From NCBI RefSeq assembly GCF_028657945.1, contig NZ_CP059693.1, forward strand, positions 434,001 through 498,000: a stretch of 64,000 nucleotides of DNA. The letters run 5' to 3'. Source of the stretch: Thalassomonas haliotis. Lineage in GTDB: Bacteria; Pseudomonadota; Gammaproteobacteria; Enterobacterales; Alteromonadaceae. Made by a program: the position numbers and the translations under genes. Of the stretch, positions 1 through 64,000 are shown piece after piece. Within the stretch, counting starts at the first letter, position 1; the number at the start of each line of letters is the position of its first letter. A model generated the notes under the pieces. It did no database searches. It saw only the letters and a list, made by a program, of their open reading frames with translations, and had not been told where the DNA came from.

Positions 1-1
1 G

Positions 2-2563
2 GGTCAGGTTTACCTGAAAGTGGGAGAGCTTGAAAATGCCGAAAAAGAAATCAAAAAAGCCATTGAATACGGCTATGACGCACAGGCGGCTAACTTATTA
101 TTGGCGGAAATTCTGTTAGAGAAAAACGATAACCAGGCGGTGATTGACTTACTGGCGACACAGAAGTTTGCTACAGAGTCGGCGCAAATTTTAAGCTTTA
201 TTCTTAAAGGTAAAGCACACCTTAATTTACAGCAAGTGGAATTGGCCAGGGACGCCTTTGATACCGCCAATGATATCAATGTCGAGTCGTCTTACAGTTT
301 ATATGGTTCTGCCATAGTGGCGTCTATGGATGATAATTACCTGCTGGCGGCAGAGTTGCTGGACAAGGCCCTGGGGCAGCAGGATGACCTGGCGGAAGGC
401 TGGATATTAAAAGCCAGGGTGGCGGAGCAAAACAAAGACTTTGTCACCGCAGTAAGCGCCTATGAAAAATTTTTACAGCTGAGACCCAGGGCGCATAGTA
501 TTAAGTTATTGATGGCAAATGACTATCTTCAGCTGGAAGATCATGACGCCGCCGAAAAGCTGGTGGATGATCTGCTGAAATTAAATGATGCCCACCCGAC
601 GGCAAACCTGCTTAAGGCAAAAATAGCCAACAGCAAAAAAGATTATGCCTTGGTGAAAAAGCATGCCGAAGCCACGTTAAATATTACTCCTGAAGATCCC
701 CTGGCCCTGTATTTATCCGGGATCAGCAATTACTTTCTCAATAACTTTGAACAGGCGTATACCGCCCTGTCGAAAATTGTCGATCGCCTGCCGAAAACTC
801 ATGAAGCCCATAAGTTATATATGCTGTCGATGTTAAAACTCGGTTATGTTGACCAGTTAAATGAACATGTCGAAGTGTATGAAGGCTTTGATGATAAGGA
901 CAGTAACTTACTCTCAGTGATCGGTTCTAGCCTGGCGGTCAGCGGACAAACCCAAGATGCGGAAACGATTTTTGAAAGGGCGCTTGAGGTCAAACCGGAT
1001 GATGTCAATGCCAAGAAAAAGCTGGCTTTTGCCCGCTTGATGAATCGTGATCTGCAGGGGATCAGTGATCTGGAGGAAGTCAACGCCGTCAGTTCAGACG
1101 ATAAAATGGTTAACCTGGTCCTGGCCTCAGCCTACCTGTATCAAAATAAAATTGAGGAAGCGGATAATATCGTCGAAAAATGGCTGGCAAAAGAGCCGAA
1201 AGATATCGAAGCGCTGTTGTTAAAGGCCCGGGTATTAAGCGTTTCAGGCGAGCAGGACGCCAGTTTAACTGTGCTTAAGCAAGCACAGGGTTACCAGCCG
1301 GACTCCAACAAGGTATTGTTAAAACTGGCGGAGCACCATTTAAGGGCGTCAGAATATCAAACGTCGGAAGCTTTGCTGAAGAAAATATTGACCGCAGCCC
1401 CGGATACCAAGCCGGCATTGATCATGCTGAACCTGGCAAGTCAAAAGCTGGAAAAACAACAACAATTCTTTGATTACTTAACGGATATTAATGCCAGGCA
1501 TAGTGAAGTAATCTGGCCTAAGCTGATGCTGGCGCAAAAAGCCATCAATGACAGGAATGCAGAGCAGGCTTTAAAAGATCTGGCGCCGCTTGCCCAGCAG
1601 GAAAAATTGCCCAATGCCTACTATTCCATCGTGATGAATGGCCATTATCTGTTATCGGATAAAAGCAAACTCAACGATGTTGCCAGCAAATGGCAGGCGG
1701 CGGATCCTCAGGCTGTGGTGGCCTACCTGAAGCATATTGAATTTCTTGAAAAGCTCGGCGATATTCAAGCGGCCTTGCTGCAAGCGCAAAAAGCCCAGAA
1801 AAAAGTTACTAAAGAAAGTGACAATTTACGTTTGAAGGTGTTGGAAACCCACTATTTATTGCGTTTAGGCCGAAATAACAAGGTCGGGCCTTTACTGACC
1901 GAATTGCAGGCTAAGTTGCCGGATAATGCCCTGGTGAGTCAGCTGGCGGGGCACCTGGCTTTTAATAAAAAGCAATATGATCAAGCCATTGACCACCTGG
2001 AGCAGTCTTTTGCCAAAGACAGCAATGTTAGAACTGCCTTGTTGCTGGCAAGTGCCTACCGCAGAACGAATGATGAAGCCAAAGCCGTTGCTTTGCTGGA
2101 GCAGGCACCTGAAAAAGTGAATCAGAATGCTGCCGTGCAAAGTTTGTTATCTGAAATGTATACCAGAACAGATGCTGCCAAAGCCATAGATTCTTATTTA
2201 AAGCAGATCAAAGCATCACCTAACAATGTGGTCGCTTTGAATAACCTTGCCTGGTTGTTAACCGAGCAGAAAAAATATGACCAAGCCGTTAGCTACGCCA
2301 GAAAAGCACATGAGCTGATGCCGGATAACCCGCAAATTCTCGATACTCTAGGGGTTGCTTTACTGAAAAGCATTAAACAGGGAGAGGCGCTGGAAATCTT
2401 GAAAAAGGCCTATTCGCTTTCTAAAGAGGCGACGATTAAAGTGCACTACGCCCAGGCCCTTGCCGCCAATGGCCAGAAAAGTGAAGCCCGGCAGCTGGTA
2501 GAAGGCCTGACGGCAAAAGAAAAATCTGAGTTAAAGGATGAGTTGGCTCAGCTGATCTTATAG
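2..2563 (+). CDS. prsT: PEP-CTERM system TPR-repeat protein PrsT (5' truncated by window)
   Basis: This is a long all-helical protein made of tandem tetratricopeptide repeats, with recurring A-x-x-x-Y/F-x-x-A-L type helices over about 850 residues. The reading frame stays open to the first base of the window, so the GTG at 20 is probably internal and the N-terminus lies outside. The family is the large TPR lipoprotein (PrsT) encoded in exosortase / PEP-CTERM exopolysaccharide loci, thought to be a periplasmic or outer-membrane scaffold. The assignment rests on the repeat pattern, the size and the two PEP-CTERM genes just downstream. It ends before a strong terminator at 2601. A generic TPR protein is the alternative. 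Confidence 0.8.
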   Translation, partial: GQVYLKVGELENAEKEIKKAIEYGYDAQAANLLLAEILLEKNDNQAVIDLLATQKFATESAQILSFILKGKAHLNLQQVELARDAFDTANDINVESSYSLYGSAIVASMDDNYLLAAELLDKALGQQDDLAEGWILKARVAEQNKDFVTAVSAYEKFLQLRPRAHSIKLLMANDYLQLEDHDAAEKLVDDLLKLNDAHPTANLLKAKIANSKKDYALVKKHAEATLNITPEDPLALYLSGISNYFLNNFEQAYTALSKIVDRLPKTHEAHKLYMLSMLKLGYVDQLNEHVEVYEGFDDKDSNLLSVIGSSLAVSGQTQDAETIFERALEVKPDDVNAKKKLAFARLMNRDLQGISDLEEVNAVSSDDKMVNLVLASAYLYQNKIEEADNIVEKWLAKEPKDIEALLLKARVLSVSGEQDASLTVLKQAQGYQPDSNKVLLKLAEHHLRASEYQTSEALLKKILTAAPDTKPALIMLNLASQKLEKQQQFFDYLTDINARHSEVIWPKLMLAQKAINDRNAEQALKDLAPLAQQEKLPNAYYSIVMNGHYLLSDKSKLNDVASKWQAADPQAVVAYLKHIEFLEKLGDIQAALLQAQKAQKKVTKESDNLRLKVLETHYLLRLGRNNKVGPLLTELQAKLPDNALVSQLAGHLAFNKKQYDQAIDHLEQSFAKDSNVRTALLLASAYRRTNDEAKAVALLEQAPEKVNQNAAVQSLLSEMYTRTDAAKAIDSYLKQIKASPNNVVALNNLAWLLTEQKKYDQAVSYARKAHELMPDNPQILDTLGVALLKSIKQGEALEILKKAYSLSKEATIKVHYAQALAANGQKSEARQLVEGLTAKEKSELKDELAQLIL

Positions 2564-2600
2564 GAGTTTGTTGGTAGCCAGCCAAGACTACTTCTGTTTA

Positions 2601-2632
2601 AAAACCAGCAAACTTGTTTGCTGGTTTTTTAT
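2601..2632 (+). terminator. intrinsic terminator after prsT
   Basis: A perfect 12-bp stem (2601-2612 pairing with 2617-2628) with a 4-nt loop (CTTG) runs into a T-rich tract. It lies about 40 bases after the prsT stop codon. Confidence 0.88.
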
Positions 2633-2973
2633 TTTTATCGAAACGGGAACCGCCTTGTAGCAAACCCGTCTTTTCAGAAAGAGGCCAGAGCCATTATTTG
2701 CTTGTGCTGGCTCGCTTTCCCGCTTTCCCAAAGTGTTACTACCTTTACCACCTCGGGGCTTTTGGCAACTGTTTTCCGGGGGGCTTTATCACCGGCTTAG
2801 CTTAAGTACTGTATATTTCGGCATATTTATCGTGCCGTTCTTGGCTTTATGCTGCTTGCTAAACGGTGCTTAAACCGGGAAAAGGAGCTTTAAGGCTGGT
2901 GCTGAGCAAGGGGATGACCGTTGACAGGCCAAGGCTTGGGAAATAACCGTTCGGTTAATAAAAGGCTAAAAGC
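2633..2973. other. intergenic stretch, no gene seen
   Basis: About 340 bases lie between the prsT terminator and the shared terminator of the PEP-CTERM gene. Two short plus-strand frames here begin inside or next to the prsT terminator and have no convincing ribosome binding site or recognisable protein features. I see nothing functional. Confidence 0.5.
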
Positions 2974-3004
2974 AAAAAACCTCTGAGCATTTCAGAGGTT
3001 TTTT
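2974..3004 (-). terminator. intrinsic terminator of the first PEP-CTERM gene (possibly bidirectional)
   Basis: A 13-bp stem (2974-2986 with 2992-3004) encloses a 5-nt loop. An A-tract on one side and a T-tract on the other let it work in both directions. It lies 17 bases beyond the stop codon of the minus-strand gene at 3021. Confidence 0.85.
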
Positions 3005-3020
3005 AATTGGAACAGCAGGT

Positions 3021-3878
3021 TTACTTGTTGGCTTTTCTCTTAGAGAAGCCTAATCCTAATAAGCCAAGGCCAAATAAGGCAATCATTGAAGGCTCTGGAA
3101 CTTCTGTTAAACGGGCGAAAGTATAAACGGTTGTAGAAGTTTCTTCCTCTGTCCATACTCGCTCCTGATCGATAAGGGTGCTACCGTCGGCATCAAAAGA
3201 AGTGAAGATAGTTAATGCGTAGTGCTTGCCATCGATGTAGAAAGGAACGGCAAACGGCAGCACATCTGGCAATGGATCTGGATTATCGATTGAATAGTCA
3301 AAGTAGTCATCACAACCTGTGGCAAAATTGTGGTTATCGCCGCCGGCAATGCCGTCTTCGTCTACAGCGGAACAGTTAGCCGGATCGGTTTGGTTAAAAG
3401 TTTCTGTGAATTCGATATCAAAATCACTGGTTGCGGTTGAAGTGAAATCATCAACAACGAAAGAGTTACCGAAACCTGCAGCAATACCGCCTGAATTAGC
3501 ACTTGAAAAGTCAATGGAACCGGCAATGTCAGCTTGGGTTAACCAGTCAAAGCTGGCACTGATGCGGAAGTTGTTGTGGGTTAAAGCGGAAATCATGTAG
3601 TTGGTATCAAGGGCATCGATATCAACAGAGAAACCTTCCAGGATTAAAGAGCTGTATGAGCCGTTGCCGCCCCAGCGAACACCGTCATGGATCACTGTGC
3701 CGTCATTTGTTTGATCGGCATGAGCGCTACCGTCAAGGTTGGTGAACTCACCGGCATCTTTAGAAACAAAGCCACCAGTAGAAGTTGCTGTCATAAAAGT
3801 TGCGTTAGCGCTGAAAGAAAATGCACTAGCAATTGCTAAAGCGGTTAAGTTTTTAATCCATCCAGTATTTTTCATCAT
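3021..3878 (-). CDS. THxN-type PEP-CTERM sorted surface protein, copy 1
   Basis: This is an exported protein of about 285 residues. It has an N-terminal signal peptide (a hydrophobic run at about residues 10-26 ending in Ala-Asn-Ala), a T-H-N-N motif near residue 100 typical of the THxN PEP-CTERM family, and two cysteines in the Asp-rich central part. The C-terminal sorting signal is Val-Pro-Glu-Pro-Ser, a hydrophobic helix and a Lys/Arg-rich tail. Exosortase is expected to cleave at the PEP motif and attach or release the protein at the cell surface. Two adjacent ATGs exist (3878 and 3875); the second is better spaced from AGGG. Copy 2 at 4348 is a close paralogue. A sigma-54 promoter lies upstream. 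Confidence 0.92.
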   Translation of the reverse strand: MMKNTGWIKNLTALAIASAFSFSANATFMTATSTGGFVSKDAGEFTNLDGSAHADQTNDGTVIHDGVRWGGNGSYSSLILEGFSVDIDALDTNYMISALTHNNFRISASFDWLTQADIAGSIDFSSANSGGIAAGFGNSFVVDDFTSTATSDFDIEFTETFNQTDPANCSAVDEDGIAGGDNHNFATGCDDYFDYSIDNPDPLPDVLPFAVPFYIDGKHYALTIFTSFDADGSTLIDQERVWTEEETSTTVYTFARLTEVPEPSMIALFGLGLLGLGFSKRKANK

Positions 3879-3956
3879 TTACCCTGTAAGCGTTTGATTT
3901 CAAGTGATTATTCTAAAGTTAATTGGTTCGGCAAGCTGCCATATGTCCTTAGGAAA

Positions 3957-3971
3957 GCATTTTGTGTGCCA
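3957..3971 (-). promoter_or_regulatory. sigma-54 (-24/-12) promoter of PEP-CTERM copy 1
   Basis: Read on the minus strand, this is TGGCACACAAAATGC: a perfect -24 TGGCAC, and GG and GC exactly 10 bases apart as sigma-54 requires. The predicted transcript start is about 70 bases ahead of the start codon. Copy 2 has the same arrangement. Confidence 0.75.
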
Positions 3972-4045
3972 GAAAATAAATATCATTAATAAACAGTGGC
4001 TTGCTTCTGGTTTTGCCTGGTTATATTTGCTTGGCTTGAATTTGC

Positions 4046-4106
4046 TGTAAAGAAAATCGACATCCGTGTAAAGCGTTCTGACGGTTGACTGTAAAAAAAA
4101 GAGACA
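4046..4106 (-). promoter_or_regulatory. array of three putative activator boxes (TGTAA-N8-GAC)
   Basis: Three 17-bp boxes, written on the plus strand as TGTAA-N8-GAC(A/G), lie at 4046-4062, 4067-4083 and 4090-4106. Their starts are 21 and 23 bases apart, so they fall on one face of the helix. They lie about 75-150 bases upstream of the sigma-54 promoter, where enhancer-binding proteins normally bind. The same box occurs upstream of copy 2. The most likely binder is the PrsR-type regulator of PEP-CTERM systems, which is inference. Confidence 0.55.
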
Positions 4107-4290
4107 CTATGTTGGAAGCTGTATGAGGGGAAGGTGGTGCTCTCGCGGGCAAGGTCGGTTCTTTGTTTTATTATCGAATGGGAATGGCGGTGTTGACTGG
4201 TAATATGCTTGGCTGGAGAAGTTCGGTTATTCTTGTTGGCTCACCGAATACAGCAGGATGTGTGGACAAGCTTAGTCGCTATTAAAAATA

Positions 4291-4318
4291 TAAAACCTCT
4301 GTTGATACAGAGGTTTTA
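4291..4318 (-). terminator. intrinsic terminator of the second PEP-CTERM gene
   Basis: A perfect 11-bp stem (4291-4301 with 4308-4318) has a 6-nt loop. On the minus strand it is followed by a T-rich stretch. It lies 30 bases beyond the stop codon of the gene at 4348. Confidence 0.75.
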
Positions 4319-4347
4319 TGTAACGTAAACAAGTTTACCTGGTGGTA

Positions 4348-5202
4348 TTAGTTCTCTGTTTTTCGTTTAGAGAGACTAAAACCTAATAAACCTAACGCAA
4401 GTATGGCCAGGGTGGACGGTTCTGGAATCTCACTTAAACGGGCAAAGGTATAAAGAGTGGTTGATTTCTCTTCCTCTGTCCAGATGCGCCCGGGGGGTAA
4501 TACCGTACTGCCATCGGCATCGAAGGAGCTGAATATGGTTAAAGCGTAATGGCTGCCATCAATATAAAAGGGGATGGCGAACGGCAGGGTATCAGGCAAT
4601 GGAGCCGGATTGTCGATTGAATAGTCGAAGTAGTCATCACAGTTGGTGACAAAGGTGTGGGTAGCGCCACCGGCAACGCCGTCTTCATCTACTGGCGAGC
4701 AGCCAGCGACATCTGATGTGTTAAAGGTTTCGGTGAAACCGATATCAAAGTCACTCATGGCATTGGCAGTAAAAGCATCTGCTACTGTTGAGCTTCCAAA
4801 GCCTGCAGCAATACCGCCGGTATTGCTGCTGCTAAAGGCTATCATACCCAAAATATCGGCATTGGTGAGCCAGGGAAAGGCAGCACTGATGCGGAAGTTA
4901 TTATGGGTTAAAGCCGAAAGCATGTAGTTGGTATCCAGGGCATCTATATCCGGAGCAAAGTCCTCCAGTACCAATGAGCTATATGCACCGTTACCACCCC
5001 AGCGAACCCCTGCATGCTTTACCGTACCATCATTGGTTTGATCCGCATGTAGGGTGCCGTCAAGGTTAATAAACTCGCCGGCATCTTTCATTACAAAGCC
5101 GCCATTGGATGTTGCTGTCATGAAAGTTGCGTTAGCACCAAAAGAAAGTGCACCCGTAAGTGCTATCGCAGTCATGTTTTTCATCAATCCGATATTTTTC
5201 AT
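4348..5202 (-). CDS. THxN-type PEP-CTERM sorted surface protein, copy 2
   Basis: This 284-residue paralogue of the gene at 3021 aligns over its whole length. It shares the signal peptide, the T-H-N-N motif near residue 100, the conserved Asp-rich region with two cysteines, and the C-terminal Pro-Glu-Pro-Ser / hydrophobic helix / Ser-Lys-Arg-Lys sorting tail. The ATG at 5202 is preceded by a good AAAGGAAAGG site. Each copy has its own sigma-54 promoter and its own terminator, so the duplication covers a whole transcription unit, not just a gene inside an operon. The surface function is unknown; a biofilm-matrix or cell-surface role is the usual inference for PEP-CTERM proteins. Confidence 0.92.
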   Translation of the reverse strand: MKNIGLMKNMTAIALTGALSFGANATFMTATSNGGFVMKDAGEFINLDGTLHADQTNDGTVKHAGVRWGGNGAYSSLVLEDFAPDIDALDTNYMLSALTHNNFRISAAFPWLTNADILGMIAFSSSNTGGIAAGFGSSTVADAFTANAMSDFDIGFTETFNTSDVAGCSPVDEDGVAGGATHTFVTNCDDYFDYSIDNPAPLPDTLPFAIPFYIDGSHYALTIFSSFDADGSTVLPPGRIWTEEEKSTTLYTFARLSEIPEPSTLAILALGLLGFSLSKRKTEN

Positions 5203-5272
5203 TGCCTTTCCTTTATCTGTTGAATTTTACTAAACCAGAAATTGATTTAGCCCAGGTTTGGTTAAAAAATGA

Positions 5273-5287
5273 GCATAAGGCATGCCA
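5273..5287 (-). promoter_or_regulatory. sigma-54 (-24/-12) promoter of PEP-CTERM copy 2
   Basis: On the minus strand this reads TGGCATGCCTTATGC, with GG and GC separated by 10 bases. It lies about 70 bases upstream of the ATG at 5202, in the same position as the promoter of copy 1. Confidence 0.7.
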
Positions 5288-5327
5288 TCAAATTAAAGTC
5301 AATAGAAAACAAAGGATTGGCCTGAAC

Positions 5328-5368
5328 TGTAAGATTTTGGCTTAAAGCTTATGTAAAATATACTGACA
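5328..5368 (-). promoter_or_regulatory. putative activator boxes upstream of PEP-CTERM copy 2
   Basis: One full TGTAA-N8-GACA box lies at 5352-5368, and a half-matching TGTAA box starts 24 bases away at 5328. The full box ends one base before the stop codon of the ThiF-like gene. The position relative to the sigma-54 promoter resembles that of the three-box array of copy 1. Confidence 0.45.
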
Positions 5369-6220
5369 TCAGGCGTCGACAACACGTTTGGCGATATGAA
5401 ACATGATGCGTGGAATGAGTCCTGAGTTGCCAAAAGGTCGCCAGGTTTTTACTAATTTATTGCGGTAGGCGTCAAAGTGCAGCCCATAGGGGGCAGCTAA
5501 TACCTCTCCCCGATTAAGCAGTATTTTTAAAGCATAAGTTTCGGCGATACCGGCACATAGGTTTACTGCCATCGGGGTCGAGGGGCCTCGTTTTTCTTTA
5601 AAATTCACCCGGCTCTCATCCACCAGATACTGGCGTTGCAACATGGCGGGTGAAAGGCCGATCAGGAACTGAATAAGCTGGTCGTGCTCTGACTTCCCTG
5701 CAAATTTGAAGTATTGCTCATAAGTCATTTGCCCCGGCATAAAGCAGAGCAAGGCACAACCCATGCCTAAAGGTGCTGCCGTGATCACCGGGATCTGCTT
5801 TTCATAGCATTTTTGAAAAACGGTTTTACGGGCTTCGAGGGCGAAGAAATCCAAAGCATCGACATATAAATCAACATCTTCGAGAAACTCATCGACATTA
5901 TGAGCGAAAATCCCCTCGGGGAAAGAATTGATGTTTGCTTCCGGGTTGATGTCTTTTGCCAACTCTTCCATTACATCGACTTTTTGTCTGCCAAGCGTCG
6001 ACATAAATGCCCCCGATTGACGGTTAAAATTGTGTACCTCAAAGTCGTCAAAATCTGAGATGTTAAAATTCTCGACACCCAGTCTTGCCAGGGTTAATAA
6101 GTGGATACCGCCCACGCCGCCGGCACCGGCAATGGCCACCCGGCGGGTTCTTAAAGTTTCCTGTTCGGCTTCGCTAACCCAGCCTATGTTTCTTGAAAAA
6201 GCTTTTTTGTAATCGAACAT
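5369..6220 (-). CDS. ThiF/MoeB/HesA-family adenylyltransferase (E1-like)
   Basis: The N-terminal Rossmann fold carries the ATP-binding Gly-rich loop GAGGVGG at residues 32-38. It is followed by the family Asp and the Asn-x-Asn-Arg-Gln motif (F-N-R-Q near residue 66) used by E1-like enzymes to bind ATP. Family members adenylate a carboxylate, classically the C-terminal Gly-Gly of a small sulfur-carrier protein. The two CxxC zinc pairs of MoeB/ThiF are absent. No carrier protein, JAB protease or E2 gene is nearby, so the substrate is unknown. It lies on the same strand as the sugar-nucleotide genes but 303 bases downstream, beyond a hairpin at 6477, so it may be transcribed separately. Confidence 0.82.
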   Translation of the reverse strand: MFDYKKAFSRNIGWVSEAEQETLRTRRVAIAGAGGVGGIHLLTLARLGVENFNISDFDDFEVHNFNRQSGAFMSTLGRQKVDVMEELAKDINPEANINSFPEGIFAHNVDEFLEDVDLYVDALDFFALEARKTVFQKCYEKQIPVITAAPLGMGCALLCFMPGQMTYEQYFKFAGKSEHDQLIQFLIGLSPAMLQRQYLVDESRVNFKEKRGPSTPMAVNLCAGIAETYALKILLNRGEVLAAPYGLHFDAYRNKLVKTWRPFGNSGLIPRIMFHIAKRVVDA

Positions 6221-6476
6221 GTTTAACCTTGATGTTGTAAATTCAGGAATATAAATTCAAAAGAGATTGTTTTTATATTGGGTTTATCAATTATATTTTT
6301 TGTCATATTAATCTCGCTGTCCTTATCACCTTAGCTCATACGTCAATATTTTTAGCGCTATTGGTTAAATTTAACGCCGGTTAAATTCAGGTTAGCAAAT
6401 TAGCGGTGATGAAAGTAAGTGAAAGAACTTATTTTGGCAGGGAGGATAATTGAACCAGAAATGACGAATTTAATTG
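6221..6476. other. AT-rich intergenic leader of the ThiF-like gene
   Basis: This AT-rich stretch between the ThiF-like gene and the hairpin downstream of the epimerase gene has no plausible coding frame. It probably holds the promoter of the ThiF-like gene, but I could not pick out clear -35/-10 elements. Confidence 0.4.
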
Positions 6477-6510
6477 TTATCACCGGCTAAACGGCTGTAG
6501 CCGGTGATAA
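6477..6510 (-). terminator. hairpin terminator candidate of the epimerase gene
   Basis: A perfect 13-bp stem (6477-6489 with 6498-6510) with an 8-nt loop lies 13 bases beyond the epimerase stop codon. It has no long T-run on the minus strand, so it may be a weak terminator or an mRNA-stabilising hairpin. Confidence 0.6.
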
Positions 6511-6523
6511 TATAACGGGGTGT

Positions 6524-7582
6524 TTATACCTTATGGTAGTTCCGGTACCAGTTAACGAAGTTACCGATACCCGTCTGGATTGTGGTTTGCGGACGATAGT
6601 TGACATCCTGTACCAGTTGCTCAACATCGGCATAGGTATCCGGCACATCACCCGGTTGTAGCGGCAGCAGGTTTTTTTCTGCTTTTTTTCCTAAAGCGTT
6701 TTCCAGGGTTTCGATATAGTCCAGTAACTCGACCGGTGACTGGTTACCGATATTATAAACCCGCCATGGCGCCTTGCTGGTGCCCGGATCCGGGGTTTCA
6801 CCGGACCAATCCGGGTTGCCGCTCGCAGTATTGTCTAAGGTGCGGACAATACCGTTAACGATATCATCAATATAGGTAAAGTCACGCTTGTGTTTGCCGT
6901 AGTTAAAGACATCGATAGGCTTGTCTTCGAGAATGGCTTTAGTGAACATAAACAAAGCCATATCCGGGCGTCCCCAGGGGCCGTATACGGTAAAGAAGCG
7001 CAAACCGGTTGTCGGCAAGTCGTACAGGTGGCTATAGGTATGCGCCATCAGCTCATTGGCTTTTTTGCTGGCGGCATATAAAGACAGCGGGTGGTCGACA
7101 TTGTCATGCACAGAGAAGGGCATGCTTTCATTGGCGCCGTAAACGGAACTGGATGAGGCATAAGTCAGGTGTTTTACCTTGTTATGGCGGCATCCTTCCA
7201 GGATATTGGTAAAGCCGACAATATTGCTGTCGATATAGGCATGGGGGTTTTCTATGGAGTAACGCACCCCGGCCTGGGCCGCGAGGTGAACAACTTTATC
7301 AAACTTTTGTTCGGCGAAAAGTTGCTCCATGCCTTCACGGTCGGCAACATCCATTTCGACAAAGGTAAAGCTGCCCTTATTTCCCGACTCGGGATAGGGA
7401 AAGTTTTCTTCCAGAGTGCCGTCAAGATATGCATCAATCCTTTTCAGGCGGCTGTGCTTTAAATTGACATCGTAATAATCATTCAGGTTATCCAAGCCGA
7501 TAACTTCGTCTCCCCGCGCCAGCAGGAAAAGCGAGACATGGGAGCCGATAAAACCGGCGGCACCGGTGACTAAAATTTTCAT
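6524..7582 (-). CDS. NAD-dependent epimerase, UDP-glucuronate 4-epimerase type
   Basis: This is an extended short-chain dehydrogenase of 352 residues. The NAD-binding GxxGxxG ([10 protein letters not shown]) is at residues 6-15, the catalytic Tyr169-x-x-x-Lys173 pair sits in YAASKKANE, and a Ser-rich stretch precedes VYG. The N-terminal block with [13 protein letters not shown] is characteristic of UDP-glucuronate 4-epimerases, which make UDP-galacturonate for capsule and O-antigen. It starts 28 bases after the dehydrogenase gene, so the two are almost certainly one operon supplying acidic sugars for surface polysaccharide. UDP-N-acetyl-uronate as substrate is possible given the TviB-like partner. 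Confidence 0.9.
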
Positions 7583-7610
7583 AACAGTTTCTCAAACAGG
7601 GTAATTAACA

Positions 7611-8885
7611 TTAAAGTCTTAAATCAGACTCTTGAGCATCAAACAGATATTTTAAGTCAAATACCAGCGCACCGGGTTTGCCGAGTTTTCTGATTTCAGG
7701 CATAGACATTGTTTTGAACTCTTGATGGCCGACGGCGATGATGATGGCATCATACTGCCCGGCTTGCGGTTGTGTCATTTCGATGCCGTATTCGTGTTTG
7801 ACAATGTCGGCATCGGCCCAGGGATCGTGGATATCCACCTGGGCGCTGTAATCTTTCAGCTCGTCCACTATGTCGATCACCCGGGTATTACGTACGTCCG
7901 GACAGTTTTCTTTGAAGGTAAAACCTAAGATCAATACTTTAGCGTCAACAATATGGATGCGTCTCTCTATCATGGCTTTGACCAGGCGTTTCACAACAAA
8001 GCGGCCCATATCGTCATTTATCCTGCGCCCGGATAAAATCACTTGCGGGTGATAATTGAGCTGCTGGGCTTTATGGGTCAGATAATAGGGGTCGACACCG
8101 ATACAGTGGCCGCCTACCAGGCCGGGTCTGAAAGGCAGAAAATTCCACTTGGTACCGGCAGCCTTTAGTACTTCTTCGGTATTGATGCCTATTTTGCTAA
8201 AGATCACTGCCAGCTCATTGATCAGGGCGATATTGACATCCCTTTGGGTATTTTCAATGACTTTTGCCGCTTCGGCGACTTTAATTGAAGAGGCCTTATG
8301 GGTGCCTGCGGTGATAATGCTGGCATACACCTGGTCGACAAAGTCGGCAATTTCCGGGGTTGAACCCGCAGTGACTTTTAAAATAGTCTCCAGCCGATGT
8401 TCTTTATCCCCGGGGTTGATCCTTTCCGGGCTATATCCGGCGTAAAAATCTCGGTTAAAGGTCATGCCGGTATTTTTTTCGATAACGGGAATACAGACTT
8501 CTTCGGTAGCGCCCGGATAGACGGTAGATTCATAAACAACAATATCTCCCGGCTGGATCACTTTGGCTATGGTTTCACTGGCCTTGATTAACGGCGTCAG
8601 ATCCGGCTGCTTGTATTCATCTATCGGGGTTGGGACGGTGACGATATAAAAATTGCACTGGCTCAGTGACTCAATGTCATGGCTAAAGGTTAACTGCTTT
8701 GCTTGTGCCAGCTCATCTTGTTCGACTTCAAGGGTGTTATCTACGCCCTGGTTCAGCTCACTAATGCGCTGCTGGTTAATATCAAAGCCCAGGGTCGGGT
8801 ACTTCCTACCAAAAGATACGGCAAGCGGAAGACCGACATAACCCAGTCCAATGATACCAATTTTCAATGACGCTATGTTTTTCAT
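7611..8885 (-). CDS. tviB: UDP-N-acetylglucosamine/galactosamine 6-dehydrogenase, TviB/WbpA type
   Basis: A nucleotide-sugar dehydrogenase of 424 residues with three domains. The NAD-binding GxGxxG (IGLGYVGLP) is at residues 12-20, the active-site Lys208 is in EAAKVIEN, and the catalytic Cys261 is in [12 protein letters not shown]. The C-terminal UDP-binding domain contains [14 protein letters not shown]. Motif content matches Vi-antigen TviB closely. It oxidises the C6 hydroxyl of UDP-HexNAc to a carboxylate with NAD. It is the first gene of a pair with the downstream epimerase and provides uronic-acid precursors for capsule or exopolysaccharide. Confidence 0.92.
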
Positions 8886-8998
8886 TCCGTGATTTCTCTA
8901 GTTTAAGCAAAAATAAGCTTATTATGACAATGATCACCTTAACCTGGCAATACTGGCTACTGAACTAATGAAAATAAAGCTGTTTTGGGAAGTCTTTT

Positions 8999-9035
8999 AG
9001 CGCTGGGGCTAAAGTGAATAGCCCCAAACAGCGCT
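8999..9035 (-). terminator. two-step hairpin after the acyltransferase gene
   Basis: The inner stem GGGGCTA/TAGCCCC (9005-9011 with 9019-9025) is extended by an outer AGCGCT/AGCGCT (8999-9004 with 9030-9035) across a 4-base bulge. It lies 46 bases beyond the stop codon of the gene at 9081 and ahead of the dehydrogenase gene, so it may separate the two transcripts. Confidence 0.55.
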
Positions 9036-9080
9036 TGGGCCGAGATATATTTGGGGCAGGAGCGTTTTATCGGGTAAGAG

Positions 9081-9905
9081 TTAAATCAATTTAAGATCGC
9101 TCAGCTGTTCGCAAATGTCATTTTCGATAGCCTTAAACAGGCTTTTAAATCCCGGGGTTAAATTATCCATAAATATTTTCGGGTTGATATAGTAGGGCGC
9201 CCTGAGGCCATGATAATCAATAGCGTCCCCGAGCTGATGAAAGTTAATGCCGACAAACTTCATACTCCGGGCAAGCCTGGGTTCCATCATTACGTAAACA
9301 TGTTTGATGCCGGTATCTATGGCCAGGGTGGCCGCGGCCATATACAAACCTATGGCGATAAAGGGGAAACAGCGCAACTCGGTTTCGGAATAGGTGCTTT
9401 CGCTGATCACCCCGATGGCAGATCCCTTGAATTGGTCTGATTTACGGCGACGGAAGTCGGCTTTGACCGCTAGCCGGGAAATTTCACAGATTTCAGTTCG
9501 TTTGAAGTTGCTCGGGTGCAGGCTTTCATTTTGAATGGAGTCGAGACAATATTTTTCAATAGGCAGCAATTCGGCTTCGCAACTGGATCTCACCACGCGC
9601 ACACAACTGGTGTAGGTGCTCGAAGGTTTATGTTTGATCATCGAGAAAATAGAATGATCATCAAACTCATCCTTTTCCTGCCCTTCAGCTTTCACTTCTT
9701 CGAAAGCGAGTTCTTCACAATAGACATTATGCCTGATTTTGAAGACTTCAGCGCGCAGTTCATCGGTTGTTGCCAGCTCAGGCTTTAGAAATTGGGTAAA
9801 GTGCTCCGCAATATTCTTGGCATCATTGCTGACTTTCATCGATGCTATTTTTTTGGTGATGTTGCCAATTATGGGGGTATTCAGCAACCTCTTATTCCAA
9901 CTCAT
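9081..9905 (-). CDS. PEP-CTERM/exosortase system-associated acyltransferase
   Basis: A 274-residue GNAT-like protein of the exosortase-associated acyltransferase family, related to N-acyl amino acid synthases (FeeM type) and autoinducer synthases. The diagnostic N-terminal stretch ELRAEVFKIRHNVYCEEL is followed by an acidic Asp-Glu-Phe-Asp-Asp-His-Ser block and a C-R-V-V-R strand. There is no signal peptide, so it is cytoplasmic. Family members are predicted to move a fatty acyl group from acyl-ACP to an amino-group acceptor; the acceptor in PEP-CTERM bacteria is unknown. It supports an active exosortase system even though the exosortase gene lies outside this window. Confidence 0.87.
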   Translation of the reverse strand: MSWNKRLLNTPIIGNITKKIASMKVSNDAKNIAEHFTQFLKPELATTDELRAEVFKIRHNVYCEELAFEEVKAEGQEKDEFDDHSIFSMIKHKPSSTYTSCVRVVRSSCEAELLPIEKYCLDSIQNESLHPSNFKRTEICEISRLAVKADFRRRKSDQFKGSAIGVISESTYSETELRCFPFIAIGLYMAAATLAIDTGIKHVYVMMEPRLARSMKFVGINFHQLGDAIDYHGLRAPYYINPKIFMDNLTPGFKSLFKAIENDICEQLSDLKLI

Positions 9906-10031
9906 TTGTTGCCTCTTTAGTTTTTACTGCAAAAAGCGCCTTTTTGCCCTTAGCAATATTATGACTTGTTTATTTGGATGTATGCAATTCGTAATTGATA
10001 TATTTACCGCATTAATTGTTAACCTTCTCGG

Positions 10032-10895
10032 TTAATTCGAGTTTGATTTGGGAGAAAACATGGCAGGTGCCAGGCTTGTGGCCTCCGTTTTGATCGGGAT
10101 TATTTTCATGGCAGTGTCATAACCTATTTTAAATAAATTGTATTTTTGATCATTACTCATCTTAAAATCTACCGCGGAGCACTCGCCGGTATTGATAATG
10201 ATGGTATTGTGCCAAAAGGCATCGTTGATATATTCCCGGGAAATAGTGGTCATAAAGGTGCGGATCAGTAAGGTGACATAATTAAATATCGGAAATAACC
10301 CCTGGGTATTGAGTTCGTCATATTCATGCTCTCCCCGCAGGCGAAAGCATAATACCGGGGTGCCGCGCTGATCCCAGTCCCGGTGCAGGGCATCTTCAGA
10401 TAAGATGCTGCCGTCCACCATCAAGTGTTTACCAAAAGTCTTAAAGCTAAAGACCAGAGGGATCGACATGGAAAAGCGTACCGCCAGGGAAACTTTCATT
10501 TTCGGGGTATGCTCGGCATCGAAAATGACGGGTTTGCCGCGTTTAACATCCGTAGCAACAATATGCAGGTTTTTATCGAGCTGTTCAAAGGTTTTTCCCT
10601 GTAAATGTTCATCGACCCAATATTCGAAAGCGTCGCCGGAACTCAGGCCGCCGTTGCGGATCAGCTTAAGCAGGGAGAAGCCCCTAAACTGACTGTAATC
10701 GGTTTTCAGGGCGATTTCTTTTATTTGCTCTATGTTGAGTCCGGAAGCATATAAGCTGGCGATAATGCTGCCGCCGGAAACGCCCACGAGATGATTAAAT
10801 TCTATGCTTAAATCTTCCAGTGCTTTAATGATCCCTATATGTGCCGGTAAGCGGGTGCCTCCCCCCGCCAGGATAGGTATAATTCTGTTTGCCAT
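10032..10895 (-). CDS. patatin-like phospholipase family protein
   Basis: This 287-residue protein has the full patatin signature: oxyanion loop Gly-Gly-Gly-Thr-Arg at residues 11-15, nucleophile Ser40 in GVSGG, and the dyad Asp161 in VDGS. No signal peptide or transmembrane segment is seen, so it should act in the cytoplasm or at the inner face of the membrane, hydrolysing acyl esters of phospholipids or other lipids. It lies 126 bases upstream of the acyltransferase gene on the same strand. The pairing suggests that released acyl chains and the acyltransferase may be linked, which is inference. Confidence 0.9.
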   Translation of the reverse strand: MANRIIPILAGGGTRLPAHIGIIKALEDLSIEFNHLVGVSGGSIIASLYASGLNIEQIKEIALKTDYSQFRGFSLLKLIRNGGLSSGDAFEYWVDEHLQGKTFEQLDKNLHIVATDVKRGKPVIFDAEHTPKMKVSLAVRFSMSIPLVFSFKTFGKHLMVDGSILSEDALHRDWDQRGTPVLCFRLRGEHEYDELNTQGLFPIFNYVTLLIRTFMTTISREYINDAFWHNTIIINTGECSAVDFKMSNDQKYNLFKIGYDTAMKIIPIKTEATSLAPAMFSPKSNSN

Positions 10896-11025
10896 AAAGC
10901 GCCCTCAAAATACTAACAGTAATTATGGTCATTATTAGTGAAATAGCTATTTAGTCCCGCGGATGTGATCGGGTACACTGATAACAATAGCTCATGGGGA
11001 GCATTAAATAGGGAAGAAAATATTT

Positions 11026-11790
11026 ATGTTGAAGCATTTTGGTTGTCTGTTTTTAGCCGTTATCTTGCTCTCGCCGGCGGCACAGGCGAACCTGTCTCAA
11101 ACCTTAAAGAAAATCAAACCTGCCGTCGTGGGAATTGGTGTGCATACCCCCACAGGGCGGCCGAAAAATAACTTGCGGGGCACAGGTTTTGTTGTTGGCA
11201 ATGGCCGGTATGTAGTCACTAATGCCCATGTGCTTCCCGATGAGCTGGATAAATCCCTGAAACAAAGCATGGTGATTTTTAGCGGCTCAGGTAAAAAACC
11301 GACAACCTTAAAGGCCAAGGTGATTGCCCGCTCCGAATATTATGACCTGGCGGTACTTAAATTTGATGCTCCTGCCTTGCCCGCCATGAAGCTTGCCGGG
11401 GCACAATTTCGGAGTGAGGGCAGTTATGTCGCTTTTACCGGTTTCCCCATAGGGGCGGTGCTGGGCTTATATCCGGTCACCCACAGGGGCATTATCGCCA
11501 GCATTACCCCGAGTGTGGTGCCTGTGGTTGATGCCGGTCAGCTGAGTATTAATATGCTAAAAAGAATGCGCGACCCTTACCTGGTGTACCAGCTTGATGC
11601 CACCGCCTATCCCGGCAACAGCGGCAGTGCCCTTTATGATATCCAGAGCGGTGAGGTGATAGGCATTATCAATAAGGTGTTTGTGCAGCAAACCAAAGAA
11701 GCGGTGATCAGCAACCCCAGCGGTATTACCTACGCTATTCCGGTAAAGCACTTAAGGGATATATTAACTGAGCATGATATTGATTTTTAA
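11026..11790 (+). CDS. secreted trypsin-like serine protease without PDZ domain
   Basis: A 254-residue protein with a signal peptide (residues 1-21, ending Ala-Gln-Ala) and a trypsin-2 type domain. The likely triad is His68 (TNAHVLP), Asp107 (YDLAVLKFD) and Ser199 (YPGNSGSALYD). DegP/DegQ proteins carry one or two C-terminal PDZ domains; this protein stops after the protease domain. It is divergent from the patatin-like gene and convergent with yibQ. It should be periplasmic or secreted. Substrate and regulation are not evident. Confidence 0.88.
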   Translation: MLKHFGCLFLAVILLSPAAQANLSQTLKKIKPAVVGIGVHTPTGRPKNNLRGTGFVVGNGRYVVTNAHVLPDELDKSLKQSMVIFSGSGKKPTTLKAKVIARSEYYDLAVLKFDAPALPAMKLAGAQFRSEGSYVAFTGFPIGAVLGLYPVTHRGIIASITPSVVPVVDAGQLSINMLKRMRDPYLVYQLDATAYPGNSGSALYDIQSGEVIGIINKVFVQQTKEAVISNPSGITYAIPVKHLRDILTEHDIDF

Positions 11791-11835
11791 ATGAAAACTA
11801 CCCGCATAAACTTTGTCGTTAACCGCTTCAGTGGC

Positions 11836-12600
11836 TTAATCGGCTTTACCGGCTTTTGCCGTTTTTGCTTTAACTTTTGCGCTGTATTGATCGGCCGCTA
11901 AGGCCGACAAGGGCACCAGGCTGATATTATGCTCGGCCAGAGTTGGCAGCAAGGCCGTTAAGGCCGTGATGGTTTCCGGGTGGGGATGGGCGATAGCAAC
12001 GGCGCTATGATATCGTTTGGCCCGCTGAATTAATTCGTTAAATTGCTGGCGGATATATTCATCGGTTAACTGGTTGTCGAGAAAAACATGGCGGTTGAGG
12101 CTTGGTACGCCATAGTCCCGGGCGATTTCCCTGCCCCGGCTATATTCTGTGGTCAGGCTGTCGAGAAAAAGCAGCTCCCGTTCTTTCAGGAATTCCATAA
12201 CCCAGGACATGGGACGATACAATTGCGTCAATAAGCTGCCCATATGATTATTGATGCCGATGGCAAAAGGGATCTCCTCAAAGGAGCGCTTCAGGCTGGC
12301 GCGGATTTTTTCTTCGCTCATTTTGCGGGTCAGGGCCCCGGGGCCCAAACGTTTACCGTTTTCCGACTCCATCGGAATGTGCAGCAGGATGTCTTTATTT
12401 TTCCGGTAGGCCTGCAGGGCCAGGGTTTGCCCGTAAGGGGTCTGGGGTAAGATGGAAAAGGTAATGTCCCCGGGTAAATCCAGGGCATGACTATCGGTTT
12501 GCCGGTAGCCGATATCGTCGATCACTATGGCAATGCGATTTTCTGCTGCCGTAAAGGTGGCAAAAAACAACAGGGATAAAAAACAAAAGCGCAAAATCAT
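11836..12600 (-). CDS. yibQ: divergent polysaccharide deacetylase YibQ
   Basis: A 254-residue exported protein with a signal peptide over about the first 19 residues. A divergent polysaccharide-deacetylase fold starts with the strand IAIVIDDIGY, whose Asp-Asp is the family metal-binding pair, and later has LLHIPME and GINNHMGS. In E. coli yibQ follows gpmM and envC, and the same order is kept here (gpmI-envC-yibQ on the minus strand). The enzymatic activity is not established in the family; a cell-wall or surface-polysaccharide role is assumed. The last residues are Ala/Lys rich. Confidence 0.88.
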   Translation of the reverse strand: MILRFCFLSLLFFATFTAAENRIAIVIDDIGYRQTDSHALDLPGDITFSILPQTPYGQTLALQAYRKNKDILLHIPMESENGKRLGPGALTRKMSEEKIRASLKRSFEEIPFAIGINNHMGSLLTQLYRPMSWVMEFLKERELLFLDSLTTEYSRGREIARDYGVPSLNRHVFLDNQLTDEYIRQQFNELIQRAKRYHSAVAIAHPHPETITALTALLPTLAEHNISLVPLSALAADQYSAKVKAKTAKAGKAD

Positions 12601-12661
12601 AAATATTATTATTGGTTCTTTTAATTAATGTTATCTGTTGACTGTCAACAACTGGTTTATA

Positions 12662-13801
12662 TTAGCGGCACCAGAGTTTGGGGTTTTTTGCCTGTCCCCT
12701 GTGGCGTACTTCAAAATATAAACCGGAGCGGTTTTGGCCGCCACTTTGCCCTACCAGGGCGATAACTTCACCGGTTTCCACCCTGTCGCCGACATTTTTT
12801 AACAGCGTCTGGTTATGTCCGTATAAACTCATATAACCGTTGCCGTGATCTATCACTGTGACCAGGCCATAACCTTTAAGCCAGTCGGAAAACAATACGG
12901 TCCCATTATGTATGGTTTGTACCTGGCGGCCAATAGGGGCAGACAATAAAACTCCTTTCCACTTCAGGTAACCCTGTTTTTTACTGCCGAAGGAATGCAG
13001 TATTTTGCCTTTTACCGGCCAGGATAATTTGCGTTTCAACTGCCCCAGGCCGTTTAAATTGGTTTCTGCCTTGACCAGTTTTTCCAGCTCTTTCAGTGCC
13101 TGTACCAGGTTGGCTTCTTCGGCTTCGAGTTTTGCCAGCTGCTGTTTATTATTCAGCAATTGTGCCTTAAGGGAGCTCAAGGTTTGTTTGCGCTTTTGTT
13201 TGTTTTCCTGCAACGCCACTTGCTGTTGTTTCTGGGTGGCTTGCAGAGTCAGTAACTTGTTGCTGTGCTCCTGGTGCTCTGTGGTGACTTGCAACAGGCT
13301 GCTCAAGGTCGACTGGAAGCGTTCGATTTCCTGTACCCTGGCGTCGTTAATATACTGGTAATAACTCAGGGTTCTTTGTATTTTGCTGGTTTGCTCCTGG
13401 TTTAACAGCAGCTTGAGGTAATCGTGGTGGCCGGTGGAATAAACGGTTCTCAGCTGATGGGCCAGCAATTGCTCCTGGCGGGATTTTTGCCGGTTGAGCT
13501 GTTGTTTTTGTTTGGCCAGCTGGTTGAGTTTTTTTTGCGTTTGCTGATATTCGCTGGCGGTATCATTGATGGCCCGGGCAATTTTTGCCACCGCCAGATC
13601 GTCTTTTCTCAGCTGTTCTTCCAGCTGTGCGCGCTTTTTGTCTTTTTCGGCGATGGCCGACTTCTGCTCGGCAATGGCTTGCTGTAGTTGCGATAACTGC
13701 CGGTTGGGGTCTTGCTCCTGGTTATTCTCTGCCGCCAAAAGCGCCGTACAGTTTAAGCTGTACAGCACCAGGGCAAGAAATAGCTGCAAAGTCAAAGGCA
13801 T
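12662..13801 (-). CDS. envC: murein hydrolase activator EnvC
   Basis: A 379-residue periplasmic protein with a signal peptide (residues 1-23) and a long Gln/Lys/Glu-rich coiled coil (about residues 30-250). The C-terminal M23/LytM domain includes GNGYMSLYGHN and ends in GLYFEVRHRG. The zinc ligands of active LytM enzymes are replaced (Leu-Tyr in place of His-x-His; no His-x-x-x-Asp), which is the normal state of EnvC: it activates amidases instead of cutting. Its partner amidase AmiB is encoded at 38354. It starts 14 bases after gpmI, so it is co-transcribed. Confidence 0.92.
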   Translation of the reverse strand: MPLTLQLFLALVLYSLNCTALLAAENNQEQDPNRQLSQLQQAIAEQKSAIAEKDKKRAQLEEQLRKDDLAVAKIARAINDTASEYQQTQKKLNQLAKQKQQLNRQKSRQEQLLAHQLRTVYSTGHHDYLKLLLNQEQTSKIQRTLSYYQYINDARVQEIERFQSTLSSLLQVTTEHQEHSNKLLTLQATQKQQQVALQENKQKRKQTLSSLKAQLLNNKQQLAKLEAEEANLVQALKELEKLVKAETNLNGLGQLKRKLSWPVKGKILHSFGSKKQGYLKWKGVLLSAPIGRQVQTIHNGTVLFSDWLKGYGLVTVIDHGNGYMSLYGHNQTLLKNVGDRVETGEVIALVGQSGGQNRSGLYFEVRHRGQAKNPKLWCR

Positions 13802-13815
13802 GCCGGCAGCGCCCG

Positions 13816-15360
13816 TTAGTTATCCAGTGTCATCAATACCGACCCTGTCATTTCTTTTGGCTGCTCCAGTCCCATCAGGTGCAGCAAGGTCGGTGAGATA
13901 TCGCTTAAGGTACCGCTTTGTGCCGGTGTTGCCCGGCGGCCGACATAAATCAAAGGCACCGGCTCACAGGTATGGGCGGTATGGGCCTGGCCGGTCTCGC
14001 TGTTGGTCATCTGTTCGGCATTGCCGTGATCTGCGGTGATCAGACACTCGCCGCCGGCTTTTTGCAGGGCGTTAACCACGCGTCCTATCGAACGGTCAAC
14101 CGCTTCGCAGGCTTGAACCGCGGCATCGAATTTTCCTGTGTGTCCCACCATATCGCCGTTGGGGTAGTTGCAGACGATAAAATCAAATTCGCCGCTTTCG
14201 ATGGCGGTCACCAGTTTGTCGGTCAGTAATGTTGAATTCATTTCCGGTTGCATATCATAGGTGGCAACCTGGGGAGAAGGAACTAAAATTCGCTGTTCGC
14301 CGTCGAAAACGGCTTCCTTGCCGCCGCTAAAGAAAAACGAGACATGGGCATACTTTTCGGTTTCAGAAATGCGCAGCTGGGTTTTGTTGTGTTTTGCCAG
14401 CCATTCCCCGAGCACGTTTTCCAGTTCAACCGCCGGAAAAGCGCAGCTGGTGTCTATATCGGCGGCATATTCGGTTAGCATGACAAAATCTGCGATAGCC
14501 GGAACTTTTTTGCGCTCAAAGCCGTTAAAACTTGCATCGGTGAAGCAGCGGGTGAACTGGCGCGCGCGGTCTGCGCGAAAGTTCATAAAGATCAGCGCGT
14601 CGCCGTCATTCACTTCAATCGCCTTGCCTTCCGGGCCCAAGATGACGCTGGGGGAGACAAATTCATCGTTTTCATCCCGTTGGTAGGCATCGCTCAGTGC
14701 CGAGACCGCATCCGGGTACTGGTATTGTGCTTCGCCGCACACCATAAGGTTATAGGCGGCTTCCACGCGCTCCCAACGTTGATCCCTGTCCATGGCATAA
14801 TAGCGGCCGCTGATCGAGGCTACCTGGCCGCAGCCGGTCTCACTGAACTTTTCCTGGACCTTGACCAGCGAGCTTTGTGCGCTGCGCGGCGGGGTATCGC
14901 GACCGTCGAGAAAGGCGTGCAGATAAATCTTGCCGGCGCCGCGCGTGCGGGCAAGTTCAATCATGGCGATAATATGATCTTCATGGCTATGGACGCCGCC
15001 GGGAGAAAGCAAGCCAAAAAGATGCACCGCTTTGTCCTGTTCGACCGCAAGATCTACCGCCCGGCACAGCGCCGGATTTTGCTGGAATTCTTTATCTTCT
15101 ATGGCTTTGGTGATGCGGGTGAAATCCTGGTAAACGGTACGTCCGGCGCCCAGGTTGACATGCCCCACTTCTGAATTGCCCATTTGCCCCTCGGGCAGGC
15201 CGACCGCCATGCCTGAGGTATCGATCAGCATATTGGGGTATTTGGCTTTCAGTCCGTCGAGTACCGGGGTCTTGGCATGATAAATTGCATTGGCGCTGGC
15301 ATCTTCACGATAACCCCAGCCGTCTAAAATGATAAGTACCGTCGTTTTTTTGTTAGCCAT
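13816..15360 (-). CDS. gpmI: 2,3-bisphosphoglycerate-independent phosphoglycerate mutase
   Basis: A glycolytic enzyme interconverting 3- and 2-phosphoglycerate in the cytosol. It belongs to the alkaline-phosphatase superfamily and depends on Mn2+. I chose the ATG at 15360 over an upstream in-frame start at 15453 because it has an AGAGGAA site and gives the normal length of 514 residues, beginning with the metal-binding LDGWGYRED. The phosphoserine nucleophile is Ser62 in MGNSEVGH, and the C-terminal metal site is in [11 protein letters not shown]. It is first in the gpmI-envC-yibQ operon and divergent from yibN-grxC-secB-gpsA, as in E. coli. Confidence 0.96.
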
Positions 15361-15608
15361 GACAATTCCTCTATGATAACTGAAAGCAAATTTAGCTGGC
15401 GGACATTGTACACGGATAGAGAGATATCGCCAGATGGCGTCGCTTTTTTTCACCGTTTTTCAGGGAGGACTTCTGTGACAAGCGTCCAGTCCGGCTTTTC
15501 TTACCCTGGCTTTCTTTGTCTGATTTAAAGGCCGGGATACTTTTCTTTGCCGCATTAGCCTGTATACTGTGGCAGTTTTACAATTTATCTACAATAGCGG
15601 TCTAATTT

Positions 15609-16040
15609 ATGGAACAACTTATTGCCTTTGCCGGTAACCATCCCATGTTAAGTATGATATGGCTGATACTGGTGATTTTGCTGATCGGCACCAGTATCAA
15701 AATGAAATTGTCGCCGATTAAAGCGATAACCCCACAAGAGCTGACTTTCCTGGTGAATCGGGAAGATGGCTTAGTTGTGGATATCCGAGGGGAAAAAGAG
15801 TTTAAAACCAGTCATATCCTGGACTCGATCAATCTTTCCAGTGAAAAAATTAGCAATAATGACTTTGTCAGCCTTGAAAAGCATAAAGATAAACCCATTA
15901 TTGTGGTATGTGCCGCTGGTATGACCGCGGGTAAAGTGGCTAACCAGTTGTTAAAAGCCGGCTTCTCTAAAGTGAGTTTACTTAAGGGCGGCATGGGCGC
16001 ATGGTCGGGGGCCGGATTGCCGGTCGCCAAACGTAAGTAG
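15609..16040 (+). CDS. yibN: rhodanese-like domain protein YibN
   Basis: A 143-residue protein with an N-terminal membrane anchor (about residues 13-30, rich in Ile/Leu) and a cytoplasmic rhodanese domain with DIRGEKEF and the active-site loop VVCAAGMTAGKVA containing the catalytic Cys. The family transfers sulfane sulfur or acts as a membrane-bound rhodanese-like protein of unknown substrate. It heads the yibN-grxC-secB-gpsA block conserved from E. coli and lies 11 bases upstream of grxC. Confidence 0.93.
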   Translation: MEQLIAFAGNHPMLSMIWLILVILLIGTSIKMKLSPIKAITPQELTFLVNREDGLVVDIRGEKEFKTSHILDSINLSSEKISNNDFVSLEKHKDKPIIVVCAAGMTAGKVANQLLKAGFSKVSLLKGGMGAWSGAGLPVAKRK

Positions 16041-16051
16041 TAGAGGTAATT

Positions 16052-16309
16052 GTGGTAGCGGTAGATATTTATACTAAAGAGTATTGTCCTTATTGCGTCA
16101 GGGCCAAGGCCTTGTTGACGCAAAAAGAAGTCAGCTTCAGGGAAATAAAAATCGACGAAAATCCGGGATTAAGACCCGAGATGATTCAGCGCAGCAAAGG
16201 CGGTACTACGGTACCACAGATCTTTATTAACGACACCCATGTCGGCGGCTGTGACGATTTAATGGCGTTAGAAGCCAGCAATAACTTAGACAGCCTGCTA
16301 AAGGCGTAA
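16052..16309 (+). CDS. grxC: glutaredoxin 3
   Basis: An 85-residue glutaredoxin with the dithiol active site Cys-Pro-Tyr-Cys at residues 12-15, and TVPQIFI plus GGCDDL for glutathione binding. It reduces disulfides and glutathionylated proteins using glutathione. The start is GTG, preceded by an AGAGGT site, in a tight operon after yibN. Length and context are exactly those of GrxC. Confidence 0.95.
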   Translation: MVAVDIYTKEYCPYCVRAKALLTQKEVSFREIKIDENPGLRPEMIQRSKGGTTVPQIFINDTHVGGCDDLMALEASNNLDSLLKA

Positions 16310-16314
16310 TCGAA

Positions 16315-16344
16315 GTTAATCCCGGTGTTAAGACCGGGATTAAC
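16315..16344 (+). other. strong hairpin between grxC and secB
   Basis: A perfect 12-bp stem (16315-16326 with 16333-16344) with a 6-nt loop starts 6 bases after the grxC stop. It lacks a T-tract and is followed by AAATAATAAT, so it more likely stabilises or processes the grxC part of the message than ends transcription; partial termination cannot be excluded. Confidence 0.6.
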
Positions 16345-16403
16345 CAAATAATAATATTCAGGTGCCGTTGATGACGGCGCCACATTAAAACAGGATGATT
16401 AAC

Positions 16404-16910
16404 ATGGCTGACGAAATTCAAAACGGCTCGGAAACTGGTGCAGAGCAAGCGGCGCCGCAATTTGCAATCCAACGGGTATATACCAAAGATATTTCTTTTG
16501 AAACCCCTAATTCTCCGGCGATTTTCCAGAAAGAATGGAAACCGGAAATTAAGCTGGACTTAGACACCCGCTCGGCCAAACTGGCAGATGATACCTATGA
16601 AGTTGTTTTAGCCCTGACGGTTACCGCGACGGTAGAAGGACAAACGGCCTTTTTAGCAGAAGTTCAACAAGCCGGTATCTTTACTATCGGTAACTTGCCG
16701 GAAGCACAGCTGGCCCATACCATAGGTGCATTCTGCCCGACTACCTTGTTCCCGTATGCCCGTGAAGCGGTTTCCAGCCTGGTTAACCGTGGTTCTTTCC
16801 CGCAGTTGAACCTGGCACCGGTTAACTTTGACGCTTTATTTGCTTCTTACGTACAAAAACGTGCTGAAGACGCCCAAGCCGATGCACCGGCAAGCACAGA
16901 AACCCATTAA
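16404..16910 (+). CDS. secB: protein-export chaperone SecB
   Basis: A tetrameric cytosolic chaperone that keeps preproteins unfolded and hands them to SecA. The protein (168 residues from the ATG at 16404) shows the family core [17 protein letters not shown], the conserved [12 protein letters not shown] and an acidic tail. An ATG three codons upstream (16395) is less likely because AGGA at 16390 is well spaced only from 16404. gpsA starts 6 bases after its stop. Confidence 0.96.
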
Positions 16911-16916
16911 TCTTTA

Positions 16917-17924
16917 ATGAGCTCAGAACAAGCGAAAATTGTCGTGCTCGGCGCCGGATCCTATGGTACGGCACTGGCGATTTGCCTGGCCCGCAATGGT
17001 CATAAAACCTTGCTGTGGGGCCGCGATCAAGCACATGTCGCACAAATGGCGGCCAGCCGGGATAACCAGCGTTATCTGCCGGATGTTGCTTTGCCAACCG
17101 CTTTGCAGCTGGAAAGTGATTTGGCGGCAGCGGTTAGGGCAAGTGACAATATCCTAGTGGTAGTGCCCAGCCATGCCTTTGGCGATATGCTTAAGCAGAT
17201 CAAACCTTATTTATCTGCGAAAAGTAAAGTCGCCTGGGCCACCAAAGGGCTGGAGCCGGAAACCGGCCGTTTATTGCAGGATGTGGCGCGAGAGGTTTTG
17301 GGGCAGGATATGTCGCTGGCGGTATTGTCCGGCCCTACCTTTGCCAGAGAAATGGCGGCGGGTTTGCCGACGGCCATTTCCATGTCATCGACCGATGAAG
17401 CATTTGTGGCTGAGCTTTCGGATCTGCTGCATTGCCAGAAGCATTTTCGCGTTTATCTCAATAATGATTTTATCGGTGTGCAGCTTGGCGGCGCCGTCAA
17501 GAATGTGATCGCCATCGGCGCCGGTATGGCTGACGGCATAGGCTTTGGCGCAAATGCCCGCACCGCCTTGATCACCCGAGGCCTGGCGGAAATGACCCGT
17601 TTGGGCGCTGCCCTGGGGGCGGATGCCAATACTTTTATGGGGATGGCAGGCCTGGGAGATCTGGTACTGACCTGTACCGATAACCAGTCCCGTAACCGTC
17701 GTTTTGGCCTGGCGTTGGGCCAGGGTAAAGAAGTCGACCAGGCGATGAAGGATATCGGTCAGGTGGTCGAAGGTTACCGCAATACCAAAGAAGTTTACCT
17801 GCTCGCTCGGCGCATGAAAGTGGAAATGCCGATTGTCGAACAGGTTTACCAGGTTTTGTATCAGGGCAAAGATGCCAAACTGGCAGCTTCTGATCTGTTA
17901 TCGCGCCAGCCTAAAGTCGAATAA
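16917..17924 (+). CDS. gpsA: glycerol-3-phosphate dehydrogenase [NAD(P)+]
   Basis: Reduces dihydroxyacetone phosphate to sn-glycerol-3-phosphate for phospholipid synthesis. The 335-residue protein has the N-terminal GxGxxG ([11 protein letters not shown]), the KGLEPETGR segment, the catalytic Lys in [13 protein letters not shown], and [10 protein letters not shown]. It is translationally close to secB (6-base gap), as in E. coli, where cysE follows; here cysE is absent and the operon ends at a terminator. Confidence 0.96.
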
Positions 17925-17933
17925 TCGGTTTTT

Positions 17934-17969
17934 TACCGCCTGCAGCGTCAGGCGGTATTGTCTATTTTC
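17934..17969 (+). terminator. intrinsic terminator after gpsA
   Basis: A perfect 9-bp GC-rich stem (17934-17942 with 17949-17957) with a 6-nt loop is followed by a T-rich stretch (TTGTCTATTTTCTTTT). It lies 10 bases beyond the gpsA stop. Confidence 0.8.
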
Positions 17970-18004
17970 TTTTCCTCATATTAATCTGCTGTGAAAAATC
18001 AGCC

Positions 18005-18469
18005 TTATACCGCATTGGTAAATCCCAGCTGACGCCAGGCTTCATAGACGATCACTGCGGCGGCATTGGATAAATTCATGCTGCGGCTGTCCTGTAACAT
18101 AGGAATACGGATCTTGTCCTGATCCGGGATTTGTGCCCTGACTTCTTCCGGCAACCCTGAGGTTTCCGAGCCAAATAATAAATAATCGCCTTCGCTGAAA
18201 GCGACCTCATGATGGTATTTGCTTGCCTTGGTGGTGATGGCCAAAATACGCTGAGGTTGCTGGTTTTCGACAAAGTCGCTAAAACTTGCATGTTTCTTGA
18301 TGGCGGCAAACTCATGGTAATCCAGTCCGGCGCGGCGCAGGCGTTTATCGTCGACAGAAAAGCCAAGGGGCTCAATCAGATGCAGGCGAAAACCTGAGTT
18401 AGCGCAAAGGCGGATGATATTCCCGGTATTCGGCGGGATCTGAGGTTGAAAAAGAACAACGTCTAACAT
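18005..18469 (-). CDS. trmL: tRNA (cytidine(34)-2'-O)-methyltransferase TrmL
   Basis: A 154-residue SPOUT-class methyltransferase that 2'-O-methylates the wobble base of certain tRNA-Leu species. It begins [21 protein letters not shown] and carries the knot motifs [11 protein letters not shown] and [18 protein letters not shown] that bind S-adenosylmethionine. The length is typical. It is convergent with gpsA, near where E. coli also keeps trmL (yibK). Confidence 0.95.
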
Positions 18470-18573
18470 AAAGTCTGCTCAATAAGGATAAATCCCGGTG
18501 ATTATACCCTGCTTATCCGGAAAGTCTTCACTGATGTGGATAATTTTATAGACAGGCAAGAGGATGACGTCAT

Positions 18574-19509
18574 ATGAACAAAGCTGCACAAGCCGCCGAT
18601 AATTATGCTTTCTGGGTGCGTCTGGCCGCCATCGCCTCCTCGGGAACGGCGGTCTTACTGGTGGTGATCAAGCTTTATGCCTGGTTTGCCACAGATGCCA
18701 GTGCTATGCTCGCCTCGGCGACGGATTCTATGCTGGATCTCTTTGCCTCTGTGATGAATATCATCATCCTCAGGTTTGCCCTTGCCCCCGCCGATAAAGA
18801 GCATAAGTTCGGCCACGGTAAGGCGGAAAGTCTGGCGGGGTTAGTACAGGCGGCTTTTGTGTTGGGCTCGGCCCTGCTGCTGTTATTTAACGGTGTCGGC
18901 CGGGTATTGACCCCTCAACCCGTGGTTAATGCCGAGATTGGTATCTGGGTCACAGTGATCACTATTGTCCTGACACTGCTGCTGGTGGCTTTTCAGCAAT
19001 ATGTGATCCGGTTAACCCGCTCTGTGGTGATCAGCGCCGATGCCCTGCATTATAAATCAGATTTATTGCTTAACCTCGGTGTGCTGGTGGCGCTCTTTTT
19101 AAGCCAGGGGATCTGGCTGATGGCGGATGGTCTTTTTACCATAGCTGTTGGCTGCTACCTGATGTGGGGAGCAGGGAAAATCATCTGGATCAGTATTCAT
19201 CATTTGATGGATCATGAACTTGGCGATGACGATCTCGATAAAATCAAAGCCATAGTGCTTAACCATGATGGCGCCCTGGGGATGCATGAATTACGTACCC
19301 GCCAGTCGGGTAATATCCGCTTTATCCAGTTTCACCTGGAGCTTGATGATAATCTTTCCTTGCTTGAAGCCCACGGCATAGGGGAAGAAATCGAGGCCAA
19401 GATTAACCGGGCCTTGTCTCCGTGTGAGGTGTTTATTCATCATGATCCCACCTCTGTGGTGCAGGGGGAGCTGGCCGGAAATGAAACCCGGCTGGATGAG
19501 TTCAGTTAA
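18574..19509 (+). CDS. fieF: cation diffusion facilitator, FieF-like divalent metal efflux protein
   Basis: A 311-residue inner-membrane CDF transporter with about six transmembrane helices. The metal-site motif ATDSMLDLFAS in helix 2 and SADALHYKSD in helix 5 carry the Asp/His ligands. The cytoplasmic C-terminal domain (from about residue 205) has HELRTRQSG. It exports Fe2+ and/or Zn2+ in exchange for protons. In E. coli fieF also neighbours the cpx genes. Its stop overlaps the 3' end of the convergent hydrolase gene by 4 bases. Confidence 0.9.
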   Translation: MNKAAQAADNYAFWVRLAAIASSGTAVLLVVIKLYAWFATDASAMLASATDSMLDLFASVMNIIILRFALAPADKEHKFGHGKAESLAGLVQAAFVLGSALLLLFNGVGRVLTPQPVVNAEIGIWVTVITIVLTLLLVAFQQYVIRLTRSVVISADALHYKSDLLLNLGVLVALFLSQGIWLMADGLFTIAVGCYLMWGAGKIIWISIHHLMDHELGDDDLDKIKAIVLNHDGALGMHELRTRQSGNIRFIQFHLELDDNLSLLEAHGIGEEIEAKINRALSPCEVFIHHDPTSVVQGELAGNETRLDEFS

Positions 19510-20513
19510 TATGCCTCAAACCACTGTATGGCCATGTTAAGGGCCTGCTCGCGATACTCATCTTTTTCAAACAAGAGTTCATGGCGGGCCCTGTCTATGG
19601 TGATGGCTTTGCCTCCCGGGCAGGAAGCCGGGAAGAGTTGATTTAACCGGTAGCAAAACTCATCCTGGGCCCGGTTATCCACTATAATATCAGCCCCCGC
19701 CTGCAACACGGTTATCGGCGTCTGCAAGTGAGCCAGATCCCTGAAAATGGCCTTATGGGTTTTGATGGCCTCGTTTAACCAATGAAAGGTTACCCCCCCC
19801 AGCTGAAGTTCTGTGGTTGTCTGGTATAACTCGGTAAATTTTTGGTAGCGCAGCTGTGAGTGCATCAGGGGGTTGCTGTTAAAGTCCTTTTGCTGAAAAT
19901 CGCTCTGACCGATAAAATACCAGGGCTCCCTGCTGAACCACTGGTTAAGGCGGTTGCCGGTTTTTACCAGGCAGGTGGCGAGCCAGTCGGGTATGGGGCC
20001 GCTGTTAATGGCGATCATCGGAGAAGCAAAAACCGCTGCGTCTATGTGGTTAGCGTATTGCTGCAGATACCGGGTTGAGATCGCCGCCCCCATGGAGTGG
20101 GCCAGGATATAGTTTTTTGACTGGCTGTCGGCCCTGACGATAGTGCTGATAAATTGATGCAGATCCCGGCTGTAATGATCGAAGCATTTGACATAACCTT
20201 TATGGGGATGGTTTAACAGGCGTTGTGAAATCCCCTGGCCACGGTGATCGATGATATAAACGTTATACCCGGCATGAAACAGCTCATAACTCAGCTCCTG
20301 GTATTTTAAATAACCTTCCGAGCGCCCGGGTACCAGGATCAGCTTTTTTTTCTGTGCTTGTGGCTTCTTTTGCTCGAAAGCGGCAAAATTGATGCGGGCA
20401 TTATCAACGCCGGTAAAGTCTGAAAAACTACCTTGTTGCCAAAACGGTATGATCTTGTCCCGGTAAACCCGGCTTAATTGCGCTTCTTTTGTCAGTTTAA
20501 TGTCTACAGCCAT
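19506..20513 (-). CDS. alpha/beta hydrolase, lysophospholipase (PldB-like)
   Basis: A 335-residue alpha/beta hydrolase with the nucleophile elbow AHSMGAAIS, the oxyanion strand LILVPGRSEGYLKY, the YIIDHRGQGISQR segment typical of PldB/monoglyceride lipases, a catalytic Asp in VLQAGADIIVDN and a C-terminal His (RARHELLFE). No signal peptide is seen. It probably removes an acyl chain from lysophospholipids at the inner membrane face. The gene overlaps fieF tail to tail and is 45 bases upstream of cpxA's stop side. Confidence 0.85.
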   Translation of the reverse strand: MAVDIKLTKEAQLSRVYRDKIIPFWQQGSFSDFTGVDNARINFAAFEQKKPQAQKKKLILVPGRSEGYLKYQELSYELFHAGYNVYIIDHRGQGISQRLLNHPHKGYVKCFDHYSRDLHQFISTIVRADSQSKNYILAHSMGAAISTRYLQQYANHIDAAVFASPMIAINSGPIPDWLATCLVKTGNRLNQWFSREPWYFIGQSDFQQKDFNSNPLMHSQLRYQKFTELYQTTTELQLGGVTFHWLNEAIKTHKAIFRDLAHLQTPITVLQAGADIIVDNRAQDEFCYRLNQLFPASCPGGKAITIDRARHELLFEKDEYREQALNMAIQWFEAY

Positions 20514-20558
20514 AGCCTTTATCCCGGTATCCCTAGACCAGCATAAACGTCGCGGCGG

Positions 20559-22004
20559 CTAACCGGCATCCGTTTGTTCTGGTTGAAAATTATCAAGAGG
20601 CAATTGTATGGTAACCGTCAGTCCGCCGCTATCATTATTCTTTGCTTCGATCTTACCCCGGTGCGCCAATACCGCCTGTTTGGCGATGGCCAGGCCCAAA
20701 CCTGTGCCACCGGTTTTCCTGTCCCTGGCTTCGGCGACCCGGTAAAACGGATCGAATAATTGCTCCAGGGCATGTTCCGGAACGCCGGGGCCGGCATCGG
20801 TGATGGATAATACACAGTAATTGTCCTGATGTATAAGGCTAACGTTAATGTTGCTGTCTTGTGGGCTGTATTTCACCGCATTGCCCAGGACATTGCCGAT
20901 GGCGCTGGCAATAAGCTGGCTGTCGGCTTGGAGCTGGCTGCTTTGAATACCTTTAGTAACCAGTTTTATCGACTTTTCATCGGCGGTAAACTGGGCGTCC
21001 TGAATTAAAATCTCCAAAAGGCCCGCCAGATCCAGTTTGGCAAAATGCAGCTGATGCAGGGCATTTTCCAGTCGGGATAAGGCCAGTACATCGGCGATCA
21101 TCTGATCCAGGCGATGGACTTCGGTTTCACACCTTTGCAGGTGTTTGCTTAAGTTTGCCGGATCTTCGGAGGATTTTTGTGCCAGGCCCAGGGCTATTTG
21201 CAGCCGGGTCATAGGGGAGCGCAGCTCATGGGAGACATCTCCGAGCAGGCGTTTTTGCGCCTGCAGGGATAATTCCAGCTTTTGCGCCATCTGATTAAAG
21301 CTTTTTGCCAGTGAGCCAAGTTCATCACTGCGTCTGGCGGCATCATTTACCCGCACCGATAAATCACCGTCCCCGAGCCGGTTGGCGACGCTGCGCATGC
21401 TTAATATCGGTTTGCTGAGGTTGCGGGCCAGTAACCAGCAAAAGATAAAGCTGACCACCAGGGGCAGGGCGATGCGGACCCAGGGAGGTAATTGCGAAAA
21501 GAACAGCATGGTAAAATGTTTCCGGTTTTCTTTTACCGCAACAAAAAACTGGTAGTCCTTGTTGTTTAAGGTAAGCTGCTGCGGCCCGGTCAGGCGTAGC
21601 TCGGGAAACTGATAGGTTTTAAGCTCGGTAAAGTTTTTTCCGCTCAGGTAGTTTTTCATCACAGGCAAATCATTGTCTGAGCTGGTCAGGAGCTTGCCGC
21701 TGGCCACTTCTTTGATCCACAGTTCGGGCGGGGTGCCAAAGGCCCTTTTCATTTTTAAACGGCCCCTGCGGTGAAAATTTTCGAGAAAATCCAGTATGTC
21801 CGCCGGTTGTGCCCGGGTGATCCTGCGGCTGATATTGTGCAGGTGCCCCCTGTCCCCTTCGTGGGGGGCTAAGGTCAGGATATCATTACTTAGCTGGGTG
21901 ATGATAAAGCGGGTGGTTAATATTGATAAGATGGCAATCAACCAGAACCAGCAGAAAAGTTTAACCTTGATGGACGACAGCAGGGCTTTGACTTGCTTGA
22001 TCAT
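20559..22004 (-). CDS. cpxA: envelope-stress sensor histidine kinase CpxA
   Basis: A 481-residue inner-membrane kinase with a transmembrane helix at about 14-36, a periplasmic sensor domain at about 37-173, a second helix at about 175-195 and HAMP at about 195-250. The HisKA phosphoacceptor is His259 in GDVSHELRSPMTRL, and the HATPase domain carries NVLGNAVKYSP, DAGPGVP and GGTGLGLAIAK. Its start overlaps the cpxR stop by 4 bases. It should phosphorylate CpxR on envelope misfolding stress. The CpxP/Spy-like gene across the divergent promoter supports the assignment. Confidence 0.88.
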   Translation of the reverse strand: MIKQVKALLSSIKVKLFCWFWLIAILSILTTRFIITQLSNDILTLAPHEGDRGHLHNISRRITRAQPADILDFLENFHRRGRLKMKRAFGTPPELWIKEVASGKLLTSSDNDLPVMKNYLSGKNFTELKTYQFPELRLTGPQQLTLNNKDYQFFVAVKENRKHFTMLFFSQLPPWVRIALPLVVSFIFCWLLARNLSKPILSMRSVANRLGDGDLSVRVNDAARRSDELGSLAKSFNQMAQKLELSLQAQKRLLGDVSHELRSPMTRLQIALGLAQKSSEDPANLSKHLQRCETEVHRLDQMIADVLALSRLENALHQLHFAKLDLAGLLEILIQDAQFTADEKSIKLVTKGIQSSQLQADSQLIASAIGNVLGNAVKYSPQDSNINVSLIHQDNYCVLSITDAGPGVPEHALEQLFDPFYRVAEARDRKTGGTGLGLAIAKQAVLAHRGKIEAKNNDSGGLTVTIQLPLDNFQPEQTDAG

Positions 22005-22705
22005 GCCAGGGATTCGCCGGATAAAAAGATGTAACCGGCGCCGCGGATGGTTTTTATCTTATCGAGATCGCTGGCGGGCAGGAGTTTGCGCCTGATGTTG
22101 CTGACATGCATGTCGATACTGCGGTCAAACGGGCTGAGTTTACGTCCCAGCACCAACTCAGACAAGCTCTCCTTGCTGACTATGGTGCCGTGGTGCTCCA
22201 TTAAATAGGTCAGGATCTGGTATTCGGTACCGGTTAATTCCAGTGTTTGCCCATGGCAGAATACCTGGCGGGTGGCATGGTGAAGTTCGACCTCGTTAAC
22301 TTTTAATAAAGCCACGGGTTCATGGCTCTCCCTGATGATATCTATGCGCCGCAAAATCGCCTTGATCCGTGCCAGCAATTCCCTATGATGAAAAGGCTTG
22401 GCGAGATAATCGTCGGCGCCCAGCTCCAGCCCCAGCACGCGATCGGTATCATCTCCCTTGGCGGTCAGCATTAAAACCGGGGTCTGGTGGTTGCCCCCCA
22501 GTGCTTTTAATACCTCGAAGCCGTTGAGCTGGGGCATCATGACATCGAGTAAAATCAGGTCTATGCCTTTATCATAGGCCCGGGATAAGCCGGTGACGCC
22601 GTCATGGCAGCATTCGACCTCGAAGCCTTCACCGCCCAGGTATTCAGTTAATAATTCAGTCAGTTCCCTGTCATCATCAATAATCAATAAACGTTTATTA
22701 TTCAC
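22001..22705 (-). CDS. cpxR: response regulator CpxR (OmpR family)
   Basis: A 234-residue two-domain regulator. The receiver has the acidic pair at Asp10-Asp12, phosphoacceptor Asp54 in LLDVMMPQLNG and the Lys of LAKPFHHREL. The C-terminal winged helix ends RGAGYIFL, as in OmpR/CpxR proteins, with FDRSIDMHVSNIRRKL as recognition helix region. It is the first gene of cpxRA. A CpxR-box candidate at 22808-22823 lies in the region shared with the divergent cpxP-like gene. Confidence 0.9.
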   Translation of the reverse strand: MNNKRLLIIDDDRELTELLTEYLGGEGFEVECCHDGVTGLSRAYDKGIDLILLDVMMPQLNGFEVLKALGGNHQTPVLMLTAKGDDTDRVLGLELGADDYLAKPFHHRELLARIKAILRRIDIIRESHEPVALLKVNEVELHHATRQVFCHGQTLELTGTEYQILTYLMEHHGTIVSKESLSELVLGRKLSPFDRSIDMHVSNIRRKLLPASDLDKIKTIRGAGYIFLSGESLA

Positions 22706-22807
22706 AGTGCTATCCCCGGTAACGGCAATTAAATCAAGACGGCAAATCAGCCCGTGCCTCTATAGGCAAAATTATAATACCCCAGGGATGAAAAAACAGG
22801 GCAGTCT

Positions 22808-22823
22808 TTTACATAACCTTTAC
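22808..22823 (-). promoter_or_regulatory. CpxR box candidate
   Basis: Read on the minus strand this is GTAAA-N6-GTAAA, the tandem CpxR recognition sequence with a spacer inside the range reported for E. coli sites. It lies about 103 bases upstream of cpxR and about 146 upstream of the cpxP-like gene, so it could serve autoregulation of both transcripts. Confidence 0.6.
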
Positions 22824-22968
22824 ACTCACTTTGCGTTTCTTTGCGCTGCGCTGGTTATACTTTTTTCAAGCTTATTTAACTGCCTTCACTTGCAAAATGT
22901 GTTGAAGGCAAGGTGGCGTCAAGCCCGGATGAGCGTTAAATCAAAGTTAGATAAAAGTCGAGGAGACA

Positions 22969-23442
22969 ATGATGAAAAAATCGTTATTAAAACCGTGGAA
23001 GTCCGCACTGGCATTAACCGCACTTTGTGGTGTTCTGGCCCTGCCGAATACCGCTTCTGCCTGCCCCCATGACGGCTATATGGCGCAAAGTTCAGAGCAA
23101 ATGAGGCATCATGGCGGTAAAGGCAAGATGCGCCGCATGGCCCGTCACCTGGAGCTGGATCAGGCGCAAATCAGCGAGATCAGGGCGATACGTCAGGCTG
23201 CCTGGGACGAGAATGCCGAGCTGCGTGACACTATGATAACCTTCAGGGAAGAAATGAAAGCCTTACTGGCGGCGGATATTTTTGATGAAGAAGCCTTTGC
23301 CGCATTGCAGGAGAAATATCAGGCAAGCTTCCAACAGCAGGGTTTGATAAAGGCGAAAACTAAACATGCGGTGATTCAGGTGTTTAGCGAAGAGCAGAAA
23401 GAAAAATGGCTGGCAGGCAGAGGGGAGCAGGATAATTCTTGA
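22969..23442 (+). CDS. cpxP: periplasmic Spy/CpxP family protein
   Basis: A 157-residue exported protein. The signal peptide ends near residue 32 (Ala-Ser-Ala-Cys). The mature part is helical, His/Met-rich at the start, with two degenerate LTxxQ-type motifs (ELDQAQISEI and VFSEEQKEKW). CpxP inhibits CpxA and binds misfolded proteins; Spy is a chaperone of the same fold. Divergent placement next to cpxRA favours CpxP. A GAGGAG site precedes the ATGATG; the second ATG (22972) may be the start. Confidence 0.83.
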   Translation: MMKKSLLKPWKSALALTALCGVLALPNTASACPHDGYMAQSSEQMRHHGGKGKMRRMARHLELDQAQISEIRAIRQAAWDENAELRDTMITFREEMKALLAADIFDEEAFAALQEKYQASFQQQGLIKAKTKHAVIQVFSEEQKEKWLAGRGEQDNS

Positions 23443-23508
23443 TCTTTTTTACCGGCCGATGCCGCTAGCTGATGGAAAAATATAGTTCGAGAGGGTTATA
23501 TTGCAAAA

Positions 23509-23537
23509 CTTATGGAGAATCGGCCATTCTCCATAAG
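23509..23537 (-). terminator. hairpin terminator of the M56 protease gene
   Basis: A perfect 12-bp stem (23509-23520 with 23526-23537) with a 5-nt loop is followed on the minus strand by TTTTG. It lies 4 bases beyond the stop codon of the gene at 23541 and may also help end the convergent cpxP transcript. Confidence 0.7.
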
Positions 23538-23540
23538 CAG

Positions 23541-25439
23541 CTATTTCAGGTTAAAAGAAAAAATCTTGGTCATCTGGCTTTTGACCGCTTTTCCATCCAG
23601 CTGTGCCGGGGTAAAACGCCATTTTGCCATGGCATTGCGAATGTTACGTTTGAAATAATTGGCTTTGCCGTTTTGTGCAAACACTAAATCTCTTACCTTG
23701 CCGTCAGCGCCTATGGTAAAGCGTACTTTCACTTCCAACTCCAGGCCTTTGCGTTTTGCCGTGGTCGGGTATTTAGGCTCAACCGAATTGATTAAGCGGG
23801 CGTTGACCTTGTCGGGAGTGCTGTTGTTGGCCTGGTTTGTCCCGGCCACTTTTGCGGCAGGCCTCTGCTGAGAAAGCTCCCGCGCCAGTGCTGCCACCTG
23901 GTTGGCATAAGGGTTGTTGACCGGAGAAAACTTATTGCTGGAATCGGTTCTGATAAACGCGCGCTCTGAGTTAGTTGTCTTTTCGGCGGCGCTGTTATTA
24001 AAGGTTACCGGCTGGATTTGCTGGCGGGCGAACTCTTGTTTTTCATCCAGGTGCAATTGAGCCAGCGAAGTATCTGGTGTTTTTGGTTGGCTTGCTTTTA
24101 CCGTTACAGCTTCTGCTTGAACGGGCGTTGGCTGCACCGTTTCTTTGCTTAAGGGCTGCGGGGCGGCAACCGCTGGCAGGCTTTGCTCGGCAACTACATC
24201 TTTTACGGCCGGCTGAGATTTTACCTGGCTGGCGGCTTGGCTGTTTGCCTGTTCTTTTTCCGCTGCCGGCACGGGGGAGGGTGCCTGGATAGCCAGCAAT
24301 TCCCGGGCAATGGAAGTGTTATCATGCTCAGGAAAATAATCGCTTGATTTGGCATCAAAGAAGCTGTTGCTTTTACTTTGGGAAAAAGGCAGTTTTCCCT
24401 GGGCGAGCTCTTGTATCTGTCCCGGCAGGGTTAGTACAGAGGCCAGTAAAAAAATAGCCAGCAATACGGTAAAAGGGGCAAGCCATTTAGCGTTGTCGTT
24501 ATCGTTGGCGGCACAATGATGGTTGACCAGGCGCACAACCCTTTGCTTTAAGTCGCCGCCGGAAGCGGCCATCGCCATCACAGGAATGGTATTATGCCTG
24601 TGTTTTGCACAAATTTCTGCGGTATCTGCCAGGGTATGGGCATAGGCGATATGATCGCCGCACAAGGCTACGGCAATATCATCACTGCAATATTCCCGCT
24701 CGATGCGCATCTTTTTAGCGATCCAAAGTACGCAAGGATGGAAAAACAGCAAGATCTCCACCAGGGTCTGAAGAAAATTGACCAGGTAATCATGGCGGCG
24801 AATATGGGCCAGTTCATGTAATATCAGCATGTCCAGCTGGGCGCTGCTCAGGCCGGTTACCATACTGGCGGGCAGTAAAACCACAGGTTTGAGCCAGCCT
24901 ATGGCCATAGGCACTTCGGCCTTTAAGGAGATCAGCAAACGGGGCAGGCGTTTTAGCTTAACGCGCTCTGCCAGTAAGGCAAATCTTGTCGCCAGCTCGG
25001 TATCCGGCTGCCGGCTTGCCTGCTTGGGCAAGTGGTTAACATTGTAGACCTGCATCAGTAATTTTACCGCCAGGAAAATGACGATGCTTAACCAGGCAAA
25101 GGAAACATAGGGCAGGTTTTCCACCAGATCGTTTGACCACCAATAACTGGTGATTTGCTGCCGGGCGCCAAGGGTTCTTTCTTCCGTCAGCGACTGGCTG
25201 ATGTGAGTCAGTTGAATATTATCCGGTTGGTATATCAGGCAAAAGGTGATCACCGGCAACAGCAGGCATAACACCATGGCAAAAGCGCTAAAGGCATAGC
25301 GCAGTTGGGGTTTTTTATCGGGAATAATAAATAATGCAGATTTTAACAGCAATGCAACTAACAGCCCTTGCCATAAAAAATGGATCAGGCTAAGTCCCAG
25401 GCTATAAAAAAATGGACTGCTTAATAACTGCTCCGTCAT
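23541..25439 (-). CDS. M56 (BlaR1-type) membrane metalloprotease with C-terminal TonB domain
   Basis: A protein of about 632 residues. Several N-terminal transmembrane helices surround a cytoplasmic zinc-protease loop with HELAH (about residues 208-212) and a downstream EREYCSDD containing the third ligand. Another helix follows at about residue 330, then a long Ala/Pro/Gln-rich periplasmic linker (about 380-540) and a C-terminal TonB-like domain (EPKYPTTAKRKG ... KWRFTPAQLDGK). I favour the ATG at 25439; a TTG at 25451 is also possible. It starts 33 bases after a BlaI-type repressor gene, its expected partner. There is no penicillin-binding sensor domain, so a role in beta-lactam sensing is not implied. 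Confidence 0.88.
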   Translation of the reverse strand: MTEQLLSSPFFYSLGLSLIHFLWQGLLVALLLKSALFIIPDKKPQLRYAFSAFAMVLCLLLPVITFCLIYQPDNIQLTHISQSLTEERTLGARQQITSYWWSNDLVENLPYVSFAWLSIVIFLAVKLLMQVYNVNHLPKQASRQPDTELATRFALLAERVKLKRLPRLLISLKAEVPMAIGWLKPVVLLPASMVTGLSSAQLDMLILHELAHIRRHDYLVNFLQTLVEILLFFHPCVLWIAKKMRIEREYCSDDIAVALCGDHIAYAHTLADTAEICAKHRHNTIPVMAMAASGGDLKQRVVRLVNHHCAANDNDNAKWLAPFTVLLAIFLLASVLTLPGQIQELAQGKLPFSQSKSNSFFDAKSSDYFPEHDNTSIARELLAIQAPSPVPAAEKEQANSQAASQVKSQPAVKDVVAEQSLPAVAAPQPLSKETVQPTPVQAEAVTVKASQPKTPDTSLAQLHLDEKQEFARQQIQPVTFNNSAAEKTTNSERAFIRTDSSNKFSPVNNPYANQVAALARELSQQRPAAKVAGTNQANNSTPDKVNARLINSVEPKYPTTAKRKGLELEVKVRFTIGADGKVRDLVFAQNGKANYFKRNIRNAMAKWRFTPAQLDGKAVKSQMTKIFSFNLK

Positions 25440-25472
25440 TATATTTCCCAATTTTCTCCCGAGTTGGACTGT

Positions 25473-25853
25473 TTATTTTTCTAATTCGCTTAATAGCTGA
25501 CGGATATCTTCGATTTCTTCATTACTGGTGGAGTCGTCTATGGCGCGCATCACCAGTTTGGAAGTCGAACCGCCAAAGGCTTTCGTGATTAAATCTTTTA
25601 ATAACGATGACTGGGTATGGGTTTCGCTGTTGGCGGCCGCATACACATGTGCCCGGTTGCTTTCGTCACGGATCACTAAGGATTTCTCATGCATAATTTG
25701 CAATATCTTCAAAACCGTAGTGTACCCTGTTTTTTGGGTTTCGCTAAGCGCTTCGTGTATTTGTCTTACCGTCGCCGGGCCTGTTTGCCAGAGAATATTG
25801 AGTAAGTTCAACTCAGCCTCGGTTGGCTTAAATGTCGACTTGTCCCGAGCCAT
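25473..25853 (-). CDS. BlaI/MecI/CopY family transcriptional repressor
   Basis: A 126-residue winged-helix repressor: TEAELNLLNILWQTGPATV is the first helix region, TGYTTVLKILQIM the recognition helix, and the C-terminal half is for dimerisation and the proteolysis site. I placed the start at the ATG 25853, which has AGGAAATTGCA before it; an in-frame upstream extension to 25940 crosses the likely operator and is not family-like. Family logic is that the partner M56 protease cleaves the repressor to relieve repression of the pair. Confidence 0.92.
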   Translation of the reverse strand: MARDKSTFKPTEAELNLLNILWQTGPATVRQIHEALSETQKTGYTTVLKILQIMHEKSLVIRDESNRAHVYAAANSETHTQSSLLKDLITKAFGGSTSKLVMRAIDDSTSNEEIEDIRQLLSELEK

Positions 25854-25896
25854 TGCAATTTCCTTAATGTAATTAATTGGGGTATTTTCTACCGTA

Positions 25897-25914
25897 ATAC
25901 GAACCCAATCGTAT
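25897..25914 (-). promoter_or_regulatory. palindromic operator candidate for the BlaI-type repressor
   Basis: A perfect inverted repeat ATACGA-N6-TCGTAT lies 44 bases upstream of the repressor ATG. Its size and place suit an autoregulatory operator, although the sequence is not the TACA/TGTA core known from bla, mec and cop systems. Confidence 0.45.
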
Positions 25915-25990
25915 CTTCTGCAGAATAAATGAGCAACCAAAAATCACACTTTAATTGCATTTTTTTATCTTTTATTTTAGAAGCCTTTTA

Positions 25991-26728
25991 TTAAATATTT
26001 GAACTTTCTATTGTTTTTAAATAATCCCTACTTTTGTCAGGGGCATTGCTGAATATCACATCAACCCCCAGGGCATAACAGCGGCGAATATCTTGCTGCC
26101 TGTCTACGGTATACACCCCTACAGCCAAGCCCAGGCTGTGGGCATTGGCTACCAGGGCCGCGTTGAGGCAATCGATGGAGACATTTACCTGGCACACAGC
26201 CAGTGCCCGGGTAAATTCGCAATAGCTTAGCGGGCAGCTGGCAATTAATGCCGCGGTGTTGAGCTTAGGGCATTTGAGCTTAACGGCCGGCAGCAAATGA
26301 TGGTTAAAGGAAGAGACAATAAAATGTGACCAGGAATAGTTTCCTTTGGTTATTGCCAGCTCAAGCTGTTGCCTGAGTAGCCCGCTAATGGCAGCTAACC
26401 GGCCGGGTTCTACTGCGGCATCTTTGAGTTCTATATTGACCGCGCAGCGGCCGTTGATCTGCGCTAAAGCCTGTGCCAGGGTGGGGATTTTTTGCTGACT
26501 GCCGGCGTCGAGCCGGGCCAGCTCGCTTAGCCCCAGCTCATCATATCTTCCCCGGCCATTGGTGGTCATATCCAGGTGGCTATCGTGCAGGACAATAAAG
26601 TCGCCGTCCGGGTGATATTGCACATCCAGCTCTATGCCGTCGGCTCCCTGTATTATTGCCTGTTCAAAGGCAAGCAGGGTGTTTTCCGAAAAAGCGGCGC
26701 TGGCGCCGCGATGTGCAAATATTTCCAT
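25991..26728 (-). CDS. ugpQ: glycerophosphodiester phosphodiesterase
   Basis: A 245-residue cytoplasmic-type GDPD: it opens with FAHRGASAAFSENTLLAFEQA and GADGIELDVQ with the metal ligand Glu/Asp pair, then VLHDSHLD with the catalytic His. It hydrolyses glycerophosphodiesters to glycerol-3-phosphate and an alcohol. No signal peptide is present, which fits UgpQ and not GlpQ. It is 54 bases downstream of psd on the same strand, suggesting a phospholipid-related operon. Confidence 0.9.
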   Translation of the reverse strand: MEIFAHRGASAAFSENTLLAFEQAIIQGADGIELDVQYHPDGDFIVLHDSHLDMTTNGRGRYDELGLSELARLDAGSQQKIPTLAQALAQINGRCAVNIELKDAAVEPGRLAAISGLLRQQLELAITKGNYSWSHFIVSSFNHHLLPAVKLKCPKLNTAALIASCPLSYCEFTRALAVCQVNVSIDCLNAALVANAHSLGLAVGVYTVDRQQDIRRCYALGVDVIFSNAPDKSRDYLKTIESSNI

Positions 26729-26782
26729 ATCATGCCTCCAGGTTGTCCGTTTATTACCATTTATTGCCAGGCCGCTGACGGG

Positions 26783-27655
26783 CTATTGTTTAGTCGGGCT
26801 AAGAGCCGCGTAATGCTCCCCCAGCCGGGTGACGGTACCCGGACCGGCGTTTTCATTAAAAGTCACCATATCGGGTGCGAAGGTGCTGATCACGGTCGAG
26901 CCGAGTTTAAAGCGGCCCATCTCATTGCCTTTTTCAAAATGAATGGCATCAACGCCGGTGGCGGGATAATGCCAGCGGAAAATGTCTTTGCCGGCCGGCG
27001 GGGTGACGGTACCGGCCCAGACGGTTTCTATGCTGGCCACTATGGTCGCCCCCACCAATACCATGGCCATAGGGCCTTGCTCGGTATCAAAAATGGTGAC
27101 CACCCGTTCATTTCGGGAGAACAGGTTGGGCACATTGTTGGCCGTCAGCGGATTAACGGAAAATAATTCACCGGGTACATAAATCATTTCCCGTAAGGTG
27201 GCTGCCATCGGCATATGAATGCGGTGGTAGTCTTTCGGGGCCAGGTAAATACAGGAAAACTTGCCGCCCTGGAAAGGGGCCGAGGTACGTTCGTCGCCGC
27301 CGAGCAAACTGGTTAAGCTGTAATTAAAGCCTTTTGCCTGAATAAGCTGGCCGTCGGTGATATCCCCCTGCTGGCTGATGGCGCCGTCTACCGGGTAACA
27401 TAAGTTGGCGCCGTCCGGGTCTATGGTACGGGCGCCCTGTTCAAGCTCGCGGGTGAAAAAATCATTAAAGGTTTTAAAGTCTCCGGCATTTTTCAACTTG
27501 GCTTCGCCCATGTTGATGCCATAGGCTTTAATAAACATGGAAATGGCCCGGGTGGTGAACCAGCCGGCTTCCGCTGCGGCAAACTTACCCACCAGGCGGG
27601 AAAGGGCATGCTTGGGCATGATATATTGCAAAGTAATTTTTAACTTATCTAACAA
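26783..27655 (-). CDS. psd: phosphatidylserine decarboxylase proenzyme
   Basis: Converts phosphatidylserine to phosphatidylethanolamine at the inner membrane. The 290-residue proenzyme has [13 protein letters not shown] with the catalytic His, the VGA segment and the self-cleavage site Leu-Gly-Ser-Thr (FKLGSTVIS) near residue 250; cleavage creates the pyruvoyl group on the alpha chain. It follows rsgA by 30 bases, the same order as in E. coli (rsgA-psd). Confidence 0.95.
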
Positions 27656-27685
27656 AACAAAATATTCCTTAAATTAACAAAACGG

Positions 27686-28723
27686 TTAGTCATTAAAGCG
27701 CGAGGTGAGTTTGTTCTCACTGATACTCGCTAAAATGCGCTGAAAACTGGTAAAACGGTCCGGGTGGATTTTTTTCTGCTTTGCCGCCTCGATCAGGGCA
27801 CAGCCGGGATCTTTAATATGTTTGCAATCCCTGAACTTGCAGCCGCCGAGAAACTCGCCAAATTCAATAAAGCCGTGGCAGACCTCTTGCGGGGTTAAAT
27901 GCCATAAGCCAAACTCCCGGATCCCCGGGGAGTCGATTAAATCGCCTCCGTGATCAAAATGAAATAAGCGGGCAACTGTGGTGGTATGTTGTCCCAAGCC
28001 AGAATTTTCCGAGACTTCCCGGGTGATCAGTTCCAGTCCCGGCATCAGGCTGTTGGTCAGGGTGGACTTACCGACCCCCGACTGGCCGACAAAGATACTG
28101 GTGTGATCTTTGAGCTGGTCCTTGAGTTCGCTGATGCCCTGTTCGGTTTTATTGCTGGCATACATCACCTGGTAGCCGATATCCCGGTATATTTGCAGCT
28201 GGGCTTCTATGGCTGCCTGGTTGCTGTTATCGAGCAAGTCGACCTTATTAAGCACTATTACCGGGGTGATGCCGGTTTGCTCCGCCGCCACCAGGTAACG
28301 GTCGATAATATCGCCGTTAAAGGCGGGTAATACCGAAGAAACGATCAATATCTGGCTGATATTGGCGGCTATCGGTTTGACGCCGTCATAAACATCGGGG
28401 CGGGATAATACCGAGCTTCTGTCATGTACGGCTTCGATCACACCGGCAATGCTATGCTCGGTTTCTTTGCCCTGGCGCCATAAGACTTTGTCGCCGCACA
28501 CCAGGGATTTTATCGAGCGGCGTAAATTGCAGCGGTAGCTGAGGCCGTCTTCTCCTTCGACATCGGCATGCTGGCCAAAGCGGCTGATGACGACGCCGTG
28601 CCGGGCATCGCCTAATTCGTCGTCCTGCCACTGGTGTTTATCGGCTTTGTTGCGTATTTTTTTTTCTTGGTTCGCCTTGATGCGCCGTGCCTGACCTTTG
28701 GTCAGCTTTGCTCTCTTAGCCAC
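27686..28723 (-). CDS. rsgA: small-subunit ribosome biogenesis GTPase RsgA
   Basis: A circularly permuted GTPase that matures the 30S subunit. The 345-residue protein has a basic N-terminal tail (MAKRAKLTKGQARR), an OB fold, and the G motifs in permuted order: NKVD, then GQSGVGKST, then DSPG. The C-terminal zinc finger is GCKFRDCKHIKDPGCAL. It is divergent from orn, as in E. coli, and first in rsgA-psd-ugpQ. Confidence 0.96.
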   Translation of the reverse strand: MAKRAKLTKGQARRIKANQEKKIRNKADKHQWQDDELGDARHGVVISRFGQHADVEGEDGLSYRCNLRRSIKSLVCGDKVLWRQGKETEHSIAGVIEAVHDRSSVLSRPDVYDGVKPIAANISQILIVSSVLPAFNGDIIDRYLVAAEQTGITPVIVLNKVDLLDNSNQAAIEAQLQIYRDIGYQVMYASNKTEQGISELKDQLKDHTSIFVGQSGVGKSTLTNSLMPGLELITREVSENSGLGQHTTTVARLFHFDHGGDLIDSPGIREFGLWHLTPQEVCHGFIEFGEFLGGCKFRDCKHIKDPGCALIEAAKQKKIHPDRFTSFQRILASISENKLTSRFND

Positions 28724-29024
28724 GAAATTTTGTCATCTTTATCTGATTTACCTAGCGTTATATCCCCGCTTTACCGGCGATGGCAGCGGAAAAAATATCT
28801 TAAATCCGGTTGTTTGTTAGCTATTATACCCAAATCACACCAAGATGCAGTTATCCGCGGCAATTTAAAATGCTTTGGGCAAGGTATTGATTCGGTATAT
28901 ACTTAATTATTGATATTTTTTCTAATACCAACCACGTGTACTGCTTAGGATCGTCTTTTGAGTTAAGTGCCTGCCAAAGTGGTGTTGTGTTGTTAGGCGT
29001 TAACCGGTTTTTTAAGGGAAATTT
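28724..29024. other. divergent rsgA/orn promoter region
   Basis: About 300 bases with no plausible gene. It must hold promoters for rsgA (leftward) and orn (rightward). The segment from about 28822 to 28850 (TATACCCAAATCAC followed by CAAGATGCA) resembles a short extragenic repeat often met in marine gammaproteobacteria, but only one copy is seen in this window. Confidence 0.35.
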
Positions 29025-29570
29025 ATGGCGTTGTGTGATACCAATTTAATCTGGCTGGATCTGGAAATGACAGGTCTGGAGCCGGAAACGGATGTTATTC
29101 TGGAAATGGCGACGATAGTCACCGACAGCCAGCTAAATATTTTGGCGGAAGGACCCGTTTTCGCCATTGCTCAGCCAAAAGATGTCCTGGATAACATGAG
29201 TCCCTGGTGTGTTGAGCATCACGGCCGTTCCGGTTTAACCCAAAGATGCCTGGAAAGCGCAACTGATTTGCAGCAGGCAATGACGGCAAGCCTGGCGTTT
29301 ATCGAACAATATGTGCCCAAAGGGGTTTCCCCTATGTGCGGCAACAGCATAGGCCAGGACCGGCGTTTTATTAATAAATATATGCCGGAATTTGAAGATT
29401 ATTTTCACTACCGTAATCTCGATGTCAGCACTATCAAGGAGCTGGCCCGCCGCTGGAAACCTGAGGTGCTGGCCAAAGTCAAAAAACAAGCCACGCATTT
29501 AGCCCTGGATGATATCCGCGAATCCATTGCCGAATTAAAAGTGTACCAGCAGCATTTTTTCAAGCTTTAA
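29025..29570 (+). CDS. orn: oligoribonuclease
   Basis: A 181-residue DEDDh 3'-5' exonuclease that degrades 2-5 nt RNA oligomers, including pGpG from cyclic di-GMP breakdown. Exo I is [14 protein letters not shown], Exo II includes [11 protein letters not shown], and Exo III is [11 protein letters not shown] with the catalytic His. It is preceded by an AAGGGAA site and is followed by a hairpin at 29581. Confidence 0.97.
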
Positions 29571-29580
29571 TTGTCTGTTG

Positions 29581-29605
29581 TGACCGCTGGTTTGTTCAGC
29601 GGTCA
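29581..29605 (+). terminator. hairpin downstream of orn
   Basis: A perfect 9-bp stem (29581-29589 with 29597-29605) with a 7-nt loop starts 11 bases after the orn stop. It lacks a T-tract, so it may be a stabilising or weak terminating hairpin. Confidence 0.45.
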
Positions 29606-30142
29606 GGAATCTGTTCAGGCCAGTTTCTGCGCAAGAAAATCCAGCCGTAACTTTATCTTAGGGATAAATACCGGTTACCCGGATACAGACCCGAGTTTTT
29701 CAATTTCCAGAGCCGGATGGCAAGATCATAACCCTGTCCAACCAACCCTAGTGCTGGTGGGGAAGAAAGGTGGTGCTGATAGTCGGATAATGCTGGATAA
29801 ACACTTTGATTTGCGGCAATACCCGCTGTCTGCTGATGTCTTGGTGATAGCGCGTTCGGTGGCTCTTCCCGGCTATTGAGTAGCGCGGCATTGCCAGTAA
29901 AACCCTTACCTTCCCTGAGCTGGGAGGCTTTACGCCTGATAGGGTAAAAATTTAATACTGAGCCTGGCCTCCAGGGCGCTGATCTGCCCTCAGCTAGGAT
30001 CGGCGTAGTTTTCAGGTTTTGACCATGGCAATATTATCGGCACAATATTATCGGCATAATGGAGATTTGGAGATTTTTCTTGCAGGTCTGACCAGTATGG
30101 TTAACAATGAATTTTTGTTTATCGACTCATTGGGAAATTAAC
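29606..30142. other. intergenic stretch between orn and the DUF4442 gene
   Basis: About 540 bases with no convincing gene. A frame starting with TTG directly after the orn stop runs to 29879, but it reads through the orn hairpin, has no ribosome binding site and resembles nothing. A 14-base unit CAATATTATCGGCA is repeated exactly twice in tandem at 30029-30056. E. coli keeps tRNA-Gly genes in this interval; none is visible here. Confidence 0.45.
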
Positions 30143-30652
30143 ATGGCCAATCGTTTCAGCCGGTATGTCGCCGCCATTAACAAGACACCTGCTTTTATGC
30201 GCTCTGCGCTGTTGACGAAATTATTTTGCTCTCAGGTAAAATACGCGAAAACCTCAGGGGTGAAGTTGTTGAAGATCAGTCATCATCAGACGGAACTGCT
30301 GCTGGAAAACAAGAAAAAAGTACAAAACCATATCGGCGGTATTCACGCCGTTGCCGCCGCAGTATTGGCGGAATCTGCCACCGGAATCGTCTTTGGCATG
30401 AACGTACCCGACAGCCGCTTGCCGTTGTTAAAGTCGATGAATATTCGCTATCAGCGACGCATGCAGGGTAACCTGGTGGCAAAAGCCCGGTTAACGGATG
30501 AGCAGATCGCCGATATCAAGCAATCGGAAAAAGGCGATATTGTGGTGCCGGTAACGATCACCGACGAGTCGGGTCAGCCGCCGATCGAATGTGAAATGAA
30601 CTGGGCCTGGGTCAATAAAAAGCCCAAGGCAGAGGTGGTTGGCAAAAGCTGA
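30143..30652 (+). CDS. DUF4442 domain protein (hotdog-fold, acyl-thioesterase-like)
   Basis: A 169-residue soluble protein from the ATG at 30143, which has a GGGAAA site; the frame also opens upstream at 30107 without one. The GGIHAVAAAVLAESATGIVFG helix region, which would be the central helix of a hotdog fold, and the following beta-strands identify DUF4442, a family distantly related to acyl-CoA thioesterases. No enzymatic activity is established. It is transcribed alone, between orn and the large kinase-like gene. Confidence 0.82.
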   Translation: MANRFSRYVAAINKTPAFMRSALLTKLFCSQVKYAKTSGVKLLKISHHQTELLLENKKKVQNHIGGIHAVAAAVLAESATGIVFGMNVPDSRLPLLKSMNIRYQRRMQGNLVAKARLTDEQIADIKQSEKGDIVVPVTITDESGQPPIECEMNWAWVNKKPKAEVVGKS

Positions 30653-30682
30653 TCCCGAAAAAGATGAAATAATCTTCATATC

Positions 30683-30708
30683 CGCTGCCGATTAATGCCC
30701 CGGCAGCG
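30683..30708 (+). terminator. hairpin after the DUF4442 gene
   Basis: A perfect 8-bp GC-rich stem (30683-30690 with 30701-30708) with a 10-nt loop lies 30 bases after the stop. A T-tract is weak or absent. Confidence 0.45.
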
Positions 30709-30836
30709 ATAAGCATTGCTTCTTATGGTCAATTCCCTACACTAGAGGGTAGAAATTTATAAATCCGCTCTTGTTGTAACCGTAGGGAATAATTCGGTTT
30801 AATCTGCTATTTTCGTAGGTTGGCCGTTAACCATTT

Positions 30837-33800
30837 ATGAATAAAGCCGCAGAAAAACCCCTTTATCGCCAGTTTGCGCCTATGCTGGCTGCTATTTTTA
30901 TTTTAATGCTTCTTATCCTGCCGCTGGTGTTAACCTTAAGCTATCTGAGTGAAAAACAGCTGGGCGCTGCACAACAAGAGCAGTTGGCTAAGGTACAGCA
31001 GCAAAACCAGTATCTGCAATACCGGCAAAAAAATCAGACGCTGTTTAGCCAGCTGTTATCGGAAACCGATGCTGGGCAATTTTCCCATTTATATCGGCGT
31101 TTGCAGGCTAACTGGCAAACCCTGGCGGGACAAATTCCGGGTAGCGGAAGTGAAAATATCTTATCCGGCGATAGTGCCTTATCCGAGGGGGTGAAACGCC
31201 TGGCGGCAAGCAGTAAAGCTAATATTCAGTTAAAACAGCAAAGTATTATTCAATTGCAGCTGGTAGCGGATGCCCTGGGCAATATTATCTTCAATAAGCA
31301 GGGGCAGCTGGATTTGCTTTCTCGGCAGCTGCAATCGGATAACGTCAGTGATGCGGTGACCGTTAGCCGGGCCCGGGCACAGGGTAAGATATATACAGAA
31401 TTGGCCCGTTATAAGCAATTGGAAAGTTTGCTGGCTCAGCTGCGGGTGCTATTTGCCGATCTGGATCTGCAATTACCCTTAAGCGATTTTGAACAGCTCA
31501 GAAACCGTGCCGGTGAAGTCTTAACCATTGCCGGCGAATTGGCGACGGAGCAAGGGCAAGATCTCCAGCTGATGGCGCTTAGCGATGAAATGAGTAAATT
31601 ATCGGCATTATTGCTGACGCAGCAGCGTGCCCTGGCAAAATGGCAGGGACATTTGCGTCTGGCGCATGAGTTTCGTCAAGCTTTAGCTGCCGACAGGGAT
31701 AAGGTCCACCAGTTGCTGGCCAATAAACCGCTAGTTGTAGCGCAAGGCCGAAAAGCTGACTCGCTTGCTGGAGTACAAGCTTGGCTGCTTGTCCATACCC
31801 GGGGACAACCGCTGTTTTTTGCCGTTAGCTTATCCGCGGCTCTGGCAATTGCCGTTTTCTTGCTCCTGCTGCGCTTACACCTGCGGCTAAAGGCTTATGC
31901 CAGGCAAAGTTTTGCCCTGTGTGAGCAGTTAACCGCCGGTGAGCAAGTGAATGCAGGTTTCATCAGCTCTTTTGAAAACAGTCGCTTTCTCCGCATATTC
32001 AGCCAGATGAAAAAGCCGGAGAGCATTGCTGAAGAGGTCAAACGCCTTAGCCAAGGTTACCGGATGCAGCTTAAAACCCTGGCGCAAAAAAACCATGTGC
32101 TTTATTGGCAGCAGGACGGAGAATTTACTCTGGCCCGGCAATTAAACCGGGGCAGCAAGTATGTGTTACATCAGGCGATAACGATCGCCAGCTGGCGTCA
32201 TGCCTTCCCCGGTGAGGAAGTGAAAAAACTAATTGCTGCCGCCCGTAAAGTCAAAAAAAGCTCGGAAACGCAAAATATCCGGGTGTTCACTCATTCGGGA
32301 GAGTTGCTGGCTATTTCACTGTGTTATCGGGAGCATTATTTTTTCGGCACCGCTATCAATATTGATGTTATTGCCGGTTATGAACAGCAACTGCTGTTAT
32401 TAAAGCAGGAGTCTCAAGAGCAGCAGCAGGCCCGGCAATTGCTGGCGCAACAAGGGCATCAACAATTACATCATTTACTGACCGTTGCCGGTTTGCAGGT
32501 GCAAAGCCTGTCATGCGGCGCTGCTATTCCACCCCGGCAGCTGTCCCGGCAACTTACCCGGGCGTCCGACTGGCTCAGCCAGTATGAACTGTTGGCCGCC
32601 TTAAAGGATAAGCAGCTGGTGATGGCGCTGCAGGATGTGGACCTGGAGAATGAGATCCATGCCGCCATGTACAACCTGATGGCACAGGGGCGGTTACAAC
32701 AAAACACCTTAGTGCTCGATTGCGACCCCGGTCTGAGCAGCCAGGTTACGTTAGATGTCCGCTTATTTCATGAATTGCTTTATGCCGCCTACCGTTTGTT
32801 GCTTGCCGGCATATTTAAAGGGCAATTAACTTTTGCTTTTAAACTCAAAGATAAGCAGCCGGGACAGCAACTGGTGCAAGTGACTGCCGAGCTTGCTGCC
32901 AGCCAGGGGTTTAGCCGTTTACCCGCCTTGCTTGAGCTGCTCAATAAGCAGGATAAATTTCCGCAAGATTTGGGCGGCAAAGCGCTTATTGAATATTTTC
33001 AGTTGTTGTTGATTCGCCACCATGGCAGTAACCTCCTGGCCGAGCTTACCGGGCAGGGGTATCGCCTGGTTTTCGATTTACCTTTGACACCGGCTAGCGC
33101 GGTTGAAGTTAAATCGGCTCCCGATGAGCCGACACCCTTAACCCTGGCGTGTCTGTCGGATAACAGCAAGCTGCAACAGCAAGTGAGCCGGTTGCTTAAA
33201 CCGCTTAAACTGGCGGCTTATAGCGCAGTTGATGACTTGATTGCTGAGCTGACTCCGGGGCAACTTAAGAGCCGTCCGCTGGATGTCATTTTAGTTGGTG
33301 AAGCGCCGTTTACCGGGGCAAAAGAGCAACTCCTCACCCATATAGCAACCTTGCCCGAGGCATTGCAGCCTAAGCTTCTGGTATTACAGCCGGAAGTTTC
33401 ACAGGTCAATGAGCTGGGTTTTTACTCGTCGGCAACCGCTTTAATATCACGGCAAAATCTGCTCAGGGAAATTCATTCCCTGGCGCAACAGCAAGCAAAA
33501 ACCAATCTTTTGTTTAAGCCACAGGTATGCAGGCAATATGCTTTTGTCGGCACTGAAGTGGAAGTTTTACTCGGGGTGAGGGAGCCGGGCAAGCATCAGG
33601 CATTGATTGCCGTTTTAAACTGGCTCGGCTTGCGGGTGCGTCTGGCCGCAAACAGCAAAAGTACGCAAGAAATGTGGTATAGCGGACGTTTTCTGCTGCT
33701 AATCTCGGAATTTTCATTGCCGGCGTTTGTTGAGCTGGATAAGGGAAAATCCTTTGAACGCGGCCTGTTTAGCTTGTCCGGGGGAGAATGCTACGCCGGC

Positions 33801-34415
33801 AAGGAAAGTGCTAAGGGCTGGCGCATAGAGCAGCTTCCTGCGCTGTCGGATTTACCCGCTCTGGTTACCTTGTTAAGACCCTGGCTAAAAGAGCAGGAAC
33901 AGGAAAAAGCGCAGCAGCAAAAAGCAGAACAATCCCATGAAAAAAGTGGCCAGCCACAGCTTGTGCCTGTGGCAGGTGCGTACAGCAAGCATCAACCTGC
34001 CCCCCCCGGCATAGCCGGTTATTCCGCTGAGTTGCAGGAATTTGCCGTGCAGCAGTTATTACACAGCCAAGACGATGAAAGTGAAGTTGTGGCGGCATTT
34101 GATTTGCAGCGCTACACTCACCACCAGCACTCGGCTGAGCTGGCGGCATATATGCTGGATGAGTACCTGGCGGATAACCGCGAATACCTGGCGCAGTTAA
34201 CCACGGCTTTCCAGTCCAGGCATTTTCAAAAAGCAGGCAAGATGCTGACTTTACTTGAAAATAATGCCGGTATACTTGCCGCAGATAATTTATTTTCCCT
34301 TTGTCGGCAAATGCAGACAATCATAGGGCAAAAACACCTGAAAAAGGCGGATGCTTTGCTTGAGCAAACCCGGCAGGAGCTGGATGCCATAGAACATTAT
34401 GCCGAAAGCATTTAA
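30837..34415 (+). CDS. hybrid histidine-kinase-like membrane protein with apparently degenerate catalytic modules
   Basis: A 1192-residue protein with a transmembrane helix at about 15-37, a large helical periplasmic region (about 40-322), a second helix at about 325-348, and then a layout like BarA/ArcB. Region 530-560 replaces HisKA without an H-E-x-x-x-P motif. Region 600-760 looks like a HATPase without the N-box asparagines. Regions 765-890 and 904-1020 look like two receivers; the first has Gly (ILVG) where the phosphorylated Asp should be. Region 1089-1192 looks like an HPt domain with Thr in place of the His. It is very rich in Gln and Leu. The fold assignments are mine by eye. It may be a pseudokinase scaffold or sensor; the DUF1289 gene follows at once. 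Confidence 0.7.
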   Translation: MNKAAEKPLYRQFAPMLAAIFILMLLILPLVLTLSYLSEKQLGAAQQEQLAKVQQQNQYLQYRQKNQTLFSQLLSETDAGQFSHLYRRLQANWQTLAGQIPGSGSENILSGDSALSEGVKRLAASSKANIQLKQQSIIQLQLVADALGNIIFNKQGQLDLLSRQLQSDNVSDAVTVSRARAQGKIYTELARYKQLESLLAQLRVLFADLDLQLPLSDFEQLRNRAGEVLTIAGELATEQGQDLQLMALSDEMSKLSALLLTQQRALAKWQGHLRLAHEFRQALAADRDKVHQLLANKPLVVAQGRKADSLAGVQAWLLVHTRGQPLFFAVSLSAALAIAVFLLLLRLHLRLKAYARQSFALCEQLTAGEQVNAGFISSFENSRFLRIFSQMKKPESIAEEVKRLSQGYRMQLKTLAQKNHVLYWQQDGEFTLARQLNRGSKYVLHQAITIASWRHAFPGEEVKKLIAAARKVKKSSETQNIRVFTHSGELLAISLCYREHYFFGTAINIDVIAGYEQQLLLLKQESQEQQQARQLLAQQGHQQLHHLLTVAGLQVQSLSCGAAIPPRQLSRQLTRASDWLSQYELLAALKDKQLVMALQDVDLENEIHAAMYNLMAQGRLQQNTLVLDCDPGLSSQVTLDVRLFHELLYAAYRLLLAGIFKGQLTFAFKLKDKQPGQQLVQVTAELAASQGFSRLPALLELLNKQDKFPQDLGGKALIEYFQLLLIRHHGSNLLAELTGQGYRLVFDLPLTPASAVEVKSAPDEPTPLTLACLSDNSKLQQQVSRLLKPLKLAAYSAVDDLIAELTPGQLKSRPLDVILVGEAPFTGAKEQLLTHIATLPEALQPKLLVLQPEVSQVNELGFYSSATALISRQNLLREIHSLAQQQAKTNLLFKPQVCRQYAFVGTEVEVLLGVREPGKHQALIAVLNWLGLRVRLAANSKSTQEMWYSGRFLLLISEFSLPAFVELDKGKSFERGLFSLSGGECYAGKESAKGWRIEQLPALSDLPALVTLLRPWLKEQEQEKAQQQKAEQSHEKSGQPQLVPVAGAYSKHQPAPPGIAGYSAELQEFAVQQLLHSQDDESEVVAAFDLQRYTHHQHSAELAAYMLDEYLADNREYLAQLTTAFQSRHFQKAGKMLTLLENNAGILAADNLFSLCRQMQTIIGQKHLKKADALLEQTRQELDAIEHYAESI

Positions 34416-34427
34416 GGGATGAAACTT

Positions 34428-34772
34428 ATGAAAGCCACTAAGGCTCAAGAGCCTTCAGCCAATAAAGAGCCTTCAGCTAGCAAAGAGCCTTCAGCCAGTA
34501 AAGAGCCTTCAGCCAATAAAGAGCCTTCAGTCGGCAAAGAGTCTTCAGCCAGTAAAGAGCCTTCAGCCAATAAAGAGCCTTCAGTCGGCAAAGAGCCTTC
34601 AGCCGAAGTAAAAAGTCCCTGTGTGCGTAATTGCTGCCTGGACCATCAGGACTATTGCCTGGGGTGTTTTCGCCACCTGGATGAAATTACCGGCTGGTCC
34701 GAATTGAGTCATGAACAAAAGCGTCAGGTATTAGGGCAATGCCGGATAAGAAGAAGAAATCGTCAACCTTAA
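34428..34772 (+). CDS. DUF1289 cysteine-rich protein with N-terminal hexapeptide repeats
   Basis: The C-terminal half is a standard DUF1289 domain: SPCVRNCCLD, then a CLGCFRHLDEITGW block and a final Cys with an Arg-rich tail, four or more conserved cysteines that probably bind a metal. The N-terminal half consists of nine tandem Glu-Pro-Ser-x-x-Lys units, encoded by an 18-base repeat. DUF1289 proteins are normally about 60-80 residues, so the repeat is an extension. I favour the ATG at 34428, 8 bases from AAGGGA, over 34419. The gene lies 12 bases after the kinase-like gene, so the two are likely co-transcribed. Confidence 0.88.
   Translation: MKATKAQEPSANKEPSASKEPSASKEPSANKEPSVGKESSASKEPSANKEPSVGKEPSAEVKSPCVRNCCLDHQDYCLGCFRHLDEITGWSELSHEQKRQVLGQCRIRRRNRQP
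34440..34612 (+). repeat. 18-bp in-frame tandem repeat (about nine units) in the DUF1289 gene
   Basis: The unit is GAGCCTTCAGCCAATAAA with small variations (GCCAGT, GCTAGC, GTCGGC at the variable positions). It encodes Glu-Pro-Ser-(Ala/Val)-(Asn/Ser/Gly)-Lys. The near identity of the units suggests recent slippage expansion, so copy number may vary between strains without a frameshift. Confidence 0.92.
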
Positions 34773-34783
34773 GTCAATATTGC

Positions 34784-34813
34784 CCTGAACCTGGCTGTTA
34801 CGCCAGGTTCAGG
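34784..34813. terminator. bidirectional hairpin between DUF1289 and queG
   Basis: A perfect 12-bp stem (34784-34795 with 34802-34813) with a 6-nt loop overlaps the queG stop codon and sits between two convergent genes. There is no T-tract on either side, so termination efficiency is uncertain. Confidence 0.6.
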
Positions 34814-35969
34814 CGTCGCGGGGCAGGCCTTTTTCGATAGAGCGGATCAAGCGCCCGGTCAGCCGCTGGTTTACTTCGGTGATTTTAATTTCTTGCTTTG
34901 CTTGTTCGGCTTTGCGCTGCTGCTGTGTTAATGCCCACCGGATATGCTCCGCCACCATAGGCTCGGCATCCGGTAATTTTGCCGCTAAGGCGCTGACAAT
35001 TGCCCCTGAAACACCGGCATTGCCCAATGCCACGGCAATGTTACGTTGCCAGCAGGCATAACCTATACGCCGTATCGGCGAGCCCTGGGTTTTATCCAGA
35101 AATTCAGTTTCGCTCCAGGCAAACAGGGTTAACAGGCTGACATCATCGAAATTATTGCGCGGCTGAAAGTCATCTTCCTGGCCGAGCTTGGCAAATTTGT
35201 TCCAGGGACAAATTAGCTGGCAGTCGTCACAGCCGTAGATGCGGTTGCCGATCAGCGGGCGGAACTCTTCCGGGATAGCATCACGTAGCTCTATGGTTAA
35301 ATAGGAAATACAGCGCCTGGCATCGACAGTATAAGGGGCAACAATAGCCTGGGTCGGACAGATTTTCAGGCAGGCAACACAATGGCCGCAGTCGTTTTCA
35401 GGTGCCGAATCACACGGCAGGGGAATATCGACCAACAGCTCGCCGAGAAAAAACCAGGAACCCGCCTGTTTGTTGATTAATAAGCTGTGTTTGCCGACCC
35501 AGCCCAAGCCGGCTTTTTCCGCCAGCGGCCGCTCAAGTACCGGGGCAGAATCGACAAAAGGACGAAAATTAAATTGCTGGCAATGCTCCTTAATTTTTTT
35601 GCCTAACTGTTGCAGGCGCTTGCGCATTAACTTGTGGTAATCCCGTCCCAGGGCATAGCGGCTGATATAGGCATGATCTTTCTTTTTTAGCAGTTTGGCA
35701 AATTTGGCATCCGTGGGCAGGTAATCCAGGCGCACACTGATCACTGAGACGGTGCCGGGTTCTAGTTCATCCGGGCGTGCGCGCATCATGCCGTGGCGTG
35801 CCATATAATCCATATTGCCGTGATAGCCCTGTTCCAGCCAGTGGCTTAGTGCCGCTTCATGCCCGGACAGGTCGATATCTGAGATCCCCACCTGGGAAAA
35901 TCCCAGTTCCCGGCCCCAAAACTTGATTTTTTCGGCTAATTCCTGATAGTTGATGGTAGAGGATGACAT
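34809..35969 (-). CDS. queG: epoxyqueuosine reductase QueG
   Basis: Catalyses the last step of queuosine synthesis in tRNA, reducing epoxyqueuosine, with cobalamin and two [4Fe-4S] clusters. The 386-residue protein has the N-terminal GxxxxGFSQVGISD-type region, a DSAPVLERPLAEKAGLGWVG segment, and the two cluster motifs CGHCVACLKICPTQAI and CDDCQLICPWN. The C-terminal HEAT-like region follows. It is divergent from nnr, exactly as in E. coli. Confidence 0.96.
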   Translation of the reverse strand: MSSSTINYQELAEKIKFWGRELGFSQVGISDIDLSGHEAALSHWLEQGYHGNMDYMARHGMMRARPDELEPGTVSVISVRLDYLPTDAKFAKLLKKKDHAYISRYALGRDYHKLMRKRLQQLGKKIKEHCQQFNFRPFVDSAPVLERPLAEKAGLGWVGKHSLLINKQAGSWFFLGELLVDIPLPCDSAPENDCGHCVACLKICPTQAIVAPYTVDARRCISYLTIELRDAIPEEFRPLIGNRIYGCDDCQLICPWNKFAKLGQEDDFQPRNNFDDVSLLTLFAWSETEFLDKTQGSPIRRIGYACWQRNIAVALGNAGVSGAIVSALAAKLPDAEPMVAEHIRWALTQQQRKAEQAKQEIKITEVNQRLTGRLIRSIEKGLPRDA

Positions 35970-36177
35970 GGATGAGATAGTGATGCCTGCAAATAAACTG
36001 CGAAAAATTCAGCCGTCAGTTTACCACAGCCAGCCCCAGGTGCTAAACATGTTAATAAAAATGAGGCCGGATTTGCGGCAAATCAAGAAATGATGCCGTG
36101 CCCTGAATCCGGTAGCCGTGTTCAGGGGGACAGCGTAGAAGCTTAGTGGATGGAAAACGGGAAAGGATGTGAAAACT

Positions 36178-37764
36178 ATGCCTTCAGCAAGACCTGTAGA
36201 AAAGTTACCGGTAAAATTAGCCGATTGTTTGCCCTTGCCTGCCTATAGCGGCGGGCAGGTCAAAGACAATGAAGCAAAAGTTGCCGCCACACAGGGCATT
36301 GAAATGTATGCCCTGATGGAAAGCGCCGGCGGCGCCGTTTTTTCCCTGCTGCGCTTCTTATGGCCAAAAGCGGCCAAAGTGCTGGTGCTTTGCGGCAAAG
36401 GCAATAACGGCGGAGATGGTTTTATTTGTGCCCGGCTGTTGCACCGTTCAGGCATTGAGGTTGTGGTGTTAACTTCTGTAGCCAAAAACAAGTTGCAGGG
36501 GGATGCCCTTACGGCCTATTTGCAGCTTGAGCAAAGTGGTGTTGAAGTGAACCATGGTGGAGAATTGGCTCTTGCAGATTATATACAAGGGGACAGCAGT
36601 GCCGGGGTTATTGTCGATAGCTTGTTTGGCATAGGATTTCGCGGTCAACTCAGGCAAGACAGCGAAGCTTTGATTCGTGCCGTCAATGGCCATAAGGCAA
36701 AAGTGCTCAGTGTTGACCTGCCATCCGGCCTGTCTGCTGATAGCGGCACAGTCAATCCTGTCGCCGTATCGGCAGATGTGACAGTGACCTTTATCGCTCT
36801 CAAGCAAGGACTGTTAACCGGGCAGGCGGCAGATTATGTCGGTCGCATATACTTTGCTGACCTGGAGCTGGGGCAGGCTTTTTCGGCGCAGGTAGGCTCA
36901 GCGCATTTTATACAGAGCAGACAGCGGCTGCCGGCACTGGAGCCGGTATCGGCCCTTCGTCATAAAAGTTCTCCGGGACTGGTGCTGGCCATCGGCGGCA
37001 ATACCATGATGCCCGGCGCCATCCGGCTGGCGGGGGAGGCGGCATTAAGGTGCGGCGCTTCTATGCTTGCTGTGGCCTGTCACCGGGAAAACCGGAACCG
37101 GGTTTTTAACGGCCGTCCGGAAATGATGCTGGCGCCGGATCGGGCGGATGAGTTGGCCCGCTCAGCCGTGCTTGCTAAAGCAAAGGTTTTGATCCTGGGA
37201 CCGGGACTTGGCCGGGATCACTGGGCACAACATTTGTTTGATTTTGCCATCGCGCAGCCGCTTGCCTGTGTGATTGATGCCGACGCCCTGTATATGTTAC
37301 GGCAGGCCCGGCAACAGGGGGGGGTGCCCGATAGCGGAAAAATCCGGGTACTGACTCCCCATAACGCAGAAGCCGCCTGTTTACTCGGCTGTACAGTCGA
37401 TGAGGTCAACCGGGATCGTTTTGCCGCGGTTAAAGCCATTGCCCGTCAATACCAGGGAGTTTGTCTGCTCAAGGGGCCGGGCACCCTGATTTCTGACGGA
37501 AAAACCGTATGGATTAACGCTTGTGGCAACCCGGGTATGGCAACGGGTGGCATGGGTGATGTATTATCAGGCATAATAGCGGCCATGTTATTGCAGCTTA
37601 ACGAGCCTTTAGATGCCGTACGGCTGGCGGCATACCTTCACGGGCAGGCCGGAGATAATATAGTCGCAAAACAGGGGCAGCGGGGTTTGCTGGCCAGTGA
37701 TTTATTTCCCGAACTTCTGCACCTGGTTAACCATTATCAAGTTGGCGGCGGGGCGGAGAGTTAA
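36178..37764 (+). CDS. nnr: bifunctional NAD(P)H-hydrate repair enzyme (epimerase + dehydratase)
   Basis: Repairs hydrated NADH and NADPH. The N-terminal epimerase domain (about 10-225) has LCGKGNNGGDGF and DSLFGIGFRG. The C-terminal ADP-dependent dehydratase domain (about 235-525) has VLAIGGNTMMPGA and the nucleotide-binding GNPGMATGGMGDVLSG. A GTG at 36169 lies too close to AAAGGA, so the ATG at 36178 (528 residues) is preferred. tsaE follows 22 bases later, keeping the E. coli order. Confidence 0.94.
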   Translation: MPSARPVEKLPVKLADCLPLPAYSGGQVKDNEAKVAATQGIEMYALMESAGGAVFSLLRFLWPKAAKVLVLCGKGNNGGDGFICARLLHRSGIEVVVLTSVAKNKLQGDALTAYLQLEQSGVEVNHGGELALADYIQGDSSAGVIVDSLFGIGFRGQLRQDSEALIRAVNGHKAKVLSVDLPSGLSADSGTVNPVAVSADVTVTFIALKQGLLTGQAADYVGRIYFADLELGQAFSAQVGSAHFIQSRQRLPALEPVSALRHKSSPGLVLAIGGNTMMPGAIRLAGEAALRCGASMLAVACHRENRNRVFNGRPEMMLAPDRADELARSAVLAKAKVLILGPGLGRDHWAQHLFDFAIAQPLACVIDADALYMLRQARQQGGVPDSGKIRVLTPHNAEAACLLGCTVDEVNRDRFAAVKAIARQYQGVCLLKGPGTLISDGKTVWINACGNPGMATGGMGDVLSGIIAAMLLQLNEPLDAVRLAAYLHGQAGDNIVAKQGQRGLLASDLFPELLHLVNHYQVGGGAES

Positions 37765-37786
37765 TAATGAGTTTGATAAAGAGTTA

Positions 37787-38266
37787 ATGAAAACAATAGA
37801 TTATGATTTAGCCGATGAACAGGCGACGGTTGCTTTAGGTACGGCATTGGCGGGGGCTATCCGGCAGCTGCAGGGGCAAGGTTTTGTAGCTTATCTTAAC
37901 GGCGAGCTGGGCGCGGGTAAAACCACCCTGACCCGGGGGGTTGTCCGTGGCATGGGCCACAAGGGCAATGTTAAAAGTCCGACTTATACCTTAGTCGAGC
38001 CGTATGAGCTGGCTGGCTGGCAGGTGTATCATTTTGACCTCTACCGGCTGGCAGATCCGGAAGAGCTGGAATATATGGGCATACGGGATTATTTTGCCGC
38101 CCATTGCTGCAGTTTTATCGAGTGGCCGGAAAAAGGGCAGGGTCTGCTGCCGCAAGCGGATGTTACGATAGACTTGGCCTATGTCGGCGAACAACGTAAA
38201 GTCACTTTGGCTGCCCGCAGCAGCACGGGTAACTATGTATTAGCTGAACTGGAAAAAACTTATTAG
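37787..38266 (+). CDS. tsaE: tRNA threonylcarbamoyladenosine biosynthesis ATPase TsaE
   Basis: A 159-residue P-loop ATPase needed with TsaB and TsaD for t6A formation in tRNA. The Walker A motif is GELGAGKTTL, followed by SPTYTLVEPYE and HFDLYRLADPEELEYMG. The frame is open upstream to 37697, overlapping nnr, but the family N-terminus and length fit the ATG at 37787. It lies between nnr and amiB, as in E. coli. Confidence 0.95.
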   Translation: MKTIDYDLADEQATVALGTALAGAIRQLQGQGFVAYLNGELGAGKTTLTRGVVRGMGHKGNVKSPTYTLVEPYELAGWQVYHFDLYRLADPEELEYMGIRDYFAAHCCSFIEWPEKGQGLLPQADVTIDLAYVGEQRKVTLAARSSTGNYVLAELEKTY

Positions 38267-38353
38267 GACTTTTACAGTGTTAGAGTCTTTTTTAAGGGCT
38301 TTACTTAAGCTTTTAAAAGTGGCTCTTGTTAAAGGAAACAGGGTTATAAATTG

Positions 38354-39673
38354 ATGTTCGCTGGATTAAAAATACGATATCTGCTCTCGGTGGTCTTGCT
38401 CTGGATGAGCTTGTGTTCGGTGAGTTATGCCGTCAATAAAATTGAGGGTATCCGGGTATGGCCTGCCCCGGAAAATACCCGGATTGTTTTTGATTTAAAG
38501 CACAAGCCCGATTACAGCTATTTCAGTTTGTCCGGTCCGCAGCGTTTAGTGATCGATTTTAAAAACAGCCAGAATACCGTCTTGCTCCATACCCTGGCGG
38601 CGAAAGATAAACGGATCAAGCGTTTTCGCACCAGTAAATCTAAGAAAAAAGGCGCAACCAGGTTAGTACTTGAGTTGGCCAAATCCTATCAGCTGACGGT
38701 TTTTCCCCTGGCACCGGCGGGGCAATATGGCCACCGCCTGGTGGTGGATTTACACGATAAAGAAAGTAAAAAGCGCGTTGTTAAGGCGGTTGGCGATAAG
38801 AAAAGAGATATTATTATCGGTATCGATGCCGGTCACGGCGGTGAAGATCCCGGCTCGATCGGCGGTTACGGCACTTATGAAAAACAGGTCACTTTAGCCA
38901 TTGCCAAGCGCTTACAGACCTTGATCAACAAGCAAAAAGGCTTTAAAGCCGTGATGACCCGCAGCGGGGATTATTATGTACACTTAAACCGCCGCACTCA
39001 GATAGCCCGGCAAAATCAGGTCGACTTTTTGATCTCTATTCATGCGGACGCCTTTCGCACACCGCAGCCGAACGGGGCTTCTGTCTGGGTTGCCCTTCAC
39101 TCCCGGGTGGAGTCCGAATTATCCCGCTGGCTGGTAAACCGGGAGAAAAATTCAGAATTACTCGGCGGCGGCGGCGGGGTGATCAAAAATACCGCCGATG
39201 ATAACCTGGCGATCACTTTGGCGGATATGAATAAAGAACATTCATTGGAAATGAGCTTAAGCCTGGCCAGTGATGTTATCAGTAAGTTGAAAAAAGTCAC
39301 TAAGATGCATAAAAAGTCGCCTCAGCATGCCAGTTTGGCGGTGTTAAAGGCCTCGGATATTCCGTCAATTTTGGTGGAAACCGGCTTTATCTCCAATCAT
39401 AAAGAAGAGAAAAACCTGAAAACCGCTGCTTTCCAGCAGAAGCTGGCCGAGGCGATTTCTAACGGCGTACGTCAGTATTTCCTGCAAAACCCGCCTAAAG
39501 ACTCTTATCTGGCATCCGTTGGTTTTACCCGGCATAAGGTTTCCAGCGGAGAATCTTTGTCGCTGTTGGCGCAAAGGTACCGGGTGTCTGTCGGCCAGTT
39601 AAAATCTGTTAACAACCTGACCAGTAATGTGGTCAGGATAGGACAAACCTTGAAAATTCCCCGGGCGGATTAA
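38354..39673 (+). CDS. amiB: N-acetylmuramoyl-L-alanine amidase AmiB (AMIN-amidase-LysM)
   Basis: A 439-residue periplasmic amidase that splits septal peptidoglycan. A signal peptide (about 1-27) is followed by an AMIN domain (about 30-130), an amidase_3 domain (about 155-385) beginning IGIDAGHGGEDPG with the zinc His and Glu and containing ISIHADAF, and one C-terminal LysM (HKVSSGESLSLLAQRYRVS). I use the ATG at 38354, not the TTG just before it. EnvC, its likely activator, is encoded at 12662. mutL starts 5 bases after its stop. Confidence 0.95.
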   Translation: MFAGLKIRYLLSVVLLWMSLCSVSYAVNKIEGIRVWPAPENTRIVFDLKHKPDYSYFSLSGPQRLVIDFKNSQNTVLLHTLAAKDKRIKRFRTSKSKKKGATRLVLELAKSYQLTVFPLAPAGQYGHRLVVDLHDKESKKRVVKAVGDKKRDIIIGIDAGHGGEDPGSIGGYGTYEKQVTLAIAKRLQTLINKQKGFKAVMTRSGDYYVHLNRRTQIARQNQVDFLISIHADAFRTPQPNGASVWVALHSRVESELSRWLVNREKNSELLGGGGGVIKNTADDNLAITLADMNKEHSLEMSLSLASDVISKLKKVTKMHKKSPQHASLAVLKASDIPSILVETGFISNHKEEKNLKTAAFQQKLAEAISNGVRQYFLQNPPKDSYLASVGFTRHKVSSGESLSLLAQRYRVSVGQLKSVNNLTSNVVRIGQTLKIPRAD

Positions 39674-39678
39674 GATAA

Positions 39679-41727
39679 ATGAACAATATTGAAATTTTAC
39701 CGGCGCGCCTGGCTAACCAGATTGCGGCGGGTGAAGTAGTGGAACGTCCGGCGTCGGTGATTAAAGAATTGATCGAAAACAGCCTGGATGCCGGCGCCAG
39801 CAAAATCGTGATCGAGGTGGAAAAAGGCGGTATCAAAAAACTGCGTATTTCTGATAACGGCAGCGGTATTGTTAAAGAGGAGCTGACCCTGGCCCTGAGC
39901 CGTCATGCCACCAGTAAAATTAAAGATTTAAGGGATCTCGAAGGCATTGCCAGCCTGGGCTTTCGCGGCGAAGCCCTGGCCAGTATCAGCTCGGTCTCCC
40001 GTCTGACTTTGACCTCTAAACCCAAAACGCAGGAAACCGCCTGGCAGGCCAGTGCCGAAGGCCGGGATATGAAAGTATCGGTTCAGCCGGCGGCCCATCC
40101 CGACGGCACCACCATAGAAGTGAACGATCTGTTTTTTAATACCCCTGCCAGGCGCAAATTTTTGCGCACGGAAAAAACAGAGTTTAATCATATTGATGAA
40201 ATTATCCGCCGCATCGCCCTGGCCCGGTTTGATGTTGCCTTTACCCTGAGCCATAACGGTAAAATGGTGCGTCAGTATCGGGTTGCCCGGGATAAGTCCT
40301 ATTATGATAAGCGGGTGGCTTTGGTGTGCGGTCAGCGATTTCTTGAGCATGCGGTGAAAGTCGACTGTCAGCACGGCGATTTGCACTTGTGGGGCTGGCT
40401 CGGCAAACCCAGCTTTTACCGCAGCCAAAATGACCTTTGTTACAGCTATGTCAATGGCCGTATGATGCGGGATAAGCTAATCAACCATGCCATACGCCAG
40501 GCCTATGCCGACTTATTGCCTCTTGAGGGTTATCCTGCCTTTGTCTTATTTTTAACCCTAGATCACCGTGAGGTGGATGTTAATGTCCATCCCGCCAAGC
40601 ATGAGGTGAGGTTTCATCAGGGGCGTTATGTTCATGACTTTATTTATTCCGTGTGCCAGCGGGCGCTTCAGGAACAAGCGGAATTAGTTGTGCCTGAAAC
40701 CGGGGAGATTGTTTACGGGACTGATAATCGCGGGGCAGACAGTTCTGGGGTAGAAAGTGTCGGGGTAGAGAGTGTCGGGGTAGAGAGCGTCGGGGTAGAG
40801 AGCGTCGGGGTAGAGAGTGGCGGAAATAGCGGTGAAATCGATAACCGGGAAACCGGCACCTATGGCGCGATAACTCCTGTTAATGCGACCCCGGAACAGC
40901 TTGCTTCTACCGGTAGCTCTTTTGGAGGCGGCCAGCAGGTAAACTCATCCTCGGGTCAATACACACCCATTCACCACAATGATGGTGAACGCGCTTATGT
41001 TAAACCTTTAACGCCGCTGGGCAGCCATCAGGGAGCTTATGGCGCTGGGGGAGCGGGGCAAAGAGTATCGTCGCCAAGAGCAACGCCGTCCGCCGGGGCG
41101 GTGAAAAATTATCAGCAATTAATGACTGCTTATGATGGCGCGGAAACCAGGGAAACTGGCGTGCAGGGAAAAGAATTGCCGGTACGCCTGGTCTTTTTTA
41201 AGGATCCTGAATATGCGGTTATCACCTTAAACGAAACATTACGCCTGTTGTCATTAAAGGCTCTGGCACAAGCGGTCAATCTGGTATCGCTTGAGCAGCG
41301 CTGGCAGCAGGGCTTGATCCGCCAGCCGCTGTTATTGCCGGTTCAGTTGAGTCTGTCCCCGCAGCAGTTTGCTTTTGCCGGAAATTACCAGCAGGCGTTA
41401 GCCCAGGCAGGGATAATTATTACCTTTGGCGATAATAACCGGGTACAAATCCGGGAATTTCCGGCTATGCTCAGAGAAAAAGATGTCAGTGCAAGTTTAT
41501 TATCTCTGTTGTCTTATTTACAGGCATTGCCACAAGCGGATGAATTAACGCCAGAGCAGTGGCGGCAGGGGATAGCCAAGGTTATGTTAGCAGAAAGTTT
41601 TACCGAAAACAGCGCCCGGGAATTGTTGTTTCAGGCACAATCTGTGCTGTGTGGGAAATTAGAAGCGCAGTTGCTCTTGAATTCTGTAGAGCTAGACCTT
41701 ACATCTGCAATAAGTCAGTTAGGTTAA
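39679..41727 (+). CDS. mutL: DNA mismatch repair protein MutL
   Basis: A 682-residue MutL that couples MutS mismatch recognition to strand excision. The N-terminal GHKL ATPase has [23 protein letters not shown] and [10 protein letters not shown]. The C-terminal dimerisation domain (about 500-680) lacks the DQHA endonuclease motif, as in species that use MutH. The linker between them is long, and near residues 354-381 contains tandem Val-Gly-Val-Glu-Ser repeats. It is 5 bases after amiB and 7 before miaA, within the conserved superoperon. Confidence 0.97.
40747..40820 (+). repeat. 15-bp in-frame tandem repeat in the mutL linker
   Basis: About five nearly identical copies of a GTCGGGGTAGAGAGC-like unit encode Val-Gly-Val-Glu-Ser. 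They lie in the disordered linker joining the ATPase and dimerisation domains. Expansion or contraction by whole units keeps the frame. Confidence 0.9.
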
Positions 41728-41734
41728 GTGTTTT

Positions 41735-42688
41735 ATGTCATCGAGTTCTAAACAGCCCCCCGTTATTTGTTTAATGGGGCCGACCGCGTCTGGAAAAACG
41801 GCACTTGCCATGGCGCTCCATGATGCTTTGCCCTGTGATATTATCAGTGTCGATTCGGCCCTGATATACCGGGATATGGATATAGGCACGGCGAAACCGA
41901 GTGCGGAAGAATTAATCGCTTACCCCCATAAGCTGGTGGATATCCGCGATGCCGCCCAGGTTTATTCGGCGGCGGACTTTTGTAAAGATGCTTTGGCTGA
42001 AATTGAAAAAAGCCGGGCGAATAATCGTATTCCGCTGTTAGTTGGCGGCACTATGATGTATTTTAAAAGTTTAGTGCAGGGGATTTCTCCGTTGCCGCAG
42101 GCGGATGCGGATGTACGCCGGGATATTGAAGCCCAGGCGAAGCAGTTTGGCTGGGAACATATGCATCAGCAATTAATGCAAATTGACCCGGTGGCGGCAG
42201 AGCGTATTCATCCCAACGACCCGCAGCGGCTGACGCGGGCATTGGAAGTACACCGCCTGACGGGAAACACTTTGACACAATTAATTGAAATAAAAGGTGC
42301 TACCCTGCAAGGGGATGTTTTACAATTTGCCATTGCACCGGCAGAGCGTAAAACCTTACACGATCGTATAGCATTACGATATCAACAAATGATCACAGAA
42401 GGATTTGAGCAAGAAGTTATTAAGTTAAAACAACGAAGTGATTTACATGAAAATCTACCTTCCATTCGTTGTGTAGGTTATCGTCAAATGTGGCAATATC
42501 TTGATGGCGAGTTTGATCATGAAGAAATGGTTTTTCGTGGCATTTGCGCCACCCGGCAGCTGGCGAAGCGTCAGTTGACCTGGTTAAGAAGCTGGCCGGA
42601 TCTAACCTGGTTAGAAATGGAAGATGAAACAAATTTACAACAAGTTTTATCAGCAGTGAGCAATCTAGACACATTGATGTATAATTAG
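41735..42688 (+). CDS. miaA: tRNA dimethylallyltransferase
   Basis: Adds a dimethylallyl group to A37 of tRNAs reading UNN codons. The 317-residue protein has the P-loop [12 protein letters not shown], the [17 protein letters not shown] segment binding substrate, and the [14 protein letters not shown] block of the tRNA-binding region. It overlaps the conserved order mutL-miaA-hfq. Confidence 0.97.
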
Positions 42689-42754
42689 GCTAGTTAATCG
42701 GTAACCGGTTAATAAAAAACAATTTTTATCGACAATAACAAAAGGGGCCAGAGA

Positions 42755-43012
42755 ATGGCAAAAGGGCAATCGTTACAAGACCCATTTTTGAATGCTTTAC
42801 GTCGTGACCGCATTCCAGTAGCAATCTATTTAGTTAACGGCATTAAGCTTCAGGGACAAGTTGAATCATTTGATCAGTTTGTTATTTTACTGAAAAATAC
42901 CGTCAGTCAAATGGTATATAAGCATGCTATCTCTACGGTAGTACCTTCTCGTGCGGTAACGACTATGCCGGCACAAGGTCAGGCTGAATTTAATCAATCA
43001 TCGGACGCTTAA
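42755..43012 (+). CDS. hfq: RNA chaperone Hfq
   Basis: An 85-residue Sm-like protein that pairs small RNAs with mRNAs. Sm1 begins [20 protein letters not shown], and Sm2 has the signature [11 protein letters not shown]. The C-terminal tail is short, about 20 residues beyond the Sm core, compared with the longer E. coli tail. AAAGGGG precedes the ATG. hflX follows after 33 bases. Confidence 0.98.
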
Positions 43013-43045
43013 TGGTGATATTTAGTCTTTTCAGGCGCTGCTCAT

Positions 43046-44332
43046 TTGTTTGATCGTTATCAGGCGGGTGAGCAGGCGATACTTGTTCATGTAGATTTTC
43101 CGGACGAAAGCTCGCGCGAAGACCTGCAAGAATTTAAAATGCTGGTGTCTTCTGCCGGGGTCAGTGAACTGGCCGTGGTCAGCGGCAAGCGTAATACGCC
43201 GCATCCCAAGTATTTTGTTGGCAGTGGTAAGGCGCAGGAAATCGCAGATGCGGTAGCGCTTTATGACGCCAACGTGATTTTATTTAACCATAGTTTATCT
43301 CCCTCCCAGGAAAAACATATCGAAGCCTTGTGTCAGTGCCGGGTTGTCGACCGCACGACCTTGATCCTGGATATCTTTGCCCAGCGGGCCAGGACCCATG
43401 AGGGTAAATTACAGGTTGAGCTGGCACAGTTGCGCCATCTCAGCAGCCGTTTGATCCGCGGCTGGACCCATTTGGAGCGGCAAAAAGGCGGCATAGGTTT
43501 ACGTGGCCCGGGGGAAACCCAGCTGGAAACCGACCGCCGGTTGTTGCGCGAGCGCATGAATAATATTCTTAAGCGCCTTGATAAAGTGGAAAAACAGCGG
43601 CAGCAGGGGCGGCGCTCCCGTACCCGGGCGGAAATCCCGACCATTTCCCTGGTGGGCTATACCAATGCCGGCAAGTCAACCTTGTTTAACCGCTTAACAG
43701 ATGCCGACGTTTATGCGGCAGATCAGCTTTTTGCGACACTCGACCCTACCTTGCGTAAAATCGAAGTGGAAGATGTTGGCCGGGTGATCCTGGCAGATAC
43801 CGTAGGTTTTATCCGTCACTTACCTCATGATCTGGTGGCGGCGTTTAAGGCGACGCTTACGGAAACCCGGGAAGCGGAACTTCTGCTGCACGTGGTGGAT
43901 ATTTCCGACGAACGCCGCAGTGAAAATATCGATCAGGTGACGGATGTGCTGACGGAAATCGAGGCACATGAGGTTCCCCAACTGCTGATCTGTAATAAAA
44001 TTGATAATTTGCATGATATTGAGCCGAGAATTGACCGGGATGAAAACGGTTTGCCGGTTCGGGTATGGTTGTCGGCCCAGGCAAATATCGGCATAGATTT
44101 ATTTTTTCAGGCGCTGGCGGAACGCTTAGGGCGCCAGATAGTGCGTCACAGCCTGAAAATTCCCCCTGCGGCAGGAAAACTGCGGGGTATGCTTTATCAG
44201 CTTAATTGTATCGCTGATGAGCATTTTGACGAACAGGGGAATTGTCTGGTGGATGTAAAACTGCCGGCCCGGGAATGGAATCGATTAATAAAACAGGATA
44301 AAGCGGGCTTAGAACGCTTTATTGAAAACTAA
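43046..44332 (+). CDS. hflX: GTPase HflX
   Basis: A ribosome-binding GTPase that splits stalled or heat-damaged ribosomes. The 428-residue protein has the N-terminal HflX domain (MFDRYQAGEQAILVH), the GWTHLERQKGGIGLRGPGE glycine-rich segment and the G motifs GYTNAGKSTL, DTVGF and NKID. The start is TTG: no ATG is near, and the family N-terminus MFDRY-x-AGE begins exactly there. The upstream ribosome binding site is weak. Confidence 0.96.
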   Translation: MFDRYQAGEQAILVHVDFPDESSREDLQEFKMLVSSAGVSELAVVSGKRNTPHPKYFVGSGKAQEIADAVALYDANVILFNHSLSPSQEKHIEALCQCRVVDRTTLILDIFAQRARTHEGKLQVELAQLRHLSSRLIRGWTHLERQKGGIGLRGPGETQLETDRRLLRERMNNILKRLDKVEKQRQQGRRSRTRAEIPTISLVGYTNAGKSTLFNRLTDADVYAADQLFATLDPTLRKIEVEDVGRVILADTVGFIRHLPHDLVAAFKATLTETREAELLLHVVDISDERRSENIDQVTDVLTEIEAHEVPQLLICNKIDNLHDIEPRIDRDENGLPVRVWLSAQANIGIDLFFQALAERLGRQIVRHSLKIPPAAGKLRGMLYQLNCIADEHFDEQGNCLVDVKLPAREWNRLIKQDKAGLERFIEN

Positions 44333-44376
44333 CTGACTGATATATTAGCAGCAATTGCAATTTAGCGGAGACCATC

Positions 44377-45525
44377 ATGGCTTGGAATGAACCGGGGAAT
44401 AATGATAAAGATCCCTGGAAAAATAAGGGTGGCAGTAATCAGGGTCCACCAGATTTGGACGACTTACTTAAAGACCTGGGTCAAAAAGTAAGCGGTGTCT
44501 TTGGCGGAAAATCATCCGGCAGCGGCGGCTCGGGAAAAAGTTTTTCCAGTGTCGGCATTGGCCTGGCCTTGATTATTGCGGTATTGGTATATGCCTTTAG
44601 CGGTTTTTATACCATAAAAGAAGCCGAGCAGGGCATAGTGTTACGTTTTGGCCAGTATGCCGGTACGGTTGATCCCGGCCTGCGCTGGAAGTGGACTTTT
44701 GCTGAACGCATTATTCCCGTGGATATGCAAACCACGCGGGATTTACCTGCTGCAGGTTTTATGCTGACCCAGGATGAAAACGTGGTGCGGGTGGAAATGC
44801 AGGTGCAGTACCGGGTAGTTGATGCCCGCAACTATGTCTTTAGCGTGACCGATGCCGACGACAGTTTAAGCCAGTCCCTGGACAGCGCCCTGCGTTATGT
44901 CGTTGGCCATGCGGCTATGGATGATATCCTCACCAGTGGCCGCGAGACCGTGCGTCAGTCGGTATGGCAAGAGCTGGAAAAAATTATCGAGCCTTATCAT
45001 TTAGGTTTGATCGTGGTTGACGTTAACTTTAAAGACGCCCGTCCGCCGGAAGAAGTGAAAGACGCATTTGATGATGCCATTTCGGCACAGGAAGATGAAG
45101 TACGTTTTTTACGTGAAGCGGAAGCTTATGCCCGCGGCATAGAGCCGCGTGCCCGTGGCCGGGTGAAACGTATGGAACAGGAAGCCCTGGCATACAAACA
45201 GCAAACCATCCTGGATGCCGAAGGTGCCGTGGCCCGTTTTGAGAAAATTTTACCTGAATACCAGGCGGCGCCAACAGTGACCCGTCAACGCATGTATCTG
45301 ACGACGATGGAAAATGTCTACAGCAATACCAGCAAGGTGATGGTGGATGTTGATGGCGGCAATAACATGATGTATCTGCCTTTGGATAAGATCATCCAGC
45401 AGCAGAGCAGCGGACAGCGCATAATTCCTCAGGCGACGACCGGCTTAGGTCAGCAACCGGTATCGACCAATACTAAACCATCCACTTCCGGTCGTTCAGA
45501 TCGCTTCAGCAGCGGGAGAAACTAA
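44377..45525 (+). CDS. hflK: FtsH modulator, membrane protein HflK
   Basis: A 382-residue band-7/SPFH protein of the HflKC complex that surrounds and restrains the FtsH protease. The cytosolic N-terminus is Gly/Asn-rich (EPGNNDKDPWKNKG), one transmembrane helix lies at about 62-82, then the periplasmic SPFH domain starts YTIKEAEQGIVLRFG. The C-terminal tail is Gln/Ser/Thr rich. hflC starts 3 bases after its stop. Confidence 0.96.
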   Translation: MAWNEPGNNDKDPWKNKGGSNQGPPDLDDLLKDLGQKVSGVFGGKSSGSGGSGKSFSSVGIGLALIIAVLVYAFSGFYTIKEAEQGIVLRFGQYAGTVDPGLRWKWTFAERIIPVDMQTTRDLPAAGFMLTQDENVVRVEMQVQYRVVDARNYVFSVTDADDSLSQSLDSALRYVVGHAAMDDILTSGRETVRQSVWQELEKIIEPYHLGLIVVDVNFKDARPPEEVKDAFDDAISAQEDEVRFLREAEAYARGIEPRARGRVKRMEQEALAYKQQTILDAEGAVARFEKILPEYQAAPTVTRQRMYLTTMENVYSNTSKVMVDVDGGNNMMYLPLDKIIQQQSSGQRIIPQATTGLGQQPVSTNTKPSTSGRSDRFSSGRN

Positions 45526-45528
45526 GCA

Positions 45529-46416
45529 ATGAAGAATTTTACCATAGCGGTTCTCGCCCTGTTGGCGGTATTGGTGGTCTCTTCGGTGTTTGTTATCTCC
45601 GAAGGCGAGCGCGGTATAGTGTTCCAGTTTAAGAAGATCAAGCGTGACAGTAGCAGCGGTGAAATGCTGGTTTATGATCCGGGTCTGCACTTTAAAATTC
45701 CTTTGCTGGAATCGGTAAGAAAATTCGATGCCCGTATCCAGACCCTGGATGAAGCGCCGGATCGTTTTGTGACCGCCGAGAAAAAAGACTTGATGGTCGA
45801 CTCATTTGTTAAATGGCGTATTGTTGATTTCTCAACTTATTACCTGCGTACTTCCGGCTCTATCGAGAATGCCAGGGCGTTGTTAAAGCAAAAAGTGAAT
45901 AACGGCCTGCGTACCGAGTTTGGTACCCGTACCATCAAGGAAATTGTTTCCGGCGACCGCGATGCCATTATGAGCAAGGCGCAGGAAAGTGCTGCCAGCA
46001 GCCAGGATGATCTTGGTATTGAAGTGATTGATGTGCGTATCAAGGCGATCAACCTGCCGACAGAAGTCAGTAACTCTATTTACGAGCGTATGCGTGCTGA
46101 GCGTACTGCGGTTGCGAAAGAGCACAGATCTCAGGGTCAGGAGCAGTCGGAAATTATTCGTGCGACTATCGATGCCAAGGTAACGGTTATGCTGGCAACG
46201 GCCCAGAAAAACGCCCTGGAAATTCGTGGTGAAGGGGATGCATTGGCAGCAAAAGTCTATGCCGACTCTTACAAGAAAGACCCGGAGTTTTTCAACTTCT
46301 TCAGAAGCCTGCAAGCCTATGAAAAAAGCTTTAACAGCAAAAGTGATGTTATGGTGGTTAAACCCGACAGCGACTTCTTTCATTACCTGAAAGACAGTGC
46401 TAAGTCCGGTAAATAA
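45529..46416 (+). CDS. hflC: FtsH modulator, membrane protein HflC
   Basis: The 295-residue partner of HflK. An N-terminal transmembrane helix (about 3-22) is followed by the SPFH domain starting VISEGERGIVFQFKKI, and a long helix with ARE/RAERTAVAKEHRSQG. It is translationally close to hflK, so the pair is made in step. A terminator lies directly after. Confidence 0.96.
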   Translation: MKNFTIAVLALLAVLVVSSVFVISEGERGIVFQFKKIKRDSSSGEMLVYDPGLHFKIPLLESVRKFDARIQTLDEAPDRFVTAEKKDLMVDSFVKWRIVDFSTYYLRTSGSIENARALLKQKVNNGLRTEFGTRTIKEIVSGDRDAIMSKAQESAASSQDDLGIEVIDVRIKAINLPTEVSNSIYERMRAERTAVAKEHRSQGQEQSEIIRATIDAKVTVMLATAQKNALEIRGEGDALAAKVYADSYKKDPEFFNFFRSLQAYEKSFNSKSDVMVVKPDSDFFHYLKDSAKSGK

Positions 46417-46431
46417 GCCCTAACGACAATT

Positions 46432-46465
46432 GCCGGCCAGAAAATCTTAGTGGCCGGCTTTCTCC
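46432..46465 (+). terminator. intrinsic terminator after hflC
   Basis: A perfect 8-bp GC-rich stem GCCGGCCA/TGGCCGGC (46432-46439 with 46451-46458) is followed by a T-rich tract. It ends the hfq-hflXKC part of the superoperon 15 bases after hflC. Confidence 0.8.
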
Positions 46466-46631
46466 TCTTCCCTTCTGCTTTATTATCAAAGCGCCCGGGA
46501 TTAAAAAAATTTTCATATTCTTGTCAAAATCCGGCCTTTTAACGGTTTTCACCTTGTTGTTTCTTCTTAAGTGATTGATACTATATTTTTTATCGGAGTT
46601 CCGCTTAGTATAAGGAAGTAACTTTTTCATT

Positions 46632-46832
46632 ATGGAAATTCTGACTATGCCGGGTTTGCTCACCGTACTGGCAGTGGTTTTTATTATTGAAGGCTTGCTG
46701 CCCGCGCTTTTTCCCAATAAATGGCGTGCTTACATTCAGCAACTGGCAAGCCAACCTTCGGGCACCATACGTACCATTGGATTTTTCATGGTCTTTATCG
46801 GTGCCGTACTCTTGCTTATTGTCCGCTCTTAA
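46632..46832 (+). CDS. DUF2065 membrane protein (YjeT-like)
   Basis: A 66-residue protein with two hydrophobic helices (about 8-26 and 46-64) joined by a short loop containing LFPNKWRAYI. The pattern and the location between hflC and purA identify the DUF2065 family (E. coli YjeT). Function is unknown. The start ATG at 46632 or the next Met at codon 6 are both possible. It lies behind the hflC terminator and probably has its own promoter. Confidence 0.88.
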   Translation: MEILTMPGLLTVLAVVFIIEGLLPALFPNKWRAYIQQLASQPSGTIRTIGFFMVFIGAVLLLIVRS

Positions 46833-46963
46833 CATTTTTCGCAATTTCTGTAAAAGAAACTAATTGCTAACTAATTAACCTTGCTGCTTATTTTATATAC
46901 TTTCTAAAAAGCTGGATTTAGTGCTTGGACTGTAAAATGTAATTTGTTAAAATCCCCGCCTAA

Positions 46964-48280
<1,317 letters not shown>

Positions 48281-48340
48281 TCACTTGTTTTCATTGCCCG
48301 GCTGATTAATTGCCGGGTAATAACAAATTTAAGTTTCATA

Positions 48341-48372
48341 AAGGCCGCTAAATGATGTTTAGCGGCCTTTTT
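48341..48372 (+). terminator. intrinsic terminator after purA
   Basis: A 12-bp stem (48341-48352 with 48358-48369) with a 5-nt loop (TGATG) runs into a T-tract, 60 bases after the purA stop. Confidence 0.9.
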
Positions 48373-48895
48373 GCGTTTGACTAGCCGGGTGTGTCAAAGG
48401 TGGGCTTTACATATCATTTATCGGCTAAGGCGACATTGTGTGCAGGTTTGTATGGTGATGTTAAGTAGCGGATGGCAAAACCATCGAATAGAAGTGAGAT
48501 ATCAACAAATTGAAATCTCTGACTTGGTTATGGAGAGGTAAATAAGCTTTTTAATTTCTTAGAAAATATATGGCGAAATTTATGCCGATAATGCCCTAAG
48601 CGATCATGCCTGCTATTACAGTCATACAGTAGCTGGCAGCAAAAAGGGGAAGTTTAAAAGCAAATATCAGCCTGAACTCACTTTACTGTATATCACAAAT
48701 CACAGCCTTTACTTGTTGTTTTTAAAGCTGATTGTTAAAGAGGGATCTGGGCAGGCTTTACCCCTGTTTTCCCATCAAAAATGCCCTTAAATACTGTGGA
48801 TTTATATAGCCTTTACTACTATACCTTTAGGGGGTAAACGACGATTTATCCACAACCCGCGGAGGTACTTTTTACTTATCGAGTTCATAAAGAGC
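48373..48895. other. intergenic stretch after purA, no gene seen
   Basis: About 520 AT-rich bases without a plausible coding frame. It should hold the promoter of the small gene pair downstream. One sequence identical to a DnaA box (TTATCCACA at 48846-48854) occurs, with a poorer inverted match at about 48795; at this window size one chance hit is expected. Confidence 0.45.
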
Positions 48896-48930
48896 AATTG
48901 TTTAACCGGCAAAGTGTCGGGTAAACAATT
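48896..48930. repeat. imperfect inverted repeat in the leader of the small gene pair
   Basis: AATTGTTTAACC at 48896-48907 is mirrored by GGGTAAACAATT at 48919-48930, about 10 paired bases around an 11-base centre. It lies 76 bases upstream of the ATG at 49006 and could be an operator or an RNA hairpin. Confidence 0.5.
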
Positions 48931-49005
48931 AAGCGCTACCCCTGAGTGCTAGAACACCCAGCGGCAGCTAACCACAATAGATACTACCTTAGAGAGGTAT
49001 CCATC

Positions 49006-49191
49006 ATGGCTAATGCTAATGATATGCCAGAGTTTCACTCGATTAAAGTTTCTTTAACAGAAAATATACCAAGCCCCCAGCACCCGCCAGCAGCACACAC
49101 AGTTAATGTAACCAATACCGGCAGCAGGAACAACGATCGGGCCAGTGCTTGTGTGCGGTTAATGCTTAGGGGAGGGCGGTATCATGTCTGA
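49006..49191 (+). CDS. small hypothetical protein (61 residues)
   Basis: I do not recognise this protein. The ATG at 49006 has a strong AGAGAGGT site 7 bases upstream; an in-frame start at 48946 has none. The sequence is soluble, Asn/Pro/Ser rich in the middle, with an Arg-rich end (CVRLMLRGGRYHV). It overlaps the next gene by 8 bases, so the two are translationally linked. A short SD-masking hairpin (TACCT at 48985 with AGGTA at 48995) could reduce initiation. Confidence 0.55.
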   Translation: MANANDMPEFHSIKVSLTENIPSPQHPPAAHTVNVTNTGSRNNDRASACVRLMLRGGRYHV

Positions 49192-49474
49192 GTCACAGCC
49201 CCCTTCAAATACTGATCTTGATCAGGAAGTTACCCTTGAGCAGTGGTCGAGCGATCTGCTCGCGCTTTGCGACGATTTCAGCCAGTTCAGTCAGGAGTGT
49301 GCCTTTTTGTTTGATGCGCTGGCTGCGGTCGCCCAAGAGCCTGAGTGCATCACTGAAGATACCAGCGAAGGCATAAGGCATGTCAATTTTTGGCTTAAAT
49401 ACCAGGTGATAGCTTACCGGGAGAAAATAAACCGGCTGCACAGCGGCTGGGGCATACTTAAGCGTAAACAGTAA
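49184..49474 (+). CDS. small acidic hypothetical protein (96 residues)
   Basis: I do not recognise this protein. It is acidic and helical in appearance: EQWSSDLLALCDDFSQFSQ is followed by an amphipathic segment ending in a basic tail (GWGILKRKQ). The ATG at 49184 has a strong GGGGAGGG site inside the previous gene. The 8-base overlap indicates an operon. There is no signal peptide or membrane helix. A small-protein partner pair such as a regulator and its antagonist is conceivable, but nothing in the sequence proves it. Confidence 0.65.
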   Translation: MSESQPPSNTDLDQEVTLEQWSSDLLALCDDFSQFSQECAFLFDALAAVAQEPECITEDTSEGIRHVNFWLKYQVIAYREKINRLHSGWGILKRKQ

Positions 49475-49613
49475 GGTGCAATAAGTTTACGTAAGGTAGG
49501 GCGGGTGGGCTTATCGTGCTCATGGCTGAGCCAGGTTGAAAACTCACCCGGTTTTATTGCCTACTCAGGAAAATTTTCTCCTATAGTCAACAGGTAAACA
49601 TGTCGAGATAAAG

Positions 49614-49638
49614 AAATACCAGTCAGAGGCTGGTATTT
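49614..49638 (-). terminator. intrinsic terminator of gltBD
   Basis: A perfect 9-bp stem (49614-49622 with 49630-49638) with a 7-nt loop is followed on the minus strand by TTTATC-like bases. It lies 20 bases beyond the gltD stop. Confidence 0.7.
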
Positions 49639-49657
49639 CATCGACCTGGTTTTATGA

Positions 49658-55578
<5,921 letters not shown>

Positions 55579-55884
55579 TTTTTTCTCCTAATAAAAAAGC
55601 GTTTGAGCATAGGAAGATTAAAAAAGAATATTTTTATGCTTTATTTGCATAATTATCCTGTTTTAGCCCAGAAGGAACATTTTACACTAAACACTTATTG
55701 ACCAAAGGTCAACAAAAATAGAGTTTTTGCTCGTAGTTTATTTTCAGTAATTGAGGTAATTTAATTACTCTATTTTCATTATAAACAGTAGTTATTTTAT
55801 TTTTAAAGGGCTTGTGGTGCGTGTCGGGATCCTGAAAGCTTTCAAAAACGCCATCAAAATGTAATAAAATTACAAAATCTTAGG

Positions 55885-55902
55885 TGTGAATGTATATTCA
55901 AA
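55885..55902. promoter_or_regulatory. ARG-box-like site upstream of gltB
   Basis: The sequence TGTGAATGTATATTCAAA matches the E. coli ArgR consensus WNTGAATWWWWATTCANW at all but one position. A partial second half-site (ATTCA) follows at about 55908. It lies about 310 bases upstream of gltB. ArgR is a known regulator of gltBD in E. coli. Confidence 0.55.
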
Positions 55903-56101
55903 TGTTATTCATTTGATATGCAACCGGTATAGACAAGTTTGCTTATTGCTTGATTCATTAAGGATTATGAAATAGACAGATTGGACCGATAATAGCGCAC
56001 TAAGATGACGCAGCTATGTCAGTGAAATGACCGGTTTATATATTTAGTCAGGCAGGTCTGGGGGAAGCTATAACCGAGTGGGGTTTTAACTGAGAGTAGT
56101 A

Positions 56102-56139
56102 CCGGCCACAGGTGTTTTGAAGAAAATATCTGTGGCCGG
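56102..56139 (-). terminator. hairpin after folE2
   Basis: A perfect 10-bp stem CCGGCCACAG/CTGTGGCCGG (56102-56111 with 56130-56139) with an 18-nt AT-rich loop lies 11 bases beyond the folE2 stop. It has no T-tract on the minus strand, so its role as a terminator is uncertain. Confidence 0.5.
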
Positions 56140-56150
56140 AGAGCTTAAGC

Positions 56151-57077
56151 TTATGCCTGGTAGCCGCCGGTTATGCCTTTGGTAACGACACTGACCGCGT
56201 CATGGGCATGCAGGGATTCCAGGTGATTTATTTTCAGCCAGAAGTCATCATAGGTAGCTTCCAGGTTCATGGCATGTTGCAAGCGACGGGCGGCATCTTC
56301 ACAAAACATCAGGTTCTGGCCGTTTAAGCGGGCAAATTCCTGCTCGTCTTCCCGCTTTACCGCGGCCTGTACCGGAGTTTGCAAGGCATCTTCTATCGTG
56401 TCCACCAGGTCGGTGATCGGGAAGTCGTTAACCTTTTGGTTCAGTTTTACCTTAATTTCCGCAACCGAGCGCTGGCTGTGCGGGGTGGCCACTATGCCTT
56501 CTGTGGTGCCGAGCCATTCATGGATATCAGCTAAATTAGCTTCGCCGTTATCGGAAAATTTATCGGTAAAAGCTTTCTGGATCAGCTGGCGCGCCAGTGC
56601 GGCGGAACATGGGCAGGTGGAAGAGTATCTGACATCTATGGCCAGCTCAATCTCCAGGACGCCTTGGTTTAACCGGCCGGTTATCACTACCGGATAGGCT
56701 TTCCAGCCTAGCTTTCCGCTGATCAGCGACTTCCTGCGCAGGTGGTAATCAAAGCGGAACTGCACTTTGGCGTTGTCGCTTAAGTCCTGGTGACTGCTGA
56801 TAAAACCGTCGAGCAAGGTGACTAAGTTTTGGTAATTTAATATCTGGTTACTGGATAACTCATCAAGCAGCAAGTAAAGGCGCGACATATGAATGCCTTT
56901 TGCCTTTGGCTCTTTGAGGTTAACAAAGGCGTCAACATGAGCTGAAACCATACGTTCGGCTTCATCTTTTGAGGCAACCATCACTGGCATTTCAATATTA
57001 CCCATACCTACCCAGTCCAAGGTCCCCTCGGTTTGTGCTGTGGTGTGGTTGGCAATATCAGGCATTGATGTCGGCAT
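56151..57077 (-). CDS. folE2: GTP cyclohydrolase IB (FolE2)
   Basis: Makes dihydroneopterin triphosphate from GTP, the first step of folate and pterin synthesis, without the strict zinc need of FolE. The 308-residue protein has [13 protein letters not shown] near the N-terminus, the conserved [10 protein letters not shown] block with the metal-ligand Cys, and [12 protein letters not shown] chose the ATG at 57077 because GGAG lies 5 bases upstream; a TTG at 57104 falls inside a hairpin. A terminator-like hairpin sits in the leader, suggesting regulation. Confidence 0.93.
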
Positions 57078-57093
57078 TACTACTCCGCTTGGT

Positions 57094-57120
57094 AAAAACA
57101 GCAAAGCAGCGGCTTTGCTG
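57094..57120 (-). promoter_or_regulatory. terminator-like hairpin in the folE2 leader
   Basis: On the minus strand, a perfect 9-bp stem (CAGCAAAGC/GCTTTGCTG, 57120-57112 with 57107-57099) with a CGCT loop is followed at once by TTTTT (57098-57094) and then, within a few bases, the folE2 ribosome binding site. This layout fits a transcription attenuator or a translation-controlling hairpin. Confidence 0.6.
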
Positions 57121-57438
57121 GTAAAATTAATTTAAGGGCGCATATTCTATCTCAATTCCTGCCGAGATCATTACTATTATTTCGCTTAAAATGGTCTAAA
57201 TTTTATATTATTTGCTTATATCCCATGTAAAATCGGTTATTTTTTGAAAAAGTCCCGTTTAAACCGTCGCCACTTTCACTATTTCGGTTTTATTTCATTT
57301 TATGACGTAGGCATTTGCTGCCTATTGCTTGTACTAAAGTGTTACCTTTTATTACTTTCCCCTGATCCTGTGATGCCCTTGGGGAATTTTATTGGTATGC
57401 TAGGGCAATAATTGTCGTATTAATTACAGGGAATCGCG
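57121..57438. other. divergent folE2/hptA-like promoter region
   Basis: About 320 AT-rich bases with no gene. A possible extended -10 element (TG-G-TATGCT at 57393-57401) lies 38 bases ahead of the HPt gene. I found no convincing Zur box for folE2 here. Confidence 0.4.
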
Positions 57439-57786
57439 GTGTTAGATGTTAATCAACTAGACGAAGAGTTACTAAATGGTTATTTAGAGCAGCTGGATAA
57501 AAGCATTATCGCGAAAATGCTTGATTTATATATACAGCAATCCCGGATTTATCTGGAAGAAATTTCAGCTGCCGTGGAAGCAGACTCACAGGAACAGTGG
57601 CAGGATCGTTGCCATAAAATGAAAGGCGCCGCCGGCAGCATAGGATTAAAACAATTGCATGCCAAATTGGTGATGGCGGAAAAGTTTAGTGAAGCGCAAA
57701 GCCAGAAACGCCAATTGCTGACGGATATTCTGGCCTTAAACGAGACCGCTACTGCGGCTTTTAAAGCTTGGTTAGAACAAGTTTAA
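57439..57786 (+). CDS. stand-alone HPt phosphotransfer protein (HptA-like)
   Basis: A 115-residue protein that is a single histidine phosphotransfer domain. The phosphoacceptor is His59 in CHKMKGAAGSIGLKQLH, with the canonical Lys-Gly after it. It starts with GTG behind an AGGGA site. It is convergent with arcA, which lies 20 bases away. In Shewanella a separate HPt protein (HptA) passes phosphate to ArcA; the position here suggests the same job, which is inference. Confidence 0.88.
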   Translation: MLDVNQLDEELLNGYLEQLDKSIIAKMLDLYIQQSRIYLEEISAAVEADSQEQWQDRCHKMKGAAGSIGLKQLHAKLVMAEKFSEAQSQKRQLLTDILALNETATAAFKAWLEQV

Positions 57787-57804
57787 AAGCCGTTACGGTT
57801 TTTT
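57785..57804 (+). terminator. short terminator after the HPt gene
   Basis: AAAA-G-CCG pairs with CGG-TTTT around TTA and ends in six T's directly after the stop codon. The stem is short, so confidence is modest. Confidence 0.45.
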
Positions 57805-57806
57805 GA

Positions 57807-58508
57807 TTATTCTACCGTACCGACGAAGCGGTAACCTTCACCATGTATGGTGTTGATCAGCTCCTGCGGGTTTTCAACAGATTCAAAATGTTTACGTAGG
57901 CGTCTGATGGTGACGTCCACGGTTCTGTCATTTGAACGCAGGTCCCGCCCGGTCATTTCTTTGATCAACTGTTGACGGGTAACAATTTGTCCGGCATTTT
58001 CGATCAGTAATCTTAAGGCGCGATATTCGCCGCGTGGGATGGAAAATACATCTCCCTGTGGCGAGGTCATTTTTCTTGAATTGCCGTCCAGGGTCCACTG
58101 ATTAAATTTAATCACGGCATTTTCGGTTTCATTGCGGTTATGCCCTATCCGGCTGAGGATGTTGCGCGCCCGGATAGTCAATTCCCTGGGGTTAAAGGGT
58201 TTGGTGAGGTAATCGTCCGCACCTATTTCCAACCCGAGTATCTTGTCGATATCACTGTCCCGGCCGGTTAAAAAGATCAGGCCTAAATCCGGCTGGTTGG
58301 ACAGTTCTCTTGCCAGCAGCAGGCCATTTTTGCCGGGCAAATTAATGTCCATAATGATCAAATTGATGGCATTTTGCTGTAATTTACTGTCCATGCTGTC
58401 GCCATCTATGGCCTCGGACACGAGATATCCTTCTGCTTCGAATAAGTTTCGAAGGTTAAAGCGAGTAACATCTTCATCTTCTACGATAAGAATATGAGGT
58501 TTTTGCAT
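57807..58508 (-). CDS. arcA: aerobic respiration control response regulator ArcA
   Basis: A 233-residue OmpR-family regulator. It begins [16 protein letters not shown], has phosphoacceptor Asp54 in [17 protein letters not shown], and [19 protein letters not shown], all virtually identical in pattern to E. coli ArcA. The C-terminal winged helix ends [10 protein letters not shown]. It controls respiratory genes in response to redox state. A histidine kinase gene lies 176 bases upstream on the same strand and an HPt gene is convergent, a local Arc-like signalling set. ArcB itself is not in the window. Confidence 0.95.
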
Positions 58509-58684
58509 GTGATATCTTCCACTAACAATGTCAAATTAGCATACGTAGTTGCTATTGGTTGGGGTTTTTGTTAACAAAACAACCCGGTATCTTATATAAC
58601 CTGATTATAAATAACAATAACCTTTGTCTTTCCATGAGCCAATAGTTATTACATATATATATTAAAAAAAATCTGTTTTATCTA

Positions 58685-60307
58685 TTAACTTGCAGATTTT
58701 ACAACCGGAAAGTGAATATCAAAGCTAACGCCCTTATTGATTTCACTTTCAAACTGAATACTGCCACCAAGTGCCTGTGTTACTAAATTGTAGACCAAAT
58801 GTAAGCCTAAGCCACTACCACCGGCCCCTCTTTTTGTTGTAATAAAGGGATCAAATATTTTTCCCTTGATCGACTGGCTCACACCTACGCCGTTATCCCG
58901 GTAATTTATGTGCAGCTGACCGCTTAAATTCATTACCGTAATGCTGATCACGCCATCTTCCTTACCTTCAAAACCATGGAGGATGGAGTTAACGATAAGA
59001 TTGATCAAGATCTGGTTGACGGGGCCGGGTTTGCTGATCACCACCAGATCGCCCGGACAGTTAAGTTCAAGCTCAAAGGGTTTCTGTTTGATTTGCGGCG
59101 CCAGGGTAAGAAAGACTTCGTTAATCAATTCTTTGACATTAAAAGTGCGGTCCTGTTCGCTGGACTGGTCTACCGCCACCCGTTTGAAGCTGGAAATTAA
59201 ATCGGCGGCCCGGTTGAGGTTGCGGTAAACGATGGCGACGTTTTCCTGGCCTTCATTAAGGAATTTTTTTAGCTGGCTTGATTTTAAGGTTTTGTTTTCA
59301 AATGCTTCTTTGATGACATTCAGGCGGTCCGACAATAAGGTCGATGCCGTTACCCCCAGGCCTATCGGGGTGTTAACTTCATGGGCAACCCCGGCCACCA
59401 TGTCTCCGAGGGAGGCCATCTTTTCGCTTTCCACCAGCTGTCCCTGGAACTGGTGTAATTTTTCCAAGGTTGACAGCAATTCCTGGTTCGACTCTTTCAG
59501 TGCCTCGGTTCTCTGGCTGACCTTGTCTTCGAGTTCATGGTTAAGCTTTAATATCTGCTGTTCGGCATTATCCTGTTTGGTAATATGCTTACTGGTCCTG
59601 CTGAGCATAATATTGAGGTTGCGGGATAAAATATCCAGCTCCTGGTACGGCATGTCCTGGCATCTTAAGGTGTAGTTTTTATGCTGGGAAATATCCTGTA
59701 CCGTGCCGATCAGGCTTTTGATGGGCACAGTGATCATCCGGTGCACCCTGAGAATGATCAGCAGGGTGAAACACAGGGACAGGGTAAAGACGATAGCGGC
59801 AATAATGATAGTATTCTGGATAATGTCTTTAACTTGCTCAGTGCTCGACTGGATATAAAGATAGCCGTATACCTTCTGCTGCTTGATGGGGATGATCAGC
59901 TCAAGAAAATTCTCGGTATAGTTGGTGGTGGCTAGGTTGTCTATATCAGCGATTTTATCCGGGATTGCCGGAAAGTTTTCATCCCGGTTATAACTGGTGA
60001 AAAACTCAATATCTTCACTGCTATTCTGTAACCGGTAGATATGGATGTAACTGATATAAGGGATGTTCTTTACATCAAGTAGCAGGTCGTGCAGGCCATC
60101 GTGGTCATTGGCGTCGAGGTAACTGATGCTTTGGCTGGCGATGGTTTCGGCACTGTAGCGGGTTTCAAGCTCGATATTTTTTTGGGCATTTTCAATGAAA
60201 CTGGTGGCAATAAAGGAAATACCGATAATTTGGATCAGGGACACTCCACCTGAGATCAAAAACAGCAGGTTACGGCGGATAGACTTAATTTTTGCGGATG
60301 ATGTCAT
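58685..60307 (-). CDS. membrane sensor histidine kinase upstream of arcA
   Basis: A 540-residue kinase with transmembrane helices at about 14-36 and 165-188, a periplasmic sensor region between, a HAMP-like linker (190-245) and a coiled coil (250-290). The HisKA motif GDMVAGVAHEVNTPIG has phosphoacceptor His309. The HATPase has NLIVNSILHGFEG, YRDNGVG and GAGGSGLGLHLVYN. There is no receiver or HPt domain. The family resembles HEVNTP-type kinases. It may be co-transcribed with arcA, but whether it phosphorylates ArcA is unproven. Confidence 0.9.
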   Translation of the reverse strand: MTSSAKIKSIRRNLLFLISGGVSLIQIIGISFIATSFIENAQKNIELETRYSAETIASQSISYLDANDHDGLHDLLLDVKNIPYISYIHIYRLQNSSEDIEFFTSYNRDENFPAIPDKIADIDNLATTNYTENFLELIIPIKQQKVYGYLYIQSSTEQVKDIIQNTIIIAAIVFTLSLCFTLLIILRVHRMITVPIKSLIGTVQDISQHKNYTLRCQDMPYQELDILSRNLNIMLSRTSKHITKQDNAEQQILKLNHELEDKVSQRTEALKESNQELLSTLEKLHQFQGQLVESEKMASLGDMVAGVAHEVNTPIGLGVTASTLLSDRLNVIKEAFENKTLKSSQLKKFLNEGQENVAIVYRNLNRAADLISSFKRVAVDQSSEQDRTFNVKELINEVFLTLAPQIKQKPFELELNCPGDLVVISKPGPVNQILINLIVNSILHGFEGKEDGVISITVMNLSGQLHINYRDNGVGVSQSIKGKIFDPFITTKRGAGGSGLGLHLVYNLVTQALGGSIQFESEINKGVSFDIHFPVVKSAS

Positions 60308-60440
60308 AAGCCAGGGATCAAATTAATTCTTCATTGTTACAGGCGACTACTTGGATGATTGTAGAAAAGTGGAGATAGATCAACCATATTTTAACAAATA
60401 CATCAGATAAAAAATACATCAGGCGACAATGTCTGCCGGG

Positions 60441-61481
60441 CTATCTTAGCTGAGAATAATAAATAGCAAAGCCTTTTTCATTGATCACCGTCGTGGTCGT
60501 ACCAATCGCGCTCTCCATAATGGGTTTATAGCTTAAAAAATTATTGGCGACTATGGTGATATTACCTTTCGGCTTCAGGTGGTCTTTTATTTGTTTGAGA
60601 AAACTTTCTGTTGCCCCGTAATGGGTTTTCACTCCCTTATGAAACGGCGGGTTGGAGACTATATGCTGATATTTCCCCCTGACCTCAGACAGGCTGTTCG
60701 AGGGAAATACCCTGCCGGTTAAGCCGTTTATATCTAAGGTTTTTTCTGCCGACGCCAGGGCCAGGGCGCTGACATCCAATAATGCCAGCTGGGCCTGGGG
60801 ATATTTTTTACCGATAAAGCAACTGATCACTCCGGCGCCGCAGCCAAAATCCAACAGCTCCCCTTCAAGTTTATCGGGCAGGTTGTTGAGTAAGAGTTCG
60901 GTGCCTTTATCCAGGGCATTTTGACTGAAAACACCGGGCAGGGAAGCAATTTCCAGCTCTATCTCGCCCAGGGTGAAGTGATAATGTTTAAACCAGGCAT
61001 TGATGTCGAAGGCCGGCAGCTCAGTGTTGGCCAGACCGCTAAACAGGGTGCAATGACGGGCTGAGTCTACTTTGGATATATGGTGAATATAATCGGCGGC
61101 TAATTTGCCTGTTGATTTTACGCCGCCGTTATTTTCTCCGACGATAAGTACCGGCGTATTTTCTGCCAGTTGCGGATTGATCATCGCCAGGGTAAAAGCC
61201 AGTTCGGCTTTGCTTTTCGGGAAAGCTATTATCACCAGATCATGCTGTTTACCGCTTTTATACTGGCTGTCAAAAACAAACTCGGCTTTGCCGGGATAAC
61301 TTTGTTTTAAGGCAAGGTAGTGCTCAAAGTTATTGTTAAAGCAAGTGATCTTGCTGTTTGGATGTTCCCGGAGATAGTCGGCGAGTAAAGCGTCGGCGGG
61401 TAAATTTATCAATAACGGCCATTCAGCCTCCAATAAATCACTGTTGCGCATTAGGAGTTGACTGGGATTGCTTAAAGACAT
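60441..61481 (-). CDS. rsmC: 16S rRNA (guanine(1207)-N2)-methyltransferase RsmC
   Basis: A 346-residue tandem-domain methyltransferase: a degenerate N-terminal domain (about 1-170), then the catalytic domain with the SAM motif LLDFGCGAGVISCFIG and the N2-guanine signature HIVSNPPFHKGV. I chose the ATG at 61481, which has AGGT 7 bases upstream; a TTG start at 61508 has none. It methylates G1207 of the small-subunit rRNA. RlmG is a close relative, but the length and motif spacing fit RsmC. Confidence 0.9.
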   Translation of the reverse strand: MSLSNPSQLLMRNSDLLEAEWPLLINLPADALLADYLREHPNSKITCFNNNFEHYLALKQSYPGKAEFVFDSQYKSGKQHDLVIIAFPKSKAELAFTLAMINPQLAENTPVLIVGENNGGVKSTGKLAADYIHHISKVDSARHCTLFSGLANTELPAFDINAWFKHYHFTLGEIELEIASLPGVFSQNALDKGTELLLNNLPDKLEGELLDFGCGAGVISCFIGKKYPQAQLALLDVSALALASAEKTLDINGLTGRVFPSNSLSEVRGKYQHIVSNPPFHKGVKTHYGATESFLKQIKDHLKPKGNITIVANNFLSYKPIMESAIGTTTTVINEKGFAIYYSQLR

Positions 61482-61716
61482 GTTATTTACCTGTGTACCG
61501 GGCGGCAACGAGTACCGGGCCTGTGATGCTATCGGTGAAAAAAGAGCCGGAATCTTTACTGTTTGTGCTCTCTTGATTAATCGCGCTAGTTTACCGGAAT
61601 TGAATGTTATCTTCAGTAACTTAAGGGTATTTTTTCTGTAAATTATTACTCAGCAGGTCAAGATTTTCCGGGAAGGGGCAGGGAAACGCTCGTCGATTAT
61701 AAGAATAAATAAACGT
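61482..61716. other. divergent region between rsmC and the dapA operon, no gene seen
   Basis: About 235 bases of unremarkable intergenic sequence upstream of the MetJ-like site. The rsmC promoter should lie here, but I could not define it. Confidence 0.35.
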
Positions 61717-61728
61717 ATAGACGTCTAT
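61711..61728. promoter_or_regulatory. MetJ-box-like site overlapping the dapA promoter
   Basis: Two adjacent 8-base units, AAACGTAT and AGACGTCT, match the tandem met-box consensus AGACGTCT at 6/8 and 8/8 positions. The palindrome ATAGACGTCTAT (61717-61728) overlaps the first base of the -35 hexamer of the promoter below, a good place for a repressor. Confidence 0.45.
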
Positions 61729-61757
61729 TGACAGGGGCTAAGCAAAGGTGATTTAAT
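61728..61757 (+). promoter_or_regulatory. sigma-70 promoter candidate of the dapA operon
   Basis: A perfect -35 TTGACA (61728-61733) and a -10 TTTAAT (61752-61757) are separated by 18 bases. The predicted start is about 95 bases ahead of the lysine riboswitch. Confidence 0.55.
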
Positions 61758-61856
61758 AGCCGGCGTCCCTTATTTAAGCTGATTTTTCAGGCCGTGGTTT
61801 TTAGTAAACCCCGGCCTGCCGCCATCAGCGCCCGCCATGCCCTTAAGCGTGGTGGA

Positions 61857-62030
61857 AAGGGCCAGAAGAGGAGCGTTAACCAGGTAATTATTTTGAGGAG
61901 ATCAAACTCCGGCGATAAATAATGAGGGGGATTAACGCCGAGATAGCGCTATTTTTGATGATGGCGATATCGGTTGACCGGGTTGAATCCCGCCGACTGT
62001 CACCTGTTAGGTGGAGAGCTTCTGGCCTTT
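61857..62030 (+). promoter_or_regulatory. lysine riboswitch (L box)
   Basis: The aptamer is closed by P1 GGCCAGAAG (61860-61868) pairing with CTTCTGGCC (62019-62027). The 5' core AGAGGAGCG, P2 GCGTTAA/TTAACGC (61873-61879 with 61932-61938), the hairpin CGGGTTGAATCCCG, the GTCACC-TGTTA-GGTG hairpin and the closing GGAGAGCTTCTGG match the E. coli lysC riboswitch in order and sequence. Downstream, GGCC-TTT-GCG-AAA-GCC (from 62024) can compete with P1. No T-tract is seen, so control of translation is more likely than termination. Confidence 0.93.
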
Positions 62031-62101
62031 GCGAAAGCCTTTAGCCTGCGCCCCTTGCCGGTTTACGCTTGATGCAAATGCCTTAAAGTTCTCCGAACGT
62101 T

Positions 62102-63040
62102 ATGAGTTCGAGAGCAATGAATCAAACAACAAAATCCAATTTATCCCTTAACTGTCCTTTGTGGACAGCCCTGGTTACGCCTTTTCTTGCAGACGGTGAA
62201 ATCGATTTTATCAGCCTTGAAGCCATAGCCCGGGATCAGGCGGATGCCGGTAACGGTATCTTGCTGCTGGGCAGTACCGGCGAAGGTCTGGCCTTATCCT
62301 TTGATGAGCAGCTGAGTATCGTTGAATATATCTGCGGCTTATCCCTAGCCGTGCCGCTGATGGTGGCGGTGGGCGGCTATGATCTGCCTGCCCAGTTAAC
62401 CTGGATTAAAACCTGTAACCGCTTGCCGGTACAGGCTTATCTGCTGGGCAGTCCCTTGTATGCCAAGCCGGGTCCCGAAGGACAATTCCTCTGGTTCAGC
62501 GCCTTGCTGGAGCAGGCGAAATATCCCTGTATGTTATACAACGTGCCCTCCAGAAGTGGTGTTGAACTGGATGTAAACACGCTGGCCAGGCTGCAACAGC
62601 ACCATAACTGCTGGGCGCTAAAAGAGGCCAGCGGCGAACTTGAGCAATTCCTGCGCTACCGCCAGGCCTGTCCTGAACTGGCTTTATATAGCGGTGAAGA
62701 TGCCATGATGCCCTATCTGGCCAGCGCCGGGGCTCAAGGCCTGGTGTCGGTTTGCGCCAACGCCTGGCCCGAAGCGACCCGATCTTATGTCGAATTATCC
62801 CTGGCAGCAGAAAATCAGGGCTTATTTCCCTTATGGCAAAATGCCATTGCCCCGCTTTTTGCCGTGGCCAACCCTATCCCGGTAAAGCAGCTGATGTTTG
62901 AGCAACAGGTATTAAGTTCACCCGTGTTACGTCCCCCCCTGACCCATACCGAATTGCCCGACAGCCAGGCCCTGGTCCATCAGGATCAGCTGATCAGCCA
63001 GTGGCAGGCGCAGCGGCAGGGGCAGGCCTCCCCGAGCTGA
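62102..63040 (+). CDS. dapA: 4-hydroxy-tetrahydrodipicolinate synthase
   Basis: The committed step of lysine synthesis, condensing aspartate semialdehyde and pyruvate. The 312-residue protein has LWTALVTPF, the GSTGEG loop (the usual first Thr is Ser), YNVPSRSG with the catalytic Tyr, and the Schiff-base Lys in WALKEASGE. The start is either the ATG at 62102 or that at 62117, neither with a strong ribosome binding site. It lies 72 bases after a lysine riboswitch and upstream of dapD. It is 20 residues longer than E. coli DapA and somewhat divergent. Confidence 0.93.
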   Translation: MSSRAMNQTTKSNLSLNCPLWTALVTPFLADGEIDFISLEAIARDQADAGNGILLLGSTGEGLALSFDEQLSIVEYICGLSLAVPLMVAVGGYDLPAQLTWIKTCNRLPVQAYLLGSPLYAKPGPEGQFLWFSALLEQAKYPCMLYNVPSRSGVELDVNTLARLQQHHNCWALKEASGELEQFLRYRQACPELALYSGEDAMMPYLASAGAQGLVSVCANAWPEATRSYVELSLAAENQGLFPLWQNAIAPLFAVANPIPVKQLMFEQQVLSSPVLRPPLTHTELPDSQALVHQDQLISQWQAQRQGQASPS

Positions 63041-63166
63041 CTGGGCTGAGCGTTAAGCATTAACTAAATCATTTTAATCATTTTAATCATTTAAACCATT
63101 TACAGCGGTGATATCCGGGTTGGCCCGGGGGCAGGTGCTGACTAAAGAATAATTCAGGAGTAACGA

Positions 63167-63916
63167 ATGAACTGGCAACAAACTATAGAACAATTAGAAG
63201 CCGGATCGGTCAGATCCGCCTATCAGGATGAAACCGGCAACTGGCAGGCAAATGTCGATGCCAAACAGGCAATATTGGCGGCGTTTAAAGCGGGAGAAAA
63301 TGCCGAATTTAACGGCGCCTACCCGGGGTTTGTCGATAAGGGCAATTTGCCCCCCAGGCAATTTAAGGTGGCAGACAAAGTGCGTTTAGTGCCGGGAGGC
63401 TCTTCTGTAAGGCGCGGTGCTTATGTTGCTCCCGGGGTGATTATTATGCCGCCGGCTTATATTAATATCGGCGCTTTTGTTGACAGCGGTACTATGGTGG
63501 ACAGCCATGCCCTGATTGGTTCCTGCGCCCAGGTAGGGAAAAATGTTCATGTCTCGGCGGCGGTGCAAATCGGCGGAGTTTTGGAGCCTGTGGGCGCCAA
63601 GCCTGTGGTTATCGAAGATGAAGTGTTTTTAAGTGCCGGTGTAGTGATAGTCGAAGGCATAGTTGTGAAAAAAGGTGCAGTGATCGCTCCCGGGGTGTCG
63701 CTGTCGGCCTCGGTGCCTGTGTATGACTGCGTCAACCAGAAGCTGCTGGAAAAAGGTGCCGCCATTCCTGAGCGTGCCGTTGTGGTGCCCGGCACCCGCC
63801 CGGTAAAAGGTGACTGGGGCAATGATTTAGGCCTGACCATGGCTTGCGCCTTAATCGTCAAATACCGGGATGAAAAAAGTGATGCCTCACTTACCCTTGA
63901 ATCATTGTTGCGTTAA
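63167..63916 (+). CDS. dapD: 2,3,4,5-tetrahydropyridine-2,6-dicarboxylate N-succinyltransferase
   Basis: Transfers succinyl from succinyl-CoA in the DAP/lysine pathway. The 249-residue protein is a left-handed parallel beta-helix of hexapeptide repeats, with RLVPGGSSVRRGAYVAPGV, MVDSHALIGSCAQVGKNVHVS and GGVLEP in the E. coli DapD order. It is about 25 residues shorter than E. coli DapD because its N-terminal domain is reduced. An AGGAG site precedes the ATG. The riboswitch upstream ties it to lysine supply. Confidence 0.92.
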   Translation: MNWQQTIEQLEAGSVRSAYQDETGNWQANVDAKQAILAAFKAGENAEFNGAYPGFVDKGNLPPRQFKVADKVRLVPGGSSVRRGAYVAPGVIIMPPAYINIGAFVDSGTMVDSHALIGSCAQVGKNVHVSAAVQIGGVLEPVGAKPVVIEDEVFLSAGVVIVEGIVVKKGAVIAPGVSLSASVPVYDCVNQKLLEKGAAIPERAVVVPGTRPVKGDWGNDLGLTMACALIVKYRDEKSDASLTLESLLR

Positions 63917-63942
63917 GGTTTTTGCTCTTAGGAAGAGATGTT

Positions 63943-64000
63943 ATGAATAAAACTCCCCTTTGGTTTGATGAAGAGATCAGGCCGTTATTACAAAGGCATC
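63943..64000 (+). CDS. start of a third lysine-operon gene (truncated by window)
   Basis: An ATG at 63943 with a GGAAGAG site 5 bases upstream opens a frame that reaches the window end: 19 codons, MNKTPLWFDEEIRPLLQRH. It lies 26 bases after dapD, so it belongs to the operon. A decarboxylase (LysA-like) or another DAP-pathway enzyme is a guess from context; the fragment is too short to tell. Confidence 0.7.
   Translation, partial: MNKTPLWFDEEIRPLLQRH

Follow-up and report, generated by a model that had tools for sequence, protein, structure and literature searches.

The occurrence of two closely related PEP-CTERM genes, encoding surface proteins that accompany an adhesive sugar coat, on a 64,000 nt stretch of the Thalassomonas haliotis genome (hereafter the window; positions 434001–498000 of C1, the single contig of a 6.45 Mb genome) raises the question of how their promoters are constructed, and of how the activator PrsR might act on them, no mechanism by which PrsR reaches its promoters having been found in the literature searched.

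Genomic Setting of the Two PEP-CTERM Genes

The window opens with prsT, followed by the two PEP-CTERM genes (copies 1 and 2) and, further along, by the gene for an exosortase-associated acyltransferase (Table 1). Copies 1 and 2 belong to one family and share 73% identity with each other. Terminator-like hairpins discerned by eye 3' of both genes (at approximately 2978–3010 and 4290–4320) give each copy the appearance of a single-gene unit.

PrsR (748 bits, the sole match above the family cut-off among 73 matches to TIGR02915) and PrsK (713 bits) are encoded approximately 33 kb ahead of the first base of the window, among other genes of the XrtA system. PrsK, PrsR and PrsT are consequently all encoded in this genome, as in the class delineated by Haft et al. 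(2006; PMC1569441), and RpoN (507 bits) and IHF-alpha (160 bits) are likewise present. Matches to the PEP-CTERM domain number 50 genome-wide, 44 of them above cut-off. A scan of contigs, from which records very near the T. haliotis genome were possibly omitted, returned only two loci as named relatives of the two copies, both from Thalassomonas sp. RHCl1 (92% and 64% identity), and an attempted multi-species footprint of the promoters failed, the scan having yielded these two loci only.

Table 1. Coordinates of the genes, promoter elements and predicted binding sites considered in the window
Feature	Position	Strand	Sequence	Score or match	Remarks
PrsT, TPR protein of the PEP-CTERM/XrtA system	20..2563	+		TIGR02917 457 bits, cut-off 312	
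PEP-CTERM gene copy 1, THxN family	3021..3878	-		NF038125 100 bits, cut-off 85; PF07589 over cut-off	
PEP-CTERM gene copy 2	4348..5202	-		PF07589 over cut-off; NF038125 84.3 bits, just under cut-off 85	
Exosortase-associated acyltransferase, same PEP-CTERM/XrtA system	9081..9905	-		TIGR03694 266 bits, cut-off 112	
Sigma-54 -24/-12 element, copy 1	3957..3971	-	TGGCACACAAAATGC	GG-N10-GC; fuller TGGCAY-N5-WTGC match	
IHF-like site, copy 1, antisense	3991..4003	-		2 mismatches	19 nt above -24 element (locked position)
Predicted PrsR box 1, proximal, copy 1	4046..4062	-	TGTCGATTTTCTTTACA	score 23.5	74 nt from -24 element
Predicted PrsR box 2, copy 1	4067..4083	-	CGTCAGAACGCTTTACA	score 13.6	95 nt from -24 element
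Predicted PrsR box 3, distal, copy 1	4090..4106	-	TGTCTCTTTTTTTTACA	score 15.1	118 nt from -24 element
Sigma-54 -24/-12 element, copy 2	5273..5287	-	TGGCATGCCTTATGC	GG-N10-GC; fuller TGGCAY-N5-WTGC match	
IHF-like site, copy 2, antisense	5307..5319	-		1 mismatch	19 nt above -24 element (locked position)
Predicted PrsR box, copy 2	5352..5368	-	TGTCAGTATATTTTACA	score 21.4	64 nt from -24 element

Promoter Elements Upstream of Copies 1 and 2

An initial annotation of this DNA had placed a -24/-12 element of sigma-54 type before each gene, preceded by three boxes of the pattern TGTAA-N8-GAC in copy 1, and by one full and one partial box in copy 2. The coordinates of both elements proved to be correct, and the three boxes of copy 1 and the full box of copy 2 were all located where claimed; the partial box at 5328 was discarded, its score of -9.4 being equalled or bettered at 1963 positions in the window. 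Five box matches are present in the window as against 0.48 expected, a number attained in none of 100 shuffles; the fifth (280–296) lies within the prsT gene.

GG-N10-GC spacing was rejected as promoter evidence by itself, since the window contains 682 matches where 678 are expected, a background frequency. The fuller pattern TGGCAY-N5-WTGC matches twice, on both occasions at the promoters of copies 1 and 2, but with 1.24 matches expected it is too near expectation when taken alone, and it is because of their context that the two sigma-54 promoters are credible.

Haft et al. (2006; PMC1569441) reported a 17-nt box ending in TTTACA, sometimes repeated, that accompanies a sigma-54 element and is the predicted site of PrsR; box, sigma-54 link and PrsR assignment have thus been known since 2006 and are rediscovered here. 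Both window promoters precede PEP-CTERM genes, and the boxes upstream of them are four exact 17-nt matches, in keeping with motif 1 of that study, which ends in TTTACA. Their sigma-54 elements lie 78 nt (copy 1) and 70 nt (copy 2) from the respective start codons, inside the range reported for motif 2, the GG/GC of sigma-54 (approximately 71 nt; 23–221). The spacers of 74 nt (copy 1, proximal box) and 64 nt (copy 2), measured to a 15-mer where the published motif 2 comprises 17 nt, are similarly inside the reported range (mean 62.8, SD 10.6, range 32–92 nt).

Distribution of the Box in the Genome

A scan of the whole genome for TGTAA-N8-GAC returned 67 matches against 100 for a reversed control, a raw count without enrichment. 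Twenty-one of the 67 lie no more than 600 nt upstream of PEP-CTERM matches, 18 of the 50 being so preceded, when only about 0.16 such boxes would be expected at the genome-wide density; the expectation that boxes would be found before other PEP-CTERM genes was therefore borne out by position, not by raw count. All 21 share one orientation, with TTACA facing the gene, and all 18 matches so preceded belong to the 44 above cut-off. For the remaining 32 of the 50, no exact box was found within 600 nt.

A weighted box model, trained on exact matches and hence with its fixed columns set by the search, placed a good box at 25–129 nt in 16 of the 34 upstream regions having a sigma-54 candidate; no such candidate was present in 15 of 49 regions. 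Start codons for the 50 matches were assigned by rule, with five set manually. When a de novo motif search was conducted on 49 upstream regions, the weakest match (L058) being excluded, the sigma-54 element came first, not the box.

For 23 of the 46 remaining boxes, GG-N10-GC is absent from the region 25–139 nt downstream. A few of the 46 (L059, L064 and L062) precede PEP-CTERM-like proteins absent from the Pfam search, with tails reading VPES, VPAP or IPEP.

An IHF-like Site Locked to the -24 Element

Between box and promoter, both copies carry a site matching the consensus for integration host factor (IHF), that of copy 1, with its two mismatches, being weak when considered alone; IHF-like sites at 19 nt are also present in the RHCl1 orthologues, with one mismatch for copy 2 and two for copy 1. 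In a set of 89 promoters, 12 from the T. haliotis genome and 77 from 15 others, 10 promoters had a perfect consensus match in the spacer against a shuffled expectation of 0.4, and 32 had one with a single mismatch against 8.5.

The position of these sites is constant with respect to the -24 element but not with respect to the box. When up to one mismatch was allowed, 21 of 30 antisense sites ended 19–20 nt above the -24 element, and 13 of 24 sense sites ended 6–7 nt above it. A site locked at these offsets, which were taken from the same 89 promoters as were then used to count them, was present with at most two mismatches in 58 of the 89 (mean 5.0, maximum 11 at shifted positions), and with at most one mismatch in 34 (mean 1.2, maximum 4). 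Sigma-54 sites with a box carried the locked site in 30 of 45 cases, as against 2 of 38 for those without, a comparison that draws mostly on the same promoters as the set of 89, and in which the boxless sites may often not be promoters. One site counted as boxless (L077) has a box score of 8.9, the threshold being 9, and has a locked IHF-like site.

An alternative reading of the conserved element above -24 is that it is an A/T-rich stretch to which the polymerase binds, or else a nucleoid protein other than IHF, for instance HU or Fis. The element is A/T-rich, the locked IHF-like site is absent from 31 of the 89 promoters, and in the sense class the A/T content of the side expected for IHF (0.66) is similar to that of the short promoter side (0.64; 0.47 further upstream), so that the two sides are not distinguished and, because the A/T arm is uninformative in this class, confidence is slightly lowered. 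Against this, the larger antisense class (41 promoters) has its A/T-rich arm on the side that IHF would require (0.75 versus 0.51), the match is to a specific pattern, WATCAANNNNTTR, in two orientations, and IHF-alpha is encoded in the genome. In addition, the offsets of 19–20 and 6–7 nt would, given the known structure of IHF, place the centre of the bend at nearly the same base in both orientation classes, some 19–20 nt above the -24 element. The alternative is consequently considered unlikely, and IHF is predicted to be the protein that binds at the locked sites.

Association of the Box with PrsR

The relationship between box and regulator was assessed in 143 sampled genomes of the Gammaproteobacteria, one per genus, 39 of them with PrsR above cut-off, by counting the box as TGTC-N7-TTTACA alongside a reversed-pattern control in the same genomes. 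Boxes outnumbered control matches by 460 to 178 in the 39 genomes with PrsR, compared with 364 to 408 in the 104 without (Mann-Whitney p 4e-13), and a box excess above zero was recorded in 35 of the 39 as against 37 of the 104; four PrsR-positive genomes thus had no excess. This outcome agrees with the analysis of Haft et al. (2006; PMC1569441), in which PrsR was derived from the phylogenetic profile of the box over 13 species, and, with PrsR and PrsK both encoded in the T. haliotis genome, it favours the earlier proposal that the box is the PrsR operator.

The box might instead be the operator of another NtrC-type activator, PrsR being merely co-inherited with the PEP-CTERM system. An additional 21 proteins score 70 bits or more, yet below cut-off, against the central domain of TIGR02915, and four genomes without PrsR have a box excess of at least 5; yet the excess tracks PrsR over 143 genomes each from a different genus, and the independent profile cited above singled out PrsR. 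Furthermore, in a DAP-chip experiment with DVUA0057, a PEP-CTERM-linked regulator of Desulfovibrio vulgaris, five predicted PEP-CTERM targets were enriched; the available text gives no validated binding motif for this regulator (PMC3333781). A different activator is accordingly judged decidedly improbable, and recognition of the box by PrsR is the outcome predicted from co-occurrence and position.

Spacing and Orientation of the Box

For the analysis of spacing and orientation, 183 boxes were read from other genomes, 21 of them in genomes without PrsR and 162 in genomes with it, the latter drawn from 432 boxes counted in 38 other PrsR-positive genomes. Boxes were de-duplicated by flanking sequence, and two of 185 dropped for having less than 170 nt of downstream DNA. 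Genomes were selected by how far their box counts exceeded the control, without regard to spacing, with the exception of the first 30 loci, which came from many genomes.

A sigma-54 element with at most two mismatches follows the box in 78 of the 162 cases from PrsR-positive genomes, and in 2 of the 21 others; exact box matches without such an element are partly due to chance or represent weak promoters. The 75 box-to-element spacers of 30–125 nt, from 15 PrsR-positive genomes, cluster at 52.0, 63.3, 74.1, 86.2 and 95.8 (standard deviations of about 1) and thereby describe a comb with a slope of 10.91 bp per step (Rayleigh value 0.80, compared with 0.38 or less in 5000 jittered sets). Seven of the 75 fitted pairs are more than 2 bp off the comb (46, 50, 61, 72, 78, 88 and 94), and in the T. 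haliotis genome itself one promoter (L048) is off it with a spacer of 81.

The box also has a preferred orientation: relative to the 183 boxes, an element with at most two mismatches lies downstream in 80 cases, upstream on the same strand in three, and upstream on the other strand in eight. The dyad of the box is confined to its ends (TGT...ACA), the interior being asymmetric (TGTC versus TTTACA). Divergent promoter pairs do occur, each promoter with its own box, and may explain part of the eight other-strand cases.

Held-out Promoters

Once the comb and the IHF offsets had been fixed, part of the boxes from seven further PrsR-positive genomes was read. A sigma-54 element (at most two mismatches) accompanied 22 of these 58 boxes, with spacers of 30–125 nt in 17 cases and of 152–169 nt in the other five. 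The 17 pairs were contributed by five genomes, 11 of them by one genome (G094), and the two further held-out genomes had no pair of 30–125 nt; the set includes two loci (L129 and L131, one each of G094 and G045) which had been read earlier and had no pair at that time. Sixteen of the 17 pairs departed from the preset comb by no more than 2 bp (p 1.2e-6), the exception having a spacer of 81, and 12 of the 17 carried a locked IHF-like site with at most two mismatches, as against a mean of 1.35 at shifted positions.

That the comb is an artefact of the shared descent of a few promoters, as opposed to a helical constraint, is most improbable: paralogous PEP-CTERM promoters inside one genome can be mutual copies, but when each spacing was counted only once per genome, the Rayleigh value was still 0.78 for the 59 values left, which came from 15 genomes in different families, several teeth are often present within a single genome, and the held-out pairs fell on the same comb.

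The Triple Array of Copy 1

The description of the copy 1 boxes as a phased array was upheld, since their distances of 74, 95 and 118 nt deviate by no more than approximately 1.1 bp from the comb obtained with other genomes, 63.4 + 10.91n. In a set of 108 promoters, same-strand second boxes within 240 nt numbered 29 against 0.68 expected, 18 of the 29 being at 101–133 nt, and the 23 distances of 70–160 nt fitted a period of 11.15 bp (Rayleigh value 0.61, a level reached by 0.23% of jittered sets). Among the 108, copy 1 alone has further same-strand boxes at distances as short as 21 and 44 nt. The tight array as a common arrangement was rejected, a same-strand second box at less than 77 nt being found in copy 1 only.

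The orthologue of copy 1 in Thalassomonas sp. RHCl1 has three boxes at 74, 97 and 120 nt, with different filler DNA and with one box spacing of 23 instead of 21; retention of three boxes despite these changes argues that the array is maintained, not accidental. With boxes at intervals of two and four turns, copy 1 would recruit additional PrsR to a single helix face, which may render its promoter stronger or more sensitive than that of the single-box copy 2.

Discussion

Sequence statistics establish the box, the orientation it prefers, its helical comb, a locked site of IHF consensus and the association with PrsR. We conclude, with a probability of roughly 0.8, that each gene has a sigma-54 promoter dependent on PrsR and of the type that Haft et al. 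reported in 2006, equipped with a helical-face loop and an IHF bend.

In the mechanism proposed, PrsR, IHF and sigma-54 polymerase would each bind at its respective site and a loop would form between them. The kinase PrsK would phosphorylate PrsR, an NtrC-type AAA+ activator, which would then bind an oriented 17-bp box (TGTC-N7-TTTACA, with TTTACA gene-ward) approximately 100 bp above the start site. IHF, bound at a fixed site directly above the -24 element, would bend the DNA sharply and so fold PrsR back to the waiting sigma-54 polymerase. Because such a loop would be short and stiff, the box would be restricted to one helix face, with its distance free to shift only by whole turns of approximately 10.9 bp.

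The comb, the preferred orientation and the locked IHF site extend beyond the text of Haft et al. (2006; PMC1569441), are well supported statistically, and were not found in print for the PrsR system. In the available text of that paper the spacer is given only as mean, SD and range, the SD of about one turn passing without comment, and its main text contains none of the terms IHF, integration host factor, phasing or looping. Motif 1 was there aligned in a single orientation, with TTTACA as its 3' end, so that the orientation of the box is already implied. In the literature searched, with subscription journals mostly outside it, PEP-CTERM was not found together with the word IHF, and the matches listed for helical spacing of PEP-CTERM promoters contained nothing on that subject. 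The terms PEP-CTERM and 'integration host factor' co-occur in PMC12325454 (in an unrelated context), PMC10599522 and PMC9453069, and PrsR, PEP-CTERM and 'binding site' co-occur in Haft et al. (PMC1569441), in a study of Aquincola tertiaricarbonis (PMC9850573) and in PMC7726332.

Aspects of this architecture have counterparts in other sigma-54 systems. The loop lengths of 61 natural LuxO-qrr enhancers, ranging from about 80 to 120 bp, form clusters about 11 bp apart (PMC4740811), and so resemble the stepping of the PrsR promoters; however, the activator and its binding-site tandem are different ones, and the available text describes no locked IHF site. The upstream activating sequence of NifA, TGT-N10-ACA, has the same TGT and ACA ends and likewise serves a sigma-54 activator, whereas the PrsR box is TGT-N11-ACA with an asymmetric interior (TGTC/TTTACA) and a preferred orientation (PMC6296734). 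The CbrB promoters of Pseudomonas putida resemble copy 1 in having three subsites 20–25 bp apart on one helix face above a sigma-54 promoter, but those subsites, unlike the boxes of copy 1, are short, of mixed orientation and poorly conserved (PMC6296734). The pepA promoter of A. tertiaricarbonis likewise drives a PEP-CTERM gene, with a start mapped at a -24/-12 element (TGGCAC) and dependence on RpoN1, and an enhancer had been predicted earlier upstream of it; the available text contains no analysis of box geometry (PMC9850573).

It is probable, with rather less assurance than attaches to the two window promoters, that PrsR promoters across the Gammaproteobacteria constitute a rigid, directional, three-part device, consisting of an oriented box on a 10.9 bp comb, a sigma-54 element and, fixed relative to its -24 part, an IHF bend that takes either of two orientations with almost coincident centres, and that this device is strict enough for members of the regulon to be identified from DNA alone, including PEP-CTERM-like proteins missed by the protein model. 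With the comb and the IHF position added, the motif pair of 2006 becomes a structural rule testable with a few reporter constructs. Taken together with LuxO-qrr, this suggests that natural short-loop sigma-54 enhancers may more widely be under helical selection. The rule also allows members of the exosortase/PEP-CTERM regulon to be predicted more precisely across a genome, which is relevant to floc formation in sewage treatment and to the biology of the biofilm matrix.

Box-bearing promoters elsewhere in the genome and the class

In the genome designated G021, one of the genomes of the class sample, many promoters (at loci L141, L150, L156, L159, L225 and others) carried a second predicted PrsR-binding box on the same strand, 101–148 nt above the first, with scores of up to 25 and with distances to the first box close to multiples of 11 bp. 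These double-box promoters would be two-enhancer promoters.

In T. haliotis itself, boxes were located upstream of three secreted proteins with PEP-CTERM-like tails, all absent from the results of the PF07589 profile search of that genome. The box spacers at L059 (73) and L064 (74) correspond to distances in the helically stepped series of box-to-sigma-54-element spacers, the L064 element being weak. At two further loci, an IHF-like site at a fixed offset above the -24 element was recorded with one mismatch: at L060, where the sigma-54 element lies 54 nt from the box and the candidate promoter precedes a 58-aa open reading frame whose start resembles a signal peptide, a possible small target, and at L077, where TGGCACAAGCCTGGC lies 98 nt from the box.

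Genome G126, from which PrsR scoring over the cut-off was absent, contained 12 boxes (at L123 and other places) vs 6 in the control, three of the 12 being identical (TGTCGATAAAATTTACA); these boxes may reflect either a different regulator sharing the same site or a repeated sequence.

Box-like sequences and sugar-nucleotide genes within the window

The box-like sequence within the ThiF-like gene has a counterpart in Thalassomonas sp. RHCl1 (L283, 860), and probably reflects coding conservation. The pattern proposed in the initial annotation, TGTAA-N8-GAC, also has an exact match within prsT, the TPR-protein gene.

Features of the window and of box-bearing loci of the T. haliotis contig (C1)
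Feature	Position	Details
Reader-pattern match	window 280-296	within prsT, 20-2563(+); box orientation in gene direction
Box-like sequence TGTCGAGAATTTTAACA	window 6061-6077	within ThiF-like gene 5369-6220; score 16.8
TviB-like dehydrogenase	within window 6524-8885	648 bits, cut-off 592
Epimerase-like protein	within window 6524-8885	no family over its cut-off among the matches listed
L059	C1:4801500-4803500	tail VPES
L064	C1:1955200-1957200	tail VPAP
L062	C1:2388000-2390000	tail IPEP
L060	C1:3720000-3722000	
L077	C1:779400-781000	

Sugar-nucleotide genes adjoin the PEP-CTERM genes of the window, and may point to an aminouronic-acid exopolysaccharide.
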